Positions 1-64,000 of a DNA stretch of 64,000 bases are shown here, piece by piece. A program made the translations under genes and the position numbers. The notes under the pieces were generated by a model. It searched no databases, was not told the DNA's origin, and saw nothing but the letters and a program-made list of their open reading frames with translations. The first letter of the stretch is position 1; every line of letters starts with the position of its first letter. This DNA comes from Bolinopsis microptera (Eukaryota > Ctenophora > Tentaculata > Lobata > Bolinopsidae). The stretch is from contig NC_087075.1 in assembly GCF_026151205.1 (NCBI RefSeq), positions 5,200,858-5,264,857 on the forward strand, written 5' to 3'.

Positions 1-3000
1 TTGTTCGAGATGGCTTGATCCAATCATAGTTAGAAACGTTAGAGGAACAAAGGATATTTGGTGTGAGCTTTGTTTGGTGTGCAAAGTGCAAAACGGCTTT
101 GTTATTTGAAATATCTGAATGCGTTCTTGCGGGCGAGATTTCTTTCAGCACTACCAATAATGAGTTGGAGAATGGAGATATCAGGTGAAGATACTTGATT
201 TTCATTGGATATCCTGACTCTACAGGGGTTACTTAACGTCTCAGAATTTAAAACACCATCATTCATCATTGGGAATCACTGAGCTCATGAAACAACTATA
301 CCGAATAAACAAGCCTACTTATTGGTTTACATAATAATGGGAAGTTACCATTGGTTGTCTTGGTTACCATTGGTTGTCTTGACATCATATAACCCTTTCT
401 CATTAGCTGACTCAAGGATGAATATTGATAAAGTTGACAGTCCAGATATTGGGTAAGTAGGTCTCGCTCGTGTGTTAAGCCGGCTATCACGTGTCTTCCA
501 TATTGGTCTCTGATTGGTTGTCAGTTGGAAAATCATATTATTCTTTATGCAGGCAACCATTTGTTTCAACATTTTGCTGAAATAACAGCAAGGTGCGAGG
601 GCGAGATTTCCAAAACGAGAGAAAAAGTTCGCATTGTCAATCAGGGTTTGGTAACACGTGACCAGGGTTTTGTTGCCATGTGACTATGGTATGTTGCCAT
701 GTGACCAGTGTTTTGTGTCATGTGACCAGAGTAAGGGGTCCCATTCTTTAGCTCTATCTTTTTCTCACCCCAGCTCGCTTCCTTCACTTGCTCATTTTTG
801 TTATTATCAGAGGGGAGAACATCCACCAAAACCTGATCCAACCACAGAATATCAATTACGAGCCGATTCTCCATTACGCACGCCAATCAGAACAGGAGAA
901 GAAATACATTGACCGATCAGAGAGCAGCAGGAAGACACGTGACAGCCGGTTCTTAGAAAGTGGGGGAAATGTGTCAAGTAGAAAAGGGAGAGGCAGGCTC
1001 TATGAGCAGAAAAAAAATTTCAAAGGATTACAGAAATGAAAATTAACTGACCAGCGGAACCTTATCTCACGGTACCTAAATAGAGCTATTTCACTTCCAT
1101 TTCACTTATTTCACTTATTATTGAATTCTTTTCTTATAACTCTAACTACATCACGACATTGCGATGGACATTAAAACGGTTAATGTTTATCCCCAAAGAT
1201 CTTAAATTTGTGAAGAAAATGTTGCATTAAATAATTTTCTTTAAAAATGTTCTCTAAAAAAAACATAACTATTTCTCATTTTGTAACACCTTATGTTTCG
1301 ATCAAGCCGACTAAATGGAAACTGTTGTCCACTAACTGACCTACTCCAGAAAACGGCCCTAACACGGACCTACACCTAGCTCCACCTTGAAAAGAACCAA
1401 TCAGCAGCCAGAGTTAGCAACAATCCACCAATTACAGGGCAGTATCTACCGTTCCACCTGACACTGGTTAGGCTCATGATAGCACCAAACACAGTGCGAT
1501 CCCGGTGAGAAGTACACCGCATTCTAGAGCACGTCTAAATCTCCCTCAGAAAACCTCTCCACCAATAAGATCATCAGATATGACCGAGTAGCCAATAGGA
1601 ATTAAGCACGATCCTACCGGATCCACCTAGCGACACCACCACCTTTTCTTGTTTTGTAATTTTTAGACCGGCCCGACCCCTGGTACTGCTTGTTCACTCC
1701 GAGTTTGACCGGATAGTTAACCGAGAGATGAGGTGGTTTTAATGATGACAAGATCGTTAAAAAAGAACGGGAGCTTGCTGTGCTAGTCGGTGGTACTCTT
1801 TATACTCGTTAACTTATCTTGTTACTGAGGTGAGACGTAGTGTTGCCAGGCAGCGGTTGTGATTGGACGCCGTGCTGTGAGCTAGACCTTGTGTCGTGCA
1901 GAGCAGGGGAAACCTTTTCAAGCCTCTAAACTTTACTTGTTGCCATGGTTACACCTTGTAGGCACTAAAATTGTAATCCCTCAAAATATGGAGATAGAAA
2001 GATTGCAGGCGGACGTGGTGTGTGATGATTTGGTAACATGTTACCGCAAGGCAGGATGGTTAGCGGTGATCAGTTTGAAAACATTTGAAATATACTATTC
2101 CCTGGCGTTGTTCGACTATTGTCGACACTTTTAGCTTTTTAGGAGCTGTCGTTTAGGTTTAGTCAGGTTCTGGAAACTAATTTACTACGATATGGCAATA
2201 TTTGTTGGATATGTTTGAGCGTTAGATACAGCCGGAAATGTAATGGGATTGAAAAATATTACTCAGATCTGAGAACGAGAGAGAGAAAGAGAAAGATAGT
2301 TTTGTTATAACGGGTTTTTTGAGCGGTTAGGTTTTATAAATATATTACAGGTCGCATATATTTATTGTGGATTCAACATAGTATTTAGTAGTTTTAGCTT
2401 AACCTAAAAACTTAGGGTAGTTTAGAGAGTATCTCTCTGCTGCGAACCCTAATCAATCCTAAGAAAAGAAGATATTAGAGCGTGTCTACTGTTTATGTTC
2501 ACTGTTTCTGATCATAGACACCCAGAGTTCCTAAAGAAACGATGCTAAACACGTCAACAGATAGTGATCCTGGAAATGCAGCTGACTGCTCCAGTTCACT
2601 AAGAAATGAGACTAATGATCCTCTCCAGAGCACTCCTACAACTACAGTGTCTGAGTGAACTTGACAGGTCCCCCTCACTAACACTCTGTGATCCTGTCTT
2701 CAGGAGGACGCGCCGTTTGATCTGTTGCCATGGTTACACTGTCTTCCTGACAACTCCAACTCCTAACACATCTCTGCTAACTTCTCTCTCACACCGGATA
2801 TTCCTTTGTGCGTGTGTGTTGTGCTGTATGGCCGGCCTGTTGCCATGGTTACACCCCCTCTCTCCACCAAAAACCCTCTCTTTTTCTCACGTGGATCTGT
2901 TACTTGCAGTCTACTTGTCTCCCCAAACTCACATCACCCCGTGCCAACCTGCTATGACAACCGCACGTGTAACCATGGCAACGTTCCGTCACACTACCAT

Positions 3001-4094
3001 GACAACCCAACAGTGCAAACAGATAAGACAGAACAAGTTTACAAGGTGATCTGCAGTTTTACACGGGTCACGTGGTGACCCGGGGGAGTTCCGGGGTCTG
3101 ATTGGGCGAGAGGGTGTCAGGTGGGCTGTGTCAGGTGGGCTACTCCTAATTAACAATCATTGGAGGAGAAGCTCTATATCTGCTCTAAGCAGGATCGGTA
3201 AAAAGTTCCCAGGATCCGCTCGCATAGTTCACAAACCTTAAAATAACGGCTACGTGTCACCTGCCACCGGGAAATGGCTGTGTGAACCAATTGGAGTTCA
3301 TGGTAGCTGTCACGTGGGGTTTGGTAGCCAATCAGGGGTGGTTGCATGTGCAGTTCCACGCAGAGTTTCGTCTAGAAGGTAGTCAGGCAGATGGAAAGAA
3401 AAATTGGAAATCACATTGCAGTTAGACTGTTTGTTGAGATCGTCTGGATCCAACGATTAATTTATTATCATGACTTGTCAAGTAAAGAATAACTCGCTTA
3501 CTTAACTGAAGTTTACTCAAATCATATTAGCGGGAAAAATTGCTTCGATTTTACGATCATAAATCGTTCACGATTCTAGATGAAACATTTGTTGGGATGA
3601 AAATATTTTTGAACGCACTACAGGGGCTCATCAAAGAGATATGTGAGATGAAGTGTTAGCTTTCTAAAATAATACAAGTGGATCAAACATATTCAGTGCC
3701 AATTTAAGATGGATTAAAAGTTAACTGTTACATTTTCCCGGCCGGTTTCTAGATTTATCCTGATACCAACTGCCAGCTCTGGCAGTATTCATACAATGTT
3801 TTGACATTCTCTTGGCTCGACTGCAACAGTGAAAGAAAAAGGAGGGAGTGTGGTAAGTTTGTGTCAACTCTTTTCAAAGCAAGAACCGACGACTCCAGAT
3901 CTGTGTTCAGCATGGGGTAAAGTGATGAGACTAACAACTTACATCTTACCACGTGGTCTGTTTATACTCCACGTGGTCTGTTTATTTGCCCACGTGATCT
4001 GATTATTTGCCCACGTGCTTTGAGTTTTAACCACGTGGTAGGAAGGGCATCTGAAAGATCCCTGACTGCCCCGGTGAGATCAACCCAACTACCG
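1..4094. other. Flank of the SAM-domain gene, no secure gene
   Basis: No convincing complete gene was seen. A splice-like 46-base open segment at 407-452 on the plus strand (pyrimidine-rich acceptor, GTAAGT donor) has no partner of matching phase that I could find. Several CCATGGTTAC / CCATGGCAAC motifs (about 1940, 2727, 2840, 2973) and CACGTG sites (for example five between 3950 and 4035) are present. Long open frames here are low-complexity or lack splice context. Confidence 0.4.
2518..2658 (+). CDS. Possible terminal exon, acidic Ser/Thr-rich
   Basis: An AG acceptor is followed by 46 open codons and a TGA. The peptide begins TPRVPKETMLNTSTDSD and is rich in Ser, Thr, Asn and Asp, a composition unlike the surrounding AT-rich noncoding DNA. 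No upstream exon of matching phase was identified and no domain is recognisable. It could be the last exon of an otherwise unseen plus-strand gene, or a chance open frame. Confidence 0.18.
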   Translation, partial: TPRVPKETMLNTSTDSDPGNAADCSSSLRNETNDPLQSTPTTTVSE

Positions 4095-4193
4095 TTATGT
4101 GTTTAACAGTGATGCTACTGGGAAACGGTCCTTTGACTTGGCCGTGTTCCGCGTCCTGTTTAACTCTTGAAATGGGGGAATTCCTGACCGGCA
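4095..4193 (-). CDS. Candidate last exon of the SAM-domain gene
   Basis: On the minus strand a good pyrimidine tract ending CCCTTTAG precedes an open segment that, read in the phase left by exon 7 (phase 0), gives 32 residues starting CRSGIPPFQELNRTRN and then TAA. The peptide is basic and hydrophilic, as expected for a disordered tail. A second frame over the same DNA (4027-4233) stays open longer but does not match the exon-7 phase. The link across the 41-bp satellite intron is inference only. Confidence 0.28.
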   Translation of the reverse strand, partial: CRSGIPPFQELNRTRNTAKSKDRFPVASLLNT

Positions 4194-4640
4194 CTAAAGG
4201 GAACCCCGGACAAAAGGAGTGAAGTAACATCACGTGACCAATTCTTAAAACGAGAAAAATACTAAGATTTCAATTTCTGAACCTCGCAAAAGGCCAATCC
4301 TTGGCTGAATTTATTAAAGTGAATCTGTATTTTATACTTTAAACGACGGATCTGTTTAAACCAGCTAAATGAGAGAGAGATGCCCTGAAAGATTGTAACT
4401 AGGGTCAGTTCAATCAGGTCCCGACAAAATCCCAGCACTTTGTTCAATATTACCGACTAGGAACCTCCCCCCTCTTCCACCCAACCTCCACCCTCTTCCA
4501 CCCAACCTCCACCCTCTCCCGAAGAACCTCAACCATCTTTAGGGGAAGTTCCGGCTTAACACACGAAGTTACTTGTTGTTGATCACTTTGTTGGGGAGTT
4601 GTTACTTTGTTACACTGCGCACAAGGCAAAATAGTGAGGG

Positions 4641-5923
4641 AGTTGTGTAACTAGTGGCTGCTAGAATTAACTGTGGTAACTAGTTGTGTAACTAGTGGCA
4701 ACTAGAATTAACTATGGTAACTAGTTGTGTAACTAGTATAGTGGCTGCTAGAATTAACTATGGTAACTAGTTGTGTAACTAGTGGCAACTAGAATTAACT
4801 ATGGTAACTAGTTGTGTAACTAGTGGCTGCTAGAATTAACTGTGGTAACTAGTTGTGTAACTAGTGGCAACTAGAATTAACTATGGTAACTAGTTGTGTA
4901 ACTAGTGGCTGCTAGAATTAACTGTGGTAACTAGTTGTGTAACTAGTGGCAACTAGAATTAACTGTGGTAACTAGTTGTGTAACTAGTGGCTGCTAGAAT
5001 TAACTATGGTAACTAGTTGTGTAACTAGTGGCTGCTAGAATTAACTGTGGTAACTAGTTGTGTAACTAGTGGCTGCTAGAATTAACTGTGGTAACTAGTT
5101 GTGTAACTAGTGGCAACTAGAATTAACTATGGTAACTAGTTGTGTAACTAGTGGCTGCTAGAATTAACTGTGGTAACTAGTTGTGTAACTAGTGGCAACT
5201 AGAATTAACTGTGGTAACTAGTTGTGTAACTAGTGGCAGCTAGAATTAACTATGGTAACTAGTTGTGTAACTAGTGGCTGCTAGAATTAACTGTGGTAAC
5301 TAGTTGTGTAACTAGTGGCAACTAGAATTAACTATGGTAACTAGTTGTGTAACTAGTGGCTGCTAGAATTAACTAGTGGTAACTAGTTGTGTAACTAGTG
5401 GCAGCTAGAATTAACTGTGGTAACTAGTTGTGTAACTAGTGGCAACTAGAATTAACTATGGTAACTAGTTGTGTAACTAGTGGCAACTAGAATTAACTGT
5501 GGTAACTAGTTGTGTAACTAGTGGCTGCTAGAATTAACTATGGTAACTAGTTGTGTAACTAGTGGCTGCTAGAATTAACTGTGGTAACTAGTTGTGTAAC
5601 TAGTGGCAACTAGAATTAACTGTGGTAACTAGTTGTGTAACTAATGGCTGCTAGAATTAACTATGGTAACTAGTTGTGTAACTAGTGGCAACTAGAATTA
5701 ACTATGGTAACTAGTTGTGTAACTAGTGGCAACTAGAATTAACTGTGGTAACTAGTTGTGTAACTAGTGGCTGCTAGAATTAACTGTGGTAACTAGTTGT
5801 GTAACTAGTGGCAACTAGAATTAACTGTGGTAACTAGTTGTGTAACTAGTGGCAACTAGAATTAACTGTGGTAACTAGTTGTGTAACTAGTGGCAGCTAG
5901 AATTAACTATGGTAACTAGTTGT
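4641..5923 (+). repeat. 41-bp satellite array, about 31 copies
   Basis: Head-to-tail units of 41 bp, each carrying GTAACTAGTTGTGTAACTAG followed by a variable core GGCTGCTAG, GGCAACTAG or GGCAGCTAG and then AATTAACTRT. Core types often alternate along much of the array, suggesting amplification partly as an 82-bp dimer. Each unit contains ACTAGT palindromes and a short inverted repeat. One unit near 4736 carries a small insertion. The array lies 3' of exon 7 of the minus-strand SAM gene, presumably in an intron. Confidence 0.97.
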
Positions 5924-6197
5924 AGTTGATGGTGAGAATTGTAGTTAACATATAATGAAACTTTTGAGGGTGACATGTTTGATGGAAGTAGAGAAATTGA
6001 TGGTTGATTATTGAGTGTGGAGTGATAAAAAATGAAACTCAAACATAGAGCTATGCAGATTGAAACATAAAGGGAACATAAAGAAATCAAAACTAAAACA
6101 GAAAGCAATCAAATTGATACAGAAAGTAATACAAATTTAAAGAGAAAGTAGTACAAATTTAAAGAGAAAGTTATACAAATTGAAAGATTGAGCGTAC

Positions 6198-9100
6198 CTG
6201 GAAGATATTATCTCCAACGCTGATAGTGGGGGGCGTGTGATCTGTCGAGCTTATCTTCTCCTGCTGTTCCGCCGCCCTAACTTTAGAGAAGATACTGTTC
6301 ACGTTGTTTATCATGCTCGGTTTTATGTCCAGCATCATGTCACTGAGCGTCTGAAACAGTGGGAATGTTAACATGGAATGTTAACAGTGGGATATGTTAA
6401 CATGTTAACATGTTAATATGAGTCATGAAACAATAGGATATGTTAAGGTTTGTTAGAGGTTAGATCAGTACTTAGTGTTCTTTAGAACTGTTATTATTCC
6501 TTTATTAGAACTGTACTTTGTCGTGGTATATCAATAATTTCCTTTAACGTGCGGGGATTGGTCAATGATTTTTAGTGAGATTGGCTGGTTTCTTTCGGCT
6601 GAAGTCGCTGAAAGTCTGAAGTAAGTGAATCTAAAAAACCTCCCCGGAACTTAATCAGTAGGAAATCTTCCAACTACACGTGTGATTTGGGAGTTAAAGT
6701 GTGTTACTATGACAACTTATCAAGAAGTAGATGTCTGAATAAAGTGAATATTGCAGGAAAGGAAGACTTAAAAGCTGTAGAAGAGTCTAAAGAGGAGGGG
6801 AAGCAGTGCGTGCTAAGTGTCAGTGAGGTCACATAGTTTCAGACTTTCTTAGCGACTAGAACAAGACAGTGAAACGTTGATAAAGTTTATGGAAATGTTT
6901 TGTTTTACACGGTTATAATTCAGGTTTTAAGGATTTAGTCCTATTGTAAATTACAATAGGACTAAATCCTTAAAACCTGAATCATTACAATTTGTAATGA
7001 CTTGAAATATGTTCATGGATTCATCAAAATCATAGCCATGCATGTTTTATTTTTCAACAAATCCAAATTGTATGTGACTTATAAGTGTGTTAATGTTACA
7101 CATTATCAGACCTTTCTAAATTTCTAAATTTACCAGAACGACTGTAAAACTTTGAGATACATTAAAGAAAAAAGCTAAGCTCAAACTTGGTTTATTTTTA
7201 TAAATCCTAAAATTTCGGAGCGAGATCTTCCTACTTTTCCAAGGAGAACTCAGCCGATACCGTAGTATTTTTCGGGTAAATGAAGGTACTGGTAATATTG
7301 TGGCACAAATATTTCCAATTCTCTCGTATTTGTCGAAAGTGAAGACACTGAATTCCATTAGCGAGGTGAAGACAATGACTGTACCCGACACCCGTGACAT
7401 CAAACTTTTTAATTCATTACAACTCCAACACTTTCACCTCACACAATAGATGTGGATTCTGGTAGGGAGGTGAAGCATGTTTGTTTGGCACGTGACAGCG
7501 ATTTAACCAATCAGCTTCCACTATTATATTGACCAATAAAACCCCAAAATCACTGTCATAACACTTTCACCCTGTACAATTATAACTTTATACTAGCAAT
7601 ACAATGTGGGTGGCTGGTCCCCTTAGGGGCTGATACCAATGCAGTGAATATTAGCACGTGCAGTGAATATTAACACGTGCTGGGATATTGTGTCACGTGC
7701 TGGGATGTTGTGTCACGTGCTGGGATGTTGTGTCAAAAGCAGTGTTTTCCCGAAATTTCCCGTGCAAAACCAGTGCTTATACTTCTAAAATAGGCCTATC
7801 TGCAGACAAAACAAAAGTCACGTGACCTTAAATTCACTTTTATCGGGTGAGGCTACTGGAATACTGGCATGTGATTGGTCATTGTATTTCTGATAAATGT
7901 TCTGGTTGGTCAGTTAGTGCCGTGCTCCCATGAGTCACTTGACTGCTGTAGAAAACCAAAGAGGAGAAGTCATGTGGTGTGAATACTGAGCACTGATTGG
8001 ATGATTTAAACCACGTGGTGGGGAGACTGTTCTTTGATTGAATGAGAGGGTGGGGTGGGGCAAAGTTGTGAATTAGGGGGTTTAAAAACCAGGTAATGTA
8101 AATATGGGCTAAAGGGGCAGCCACCTGTTGGCGAAGTAAGTCAAGTAAACCAGGGAATTATTTCTAACTTCTCAGCCATTTCCATTTTAGTCGCTCCCCA
8201 GTTTATTAACTGTGTCTCGACTCAACTAAACCTCAGGAATTAACTGTTATAGGAGTGGGCTACATAAGCTACATAAGCTGCATATTCCTACGAGTAGTTT
8301 AGATTCCAGCATATTATCATTTAGCCAAAATTACTTTCATCTTGGCTAAATGAAGTAACGATGACATAATTTACCAAGATATTTTCAAATCCTTGAAATG
8401 CTGTCCCACATAATCAGCTAGCTTTTAACTAGAGCTAAAAACGTGTCTTTCACCCAGTGGCTAGCTCTGTAGCAAGGAATTATGGTATATTTGACAAGTA
8501 AATTGTTTAATGAGAACCTGAAATGATAGCCTGATTTACATTTTAAAATCCATAAATTCCTACAAATCCACAATATGGTTGTTGTTTTCAGCTAATAACC
8601 AGAGAGTAAAAACATGAAATTCACTCTGTTAACTAAAATCGACAGTACCTTTGACAAGAAAATTGGTTAATTACCGAAATGCGCCAATTTAGTGAATATT
8701 TTCAACTCGTACAGAAGGACCATTCTGAGAAGACAGACACGTGGTGTGACATCATATCACATGGTATGACGTCATGTCACGTGGCTTGCAGGACCATGCA
8801 TGGCATTTGTTGAAACTAATAACCGGGTAGAGTTGAAAACATGTTGTTCTCGATCACATGACATGTTGTTCTCGATCACGTCTTGTAAGGTATATAGTAT
8901 TATGGTGACTTGTTGTACACTTGACAAGTAAATTGTTTAATGAGGACCTAAAATGCGCCAATTTAGTGAACATGTCAAGACCACCTGTTGTTGGCCGTGA
9001 AAATACGAAAAAATACGGAGCGATGTGATTGGTGGGCGAGGTTGGGTTCTGGCTTGTGATTGGGGACTGTGTTTTGATTGGGGGAGAGGTGATGGTATTA

Positions 9101-12100
9101 TTTACATATCAGTATCTGTGAAGAAGGGCTGAGAATTGGGGGCAAGGAAAATGATCAATAGAGCTAAATGAATAGATTGTTGAATTTTAGAACATCACAC
9201 AGCACGCTGATTTGCTCATTTACCAATGTATCACGATGTGTGGGGTAATAAAATAAAAGGGTAAAATATGTGCTAATATGACAGGGGAAATGTCGATGGT
9301 TACAAGAGATGACCGGGCAGCTTCAGGTTTACCCAATTATAAAATTAGTAGAACAAAAGTTTCCTCCTCTCGATCGATCTGTAATACAGATGACTCACGC
9401 CTGGAAATTCGGGGGAAACTTTTGTCAGATTTGTAGATTTATTCCCCGTATTGACACTTGGAGACACAAGTTTTAGGCAAGCGTTGACCAAATTTTAGCA
9501 CGCTCTTTATGAGTAAAGATTTTTTGGCTTTTGGAAATGCTGCATTCCATGCTGACATAATTCAGGTTTCAAGAATTTGTTGTGTTCTAATCCATTGTAA
9601 AATCACAATTACGAAAGTCAAAAGCTGAATAATGTATCATCTCACCAAATTCAAAATTATATGTGACTGATCAGAAATTAATTAATAACTAATTATAATG
9701 ATTACGTAATTACTAATTAATCATACGTTAAAAACGTACCGTGGAAGAGGGAGCACTGACGGGTGAAAGTGAGGCAGCATCACGTGACACATCACGTGCG
9801 GAGTCGTTGTCACGGTAACAGCCCGTTACCGAGGAGATCTGGGGGATGGGTTTCAGGACTTGTCCGGGCAGGATCTTCTGATGGTTATCAGCTGGGTTGG
9901 CGGCCACTCCCAGTAGAGACTGAGAGGTTAAATACGTGTTAAATATACGTACTTACGTATTGTTTTGCAAAAATACACATAAAAACGTAAAAACGTACAC
10001 ATAGCAAAATAAATCTTGGTAAAAATTGATAACTGAAAAATATCCTTCAGAAATGAAATTACCGTACCCTGACTGAAGAAGCTAAGGAGTGTTGAGAAAG
10101 GGCTCGTGCCATATCAGAGTAACTGTTAAGTTTAGACAGTGCCTCTTCTAGAGATCCGTTTATCTGAAATATAGTCACGTGACCTCATGGAACACGTGCT
10201 GTGACGTCATACTGATTCATGGCGTCATATCAATCGTTTGTGCTATTTATAAGTTTTGGCTTGCGAAAATTCAAAATATGCACTGTCTGCTTACTAGTAT
10301 GTGTTCTCGAGATAAAATCACAAATTTATCAGCTTACTTGCCCATAACTGTCTTAAATATTAAATTATCTGACTGTATAATTATCTTTTTAATTAGATAA
10401 TTATTGTGTGGTTAATTATTAATTAGTTAATTTATGCAACTTACCGGGCTGGAGACAGTGGAGTGTAGCATAGTTGGAGCGAAGCTGGGAGGTGACAGTC
10501 TCATCCTCTTAGGAACATGGTACAAATCCAGGTGAGAGGGGATGTGGGCTGAGGAGAGAGAAATGTTAGACACGTGGTGTGACGTCATGTCACATGGTGT
10601 GACGTCATGTCACGTGGTGTGCCGTCATGTCACGTGACAGCTGGTATATTTTGGTGAACAATATATATTGAGCTTAGCTGCAAAACATTTATGGGAGAGA
10701 TTTAGGGAGCACCAAACCATTTTATTGTACAACAGGATAATGGGTGTTTTAAGAAATTAATACTCAGGCAGTCACACAATGGATTTTAAAATCGTTTTTA
10801 GATGTCCGATCTAGAATTGCAAATTTGGAGAGCTAAACTGTTTCTCTGTTGCAATTCAGGGACAATAGTGCTAGCACAAAGAACTCATTAATTTCATTCA
10901 GCACCCCAAAATTCTCTATCCCGCTAAAATAAATGTGTCTTCATGTAAAGAACAAAACTCAAGGAGTATCACTATTCTAAGAGGAGAATCATCAACATTT
11001 TTCATAAATCATACCAAATGATAGTAAGCAATCATATATTCAAGGAGCAAAACTACCTAGAAGACAATTGACAAAATGTATTATAAATCGTAACTATTTT
11101 AAATAAATGATATCGTAGTTTCTTATAACTAACCGATAGGAGCTCGTATAACATTGCTGGGGCTACTGATAATGGGGTTCAGTGGAGTCGGTATCATCGG
11201 TTTAGGAGGGGAGGCGATGTTCATCATAACACTCATAGCCGGAGGAGAGTTGGCACTGATAAGACCCAGACTAGAGGAGGAGGAAGTAAGGAGATGTAGA
11301 GGAGGAGAGCTGATAGGACTCCTTTTTATCTGGACAGGAGGAGAGGAGGGGGAGGAGGAGGGGAGGAGAGGGTGTGTTAGTGGGGAGGCAGGAGAAGAGA
11401 GGAGAGCTTTTCCAGGACTGCTTGCGGAGTGGAGAGGACTGGAGGAGGTACGAGTGAGAGGAGGAGAGAGACGAGGAGAGGGACTGGAGGTGGTGGGGTG
11501 GAGGGATTTCTCAGAGGGAGGTTTCGGGGAACAGTCGGGAGAGGAGAAACTTCCACCTGAAGAGATTGTTTGTTAACTTTCTTTATATAAGTTTAGTTAT
11601 GTTACATATAAGTTATGTTATATATAAGTTATGTTATATATAAGTTATGTTATGTTAAGTTTCTTTATATAAGTAAGGTAATGAATATTTAGATGTACTG
11701 ATAGATTCATCTTACTCGAATTTACCGCAAGAAAAAGTACGAGAATCACGTAATGAGTACTCCCACAGTGGTTCAGTGGGAGTGACAATCCTCCGCATGC
11801 AGTGCCAGCTACTAAACTAGCACCTTCTGCTCTCACAGCTACAAGATCACGTGATACTTCAGTCTCACCTTTCTTTGAAACGTGCTGTTCGCTTTGTAAC
11901 GTCGGTTATTTTAATCAAGGTGCTTGAGCTGGACCAATCACAGCGCCGGACGCTTAACCACGTGACATGAATTGACCAATAGAATACGAGTATTTTAGAA
12001 TTTCAGATCAAGTGATGAACACATGAGGAGATGTTGAGAATTTTGTATTTTGAAATGTGACAAGCGCGATTCAAATTCTAACATGGATGAATGTGAATGT

Positions 12101-15100
12101 TTTGCGGAATATCAATACCTTTTTCACAAGAAGATATCAAAACAACTGCTTATTTCCATCTTGAGCTGAAGTAGCTAAGATACTTGAATCTTTCGATGTT
12201 CCGATATATGCACTGGATTATCCATGACATCTATTATAATCTCCATCCAGGAGCGCAATATTTCACCTCAAACCGATAGCACCCATCATACCCAATGAGA
12301 CTCCATCCTTTTCCCACGTGACACAGCTCCACCAATGACAACAGAGTATATACACCACGTGGGTTGCTAAGAGCAACCAATGACTGAAGCCTGGTGGTTA
12401 TCATGAAGGTGAGAAAGAGGCGGATAATGAACAATGCGGAGAGGGATCAGTAGAATTATGTTTATACCAACTGGTGGGGTAATGCTCTTACAAACAACTC
12501 CCGGAGCTATCTATCTGTAGTCAATAACAAGACACCATTCCATGTAGCACAAATACTTATCACCATGACAATACTTATCACCATGACAATACTTATCACC
12601 ATGACAATACTTATCTCTCCCTCCCTCCACAAAACAACACCTATCACTGGTGATGGTTTTTATCACCTTTTCAATCCTCTCTCTCTCTCTGTTTGTCGGC
12701 AGCTAACTGTTTGATAAACCCTTAACTATCTAACAACCAGTAATTCAGCACTTAGCAGCTATTCTACATCATTGTCCGCCCAGTAATCAAAAGTGCGCCG
12801 TTTTGACAGTCTTTTGTACGAAGGTGTGAAGGAACTTTTGCAAATGATTTTTTTAGAGAAAAGGATTTAAAAAAACAAGGGTAATTTACAAGTTTGTAGG
12901 CTTGTTAGAAGGTCTGAAGGCTCAAGATATAATTTGAGGGTAGTTAGATAGGATTGTTAACAAGAAAAGTACTAAAATAACGCTTTGTTTCTCCGGTAAT
13001 GTTGATCTGTATAATTATAGCCATGGAGTCCGTAATTGGAGATGAGATGGATGGTGTTGTAACCGGTCACTTTTCTCGGTCCGATACCAAACCATGATTT
13101 CTACTTTTAATTAGCGTCTAGAGACTGTAAATACTTCAATAAACATGTAACATTTGTTTAAAGTCCCATTAGTGTAACAACAGATCCACACGGTTAGTCA
13201 GAATTTTAGGGCCTTGCGGTTCCTCCGCATGCAGTTCCAGCAGTATCATTCCATCATCTGTAGGCGATGTTGAAATAGGGGGAAGGGAGTGACTGTACAG
13301 TTAAATGAAATTGGCGTCTGGTATTAACTTAAACACGTACCCTGTGTAGACTGTACAACTACATGAAATTAAAAGGATTTTATTGCGCGCATTAAATTCA
13401 TGTGAAATTAAGAGGTTGTAATTTCCGTACTGTCAGTCGACAGATCACACACGTAAAGGAGATCAGCGATTGCGGGTTGATTTAAAGCTGGCTTTTATCG
13501 GCCGGATATCCGTTGTAAGTAGCTTTATAAGCACATAAGTTTGCCAGAGGAATTCTGGGCGAAAAAATGGAAAAGCAAGGGTTAAACAATAAACTGTTAA
13601 CTGAGCCGAAAGTAGTCTTTGTAGTCTGTAGGACTGTCCTGGATTTATCTGCTCTCTGACAGTCAGAGGTGGCTGTCTGGTCCCTGGATCTCTCTTTTAT
13701 ATTCATTGTGTCTGCAACGAAGTCTCATGATCCGGCTCTATAGTCAGGGAGGGAAACTGTTCTTGTGTCTGTAACTCTGTCCTGGATCCTGTTCTGTTCT
13801 GGATTTCTTGTGTCTGTAATACTAGGATCCTCGGTCTGCAGATCCCGCTATGTCTTTCTCACTTGTTTCTCAGACCAACTAGTGACAAAACTGACACTTC
13901 ACTCTACGTCTAGTGCTAACTATTCTAATTGCTAATATCACTCCCTCAAATTCACCTCCTCATTGGAACACGCAGCCCACGTGCCAAACGCACTGCGGTT
14001 TGATTGGTCAATGTCAGACACGTGGGCAATGCATGCTGGAATTTAGCCGTTTAAATCAGCATGGGAACTACTGGAGGGTCGACGTGAAATTTCGACCCAA
14101 ACAGAACAAAATCCGCCGCTGTTCCGGTAACGTCATCTTATGTCAAGCTCTCTTGATTGGTTGGTTTGTGTCAGGTGGTGTTTTACCAGAGTTAGGATTG
14201 GACTGTTACCACAGTTGGTATGGAGACGTGAAATTTCGACCCAAACACTCAAATTGCAACAAAATCTACATGACGTTATGTTATGACACATCTGAATATT
14301 TGAACGGTGAGAAAAGAGAAACATGCACCAGTTTCGTAAATATCTCCGTACAAATAAATTCCTCGACAGCGAGCCACACATTCCATCAACTGCAGGATAT
14401 AGAATTCCTACAGCACCTTCAGCTCATTAACGATTCCAATTCAGAATTCTTACCGATTCTTACTGAATGACACCCTATGCTAGTGGGGAATATTATTATA
14501 CCCTATTATATACCAGCAATATACCAGTGCCTATAATATCGGTACTGGTTTTAGGAGATATAAAAGTAGCGTCTAGCCAGAGAACAGAGAATCAAGCTCC
14601 TTGATTATAACTATTAACTTATACGCTGATAAATTAAGGCAATCGTCTCATAACACCAGGGTTACTGGACATACCACATCGTTCCCCTACTCCGCTAGTT
14701 ATGAAGCTGAGTAGTTTATGAATTTCGAAATCTTTACAGCAGCCGGCAAGCATATTATCGGGACTCGGGTATATCCCCTTAGATTGCACCATCATTGTCG
14801 CTTCTCCCATATTTTAAATTTTTATGTCATCGTTCTTTGATGATCATACGGTCATATTTAAAGCTGATCATTCAAGGTATGGTAAAGGGTACACGTGCAG
14901 AGATGAAAGCGTCAAGATCTGATAAATTGCGGGACTCATTTCAGTGAAAATCAGACCTTGGTAGAGACAAATTATTATCTGGAGATTGTGGGGACAAGAC
15001 AGGTTCAACTACCTCGAGAAGCAAATTGAGACTGATAACTAAGCAGATCGTGTGGTGTAGCTAAAGAGCCGATGGCGTTATCGGCATTTGTCGGCGGGTA

Positions 15101-18100
15101 ATAGAAGGAGCAAATAACGTTCATCTTGTACCCTCCAAATCATCAAAATCTCGAGACTTTGCAGCAACCTCACTTCTGAGATTGTTCCAGCATTAGCACC
15201 GGGTAACAGAGCCACAAAGTCACTGATAATTGTCCGGTGAAACGACCCTGGAATGTGTCCTGAAGGTGGTAAAATTGGTTTCCAAATAAAAACCACATAT
15301 TTTCGTCTTAATATTCGAGATAATGGTTTAAGCCGGGAAAATCCTGAACTCAAATTAATTGATATGATTCCTGTCCTCTGATTGGTCAGTTTTACGGATA
15401 CTGACCTCCAATTGGCCGATCATGTGTAAGTCGGGGCGTGTCCCTCCACCACATGCTCAGTTAAGAGCACGTGTAAAAATCAAACCGTTACTAGCAGATA
15501 AGCTGCCCGTTAGACCCACGGAAACAGGTTCCATTTCACGCCCTACGCCCGCCCTAGCATGTCACCAACTATTCCGGGCCCGTTATCCAATCAGATCGCT
15601 TAGCAACGAGCACGTGGGCAGAACCAGCCAGGCAGCAGCCGGATCTGCATATCAGACATGAACTGGGATGGTTTTGTCGGGCTGAAATGCACTTAACCGA
15701 GCCCTACCCTGACAGTAAAGGGGACGTTAGCCTGTTAATGTGATAGCTTCACATCACGTGGCCACCCTAATATGGGCATTAAGTTGTTAATCTGCTGTAT
15801 TACAACTGCTTATTGCACCTGCTCCGATTTCCTTAAAGATACATTATAATATTTTAATCGTTTCACTCCCGAGATTTCAGGTTTTATGTTGTGGTTGGAG
15901 CAAGGAGCGAGAGACCTCTTGACTTTCGAAGAAGCAGCTTGCAACCAATCAGGAGTTAGAACTGAATCAAACCAGCCAACCAGGATCCAGCATCGTGACT
16001 TAACAAGAGCCCCAAAATCCGAGCATGCTGGTTTTACAACTTAGACTCCCCGGCTCCCTCGATCCTCCTCCTTCCCATTAGCAAGTTCCCGACCAATCAG
16101 TGGACAGAGTTTGCACACGTGACACACAGATTAACCAATCGGGGAGCTGGATTGTGGTTCACAACGCCTCACCTTGTTATCAAACCGTTCTAAAAAAAGC
16201 TGGTAGAAAACCGGGGAGATCAGGGCCACTACCTGTTATTTCCCAGGGTGTTACAAATCAGGTGGGAGATTGGGGTCAGGTAACACTCGACCATTCAGAA
16301 CACAGGGATTACATCACGTGACACAGATCAACCAATGGGGGGTAAGCGTGGGACCGGTAGTCTAAAAATCACATTATGCAGGGGCTGGGTCGGTGGAGCA
16401 ACCAATCAGGACCCTGAAACAAGCCCACATGATATGAATTAACCAATAAGAGAGGGGTAAAATAACGAGATGTGAGGGTACGAAAAGCCCACCACACCCC
16501 ACGTTAAGATAATGAAAGACACACGGATTAAGGGGGAGTAGGTTTTCTAGTGTCTCTCACACAATATAATGGTGCAAACACCAGTTATTACAGCTAATTA
16601 ACGGTTTATAATGGGGCATTAATTAACACGTGTTGATTGTACATGTAACACCAAGGTACAATAGTGATCTAATATGATTTAATTTAAGGTTTAAAGTGAT
16701 TATGTCATTAAATCAATTTTCTGTTTCACACTTTGTTTCATATCGGGTCTATCTCAGATATGACGTTATTTTTGTCTCAACAGGATTTAAGGAGACTAGC
16801 TGTGGATCGTGTCCGAGTTTAGATAACCTTGTTGGCAATCTCTTATTCAACGGTTTGGCATTTTTTACGCGGTTTACAAGATGAAATTATATCCCTAAAT
16901 CATAAAATGCATTGCACTATCGGTTAATTTTCTTATCAGATATTCAGCTATTCACAAATGAGCTCAAAATGAACCGTTTGGTGCGAGATGAGTGATGAGC
17001 CGGGCCAAACAAGCCCAACTCCTAACAAATGAGCCGGGCCAAACTAGCCCAACTCCTAACAAATGAGCCAGGCTAAACAAGCCCAACTCCTAAGTCGGCA
17101 CTGAAAGGTAGCTCGAGAGGGTGGTCCCGGCAAACATTAACTAAGCTATAACACGTGTACTCATCGTTAAGTATAAGTTAAACCAAAACCCATTTCCTTT
17201 CCAGTCTCTCTAAAAATCTGGAGGTTAATGTTTATAAACCTCAGTACAAATCATAAAGGGTTAAGGTTTTATTAATGGTTGCTGTTGTAGTGCATGGTTA
17301 AGGTTGTAGTTTAACTCACAGGACCTTGATTATAATTTAGACCGTTTTAGTGAGACATGAGCTGTGTTTTCAGGGGTAGTTTTACTTTACAGAGCTCTCC
17401 CAGCTCAATAATTACATACTTAAAGGGTCTGGGGTGGAGCAGTGCATTAATTCGATCTCCACCAAATACCGGCCTGTGATTGGTCAGAGCAGGTCATGTG
17501 GGGGAGAATGCATGGAGCTAATTGGGCGGTTAGGACACCGGATAGGCAGGTTAGAGGTGGGTCAATTGACACAGTGTTTCCCCGGGTAAAACACATGTTC
17601 AACAGTGGTAAACATGGCCAAGAAGACAGGTTGACAGGAGTGTCACGTGAGATGTGGTCACGTGAGAGGGGCGAAAGCCGGGGTTAGTTAGGGAGTTAGA
17701 GCTGCTGGGTAAGTAGTGTTGTTTACTGTGCAAGGGGCTTTCTGACATCATTGCATGTGGTGCAAAGACGGTGTTTTGTGGAAAGAGAGAGAGAGGTAAT
17801 CTGGTGGAGATATAGATTATTTTAGAGAGGAAATCTGGTAAAAGTTCAGGGGATATAATGAAGAATAAGATATTGTCCAATCCGAGAATTTACTCCAACC
17901 GACCAATCCGAGCACAGTATTTCCTCCAATCCTGCCATTTCTCGCCGACTACAAGCTGAAAAGCTACAGAGCTGTATACCTGCTAACAATGTGACACAAT
18001 TGTACAGCAAATTGGGTGACACACCTGAACACCACCGGTAGCTGGTTGAAGAGTTATTGTGACACACAAAACACTGCGCGTGTGTTTCGAAGCTGTTAAC

Positions 18101-21100
18101 TTGTTAAGCCGCTAAACAGTGTTTTAGCGGGTACTCATCGTGTTCCTGCACAGCTCCGTGTCAATTATAGCTTCACCGGACTTGTTCTTGTGTGCTCTGA
18201 TTGGTTGGGTGGGGGAAATACTGTGCTCTGATTGGTTGAAGACGTGTCGAGTGAAGTCGACTGCTTGTTCGCGTACTGTATATGAGACTACAGTGCTACA
18301 CCAGCCTTACCCCGATTATAACGATATTTCACAAAAACCACCTGAAACACCAGCCAATCACAAACCATTATTTCACCATGGCAGAGTATCACATGTCAGG
18401 ATTGTAAAATGTATAACGTCAGCATAAAATTCAAAACACGTGGCGAATACTACCCCAACTCTCCTAAATACACCCACCCAGCCAGTTACAAATACTACCC
18501 CAACTCTCCTAAATACACCCACCCAACCAGTTACAAATACTACCCCAACTCTCCTAAATACACCCACCCAACCAGTTACAAATACTACCCCAACTCTCCT
18601 AAATACACCCACCCAACCAGCAAATACTACCCCAACTCTCCTAAATACACCCACCCAACCAGTTACAAATACTACCCCAACTCTCCTAAATACACCCGCC
18701 CAACCAGCAAATACTACCCCAACTCTCCTAAATACACCCACCCAACCAGCAAATACTACCCCAACTCTCCTAAATACACCCACCCAACCAGCAAATACTA
18801 CCCCAACTCTCCTAAATACACCCACCCAACCAGCAAATACTACCCCAACTCTCCTAAATACACCCACCCAACCAGCAAATACTACCCCAACTCTCCTAAA
18901 TACACCCGCCCAACCAGCAAATACTACCCCAACTCTCCTAAATACACCCGCCCAACCAGCAAATACTACCCCAACTCTCCTAAATACACCCACCCAACCA
19001 GCAAATACTACCCCAACTCTCCTAAATACACCCACCCAACCAGTTACAAATACTACCCCAACTCTCCTAAATACACCCGCCCAACCAGCAAATACTACCC
19101 CAACTCTCCTAAATACACCCACCCAACCAGCAAATACTACCCCAACTCTCCTAAATACACCCGCCCAACCAGCAAATACTACCCCAACTCTCCTAAATAC
19201 ACCCGCCCAACCAGCAAATACTACCCCAACTCTCCTAAATACACCCACCCAACCAGCAAATACTACCCCAACTCTCCTAAATACACCCACCCAACCAGTT
19301 ACAAATACTACCCCAACTCTCCAAAATACACCCACCCAACCAGTTACAAATACTACCCCAACTCTCCTAAATACACCCACCCAACCAGTTACAAATACTA
19401 CCCCAACTCTCCTAAATACACCCGCCCAACCAGCAAATACTACCCCAACTCTCCTAAATACACCCACCCAACCAGCAAATACTACCCCAACTCTCCTAAA
19501 TACACCCGCCCAACCAGCAAATACTACCCCAACTCTCCTAAATACACCCGCCCAACCAGCAAATACTACCCCAACTCTCCTAAATACACCCACCCAACCA
19601 GCAAATACTACCCCAACTCTCCTAAATACACCCACCCAACCAGTTACAAATACTACCCCAACTCTCCTAAATACACCCACCCAACCAGCAAATACTACCC
19701 CAACTCTCCTAAATACACCCACCCAACCAGCAAATACTACCCCAACTCTCCTAAATACACCCGCCCAACCAGTTACAAATACTACCCCAACTCTCCTAAA
19801 TACACCCACCCAACCAGCAAATACTACCCCAACTCTCCTAAATACACCCACCCAACCAGCAAATACTACCCCAACTCTCCTAAATACACCCGCCCAACCA
19901 GCAAATACTACCCCAACTCTCCTAAATACACCCACCCAGCCAGCAAATACTACCCCAACTCTCCTAAATACACCCACCCAGCCAGCAAATACTACCCCAA
20001 CTCTCCTAAATACACCCACCCAACCAGCAAATACTACCCCAACTCTCCTAAATACACCCACCCAACCAGCAAATACTACCCCAACTCTCCTAAATACACC
20101 CACCCAACCAGCAAATACTACCCCAACTCTCCTAAATACACCCACCCAACCAGCAAATACTACCCCAACTCTCCTAAATACACCCACCCAACCAGCAAAT
20201 ACTACCCCAACTCTCCTAAATACACCCGCCCAACCAGCAAATACTACCCCAACTCTCCTAAATACACCCACCCAACCAGTTGCAAATACTACCCCAACTC
20301 TCCTAAATACACCCACCCAACCAGCAAATACTACCCCAACTCTCCTAAATACACCCGCCCAACCAGCAAATACTACCCCAACTCTCCTAAATACACCCAC
20401 CCAACCAGCAAATACTACCCCAACTCTCCTAAATACACCCACCCAACCAGCAAATACTACCCCAACTCTCCAAAATACACCCGCCCAACCAGTTACAAAT
20501 ACTACCCCAACTCTCCTAAATACACCCGCCCAACCAGCAAATACTACCCCAACTCTCCTAAATACACCCACCCAACCAGTTGCAAATACTACCCCAACTC
20601 TCCTAAATACACCCACCCAACCAGCAAATACTACCCCAACTCTCCTAAATACACCCGCCCAACCAGCAAATACTACCCCAACTCTCCTAAATACACCCAC
20701 CCAACCAGCAAATACTACCCCGACTCTCCTAAATACACCCACCCAACCAGCAAATACTACCCCAACTCTCCTAAATACACCCGCCCAACCAGCAAATACT
20801 ACCCCAACTCTCCTAAATACACCCACCCAGCCAGTTACAAATACTACCCCAACTCTCCTAAATACACCCACCCAACCAGCAAATACTACCCCAACTCTCC
20901 TAAATACACCCACCCAACCAGTTACAAATACTACCCCAACTCTCCTAAATACAGCCACCCAACCAGTTACAAATACTACCCCGACTCTCCTAAATACACC
21001 CACCCAACCAGTTACAAATACTACCCCAACTCTCCTAAATACACCCGCCCAACCAGTTACAAATACTACCCCAACTCTCCTAAATACACCCACCCAACCA

Positions 21101-24100
21101 GCAAATACTACCCCAACTCTCCTAAATACACCCACCCAACCAGTTACAAATACTACCCCAACTCTCCTAAATACAACCACCCAACCAGCAAATACTACCC
21201 CAACTCTCCTAAATACACCCACCCAACCAGCAAATACTACCCCAACTCTCCTAAATACACCCACCCAACCAGCAAATACCACCCCAACTCTCCTAAATAC
21301 ACCCACCCAACCAGCAAATACTACCCCAACTCTCCTAAATACACCCACCCAGCCAGTTACAAATACTACCCCAACTCTCCTAAATACACCCACCCAACCA
21401 GTTACAAATACTACCCCAACTCTCCTAAATACAACCACCCAACCAGCAAATACTACCCCAACTCTCCTAAATACACCCACCCAACCAGCAAATACTACCC
21501 CAACTCTCCTAAATACACCCGCCCAACCAGCAAATACTACCCCAACTCTCCTAAATACACCCGCCCAACCAGCAAATACTACCCCAACTCTCCTAAATAC
21601 ACCCACCCAACCAGCAAATACTACCCCAACTCTCCTAAATACACCCACCCAACCAGCGAATACTACCCCAACTCTCCTAAATACACCCGCCCAACCAGTT
21701 ACAAATACTACCCCAACTCTCCTAAATACACCCACCCAACCAGTTACAAATACTACCCCAACTCTCCTAAATACACCCACCCAACCAGCAAATACTACCC
21801 CAACTCTCCTAAATACAGCCACCCAACCAGCAAATACTACCCCAACTCTCCTAAATACACCCACCCAGCCAGTTGCAATTGGTGTGCATGATAAATAGTT
21901 ACGAATAATACTGCTCATTAACGAATCAAAACATCGTATCTGTAACACGTGACAAAGTTACAAATATAATCCTAGTCATTTACTCGTCTTCTCCACCATC
22001 TCTTTAAAATGAAAATACGTCGAGAAAACGTTCAATTATCACATGATAAATAGTTAAATTTAGCTCGATTTTAACGAAAACACTGGTCCAGGTGTGCACA
22101 GAGCGGGGGACCTTGGATAGTCAGATAATTAGAACTTTTTGTGACAGCTGTGTTTACAGTAGCTCACGTGATATTGATCATTATAATATGTGACTAGCTG
22201 TGTTTTTCCATTATCAGCCACTCTCTAACTATAAGCTGTACTGTTTCCAATCTTGGAAGAGGTAAGAGAGGAAAAAAGCTAAATTTTAAGGCCTAAAATA
22301 AGGGCGGATTAAGATGTTGGTACTAATCTCATCCTGAGAATGTTGGACATTATTTGGGGGAACTACGGACAACCTGCGGGACTACCAGCCTGACAAAACT
22401 CGGTCAGTTTAGACAGATCGTCTGGCGGTGTGATTGTGAGCATCCAGACTAGCTAAAAACCTAGTTCCCATCACTGGAACTGACTGGTTGCTTAATGACT
22501 GGTTGAGGAACGTCACGTGGGGATAATACCGTGCTGTGGTTGGTTAACAATGCCCACGTGCTACAGATCCTGGCTTGTGATTGGAGGGTGAGTGCGAGTG
22601 ATCCAGGGTGTCGGGGAGTGTTTTTTCACAGTGTTGAGGATTGTGTTTTGTGGTGGGAGCTGTGTAGTCTGGTGTTGGGGAGACCGCACAAAGGGAAATG
22701 TGAGGGGGAGGGATGTGCACGTGATCAGGGATGTCACGTGATCAGAACACTGTGCTGTGTTAGACTTTTCAGCCACATTCGACCACCATCTAACTCTTTC
22801 TAGCCCTGTCAGCTCACACTCAAATTCTATTTCAGCTCCAGTTCCGCATCATTTCACAGTGGCTTCCCCCATTTGGGGACCTAGCAGATCTTCACAAATC
22901 AGTGTGCACTTGAGAGTTTGGCTAGCTCGGCTCAAAGAGGTCCTGGTCATTGCCCGGCCTCTCTAATTGAAATAACATCGTTAAGTGTCTCATTTCACAG
23001 GTCACGTGTCATGCTCTCAGCCACTCAGCGCGCAGTATTCCGCCCACGTGGCACACACGGACCAATGGGGGCGCGCGGTGATGGTTCACAGAGGAATATA
23101 GTCTAGTTTTCACACCCAAGTTTAGGACACAACGTCTCGTACAAGGGGGTCGAGGACAACTTCACCCAAAACACGGGACGAATTTTCAGAGTAGATGATG
23201 GCAGGGCAATCTTCATTTAATATTAAATAACTTTGAAATTAAGCTTCATGTAAACGGGAAATTCGAAAAAGTAATGAACCCTCCTTCATTTTCACATTTT
23301 ATTAGATTAATGAATTGGAGTAAATTAAACTGGATAAATTCACAAGAACATACATACGTAATTGTTTTAACGGAAAAATGAAGCAAGTGAAAAAATGTTA
23401 TATAATACCGTATTCCTTACAAGAAATCCCCGCTGGTCATCGCCTACTTATTAATCATTTAACTGTGGAGATAATTCGTGAAATCAGCTTATACTACCTT
23501 ATCGATTGCAGTCAATTTATTTGGCAATACTGAAGCTGTACCCAATGACTAATACCCTCCATAAAAAGCTGAATGATATCTAATCATGATTAGAGCATTT
23601 TCGGGGGAAAAAATCAAAACTTTCAGTTCCTATCATTCCGTTTTATCGGTGCAATAAATTAAGTCATTAAGAAGTATAAAACCAGTACTTCACATTACTA
23701 ACGTCATTAAGACTGTACTTCATAAAATGTCAGTTACCACAATAAAGTAGGGCTAAGTACATTCCGTTTTGGTAACATGATATCGGGTGCAACGTAGATC
23801 ATCAACAATCAAGCAAGCTTGTGGCAACTACTTTTTCCAGGCCTACTTGAAATACGGCACTTGATTGGGCCACCAAAGTTTTTCCCTGTGTCTTGATTGG
23901 TTGTTTTGAGACACGTGCCATCACAGCTGTAATAGTTGTGAAAGCTTGAAAAATACTAGTCACGCCGTTAAAATACTACCCTCTGATTGGCTGATATGTG
24001 TCAAGTGGGCAAAATACCGAGCTCTGATTGGCTTATCCTGGTCAGGTGGTACAAATGTTTATTAATGTTTCGACAACAAGCAAAGTTGAGGAATATTCAT

Positions 24101-27100
24101 AGGGGTTTGAGGAAACACCCAACTCATACACTAAAATGCATGAAAAATCGCATATTTACATCATAGTGACCTATTATTGTCAAACAAAAATACCATCTAA
24201 TTAACTTGGTTACTTAACATAACTCCATATAGTTGTGTGCATCTGGACTCTTTGTTATATTCAGTTAATTTAGCATATTGAGTCAGGGAGAGGGATAGCG
24301 GAGATTGTGTGCGATTATTTAATAAAAATTGACGGGCATAACTTTAGTTGTTATTGAAAGAAGCACTATCTTCGTTATGAGGAGGCGAACGTTTCTTGAA
24401 AAAATTATGAATATCCAACAAGTCTATACTTAATAATACTGGGAACGCTAGGGTAAAACATATATATACTAGATTCGGAGAGAAGTAAAGGAAGAGAACA
24501 TTCAAAGATTTTCAAGGTAATAATTCTACGGGTCGGTTAATTGTCATGATGATAAGTTAAAGGTGACCCCTCTGTTAGAACCTGTCCAGTGTCCACCACT
24601 AACCGTTACAAAGTATAACTAATTCTAGGGGTTGGCGACAAACAATATTAATAACATGGTGTGGGCAATACAACTGTTATATTTTATATATGATCTTCGA
24701 ACGAGCATTGGAAATTCCATTCATTCCATGTTCCTTACATAACTCTGGATAGTTCCCTAAAAATTCTATAACACCAGTAAGCACTGTCAAGTAACCATGG
24801 TAACCATGGTAACCATAGTTTATACCACTGAAACCCTTGCAACACACGTCAATTTTCACCCAACTCTTCAATAAAGGTCGTCAATTCTCACACAAACTAG
24901 AGAGCTGACACTTGTTGCCCCAATTGAAGGGGTCACGTGTCACAATTGAAGGGGTCACGTGTCACAAAACTATCACCACCTACTTAAACACCACACCAGT
25001 GGTTACCATGGTTACCATGGTTACCATGGTAACCGTCTATATTCTGGTATTGCCACAGCTTTATATTGTTTTTATCACATTAGAGCTGGGTTTATTATTC
25101 CATGTAGCAGTCGTCTATTAGTCCAGTCAGACATTTTGAATATCGCTAATTTTGAATCTCGCTAATTTTCCAACCATAAAGCTCGCCCTATGTTATATGG
25201 GACTACTTGAGACTTCTCAGAAAAACTGTGACAAGTGACAGAATTGAGTGAAGTAGGGGTAACCCCGCTGAGGAACTAGGGGTTACCATGGTCACGTGAC
25301 ATATCCACGGTTACCATGGTGACTGACCTACTCTCCACACACGTGAAACATCTCACAAGAGCGTGTCGTTATTTTCACAGTGTTGTCACTCTGTCAAACA
25401 GTGTGTATGTTAGAAGTGTCAAGATATGTTTCTGTGGTCGAGAAGATGGGGGTAGTGCTCAGCACGTGCAGTGAAGTTTAGTGGAAGTACGTCACACGTG
25501 CATGGTTTGATATAAAAAGAGTTTCGCACGTGCACAGTGAAGTCGCGATGACTTGTTTTGCACGTTGGCTGAAGATAAGAATGTACTTGAGTTGCTGCCA
25601 CAGCTAAAACCACAATGAATCAACTTGTATCCATCCGAGAATAACCACAACTGTGAACTCGGAGGGATCTTAAAATACTAAGTACTCCCGCTCAGTTCGA
25701 ATGTCAAGCACATAACCACTATATTCTATTACGACGGTTAAAATACGGTTGAAAACAGCCATCTTTTGCTCGGTCATTCATTTAAGTGAGAAATTATCAC
25801 CACAGAGCAAACAAACACGGGGGTGATTTTAGCCAAGTGAAAAATCAAAAAAACCACGCGAGGTTATGTTGAAGTGAAGTGTGGTTGTGGGGGGATGGCT
25901 GAGGGAGAACTTTGGGGAGATTCGGCAGACTTCAAAGAATGAAGGCTTGTGAGAGAGAGTGCGTGAGGGGGCATTATGTTAGAGAAGCAGTATTGTAAAG
26001 AAATCAGGGCTTTTCTTTTGAGAGAATATAGCTTATTAAGGGGCATTTTATGGATGTATAACCGGAAGATCTCATGTTGGATATGGATGGAAGACTTACT
26101 CGATTCAACTTTAGAAATCTACTTTTAGATATTAACTCTTAAACGCAAACTATGTCCTTGAAAAGTGAATTTTAAAGTACCAATTACTTTATTTTGTGCC
26201 AATAACATTTCATATTTATATCAACGGAGTTATTTTCTTTACAAACAGTTTAAAGCTTTGAGCATGACTAAGTTAATTATAAATGCTTTTTTATCTATAA
26301 TTTGATTATTAACAAATAGTTTAGTAACTTTGTAGCGTGACTGTGTTTGATAATAAATGTTTTACATATTTGCACTTTTCTTATATTTACAACTATTTTA
26401 CTAAGTTTGGGGCGCTTGTTCTGTCCGACCCTGGCAGACAAACTTGTCATTTAATTAACATTAATCTGTTCCGTGAGAACTTAACGGCGTGCTCACCCTA
26501 TTGGTCGGATACCCTCAAGTGGTACACTTTTCTATGATATGATTGGTAGTTGCGAGGAGGTTGCTAGGCAACAAGTAGAGGTGAGCACCTGTGTTAATTT
26601 AGGGGGCGTGAGGCTCAGTCCTATCTGTCCCTCTCTCGTTAATTCATACAGTATAATTGGCAATTTTCATAGCACGTTAAACATTTAGCAGTATAAGAGT
26701 GGGACTCTGACATCTGTCAAGCTAAAGACCTGTACCACGTGCGTTGCTGGGTAACCAGTGGAAGAGGAGAATGGATGTCACGTGCTAGGTGAGAGCCGGT
26801 GAGGGACGAGCACTTCGGTTGCACATGCTTCAGATCCAGGACTAGTGTTTTCTCATTGAGGGAGAAAATAGTAGCAAATTATATTTATTATCACGCACTA
26901 TAATCATACCAGAAGAAGTGCGGGCAATTCCAGACTCAGAGAGAGAGAGAGAGAGAGAGCCAGATAGTAGGAGGAGGATGAGGAGGAGGAGATGAGTTTA
27001 TATAACACCACGCTACAAGCTCCGGGATAAGGAATATAGTGCATTAACATGAAGTTAAACCCAACAAAGGGTCTGGAATGAGCAGATCTCGTGTGGCCGG

Positions 27101-30100
27101 GTGAGATGGTGACCCTGATTTTCAGCCGATGTTAAGAAATTAGGGGCACGTGGGGAGAAGGGCCGCTTCCCGTTAAACACCCCGGACTTGCCCCTGGTGC
27201 TGTTGACACACGGCGCGTGCCGCCTCCTTCTCGCCCATTGGTCCGTTCCTGTCACGTGGTGTGAGGGCTGGGTTCTGTTTGGGCAGCTGTCAGAGGAGGG
27301 GAGTTTAACTTTGCAACATTTTCACATACAGCCGTTCTACGGGTTCGTGTGATTTTAAAACAAACCACTGAACTAGTGTCACAGACTGAGGTTGTTGCCA
27401 GGCAACACCGCACAACCAATCAGCATCCAGGAGTATCACCAAACAACCAATCAGCATCCAGGAGCATCACCAAACAACCAATGGGTGAGGACCGGAGTCG
27501 GATCTCACACAACTGAGAAGCAGGGAACGTGAGTTAAGATTGTTAAACCAGTATCCGACCCTTATCTGCACACCTCGCTACCAACTCTCAGAAGATAGAC
27601 TTGACACAGCACACTCTCTCTTGGAGTGGCAAGTCACATCACCACTTCTTCAGCCTGTGTGTCCCTTGTGTAGGTTGGAAAATAATGAGCAGTATTGATT
27701 GCGGGGTGGGTGGAGGGCTACAGGATGTGCTGTAGTGTATTTGGGGGTACTATTTGGGGGTACTATTTGGGGGTACTATTTAACTACAAGGAGGGATATA
27801 ACAACAGTCTCACACTCTTATATCTCGTCATGCACATGGCACAAACTTGTGCTCCTCCTCTTTTACCCTCTCTGTTGCCTAGCAACCTAATTAGCGTGAG
27901 AGGTCCATTCACACGTTCTTGACCCGATGATAGATGGGAAAATTAATTTTATTGCAAAGGGTGGGGCAGCTAGTGTTGCAGCTCATCTTACTTTTGCAGG
28001 GCCCAGTGTTGAGACAACTCCATTATTCCTGTTAAATACCATGTCATGCTCCTTAATACAAACCTTTTTCATTTTCAGGGAATTGGGAAAATTGTTGCAA
28101 TAGCTCTCATGGGAAAGATAAACTTACGGCCGATGTTGCTGAAGTGAACAAAAATACCTTGTTAAACATGAACCGGTTCTGTTCAAGACATATGTTAATA
28201 AAAGTGGCAGTATTTGTTGCAGTTATCTTAGTGGCATTTCACCAGAATAAAAAGTAGGCGAGTTTAATGGGAGTAATGTCACGGTGACTACATAGTAACG
28301 TGATTTTAAGTGATTTTAACTGTTATTTAATACCATCACGAGTAACCCTCAAACAAACAGCCGAAGAAACCATCAAACACGCGGTGAATAATTGGCCGAC
28401 GTTTTCTCAAATATTTTCCGCAGAATTCCGCGGTTTCGACGAATTGTTGATCATATCAAAGTCTGCTCGCATAATCACGACAAAAAGTTTATCAAAACTA
28501 TCTCCGATCGAGAGAAAATTCCGTAAGCGGAATCGAAGTCAACGAATGAGTAAATCTAGAAAACGAACTTAAAAGAACGATTGGAGTAATATCGTAGATA
28601 TTTAATGAACAGTTCACAAAACGTACCTTCAGCCTCTACACCAGAGTCACTTTGTCCAGATTGTCCGTTATTCATGAGTGCTTTTAGCTTCTTTATCACT
28701 AGCAGCCGTTTACCCATCTTCTGAACACCCATTTCTTTCAGTTCTTCGACACTGAAACAAGATAACAGTTATGGTAACTGTCATGGTAACTGTCATGGTA
28801 ACTTTCATGGTAACAGTCATGGTAATAGCCATGGTAACAGTCATGGTAACTGTCATGGTAACAGTCATGGTAATAGTCATGGTAATAGTCATGGTAATAG
28901 TCAAGGTAACAGTTATGGTAACTGTCATGATAAGTGATAACAGTCATGGTAACACGATAAGCGCCATGGTAACACGAAGCTCCAATATTTACGTGTATCT
29001 CCAAAAGAGAGCACTCTGTTTTAACATTACAACACTCAAGGTGCCCGGGAGCCCTCAATCTCATGAGTACACAAAATCAGATATATCTCCACAGAGTTGT
29101 CATGGTAACCGGTACCATGTAGAGCTAACGTGCACATAAATTTCCCAGGATTCTTAAAAACGTACCCTATATAGTATACACCGTGATTTAAAGATGATCA
29201 CAGTTATACCAGGATATTGTAAGAAGTTATCTAAACGTCCTGCAGTCGAGTTTAAATCCCCTAACAGTTGCTGAACTGAGGTACCAGGAAGGAAGCCGTA
29301 CTGGAGTGAAAAGGGAAATTCTATTCACTCCATGACCAGCTGTGATATATTATCCAAAGCCCAAAATTTATTACAACGCGGTAAATTCTTGGTTAAATAT
29401 CGCAATTATAAAACAATGCCCCGTTCTGTCAAAAAGTTCACCAAAGTTATGTAAAAAACTTGAATTCAAAAGATACTTAATGTATCGAGTGCGAATCTTT
29501 AATTTGCATAATGGAGACCAAAATACGGCGAATTAAGGGCTAAGAAATCCACGCAACAAAATGCATTGTTGCGTGAATAAAGTGTTTTCTGCTTCAATTA
29601 ACTCAAACCACGCGGCATTATCTGGATAATCTTGCTAACACTTCATCTCATCGGGGTGGACACAGAAAACAAAAGTGTTTCACGAATCAATTATGCTTTG
29701 AAGCTACCGACATTATACACAAGTATATGATTCTATGCTTATCCGAACATATTATCATACTTGTGTACGTGCAGTCGTTTAAATCATAAATTATTACGAT
29801 TATCATTTGATTATGAGCGGGATTATTCGTTCTGAATAAGTAAGAAAGAATAATGGAAAGTTATTTACTCAGACTGAGCATTCTTTGAAACAAAAATGTT
29901 AAATGAATTTCACAAATTGAGACAGCTTGTCTGTCTATTTAAGATACAATATGAAACAGTTAAACTAGCAAAGAGTCAACTCAAACATCACAAGTGATTG
30001 ATCAAAAGACAGCGATGAAACTCAGCCACCACAATGAAACCAAGCACACTAAAAGCAGCAATATTTAGCGAGGAAACAAGAGTACTTTATCCAAACCTTA

Positions 30101-30233
30101 TTTCTGACAAGCACTCTCCATTTATCTCTTCTCGCTCGAACAGTTCTGCAACATCACTTCCCAAAGCATCGTAAGCCCAGGATTTAACGTCAGAAGTTGA
30201 CCAGCATTCAGGTCCCCTTTCCATGATCATCAT
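6198..30233 (-). CDS. SAM-domain protein with Ser/Pro-rich tail (3' end not certain)
   Basis: Seven minus-strand exons with compatible phases: 30233-30097, 28751-28627, 11556-11134, 10548-10445, 10163-10068, 9919-9740 and 6350-6198. They total 1218 nt or 406 codons with no stop. All introns have AG acceptors and GT donors (mostly GTACG or GTAAG; intron 1 uses GTTTGG). The start is the first ATG (MMIMERGPECW) after an in-frame TAG. Residues ~10-73 form a SAM domain (see separate entry). Exon 3 is about half Ser and Pro; exons 4-7 (for example NGSLEEALSKLNSYSDMAR, and TLSDMMLDIKPSMINNVNSI) are helical-looking and hydrophilic with no domain I know. SAM domains are protein- or RNA-binding and often oligomerise, and the long disordered tail suits an adaptor or regulatory protein, but the exact family is not recognised. 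Exon 7 ends in an open phase, so at least one more exon lies downstream. Intron 2 is ~17 kb. Confidence 0.8.
6918..6982. repeat. Perfect 65-bp palindrome
   Basis: Two 32-bp arms, perfect reverse complements, separated by a single A. The arms begin ATTCAGGTTTTAAGG and would form a stable hairpin in RNA or a cruciform in DNA. A diverged relative of this arm (ATAATTCAGGTTTCAAGAAT) lies near 9557, with similar flank to the right, so this is probably a small interspersed element rather than a unique hairpin. Confidence 0.95.
8491..8980 (+). repeat. Three copies of a ~45-bp dispersed repeat
   Basis: TTGACAAGTAAATTGTTTAA occurs at 8491 and 8931, and a variant TTGACAAGAAAATTGGTTAA at 8651. The latter two continue with AAATGCGCCAATTTAGTGAA. 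Spacings are irregular, so they are dispersed rather than tandem copies, all within one SAM-gene intron. Confidence 0.85.
11134..11556 (-). CDS. Exon 3 of the SAM gene, Ser/Pro-rich
   Basis: The largest exon, 141 codons. Clusters such as SSPSPRLSPPLTRTSSSP and LLPSSSPSSPPVQIKRSPIS look like a phosphorylatable disordered linker. It ends AMSVMMNIASPPKPMIPTPL, a more hydrophobic conserved-looking patch. The acceptor is CTCTTCAG and the donor GTTAGT; phase 1 on both sides. The opposite strand is also open for 140 codons (Gly/Glu/Arg-rich), which is a mirror of the Ser/Pro bias, not a gene. Confidence 0.8.
12549..12616 (+). repeat. 18-bp tandem repeat, four copies
   Basis: Head-to-tail copies of ACTTATCACCATGACAAT, the first and last slightly degenerate. 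Short simple minisatellite in intron 2 of the SAM gene. Confidence 0.9.
16995..17094 (+). repeat. 34-bp tandem repeat, three copies
   Basis: Three units starting ATGAGCCGGGCCAAAC and ending GCCCAACTCCTAA, with single-base differences between copies. Confidence 0.9.
18446..21877 (+). repeat. 42/45-bp minisatellite, about 80 copies, open in three frames
   Basis: Units begin AATACTACCCCAACTCTCC and end ACCCACCCAACCAG followed by either C (42 bp) or TTAC (45 bp). Both lengths are multiples of three and the unit has no stop in three of six frames, so open frames of 1160 (KYYPNSPKYTHPTS), 1152 (NTTPTLLNTPTQPA) and, on the minus strand, 1191 codons (GWVGVFRRVGVVFA) run through the array. The commonest variant, A/G inside CACCC[A/G]CCC, is non-synonymous in all three (H/R, T/A, V/A). 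I see no signal peptide or splice sites joining it to a gene, and it lies antisense in an intron. A mucin-like reading (NTT sequons, Pro/Thr-rich) is possible but unsupported. Confidence 0.97.
24791..24816. repeat. GTAACCATG tandem palindromic motif
   Basis: Three overlapping copies of GTAACCATG giving internal GGTAACCATGGTAACC-type dyads. The same motif, inverted, occurs at 25,001. Confidence 0.85.
25001..25034. promoter_or_regulatory. X-box-like palindrome cluster
   Basis: GGTTACCAT repeats end in the perfect dyad GGTTACCATGGTAACC. The dyad matches the known RFX-factor X-box consensus (GTNRCC, spacer, RGYAAC). Single related sites recur at 25,285 and 25,310, and CCATGGTTAC near 1940, 2727 and 2840. 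Function as an enhancer is inference. Confidence 0.4.
28627..30233 (-). other. SAM domain encoded by exons 1 and 2
   Basis: Exon 1 gives WSTSDVKSWAYDALGSDVAE then LFEREEINGECLSEI; exon 2 gives VEELKEMGVQKMGKRLLVIK then KLKALMNN. The junction codon AG|T (Ser) restores the frame. The pattern W-x-x-x-x-V-x-x-W, F-x-x-x-E-I-x-G-x-x-L, and EELKEMGVxKxGxRLxxIxKL matches the five-helix SAM fold, including the helix-5 Gly/Arg motif. The domain starts about ten residues from the N-terminus. Confidence 0.85.
28771..28930 (+). repeat. 12-bp tandem repeat near SAM exon 2
   Basis: About 13 imperfect copies of GTCATGGTAACT/A. It begins roughly 20 bp upstream (gene sense) of the exon 2 acceptor, so it sits where the branch point and pyrimidine tract should be. 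It shares the ATGGTAAC half-site with the palindromes at 24.8 and 25.0 kb. Confidence 0.9.
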
Positions 30234-30492
30234 CAACTTTATAGTCCACAAGTTTACAAACTACTACAACCTAATCAATCACGACCAAATCGGCAACGAA
30301 AGGGCAATGAATGCTTTATCTGGCAACACGTGCCCGTAACGCGCGCGCGTGAGAAGTACGGTCACGTGACCCCGAGTAAATAGCCAATGAGAGCGCGCGC
30401 AGCGGTCGCGTGACTTGACAGCGACTCAGCCAGCTGTGGCAGGCCGGGGACTGTATGCTGCATAGTTTAAAATGCACCACTCTCTCTCTCTA

Positions 30493-30531
<39 letters not shown>

Positions 30532-30540
30532 ATCCTTTCT
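30234..30540 (-). promoter_or_regulatory. Putative promoter/5' UTR of the SAM gene
   Basis: The only CpG-rich stretch of this part of the window lies directly upstream of exon 1: CGCGCGCGTG, GGTCACGTGACC, AGCCAATGAGAGCGCGCGC, then a (CT)n run at ~30,481-30,528. A CCAAT box and an E-box within 30 bp of each other beside the first exon suggest a promoter. The transcription start is not determinable by eye. Confidence 0.4.
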
Positions 30541-31829
30541 CGCTCGTGGGAACTTAATTGATTAAAGAGCTTGTGTCTGAGCGGATAGAAACTTTCCAGT
30601 AAATACGATCCATGATCGAACTGTATCAGGGTATTTTAATTTAGCTGCCGATAACTAGAGCTTGGTGCTGGAGAGAGTCAAATATAATGTGAGATCAGTG
30701 GGATTGTGTCGGGAGTGCGAGAGATCGTGCAACATTATATTCAGAAGGGTTATCATTAATTTTCCTGCACTATTCTGCAATCGTTTCATCAGTGTCACTC
30801 ACCTCAACTACCCTCAGAGAGGTTGAGATCTATTGATGTATTACCATATTAACGGTAAACTGCTTCTAATACCAGTGTCTAGTCAATTGTAATGGAATTC
30901 TGACTCGAGGTTATATTATCAGTGGGTCAGTGGTTAAGTGGATCCTGCCAGTTACTATGATAACTGAGCAGTAAAACGGTTGTAAACTACGCTGTATCTG
31001 AAGATTTTGATAAATATCTTATGATTATTATCATATCTTATGATTATGCTGTGGGAGGGGATAAGTCAAAGTTTAACAAAACTATTGGCTCCTGTCTTTA
31101 GATTCCTTCGTAATTCTGAACCCTGATTTGAAGTATGACCGAGTAACCATGCCCGTCAATTAACTCAAAATACCCCACACCTAATCCTACCAATTGTCCT
31201 CGACTTAACTACTACCTACTTCCTTCACCGGAAAGCGCCTCAACTTGCCGGGCTATAGAAATCAAAATAATCTTCACTTTTACGGCCTCCACGCTCTTAT
31301 TGGGGTGCAACCAGTTTTTAGCAGTTTTAAGAATCACTAAATAGTAGCAAAGTACGATATTTACAACTAATTTCTACCGAGGTCTGAAGAAACAGACCAT
31401 ACGGTAGACAAGTTGGAGTTACATGTCTACCAGTGAGCAGTGATCGAGGAACGGAGAAATAAGTTACAAAATATGAGCTCTATACTGATATACTCTATAT
31501 AAGAGCTCATGATCTTAAATTGCTGTACATCAGTCATCAGCTGCAATGAAAGTTGAAACATGGGGGAGTTGAGAACCCTGGTCATCAATGTGTCTGTGAG
31601 ACTGCATTCAAGTTCCCATGCATGGTGGCAATATATCTGTGAGACTGCATTCCAGTCCCCAATATGTCTGCATGAGACTGTACCCCATTCTTCAAGTTCA
31701 ATATGTCTGTGTGACTGCACCTCGGCCCCCAATGTCAATATGTCTGTGTGACTGCACCTCGGCCCCCAATGTCAATATGTCTGTGTGACTGCACCTCGGC
31801 CCCCAATGTGTCTGTGTGACTTCACAGTA
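30541..31829. other. Intergenic, no gene seen
   Basis: Between the SAM-gene promoter and the first element of the transposon island. From ~31,585 it contains degenerate and then regular copies of a CCCCAATGT...TCTGTGTGACTGCA unit (37 bp in the last three copies, 31,735-31,815), clearly related to the 30-bp array inside the neighbouring fold-back element. Confidence 0.6.
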
Positions 31830-32249
31830 CCGCTCCCACTAAATCGCTCGCCCAAATTTTTTTAAATTCTTGTAAAAATGCCCTGAGGGTGTGAAAGTAA
31901 TCTTATTCGGTGTATTTTTGGACGCTGTAAAATTACGACTCCATAACGCTGATTCCGAATCACCCCCATGACGTAAGTTAAAAATGCTTCCCTAGAAGTT
32001 ATGGACAAAAACTATTTTGGTCAGTGGTCACGTGACACTAGTAAAACACGGATTCGATTATTTATGGCTCGGGTTAGGGTTAGACTTAGGGTTAGGGTTA
32101 GGCTTATGCATAGCTTCGGGGTTATGGGTAGGATTAAGGTTGGGATTAGAGTTGATGTAAAACCGTTTTGTTCGGCTGCAAAACCGTAAAAACCAAATTC
32201 GTGATAATTTTTGAGCGAATTATAGTAAGAGGCAAAAGCCTCACAGTAC

Positions 32250-33068
32250 ACCCTGTCCCCAATGTATCTGTGATACTCTACCCTGTCCCCAATGTATCTG
32301 TGAAACTCTACTCTGTCCCCAATGTATCTGTGAAACTCTACCCTCTCCCCAATGTATCTGTGAAACTCTACCCTGTCCCCAATGTATCTGTGAAACTCTA
32401 CCCTGTCCCCAATGTATCTGTGAAACCCTACCCTGTCCCCAATGTATCTGTGAAACTCTACCCTGTCCCCAATGTATATGCGAAACTCTACCCTGTCCCC
32501 AATGTATCTGTGAAATTCTACCCTGTCCCCAATGTATCTGTGAAACTCTGCCCTGTCCCCAATGTATCTGTGAAACTCTACCCTGTCCCCAATGTATCTG
32601 TGAAATTCTACCCTGTCCCCAATGTATCTGTGAAACTTTACCCTGTCCCTAATGTATCTGTGAAATTCTACCCTGTCCCCAATGTATCTGTGAAACTCTA
32701 CCCTGTCCCCAATGTATCTGTGAAACTCTACCCTTTCCCCAATGTATCTGTGATACTCTACCCTGTCCCCAATGTATCTGTGATACTCTACCCTGTCCCC
32801 AATGTATCTGTGAAATTCTACCCTGTCCCCAATGTATCTGTCAAACTCTGCCCTGTCCCCAATGTATTTGTGGAACCCTACCCTGTCCCCAATGTATCTG
32901 TGAAACTCTACCCTGTCCCCAATGTATCTGTGAAACTCTACCCTGTCCCCAATGTATTTGTAAAACTTTACCCTGTCCCCAATGTATTTTCGAAATTCTA
33001 CTCTGTCCCAATTTCTCAATGTATTTGTCAAACTCTGCCCTGTCCCCAATGTATCTGTGAAACTCTAT
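32250..33068 (+). repeat. 30-bp minisatellite, about 27 copies
   Basis: Exact 30-bp period, unit CCCTGTCCCCAATGTATCTG followed by TGAAACTCTA with scattered substitutions; one unit near 33,010 is disturbed. Because 30 is divisible by three both strands stay open (a 342-codon frame with IGDRVEFHRY repeats and a 310-codon frame with PVPNVSVKLY repeats). Substitutions change residues freely and no splice or start context exists, so it is not called coding. Confidence 0.97.
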
Positions 33069-33747
33069 TGTACAGACTACATGACAGAGGCATGTTATAA
33101 CTAGTTTTAACCCTACTTCTTGTGAGGTGAATCAGTATCTATAGTTCTACAGCTAGCCAACATGTTAACTATAAGTGAGTGGGAACTGGATTTAATTTTA
33201 ACGCGGCCGATGTTACTGGGCCGCGCTCAGCCTGTCATTCCGCCTAATCTCTATTCATGTTAATGAACAGGATAGCCTGAGCAATATAAACGACATACTC
33301 CATTCAAAGTTAATATTATTTCGGGGAGCAGGACTATTGAGCGGAGGACTGTTGAGCGTAGGACTGTAGGTCGGTGAAGGTCGGAAGTAGGACTGTAGAG
33401 CGGTGTCAAATCGCCAGGGTAGGACTCTAGAGCGGCCGCCCACAACATGAGGACTTTAGAGCGGTACGATCCTAGAATGAGGACTGTAGAGCGGTGGACT
33501 GTTGAGCGGTGGACTGTAGGCCGGTGAAGAGGCCCCTTCCAACCATTGCCACTGCGAATTTAACCTAAAACCTGCCCAGTTAATAGCGAAGACTGCGAAA
33601 TTACCACTCCTGCCTAGTAATCTAATTTACCCTGTCCAGATCAGCAGTATATTACACTAAATCCGCAGGTTTTCTCTTAATTTTTTATGTCAAAACCTGC
33701 CTAATTAACTAGTGATCCTGCATCAACAGCGCAGGTATTTGTTATTT

Positions 33748-34000
33748 GGCAGGTTTTCTATTAACTTGGCAGGATTTGCTATAAAATTATCAATCCTTTC
33801 CGGATGGATTACGGCAGTGATAAAGTTAAATCGGCAGGTTTTCCATTAACTTGGCAGGATTTTTTATAAAATTATCAATCCTTGCCGGATAGATTACGGC
33901 AGTGATAAAGTTAAATCGGCAGGTTTTCCATTAACTTTGCAGGATTTGTTATAAAATTATCAATCCATGCCAAATAGATTATAATACTATAATCTTATTA
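33748..34000 (+). repeat. 85-bp tandem repeat, three copies
   Basis: Copies start at 33,748, 33,833 and 33,918 with GGCAGGTTTT(C/T). The third copy degenerates after ~65 bp. Internally each unit carries the GGCAGG motif twice, and looser relatives extend upstream to ~33,560. Confidence 0.9.
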
Positions 34001-34312
34001 TCTTATTATGGCAGCGTTAAATTTATAAATTGGCAGGTTTCTTTTATCTTTCTTTTAAGTTCTTAAGTTATTTGGAATTTTGCTTATTTGGCACCAAAAC
34101 TAAAAGTCAATAAAACCGAGTTGATTAGCGCAGTCAAGAAATTGGCCGGAGTTGATAAAAAGCTGACAACCATGGCACTAAATCTCCATATACTTATATA
34201 GTACGGTACCGCAACAATTGACCCCCTCCCCCCCCCCCCCCCCCCCCCCCCCCCCTGATGCAATCTACCCCCGACAATTGACCCCCCATGTAATTACACT
34301 GGGGTCAATTCA

Positions 34313-34509
34313 GGGTTAGGGTAAGGGTTAGGGTTAGGGTCAGGGTTAGGGTCAGGGTTAGGGTCAGGGTTAGGGTCAGGGTTAGGGTCAGGGTTAGGGT
34401 CAGGGTCAGGGTTAGGGTCAGGGTCAGGGTCAGGGTTAGGGTTAGGGTTAGGGTTAGGGTTAGGGTTAGGGTCAGGGTCAGGGTCAGGGTTAGGGTCAGG
34501 GTTAGGGTT
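34313..34509 (+). repeat. Interstitial telomere-like repeat (TTAGGG/TCAGGG)
   Basis: About 32 hexamers of GGGTTA intermixed with GGGTCA, preceded by a ~30-base poly-C tract (34,224-34,255). Smaller TTAGGG runs occur in both outer arms of the fold-back element (around 32,072-32,103 and, inverted, 35,240-35,330). Confidence 0.95.
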
Positions 34510-35923
34510 ACTGGGTAACACGACTCCTGTCAGCGACATCTGTCCGACACCTTAAATTAAGTTACACTAGTAATGAAATATTTAAAATAAGTAAATGAAA
34601 ATGTCCATTAACTCCATGACTCTTTAATAAAGTAAAAGTTGACCATAATCAATCACGAGTTACAATGTATAACTTAGCTTCGTTGAGTGTTCAATCTTCT
34701 AATTTCAACCGCTATAGAGTCCTCGTGTTATAGGAGGGTACCGCTCTAGAGTCCTCATGTTATAGGAGGGTACCGCTCTAGAGTCCTCATGTTATGGGAT
34801 CTATAAGGGAGGGCCGCTCTACAGTCCTACTTCCGACCTTCATCGGCCTACAGTCCACCGCTCAACAGTCCACCGCTCTACAGTCCTCATTCTAGGATCG
34901 TACCGCTCTAAAGTCCTCATGTTGTGGGCGGCCGCTCTAGAGTCCTACCCTGGCGATTTGACACCGCTCTACAGTCCTACTTCCGACCTTCACCGACCTA
35001 CAGTCCTACGCTCAACAGTCCTCCGCTCAATAGTCCTACAGCCATTATTTCGTTTTGGTGGGATGATCGGTCGCGGTTGGGCAGCGCCAGAGCGCCTTAC
35101 TGCTTACAGGGAAACATTTTCCGCACACTATTTGTTACAGGTATACTGGAGGCTTTTACTAATTCGCTCGCCCATACATTATCACGTGACTTTGGTTTTT
35201 ATGGTTTTGCAGCCGTACAAAACGGTTTTACATAAACCCTAATCCCAACCGGCCACCCTAACCCTACCTATCACCCCGAAGCTATTCATAACCCTTACCA
35301 CAACCATAACCGGGCCCTAAACAATCGAATTCATGTTTTACTAGCCTGTCACTTGACCAAAACGGCCAACCTTAACCCTACCTATAACCCCGAAGCTATC
35401 CATAACCCTTACCACAACCCTAACCGAGCCCTAAACAATCGAATTCATGTTTTACTAGCCTGTCACGTGACCAAAACGGTTTTTTTCCCATAACTCTCCA
35501 GGAATTGGAAAGCATTTTCGTCATGAGGGGTGATTTTGACCATTGTTAATGATCTGGCCCGGCGCGCGCTACTTCGAAGAAATTTAGACGAGTAACATCC
35601 GTCAAGGGGTGATTTGGAATCAGCGTCCAAAAATACACCGATTCAGATCAATTTCATACCCAAATGGCCTTTTCACAAGAATTTTCTTAAAATTTGGGCG
35701 AGCGATTCATAGTACTAGTAGGAGCGGTGGTGCGGGGTAGTTTAGCACCGCCAAGCCCGGTATTCTAAGCAAAATATAAACACAATTGTTTTCGTGTCAA
35801 ATTTAAACATTTGTATCATCAAATCTTAGGATGGGATCACCGGTATAAATTTTTCAAGTTACTACTCAGCACTCATATTTCATCAAAAATAGTATACATT
35901 TAGGAATTATTGCTATGATTTAA

Positions 35924-38608
35924 CCCATTAGGGACGATAGGGTCGTTTACGACCCACCTTTTCTAGAGGCTATAGAGGACAAACCATAATACTAAACGCA
36001 ACGAATCTTTCGCACATATGCTCAAAATTTATTGGGCTACATTATTGACTTTCCAGTCGAGACCCAATTAATTACTAACAACTAAATAATTAGGCTAATT
36101 AGTCGTCATAATTGGAAAATATTTCACATTACTTCTTGCCTTGAGTGGGACATTAAAACTTTATGTAGGCTTATTTTGTTGAGGACAAAATAGTTGCGGG
36201 CAATGATTTCCTTGAGACATATGAAAAGCCTGTGATAATCAGATGTTCACAAACAGAGCTAGACGCTGTTTACTAACTGCGGTCGCATACGACCCACTCG
36301 TCCGGGTCGCAAACGACCCATCACGGTTTTTCGGCTTTAACTTCTGAAACAAAGACGTTAGGATAAAATAAAAACTGTAGCATAAGTTAAAAACATATGG
36401 TCAATACTGTGTGACTCTAACTTTTTAAAAATAAAGAATTTGGGTCATTAACGACCCACTCGGCTCACTTGCTTATTACTACATATGTCCATGTAACTTC
36501 TTGAATTCAGCCTAAAGCATGGCATCATAAGTTCAAAATCGCCTCTCAGCAAGTGATAATCATCATAAACTGCGAAAAATCGGTTAAATGGGTCATTAGC
36601 GACCCACTAAGACCACAAAATTGATTAATTAAATATAATGTTGTCAAACTTTTACAAATATTAGTATAAAAACATGTTATATCTTGGTCATTAATCCTGT
36701 ACGTTGATTTAAATTTTAAAATCGATCAACTGGGTCAATAACGACCCACTCGGAAGTTGAACCACGACATTAATTATCAGTATCATGTTGTTCTACCATC
36801 AAGAAAGACACTCGTAGGTCTTAATTCCACGCAAACCACGGGTGGCTGACTACTAGCCCTTCTGAGATCCAGGGCCAACTGAAGGGCCGTCATCACTCAT
36901 CAAAGAGCTGCGAGAATAACACTACTGCATATGCCTGGAGTTGCGTCCTGACTATAATACTATGGTGCGTGGAAATATGTACCGAAAGGACCGTGGCCGT
37001 GCCGCAAAAGAAAAGGAATCAGCCCTCGTTCCTAACTTACTAGGTAATAGCCATGCTGTTGTTGTTGCTTATTAGATTCTGTTACCTTTTTCGTCAATTT
37101 CGAATCTTGGTAAACGACCTGCTACAACCCACCGCTTGAGACCCAGGGTCCCACGGTGATCAGATCATGTCACTCAAGAAAAATCCCCTGAACGAAGTAT
37201 ACGAGATATCATGTAACCTTAGGTAAATACTGAAAGACGAGTGGTCAAATTGCATATTCTAATCCAACATGCGTCATGCCAATATGTTTTTTTCATTCCT
37301 AGAAAGTACGAGAATAACTAAACAACTGCTGCATTCAGATGGCTACATCTACAGCTCTGTGAAGAAGGACAAGGAAGAAGCCCCCCCCCCCCCCCCCCCC
37401 CCCCCATTTGGCTGGCGGTGCTGCAACCTGCAATCTCTCAGACAACTACCTCGTTTTGGGTAACAAACCCCGCAACAACGAGGCAGCTTTCAAAACGAAA
37501 ACAAGTATTACGTAATCGGCCGAGAGGGAGGGGAGTTTCCAAATGATTAAGCTTGTGTAATTTTGACATAATAGCTATGTGGTGGGGGGGGGGGGGGGGC
37601 GTACAAATTGTCCAATAAGTGATTACGTAATATATGAACGGCCCCTAAGAAGTAAAGAAAGGGAGCTGCGAAGAGAGTAGATGCAGCCATCTGAAATCTG
37701 AATCCAGCAGTTGTATAGTTCTTCTTGGACGTTCTAGGAATCGGGAAAAGATAGGCATGTTGTTTGCTGTCTCACGACATTACGGTCGTGTACTAACAGC
37801 TGATAAACTCACCTACCTATCAATCCAATTCTGCCCATTATTCGTCAGTCATTGGGTGACGTGATCTGCAGATTACCGTGAGACTCCAGATCTCAGAAGG
37901 GCTAGTAGTCAGCCACCCGTGGTTTGCGTGGAATTAAGACCTACGAGTGTCTTTCTTGATGGTAGAACAACATGATACTGATAATTAATGTCGTGGTTCA
38001 ACTTCCGAGTGGGTCGTTATTGACCCAGTTGATCGATTTTAAAATTTAAATCAACGTACAGGATTAATGACCAAGATATAACATGTTTTTATACTAATAT
38101 TTGTAAAAGTTTGACAACATTATATTTAATTAATCAATTTTGTGGTCTTAGTGGGTCGCTAATGACCCATTTAACCGATTTTTCGCAGTTTATGATGATT
38201 ATCACTTGCTGAGAGGCGATTTTGAACTTATGATGCCATGCTTTAGGCTGAATTCAAGAAGTTACATGGACATATGTAGTAATAAGCAAGTGAGCCGAGT
38301 GGGTCGTTAATGACCCAAATTCTTTATTTTTAAAAAGTTAGAGTCACACAGTATTGACCATATGTTTTTAACTTATGCTTTTTATTTTATTTTATCCTAA
38401 CGTCTTTGTTTCAGAAGTTAAAGCCGAAAAACCGTGATGGGTCGTTTGCGACCCGGACGAGTGGGTCGTATGCGACCATAGCTGTATCTTTTAAAGTAAA
38501 CGAGATACAGATTAGCTTTTTTGGATATCTCATTTTTGCTGTAAAGTGACCTAGTGTGTTAAACGGCATCAAAATCGGCAAACTTTAAAACTCGTCGTCC
38601 CTAATGGG
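35924..38608. mobile_element. Non-autonomous piggyBac-like element with long palindromic arms
   Basis: Flanked on both sides by TTAA (35,920-35,923 and 38,609-38,612), the piggyBac-superfamily target site. Termini are perfect 14-bp inverted repeats CCCATTAGGGACGA. The next part differs between ends (~340 bp left, ~130 bp right). From 36,281 to ~36,875 the left arm is then almost identical to the complement of ~37,885-38,477. Eleven GGGTC-N6-GACCC-type palindromes lie in the arms. The interior (36,880-37,880) has no recognisable transposase; its only sizable frame includes a poly-Pro run from a C-tract. Confidence 0.85.
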
Positions 38609-39254
38609 TTAACGGTGAATTTGCATTATTCACACTTTTGGAAACAAATTAATCACAATCGGAGACAAAAAACTCTGTGCCAACTCATGGCGCTTATTAC
38701 TATTACCTTATTAGTAGAGGCTCTTACGGGCAAAAAGACGTGTTTTCTGCTACGAGTTTAGAGACCTAACCGCTAATTGGACACAATAGTATGATGTCTA
38801 AGGATCGATAATATGTTAAGAAGTATAAATTTGGCCTTATTAGTCACGTGCTATACCAATGCGCGTTTTAAACTTTGACAGTCTATTACTCTAAGGCAAA
38901 TAGAGTAATTATATTCATATTTTGTCAGCAATAAGATCACATTATTTTCTATTTAGTGTGAAAATATGAACTAGAACGGACATAATCTCGCTGAGTTATA
39001 GCTGTTTGAAATTTATGATTAATGCGCGGGTGCCAATTGATAACAACTAAATGCTTTTGCGCGTAGTGCGCGTCGAAAATTTGGAAAAAACGCTTGCGGA
39101 GTGACAACATTCAAACTTCGATCACAGTGCTGGCAAGCACGACCGTTGCATTTATTGTGGGTATACTATGTTCCCCATTTACTATTATACCCCCTTTACT
39201 ATTATACCCCCTTTACTATTATACCCCCTTTGGTACACGTTACAAGCCTCTTTT

Positions 39255-39312
39255 GTGCACGCGAAGCGTGCACTCCGGCCGGAGGCGGCGGCCTAAGGCC
39301 GCCGCCTCCGGC
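39255..39312. repeat. Adjacent GC-rich hairpins
   Basis: Hairpin 1: GTGCACGC-GAA-GCGTGCAC. Hairpin 2: a perfect 35-base palindrome (39,278-39,312) with 17-bp arms GCCGGAGGCGGCGGCCT around a single A. The block is nearly all G+C while its surroundings are AT-rich. Confidence 0.95.
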
Positions 39313-40702
39313 AGGAGTTTTCCAGGCATTAAGACTCATCGGAAGTCGTTAAGCAGAATTATTTTTAGTTCAAAACATTCTAATTTGATGTCAAAGATGA
39401 CAGGAATAAAAAATAGTTATGTTGAGATTTTTAAGAAATTTGCATAAAATACTCGCCAGCACTGTTATACGAAATTCGGTAAAAAACCCAAATCGCCATA
39501 TTCAGGTGCCTTAAAAACCATGTTAAAATTGAGTTAGAGATCTGAAATTTTTCAGGGCGTCTAGACGTTGATCAAATCGACTGCAAAAAAAGTTTCAGGT
39601 TTCAGGAGTATCGGGAAATGGGTTTTCTAGAACCCCTGTTTTACGACAGATTGTCGTGATATATATATATATACATATTCAGGGATAGACGCTTTGCCAG
39701 TCAATTGTAGCCTGTATTTAATTGTCCATAGATTCAAAAGTATAAAAGATAAAGCCATTTCCGACCACAGGTCTTGCAAATAATTGTTTACACTTTAGTT
39801 TACATTGTATAAAAAAATTATTTGACGTCATAAACACCCCTTGATGACGTCATCAAGTTAACCGTTTTTAAAACTTGATTTTTGACAAAGTAATAACTTT
39901 TAAAATTAATTTTAAACCATTAAGGAGTAATTTTATTCAAAATCTGAGGAGATTTTCATCTTAGATAATTGTTCAAGCATTCTGAAAATCTACCGGAAAG
40001 TTTTTCTAGCTTGCTCCTTCATAAAGATATTCGTCATTGAAGTTTGTGCTTTTTTGAAGAATTATTTTATAAAAACGTCAATTTTGCGATTTAGTATTCT
40101 CTGGTGTTGGGCCATGCCTTGAGTTGAGGAGCTCAGTTCTGCTTCCTATAGGTATAAATTGTGCATTAGGCTAGTTTTGAAGTTAAAAATCGAAAAGTTG
40201 CACACGTGGGGACACGCCCAAATTGATAGAAAATTGCTAAAATCACTGAAAATTGCTGTTTTCGTCATTTTCTGTCAACTTTAGAGTGCCGTTGTGATTA
40301 CAGTTCTTCTTGAAATACTTTCAAACTTTGCATGCTTATCAAGCTATATATAAAACAATTACATGAAAAAATTTACGGCGATTCAATATTGGATGCGCAC
40401 GCAACGTCCGCTCAAAGTTTGCACGTGCGAAAGGTGAGAATTTTGCTCATTCGTGATTTCCAACAAATTCTGCTTTGCCACGACAGTTTAATGTCATTAT
40501 ATATGAATTTAATGCCAACTTGAATGAGTATTAGGTGGCATATTCAGTCAGTGATCGACCGATATGCTTACCTAAACACAAGGAAATGTTTTTAAAGGAA
40601 AATTTCGAAATCGTTGAAACTTCCTCCTTATTAATTAATGAAGATATCAGTTTATATTTCGACTTTATAAAGTACCCTGACATTATAATCAAAAAGAGAT
40701 GA

Positions 40703-41210
40703 TATTTTACCAAAACCCATATTCATGGGTAGAGTGGACCGCTGCCAGTGTCTCTCTTTCCCAAACAAAAGGAAATGATATTAATTTGATTGACCGTTCT
40801 CAAATGCAAAATGATACCGAGAATGAAATCGGTCGCTCGCTTTTCCCATTCATTTACAATTGTAATAGATTAAGAAGATCTACCCAAAGGCAGCTGTACT
40901 CGGCAATAAAGATTCAATAAACTTCAGCTAATTCAATAAGCAATAACTACTACCCTTACCCCGAAATACTAGGTATCGATCCGAACGCAACCCAAAGAGA
41001 TTTTTACAGCATCTGACTGATGTAATCAATCGAAATTTATTATAATTCGTAAGCCGTGAATGAATGGAAAAAGCGAGCGACCGATTTCATTCTCGGTATC
41101 ATTTTGCATTTGAGAACGGTCAATCAAATTAATATCATTTCCTTTTGTTTGGGAAAGAGAGACACTGGCAGCGGTCCACTCTACCCATGAATATGGGTTT
41201 TGGTAAAATA
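40703..41210. repeat. ~154-bp near-perfect inverted repeat, 0.2-kb loop
   Basis: Left arm 40,703-40,855 (TATTTTACCAAAACCCATAT...) and right arm 41,057-41,210 are reverse complements with very few differences. It sits inside the TA-flanked element and would form a long double-stranded RNA if transcribed. Confidence 0.95.
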
Positions 41211-41662
41211 AAGTATATGAAGTGGGTACTTCTCGGAAAGGAAAAATTTAGGCAAACACGATGTGACTATTTTTGGGTTGATTTAATACAACTGCAAAAA
41301 ATTATTCAAACTTCAAGCAAAAAAGTCAAAATTTTTACCACTTTTTTGGGTTTTTACCTGCACTAAAATAGAGGGATATGTTTTATTTTTATACCATCTT
41401 GTGCGGCTGTCTTTCAGCTACCTTTAAGCAAATTTTACCGACATGCCAACAAAATTAACTTGCTCAAATTATCAAAAAACATGCTTTTTTGGCCTATTTT
41501 TGGCCCCAAAATCAGTTTTTTGCTATTTTAACTGTGCTAACTCAGTCCAATCATTTTGAAACTACTTTTAATCGATTCTACGGTCAAAAATACGTCTAGT
41601 AAGGTGTATCTGGGGTCCCTAGCGTATCGAGCAGACAATGCCCGTAAGAGCCTCTACTATAT

Positions 41663-42554
41663 AGTTATCGGACCTTATTTGAACGGACATAAAATGAACG
41701 GACATAATTATGAACGGACATTAATATGAACGCTAGAAGGCATTCAAAATCAAAACCATCAAAAATCCGAATTTTTTAAAAACATCTTTTTATTTCAGCA
41801 AATGATTTTTATATCCATTTTTTATACAATAAGTAAGAAAAGCAGTCGTTAACCAGTAAAAATGTTAAAATATGTGTCTAATATCACATATCATCTTCAT
41901 CAAATGGGTTTTCGTGCATGAAATAGTCCATGCTTAAAGCATCAGTGATTTCTAGCTTTATGGAAACCTTTTTTTTAATCAAACTACCCCGATCCTGCAT
42001 TTCAGTGTTAACTTTTACAAACCATTCGGCGTGAAGTGGTTTTATCTTAGACAACTTTAGGTTAACCTTAACATCACGTGGAGCTTTCCTAACAATGTTC
42101 TATTACCTCCCCTGAGTAATATGAACTATAATAACGTCGGACAATGTCCTTGGCAACACGATTTACCGTAATATCTACTTCTAGAGGCTGGAACAAGTTT
42201 GTCATGTTGGCGGGGACTAGCTCATGAACTATGTTGTTGAGTGCCATAATTTCGTTGACTTTTTCCGCCGAGTGACCCTTGAAAAAATTATATACTATAA
42301 GTAGTTTTCTGTGCCTCCGGCAGACCAAGGAGAACCTTTCCGTCGTTAACTTTCGGCACAATGTCAATAAAGTTATCATAGTTGTCATATTCTGGACAAA
42401 AAGTTCGAAGTGGAAAAATGTTTGAAAAAAATTCAACGGACTTTAACTTGGACGGACCTTAAATGAACGGACTTAATTTGAACGGACATTAAGATTAACG
42501 TTAGGGCCTCCATGAGCGTTCAATTAATGTCCGTCAAAATAAGGTCCGATAAGG
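41663..42554 (-). mobile_element. Pogo/DDE_1-like transposon, internally deleted (copy 1)
   Basis: Ends carry TTATCGGACCTTATTTGAACGG and, inverted, GTCCGATAAGG, followed by several GAACGGACATTAATT-type direct repeats at each side. The minus strand 42,089-42,436 encodes a transposase C-terminal fragment with NIVHELVPANMTNLFQPLEV and DITVNRVAKDIVRRYYSSYY. This matches the pattern 'hvPaNmTdlfQPLDl.vN..aK' of DDE_1 (CENP-B/pogo/jerky) transposases. The catalytic N-terminal part is missing, so it is a dead or non-autonomous copy. Confidence 0.8.
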
Positions 42555-43432
42555 TAGTTATATTGCATAGACTAGAATGCATATTCAGGAGTGCCTGCTT
42601 TAATATACTCGGACGATGAGCCCTCGGTCCTCACAAAAGATAATCTTTAGAATTGTACATAGTTAAGATTATAGTAGTACAATTTCTGAAAAGCAGTATG
42701 TAAACACATGAAAAGCAGTGTGCTCCTTAGTCCTTACCCCTTATATTAGCCACTAGCTTTGTTATTAAAACACGTGATTCGATCACGTGATGTTATCTCA
42801 TTGTAAACAGGGTTTATTTTTTATTACGTGTAGTATGGTAAATTATTAACACAATAGTTAACTAATAATATTAATATTATAAAATATTATATGTATATGA
42901 GTACAGATTCGAAGTGAAACATCGAGTTCCGTTCTGGCGAGGTCTGGAGAGCTGGGAGGAACCTTCGAGATCGTCTGGAAGGGCTGATCTAAAAGCAAGC
43001 TTTGCTCAGTATTTATAGCTAATCTAACTAGACTAACGAGCTAGTTAACGTATATATGACATCTTAGCTTTGCTCTGCAAATACATTATCTTTCGCCGCA
43101 ATTTTCGAGGTTTTCTCCGCGATTTTTCCTAGTTTGGCATGTCGCGGCGCCGAGATCTTTGGCCTAAATAACCACGATGTTCTTTTGTTCTTGATGCATG
43201 ATGGTATAACTATAAGTCGGGAGGCGGTTAAAAGCTGTGAGTTCTGTTTGATAAAGAGTGCAATAGGCAGGAAGCTCGGATGATTTTTCCTCAAGAGCCT
43301 TTAGTGTAATCGTTGTGTACATCATGGAGTATGCACGATGCAGCGGGCCTCATACCATCTCCATACGATGCATTTGGCCGATGACCCGACTATGAAGATC
43401 CATTTAAAGCTACAAACAGTGTTTTTAATGAA
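42555..43432. other. Intergenic, no gene seen
   Basis: AT-rich spacer between the pogo-like element and the LINE remnant. Open frames are short and featureless. One CACGTGAT site at ~42,771-42,790 is repeated as an inverted pair. Confidence 0.5.
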
Positions 43433-44138
43433 ATGTGCCATAAACTGGATGTTATAAAGGAGTACGGAGATTTTGTGTTAAAAAACGTGAACAAGCGATC
43501 AGTTTCGAAAGAAAACGCGGAGCAGAAAACTGTCATTGATTTGCAAGAGAAGCTCATTGAAAAGAAGGACGAAGAACTCAAGTCAGTCAAAACAACAGTG
43601 CAGACAGAGATAAAATTATATTTTTCTGCCCTGAAGATAACTTATGCAGCTGCTCTTACGCCAAAGAATATTTGTAATGCTGACAATAGCTGAAAAGGAC
43701 GAAAGAAGCAGGAACGTCGTAATCTATGGAATACGTGAATCTGACGGTGAGAAATTAGAAAACAAAGTTGTTGAAGTTCTTGGTGAGATAAACGAGAAAC
43801 CTTCTGCATTAAGTGACTGCTGTAGAATTGGTCTAAAGAGAGCCGACACATCACGACCTACTATTTAAGCTATCTCAGAATATCTCTGATATGGCTGCTG
43901 ATGTGCTGAGAAAAGCTATAAACTCAAAACTACTACTATACGTGCAAAAGAGCCCTCTATTTACTTTTAGATAAATAGATAAGTGATAGATCTGTGGAAG
44001 AAAGGAAATCTTTCAAGAAGCTCTGGGAGGAATTTAAAGAGAAGAGGAAAGCAGAGCCTAACAAAGTTAATTTCATAAGGACCAATGAAATTGTCAGCTC
44101 TGATAAAAACAGTGTATCAGCCTCGTTGCTCGTCTGAC
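43433..44138 (+). pseudogene. Non-LTR retrotransposon ORF1 remnant, frameshifted
   Basis: Three frames must be combined. The first encodes a coiled-coil-like stretch (ENAEQKTVIDLQEKLIEKKD). The second has DERSRNVVIYGIRESDGEKL and IGLKRADTSRPT. The third has SVEERKSFKKLWEEFKEKRK then KVNFIRTNEIVSSD. The order 'RsrNvviyGl.E..gE.l', 'RiG..k....RP' and 'RS.eER..fk.L..E.k.kr' is that of gag-like ORF1 proteins of invertebrate LINEs. Stops and frameshifts make it nonfunctional. No reverse transcriptase follows. Confidence 0.75.
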
Positions 44139-45322
44139 AAAATTTGAAAGGTTTCACATTTTCCACCACACATGCGTTTTTTCACATATTCGTTTTAACA
44201 TTTTGTTTCACATCTTTGTTATCATATCGCGGGGCCATGTAATTGCTTAAAGTTAATTGACGATGTCAGTCCTTCGCAGATCGGCGTGGCCCAGTGCGTA
44301 TAGTGCATCTCGCCGATCTATATATATAGATAGGCTAACGAAGGTTGTGACTGTGAGAAGGTTGTGAGAAACATAATTTGATGCGCAGCGCGGTCCAGCT
44401 AATTAATAGTGTATCGCGCTACAAGTACAATGTAATTGTGTGCACAATTCAACATTCAATGTGCAGTACCGTATTTGGTCTCCCGTCCGATTTTATAGAC
44501 GGGGGTAATAATTAATTCGAGTTAATTTTATACGTTATAAATATAATTGCTGTACTCTATAAAGTTTGAAAAGTATTTAATTGAAAAAGTAGTACTATTA
44601 TGGTCAGTTACTGGGCGGTGCTCAGTCTGTCATTCTGCCGCAGCTTCAATCACAGCTTCATTTTGTTAGTGTTTATGGTGTCGCAACTTACTCTGGAGGG
44701 GCTGACGCTTAGACTTAAAGCAAGCTCAAGATCCTTAATTATGAATCATTCATCTTAGACTTGATATTTACTCATTTTGAAAGCGATTAATATCCAACCT
44801 GGTTATTAATATTTCACCACAATATACTGTCTCAGCCGCACGAAAACTAAAAGTTGTCAACTCGTTCACAGCTTAGGTCTTGGAACACAGAGTGTGGCTT
44901 TACACTAACCTTGCACGTTTGCAGAATGCTCCAGCCTCCCTAGTCAGTGTAATAAGCGCCAAGCGCGAGCACAGAACTTTTTTCTCCGATTTCGATAAAT
45001 TTGGTACCAAAAGTTGTCTAAAAATGTGAATAAAATAAATCCACCGTGTAGCAATTTTCGGAAAAAATGCTACACGGCGCTTGTTCGCCGCGCCATGTCA
45101 TATCAATATGTTCAACATGAGCCGGTGCTTTTACTAGGTTAAGGTAAGTTTATCTAAGTTAATTTGAGACAAAGAAAAGAGCAACTAAGGATCTCACTAT
45201 ACTTGACTCATTTTGATGTGGTTATTGGATTAGAGAAATTAATTTATAAAGACCAAGAGCTCTGCACTTTTACAATTAATTTCTTATTTGTACGTAAGTC
45301 GGTTAGAACTAAGTTGTTCGAG
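44139..45322. other. Spacer upstream of the lectin gene
   Basis: No gene seen. 44,277-44,318 is an imperfect hairpin (AGATCGGCG ... CGCCGATCT) enclosing TGGCCCAGTGCGTATAGTGC, which resembles the box A of tRNA-derived SINEs; no box B was found. 44,610-44,640 resembles a segment at 33,215-33,240 (GTTACTGGGC.G.GCTCAG). The lectin promoter should lie in the last few hundred bases but no TATA box is assigned. Confidence 0.4.
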
Positions 45323-57269
<11,947 letters not shown>

Positions 57270-57610
57270 AATTTTAAAATAAGAATTTATGAGATAAGGT
57301 TTGGTTAGCACTTTGCATGCTGTCGTTCATTATATTATGACATATTGGGCAGATGTCTTGCAAGACGTAGGATACGAGCTGTTTTCCATGATCTACTCGT
57401 TTAAATGTCGTTTAAATTAAACATTAATTCGTTAAGATTAAAAAGTAATATGCAAAGTCTATCGGAAAAGGACAATAATTAGTTTTGCAAAACACCTGTC
57501 CCAGCTCATTAAATCAATTTTAATGTAAAGCATCTGTTTCCTAATTCTAAACATTTATATTCTCATCAAACATTTCACGCTGTGTTTTTTGTCTAACTAA
57601 GAACTCACTA
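57270..57610. other. Lectin 3' flank
   Basis: AT-rich sequence after the TAA with no open frame of note, presumably 3' UTR and spacer. No canonical AATAAA was seen close to the stop. It leads into the 405-bp array. Confidence 0.5.
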
Positions 57611-60600
57611 GTTGTGGACACAACAAGAAAATTGAGAATAATCTTGTGCGAGGGTAGGGACCCAGATGTCGTTTCTAACCCAAATAAACTTTAAGGAGGC
57701 TTCTCATCAGTAGCCGCACCTCCTTACTCGGTTTCTGAACTGGAATTCTATGGGCTTCCAGACGGCCAGACCGAGTATTACCATCCCATCCTTCTAGAGT
57801 TCATCACAAGTAGCACCCACCTTGAAGATCTTTGACACCCAGACACACCCCATTGGCGAACAAACTTTGGATATAATCTTACATGCTCCCGAAGGAATCC
57901 CTGGTTTATGGTCTTTCTCATCGTCACCAGCACTTTCACTAGGTCACCAGCTCTTTCACTGAAGTCATCAGCCCTTTCACTGAAGTCATCAGATGTGACT
58001 CTGATCAACGGTATAGTTGTGGACACAACAAGAAAATTGAGAATAATCTTGTGCGAGGGTAGGGACCCAGATGTCGTTTCTAACCCAAATAAACTTTAAG
58101 GAGGCTTCTCATCAGTAGCCGCACCTCCTTACTCGGTTTCTGAACTGGAATTCTATGGGCTTCCAGACGGCCAGACCGAGTATTACCATCCCATCCTTCT
58201 AGAGTTCATCACAAGTAGCACCCACCTTGAAGATCTTTGACACCCAGACACACCCCATTGGCGAACAAACTTTGGATATAATCTTACATGCTCCCGAAGG
58301 AATCCCTGGTTTATGGTCTTTCTCATCGTCACCAGCACTTTCACTAGGTCACCAGCTCTTTCACTGAAGTCATCAGCCCTTTCACTGAAGTCATCAGATG
58401 TGACTCTGATCAACGGTATAGTTGTGGACACAACAAGAAAATTGAGAATAATCTTGTGCGAGGGTAGGGACCCAGATGTCGTTTCTAACCCAAATAAACT
58501 TTAAGGAGGCTTCTCATCAGTAGCCGCACCTCCTTACTCGGTTTCTGAACTGGAATTCTATGGGCTTCCAGACGGCCAGACCGAGTATTACCATCCCATC
58601 CTTCTAGAGTTCATCACAAGTAGCACCCACCTTGAAGATCTTTGACACCCAGACACACCCCATTGGCGAACAAACTTTGGATATAATCTTACATGCTCCC
58701 GAAGGAATCCCTGGTTTATGGTCTTTCTCATCGTCACCAGCACTTTCACTAGGTCACCAGCTCTTTCACTGAAGTCATCAGCCCTTTCACTGAAGTCATC
58801 AGATGTGACTCTGATCAACGGTATAGTTGTGGACACAACAAGAAAATTGAGAATAATCTTGTGCGAGGGTAGGGACCCAGATGTCGTTTCTAACCCAAAT
58901 AAACTTTAAGGAGGCTTCTCATCAGTAGCCGCACCTCCTTACTCGGTTTCTGAACTGGAATTCTATGGGCTTCCAGACGGCCAGACCGAGTATTACCACC
59001 CCATCCTTCTAGAGTTCATCACAAGTAGCACCCACCTTGAAGATCTTTGACACCCAGACACACCCCATTGGCGAACAAACTTTGGATATAATCTTACATG
59101 CTCCCGAAGGAATCCCTGGTTTATGGTCTTTCTCATCGTCACCAGCACTTTCACTAGGTCACCAGCTCTTTCACTGAAGTCATCAGCCCTTTCACTGAAG
59201 TCATCAGATGTGACTCTGATCAACGGTATAGTTGTGGACACAACAAGAAAATTGAGAATAATCTTGTGCGAGGGTAGGGACCCAGATGTCGTTTCTAACC
59301 CAAATAAACTTTAAGGAGGCTTCTCATCAGTAGCCGCACCTCCTTACTCGGTTTCTGAACTGGAATTCTATGGGCTTCCAGACGGCCAGACCGAGTATTA
59401 CCATCCCATCCTTCTAGAGTTCATCACAAGTAGCACCCACCTTGAAGATCTTTGACACCCAGACACACCCCATTGGCGAACAAACTTTGGATATAATCTT
59501 ACATGCTCCCGAAGGAATCCCTGGTTTATGGTCTTTCTCATCGTCACCAGCACTTTCACTAGGTCACCAGCTCTTTCACTGAAGTCATCAGCCCTTTCAC
59601 TGAAGTCATCAGATGTGACTCTGATCAACGGTATAGTTGTGGACACAACAAGAAAATTGAGAATAATCTTGTGCGAGGGTAGGGACCCAGATGTCGTTTC
59701 TAACCCAAATAAACTTTAAGGAGGCTTCTCATCAGTAGCCGCACCTCCTTACTCGGTTTCTGAACTGGAATTCTATGGGCTTCCAGACGGCCAGACCGAG
59801 TATTACCATCCCATCCTTCTAGAGTTCATCACAAGTAGCACCCACCTTGAAGATCTTTGACACCCAGACACACCCCATTGGCGAACAAACTTTGGATATA
59901 ATCTTACATGCTCCCGAAGGAATCCCTGGTTTATGGTCTTTCTCATCGTCACCAGCACTTTCACTAGGTCACCAGCTCTTTCACTGAAGTCATCAGCCCT
60001 TTCACTGAAGTCATCAGATGTGACTCTGATCAACGGTATAGTTGTGGACACAACAAGAAAATTGAGAATAATCTTGTGCGAGGGTAGGGACCCAGATGTC
60101 GTTTCTAACCCAAATAAACTTTAAGGAGGCTTCTCATCAGTAGCCGCACCTCCTTACTCGGTTTCTGAACTGGAATTCTATGGGCTTCCAGACGGCCAGA
60201 CCGAGTATTACCATCCCATCCTTCTAGAGTTCATCACAAGTAGCACCCACCTTGAAGATCTTTGACACCCAGACACACCCCATTGGCGAACAAACTTTGG
60301 ATATAATCTTACATGCTCCCGAAGGAATCCCTGGTTTATGGTCTTTCTCATCGTCACCAGCACTTTCACTAGGTCACCAGCTCTTTCACTGAAGTCATCA
60401 GCCCTTTCACTGAAGTCATCAGATGTGACTCTGATCAACGGTATAGTTGTGGACACAACAAGAAAATTGAGAATAATCTTGTGCGAGGGTAGGGACCCAG
60501 ATGTCGTTTCTAACCCAAATAAACTTTAAGGAGGCTTCTCATCAGTAGCCGCACCTCCTTACTCGGTTTCTGAACTGGAATTCTATGGGCTTCCAGACGG

Positions 60601-60912
60601 CCAGACCGAGTATTACCATCCCATCCTTCTAGAGTTCATCACAAGTAGCACCCACCTTGAAGATCTTTGACACCCAGACACACCCCATTGGCGAACAAAC
60701 TTTGGATATAATCTTACATGCTCCCGAAGGAATCCCTGGTTTATGGTCTTTCTCATCGTCACCAGCACTTTCACTAGGTCACCAGCTCTTTCACTGAAGT
60801 CATCAGCCCTTTCACTGAAGTCATCAGATGTGACTCTGATCAACGGTATAGTTGTGGACACAACAAGAAAATTGAGAATAATCTTGTGCGAGGGTAGGGA
60901 CCCAGATGTCGT
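57611..60912 (+). repeat. 405-bp tandem array, about 8.15 copies
   Basis: Unit boundaries (GTTGTGGACACAACAAG) recur every 405 bp from ~57,612 to ~60,852. Copies are essentially identical; a C for T near 58,999 is one of very few differences. The unit length is divisible by three. Plus-strand pieces look like fragments of extracellular modules: VTLINGIVVDTTRKLRIILC, SVSELEFYGLP (resembling the LTLCEVxVxG end of FTP) and LKIFDTQTHPIGEQTLDIIL, but stops separate them. The last copy runs directly into exon A of the next gene. Each copy includes 20-bp sub-repeats (CTTTCACTGAAGTCATCAG). Confidence 0.96.
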
Positions 60913-63518
60913 TAATAACATAATTAACCCACTAATCAATAACATCCCCTCCATCAAGGTCCTATCCGACCCTAATGCTCTCTCCTCTGATAACTTGGTG
61001 AATCTAGCGTACCTCAAGCCCACCTCCCAATCCACTACTGGATGGGGTGGTGTATCCAGCAGGGCTGTAGATGGCAAGGAGTGCGGCAAATACAGCGCGT
61101 AAGTTCTTATCTCCTTTTAAAAACAGTGAGAGATTTGTTTTTGTGATCACCAACATGTATTGTTGATAATGTAACGTTTATATCAAATAGATATGGACTC
61201 TGGTAATCCGGGGAGGTGAAACTTGTGTCCTCCTCGTGACCGTGATTAACCAATCGGGTTCAACAGATCATCGTCACGTGACACAACAAATATGTTTCAC
61301 CTCCACATCTACAAGTGTTACTTTTACAGGGGTACGTGTACTCACACTGCCGGGGCCGGCTGGTGGAAGGTAGATCTTGGAGACAAGTTCGTTGTGGAGA
61401 AGGTATGGATAAGGAACAGGGTAGACTGTTGCTCTGAAAGACTCAACGGAGCTGAGGTCTTCGTAGGGGATATATCCTGTGGAACTATTGAGCAACATCC
61501 TCTCAAGTCCAATTACGAACTGGTATGTGGCGAGGGAATAGTTGGAGACTCTGTCAAGATTGTGAATGATCTCGCGTCTCTAACCCTCTGTGAAGTGAAG
61601 GTGTACGGAGATGACACTCCTGTCATTGAAACGACTGATAAAGAAGTTGTGGGGGACAAGTCTGGAGGTTCAGATGACGCACAGTCTGTAGCCAGGTGTC
61701 CGATGGGCTACGTGGTTACGTACTGTGAAGCCCAGACTGGGAGGGCTGGTAAAGCTGAGTGCGACGGGGCATTTGTGCAGCCTGATAACGGTGGAGTGTG
61801 TGTCGCTGTTAACGGATATAATGGTTCCGGTGCTGTTGCTAGAGCGGTGTGTTCTCAGTTTGAACAGGTTGCCGACCCCTGCAACGGTCCTAACCTCCCC
61901 AAATACCGGAACCTCCACTCCAGAGGACACAGTCCAAGTCTTCAGTGTCCCGCTGGTTACGAACAGATTCTGTGCAATGCACGGAGCCCATGGACCGGAA
62001 AGTTAAATGGCCAGAATGTTGATGATAAGGGAGTGATTCCAAACGAGGAAGATTGTGCTCTTCCGAACTGTGCAGCTGACCGGTTTTGGTGTGAGGTAAC
62101 TGCCGTCTGTCAGCTGATCGAGGATTCAGAAGCGTACGCTTCAGCAGTGTGTAGCACCTGTGATGGATACCACTGTGGAGAGAGTGAGGAGTGTGTCATG
62201 ATGGATATGGATGATGACCCTGAAGATGAAGAGGCGCCCACTTGTGTGGAGAAGCAAACTGGCTGCGATGATAATGACAGGTTGGTGATATGTTACTGAT
62301 TTTTAAACATTTTCTTTCTGATTTGAACGTAGGCGGGGTAGAGTTGTTAACTTAAAGTTTGGAATCTAGAGAATAGAGCTTTGTCTCCTAATAATTAGCT
62401 CTAGATTACAGACTTGTACCCTGTTATAAAGCAACTCTCTTACAACAGATGTGGTGAAAACGGCGTGTGTGCTCCAGTTGGGAGTGATGATTACGAGTGC
62501 AAGTGTGGAGAAGACTACGAGTTCAGTGTTGTTACCGGCTCCTGCATCCCCGTTCATACCATTTGTAAGTACCTTCTTGCATCCCCGTTCATACCATTTG
62601 TAAGTACCTTCTTGCATCCCCGTTCAAACCATTTGTAAGTACCTTCTTGCATCCCCGTTCATACCATTTGTAAGTACCTTCTTGCATCCCCGTTCATACC
62701 ATTTGTAAGTACCTTCTTGCATCCCCGTTCATACCATTTGTAAGTACCTTCTTGCATCCCCGTTCATACCATTTGTAAGTACCTTCTTGCATCCCCGTTC
62801 ATACCATTTGTAAGTACCTTCTTGCATCCCCGTTCATACCATTTGTAAGTACCTTCTTGCATCCCCGTTCATATCATTTGTAAGTACCTTCTTGCATCCC
62901 CGTTCATGCCATTTGTAAGTACCTTCTTGCATCCCCGTTCATACCATTTGTAAGTACCTTCTTGCATCCCCGTTCATACCATTTGTAAGTACCTTCTTGC
63001 ATCCCCGTTCATACCATTTGTAAGTACCTTCTTGCATCCCCGTTCAAACCATTTGTAAGTACCTTCTTGCATCCCCGTTCATACCATTTGTAAGTACCTT
63101 CTTGCATCCCCGTTCATACCATTTGTAAGTACCTTCTTGCATCCCCGTTCATATCATTTGTAAGTACCTTCTTGCATCCCCGTTCATACCATTTGTAAGT
63201 ACCTTCTTGCATCCCCGTTCATACCATTTGTAAGTACCTTCTTGCATCCCCGTTCATACCATTTGTAAGTACCTTCTTGCATCCCCGTTCATACCATTTG
63301 TAAGTACCTTCTTGTATCCCCGTTCATACTATTTGTAAGTACCTTCTTGCATCCCCGTTCATACCATTTGTAAGTACCTTCTTGCAAAACTATTTGATTT
63401 ATTGTTATAATTATTATCAAATTGCTTTAACTACAGGGAGAACGGTGTACGGTGAGCCAGCAGTTGGTGATGATGCGATTAGTTACGCTGAGTGTAACCA
63501 GGGGGATGTGGTCATGAG
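60828..63518 (+). CDS. Second FTP-domain secreted protein, partial at both ends
   Basis: Exons: A (5' limit uncertain, possible acceptor before 60,828) to 61,098; B 61,330-62,280; C 62,449-62,564; D 63,437-63,518. Phases agree at each junction and the window ends in the intron after D. Exons A and B give an FTP domain: VNLAYLKPTSQSTTGWGGVS, AVDGKECGKYSAGTCTHT, then WWKVDLG and RNRVDCCSERL (H-x24-R-x-D-x4-R) and LTLCEVKVYG. B continues into a Cys-rich region with CPMGYVVTYC and GVCVAVNGYNGSGAVARAVC, then CPAGYEQILC; this is vaguely like the Cys-rich modules of the PCSK9 C-terminus, a weak comparison. An acidic stretch MDMDDDPEDEEAP follows, then an EGF-like domain across B/C (CGENGVCAPVGSDDYECKCG). 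It is a likely secreted matrix or recognition protein, related to the upstream lectin gene by its FTP module. The first exon and any signal peptide are not identified. Confidence 0.78.
61188..61311. mobile_element. 124-bp MITE in an intron of the second lectin gene
   Basis: Ends TAGATATGGACTCTGG with GGGGAGGTGAAAC, and (inverted) GTTTCACCTCCACATCTA. The same terminal words begin the giant palindrome (46,430/53,573) and a relic near 7446. Internally it carries GATTAACCAATCGGG and CGTCACGTGACAC, the composite motif that is dispersed over the first 30 kb. Confidence 0.75.
62539..63384 (+). repeat. 35-bp minisatellite containing 24 splice donors
   Basis: The unit is the last ~22 bases of exon C (TGCATCCCCGTTCATACCATTT), its GTAAGT donor, and ACCTTCT. 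Donors recur exactly every 35 bp from 62,565 to 63,370 (24 in total). The exonic part varies at a few bases (CATACC, CAAACC, CATATC, CATGCC), while GTAAGT is invariant in all copies. Confidence 0.97.
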
Positions 63519-63539
63519 GTAAAACAGCTTCAATCTCAT

Positions 63540-64000
63540 AACCAATCCCATCCTCTTATCTCATCCTCTTATCTCATCCTCTTATCTCATCCTCTTATCT
63601 CATCCTCTTATCTCATTCTCTTATCCCATCCTCTTATCCCATCCTCTTATCTCATCCTCTTATCTCATCCTCTTATCTCATCCTCTTATCTCATCCTTAT
63701 CCCATCCTCTTATCCCAACCTCTTATCCCATCCTCTTATCCCATCCTCTTATCTCATCCTCTTATCCCATCCTCTAATCCCATCCTCTTATCCCATCCTT
63801 TTATCCCATCCTCTTATCCCATCCTCTTATCTCATCCTCTTATCCCATCCTCTTATCTCATCCTCTTATCTCATCCTCTTATCTCATCCTCTTATCTCAT
63901 CCTCTTATCTCATCCTCTTATCTCATCCTCTTATCTCATACTCTAATCTCATCCTCTTATCCCATCCTCTTATCCCATCCTCTTATCTCATCCTCGCATC
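63540..64000 (+). repeat. 13-bp minisatellite, runs off the window
   Basis: CTCATCCTCTTAT repeated about 35 times, with T/C variation (TCTCATC / TCCCATC) and one shortened unit near 63,695. It begins ~20 bp after the donor of exon D. Confidence 0.96.

Follow-up and report, generated by a model that had tools for sequence, protein, structure and literature searches.

A splice donor repeated in tandem at an exon end of a Bolinopsis microptera gene, with the downstream frame open from the first copy only

A 35-bp minisatellite in the ctenophore Bolinopsis microptera repeats the end of a coding exon together with its splice donor 24 times, and the frame of the downstream exons stays open from the first of these donors only. 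The repeat lies in a window of 64,000 nt (contig NC_087075.1, positions 5,200,858 to 5,264,857, forward strand; the contig is called C4 below), in a gene for a Cys-rich protein of secreted type. The exons that follow the array are under purifying selection, judging by comparison with a paralogue on contig C9, where the same repeat is longer. This gives strong sequence-based grounds for considering the first donor the one used for protein-coding output, and the donors beyond it are most readily seen as by-products, carried along by tandem duplication and recent turnover.

The minisatellite was called by TRF with a period of 35, 24.1 copies and 98% matches (Table 1). The first-pass annotation had placed it at 62539-63384; the array is real, but those edges are off by 4 and 2 bases relative to TRF. 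Its description of 24 tandem intact donors copying the exon C end was borne out: GTAAGT occurs 24 times, always 35 bp apart (first at 62565, last at 63370), in the context TTT/GTAAGTACC in 24/24 units (slashes mark boundaries). Unit 1 (62543-62577) contains the end of exon C at 62564, its exon portion being the last 22 nt of that exon, so the array crosses the exon-intron junction. All 24 donors share their sequence from -3 to +9. The donor had been called perfect, which is true of the intron side, but its final three exon bases are TTT where CAG is usual. Seven variant cells, spread over 6 of the 24 units, all fall in the exon-derived part and none in a donor, in agreement with the earlier remark that the donors are intact while other bases vary. 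TGCA borders the unit twice, 35 bp apart, as an exon copy (TCC/TGCA) and an intron copy (TTCT/TGCA). An array of recursive splice sites, which would require AG/GTAAGT, was rejected because AG never precedes GTAAGT in any of the 24 units.

Table 1. Features of the gene region in the window (window coordinates)
Feature	Position	Strand	Basis
Exon B, module 1 of a Cys-rich secreted-type protein	61668..62280	+	Open frame; 613 nt align to the C9 paralogue without indels
Exon C, 116 nt, phase 1 end ...CCATTT/GTAAGT	62449..62564	+	C4 versus C9 without indels
Minisatellite, 35 bp x 24.1; per unit 22 nt exon end + GTAAGT + 7 nt intron	62543..63386	+	TRF, unit alignment
Donor 1, sole donor with the downstream frame open	62565..62570	+	In-silico splicing of 24 donors to exons D-F
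Donors 2-24, GTAAGT every 35 bp; each would truncate the protein	62600..63375	+	In-silico splicing
Intron 3' end, non-repeat, acceptor ACTACAG	63387..63436	+	Sequence, C9 alignment
Exon D, 82 nt, donor GAG/GTAAAA	63437..63518	+	No indels against C9; B-J frame open via donor 1
13-bp x 34.8 array within the intron following exon D, that intron's donor excluded	63545..63995	+	TRF

Exon B is continuous in C4 with the sequence before it in an open reading frame at 61292-62299, the upstream portion of which matches F5_F8_type_C_2 (discoidin-like, E 7.8e-9). Exon C, judged by eye, encodes an EGF-like segment, and exon D begins in the acceptor context ...ACTACAG/GGAGAACGG. Exons B to J, of which B, C and D lie in the window and six lie past its end (to 67850 on the window scale), join into one open frame of 2053 nt (683 codons). 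The product matches EGF and calcium-binding EGF, with the best match at residues 485-521, after the array. The stretch 61292-62299 is uninterrupted in C4, whereas C9 has interruptions of ~650 and ~200 bp near 61424 and 61668; an intron loss in C4 is possible, since at least the second interruption resembles an intron. A 3.3-kb array in the same gene region (57609-60913; 405-bp unit, 8.2 copies, 99% alike) is absent from C9 in the alignment. Elsewhere in the window, an (ACTTTC)n array at 56164-56313 starts, by eye, from the third base of an apparent intron after CAG/GTACTTTC, and a 42-bp unit repeated 80 times at 18446-21872 holds open frames of >1100 codons on both strands, which are probably spurious.

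Using two repeat units as the query, we searched the 264.65-Mb assembly (232 contigs) for paralogues. The same 35-bp repeat was found on contig C9 (1002862-1007085), at the corresponding edge of the same exon in a paralogue, in 122 aligned units, a five-fold difference in length from the 24 units of C4. GTAAGT is intact in 117 of these. Unit 61, which has its donor deleted, and the degenerate last unit, 122, were set aside from scoring, and altered donors account for 3 of the 120 scored units (GTAGGT in units 92 and 93, GTTAGT in unit 116). Variant units concentrate towards the intron side, with 13 of 19 in units 91-121, so the exon-side part would be the youngest or the most homogenised. Two paralogues on contig C11 have the homologous exon with a single donor (GTGAGT and GTAAGT) and no array; their donors sit 9 nt upstream in the alignment, with the junction in phase 1 as in C4 and C9. 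Exon C is thus recognisable in four paralogues, all of which have a donor in phase 1 at about this position. At the protein level, exon B of C9 is 97% identical to that of C4, and the C11 copies are 84 and 86% identical. These alignments are most simply explained by an array that came into being once C11 had split off, and that either predated the C4-C9 split or was transferred between the two loci. Conversion may have carried it from one of these two loci to the other, and loss of the array in C11 may be an alternative history. Independent origins of the C4 and C9 arrays were considered unlikely, because unit, phase and place agree.

Junctions of other exons in these paralogues are also repeated. 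The end of exon E with its donor GTAAGTG is present three times in C4 as a 47-bp unit (64815-64940 on the window scale, C4:5265672-5265797, ~0.8-0.9 kb beyond the window end) and once in C9; AAGTGT is present within exon E and again at its donor, and the frame is open with the first exon E donor only. C9 has two copies of the exon J end plus donor (CACTCTCAG/GTGC) at 1010605-1010695 (locus L010), separated by a short repeat, and C4 has one.

When each donor of the 35-bp array was spliced in silico to exons D-F, the frame remained open with donor 1 only (1/24 in C4, 1/117 in C9), and premature stops resulted from 23 of the 24 C4 donors and 116 of the 117 C9 donors. From donors 2 and 3 the reading frame is shifted and runs into a stop in the downstream exons; donors 4-24 take in an in-frame stop that lies where copy 3 ends and overlaps donor 3. 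The first-pass annotation had predicted truncated products from donor 4 onwards; its frame arithmetic was largely right about that stop, but donors 2 and 3 truncate too, so the statement extends to all 23. Between C4 and C9, exons D-J align over 1324 nt with 0 indels and a dN/dS of 0.24 (30.5 nonsynonymous differences over 1044 sites, 31.5 synonymous over 276 sites; Fisher P=1.7e-7 for the synonymous excess, on rounded counts), and exons B-C give a dN/dS of 0.14. The nonsynonymous rate is ~2x higher downstream (~30/1044 versus 8/570 sites upstream, P=0.08), and constraint may be slightly relaxed after the array. As exons D-J appear constrained and can be entered in frame via donor 1 only, the transcripts important for function very likely use donor 1. 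This selection on the downstream exons, together with the frame test, favours the earlier suggestion of one fixed, proximal donor, as far as productive transcripts are concerned. The dN/dS values speak to the donor-1 product mattering, not to the share of transcripts that use donor 1, and the selection may mostly predate the arrival of the array at one locus if the array spread by conversion. RNA structure was rejected as the reason for the choice of donor 1: in base-pair probabilities from folding of 62449-63518, donor 1 was not specially accessible (mean 0.26 unpaired) and was less unpaired than most others (0.34-0.37 for donors 2-21 and 23, 0.49 for donor 22, 0.18 for donor 24).

Either selection or very recent expansion had been put forward to account for the invariance of the donors. 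We compared donor columns with the rest of the unit on distinct variants, leaving out partial units, the deleted unit 61 and the degenerate unit 122, with an expectation of 6/35. Donor columns held 0 of 5 distinct variants in C4 (P of at most the observed number, 0.39) and 2 of 15 in C9 (P=0.51), so that neither array showed excess conservation of the donor over the rest of the unit in these low-power tests. Within that low power, C9 donors mutate like other positions, the pattern that the annotation had named as counting against its own proposal. Variants are no scarcer in donor columns than elsewhere, and some C9 donors are altered; the data are explained without selection on each donor, and very recent expansion is sufficient to account for them.

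We consider it probable that a short duplication of the junction expanded and that transcripts of importance have donor 1 joined to exon D. The initial tandem duplication of the exon-intron junction would have been aided by the TGCA match 35 bp apart, a plausible microhomology, and slippage or unequal exchange would have brought both growth and homogenisation, to 24 units in C4 and 122 in C9. The origin of the array is probably ordinary. In the important transcripts, splicing would run from donor 1 to exon D, and donors 2-24 would be intronic, equal-looking U1 sites without productive output. Unit 1 would be held constant because it is coding sequence with a functional donor, and the likeness of the other units to it would come from recent turnover and not from selection on each donor. 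Donor 1 likely wins through exon definition, being the first donor past the exon C acceptor: the exon to be defined would measure 116 nt with donor 1 versus 921 nt with donor 24. Rare use of donor 2 or 3 would give frameshifted RNA that is probably degraded.

A biochemical argument against donor 1 comes from classic experiments with equal duplicated donors, in which splicing reportedly favoured whichever donor lay closest to the 3' splice site; by that preference donor 24, with an intron of 67 nt, would be chosen. If this last donor were the normal one, the product would be a short protein ending within the array, and the exons beyond it would be relics. Short introns exist here (the E-F intron of C9 has 104 nt), but relics would not be expected to keep D-J as one open frame without indels over its whole aligned length and at such a dN/dS, and we regard this reading as improbable. 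It is highly improbable that the exon C/D model is wrong and the array lies fully within an intron or in untranscribed DNA, given that exon C is seen in four paralogues with a phase-1 donor at nearly the same place and that the B-J chain is open and constrained. Assemblies often mis-size tandem arrays, so the unit number could in principle be an artefact; locus-specific unit variants are, however, scattered through both the C4 and C9 arrays, many such arrays occur in the genome, and the presence of the array is independent of its exact number, which makes this explanation barely credible.

A length-dependent rheostat, which the first-pass annotation had imagined between secreted isoforms, would have several donors in use, with array length setting the ratio of full-length to truncated product or the amount of productive mRNA. 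The identity of all 24 C4 donors over -3 to +9 and the five-fold length difference between the paralogues would suit such a device. So would the donor-containing VNTR of human ABCA7, where longer arrays are associated with lower expression and with more frequent skipping of the exon that follows, the skipping itself ranging from 12 to 45% by tissue (PMC5954066). Retention of one unit is constant across ABCA7 array lengths (PMC5954066), and skipping of the ABCA7 kind would here remove exon D (82 nt) and shift the frame. As donors 2-24 all truncate, donor columns are no better conserved than others and C9 donors are mutated, the rheostat is unsupported, and we think it unlikely.

Donor arrays were also sought elsewhere in the genome with a pattern of three GTAAGT at gaps of 14-44, taking the reversed-letter word as control. 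This gave 8218 (+) and 8853 (-) against 1741 and 1378 for the control, figures that count matches, not arrays; because long arrays are counted repeatedly and non-splice GTAAC repeats may inflate the numbers, the ratio was not taken as a measure of donor arrays. The single word GTAAGT only slightly outnumbers its reverse (79800/80944 versus 76558/76592), and the triple pattern is blind to longer units and other donors. TTTCAG triples numbered 2960/2997 versus 639/766 for the reverse, a comparison made without a single-word control. Nine + strand triple-GTAAGT loci, among the matches listed in the first 2.585 Mb of contig C1, were read over 1.8 kb each; the same stretch had no - strand loci among the matches listed, and the reversed-letter control had two + strand loci. 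An exon end and donor lie inside the unit at two of the nine (L079 and L074), with homology support at one. At L079 (C1:2583300-2585100) a 36-bp unit follows a 143-codon open exon without a Pfam match; by eye, this unit has an in-frame stop (TGT AAG TAA), with which donor 1 alone would be productive. At L074 (C1:857300-859100) a dynein heavy-chain exon (D4; Pfam AAA_8, 3.8e-6) has a 50-bp unit at its end. The array of L071 runs from the second intron base, with the donor placed by eye, after an exon that matches CDK2 at 7e-13 and has no Pfam match; that of L075 starts ~50 nt inside an apparent intron, after an exon without a Pfam match; and that of L076 is antisense and adjoins an LMF1 exon (4.3e-29). 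L072 had no Pfam match and its exon status is ambiguous, and no exon was recognised by eye at L073, L077 or L078. These are signs, from a small sample, that donor arrays recur in this genome. The first-pass annotation had foreseen neither these arrays nor those of the C9 paralogue and of exon E. The wider proposition, that junction duplication is recurrent here, that arrays of identical donors are found in many genes and that the spliceosome reliably takes the first, is tentative and in our view rather doubtful.

Donor-containing VNTRs are already known from human ABCA7 and IFI6. What is new is a single gene family with 1 (two C11 copies), 24 (C4) and 117 (C9) donors after homologous exons, a smaller donor array at exon E of the same gene, and the small-sample signs of recurrence across the genome. 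The choice among identical donors is usually studied with a two-copy construct; in a donor series such as this one, the reading frame reveals the productive choice. RNA-seq and Iso-Seq data of B. microptera have served for annotation (PMC10232365). If such arrays do recur and the first donor is taken, the genome would amount to a large duplicated-donor experiment run by nature, whose result would contradict the rule that the donor nearest the acceptor wins. Recurrent donor arrays would also offer a route for intron growth from the 5' end and be a likely source of gene-model errors. A literature search on ctenophore intron minisatellites found nothing related, from which we do not claim absence from print; in a search on Bolinopsis Iso-Seq and intron tandem repeats, Bolinopsis appeared in none of the matches listed, and a search on tandem duplication of splice donors in minisatellites led to a mouse review. 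A paper on Schistosoma mucins (PMC2576457), consulted for donor repeats, had no bearing on the question.

By anatomy, as judged from its sequence, the C4 array belongs to the ABCA7/IFI6 kind of donor-containing minisatellite: it lies across an exon-intron junction, and its units hold a consensus-like donor (24/24 in C4, 117/122 in C9). The functional mark of this kind would be that more than one of the donors serves in RNA. Duplicated-donor constructs, in which identical donors compete for one acceptor, are reportedly those of Reed and Maniatis (1986) and Eperon (1993). They carry two copies, whereas the natural arrays here carry 24 and 117, and selection implies that the upstream-most donor is the productive one in C4 and C9. 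The minisatellite of human IFI6 (6-16, G1P3) is said to be the subject of a 1995 paper by Turri, Cuin and Porter; its unit is 12 bp, a multiple of 3. Two downstream units are used there, with the frame kept because of that unit length, whereas the 35 bp of the C4 array shift the frame and the extra donors truncate. IFI6 resembles C4 in having a minisatellite at an exon edge that supplies multiple donors, giving three mRNA species (PMC4526556). ABCA7 comes with RNA data, while the C4 and C9 arrays are known here from one assembly. Its VNTR lies in intron 18, directly after exon 18, with a 25-bp unit that includes the donor and is present in ~12 to 427 units (0.3 to ~10.7 kb) (PMC5954066). Canonical splicing uses donor 1 there, and retention of one unit (donor 2) amounts to ~2%, as read from the order of the passage (PMC5954066). 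The likeness is a donor-bearing minisatellite right after an exon, where one extra unit (25 nt) shifts the ABCA7 frame (PMC5954066). The ABCA7 VNTR, as described there, starts with the donor GT and repeats no exon sequence, whereas each unit of the C4 array repeats 22 nt of coding exon.
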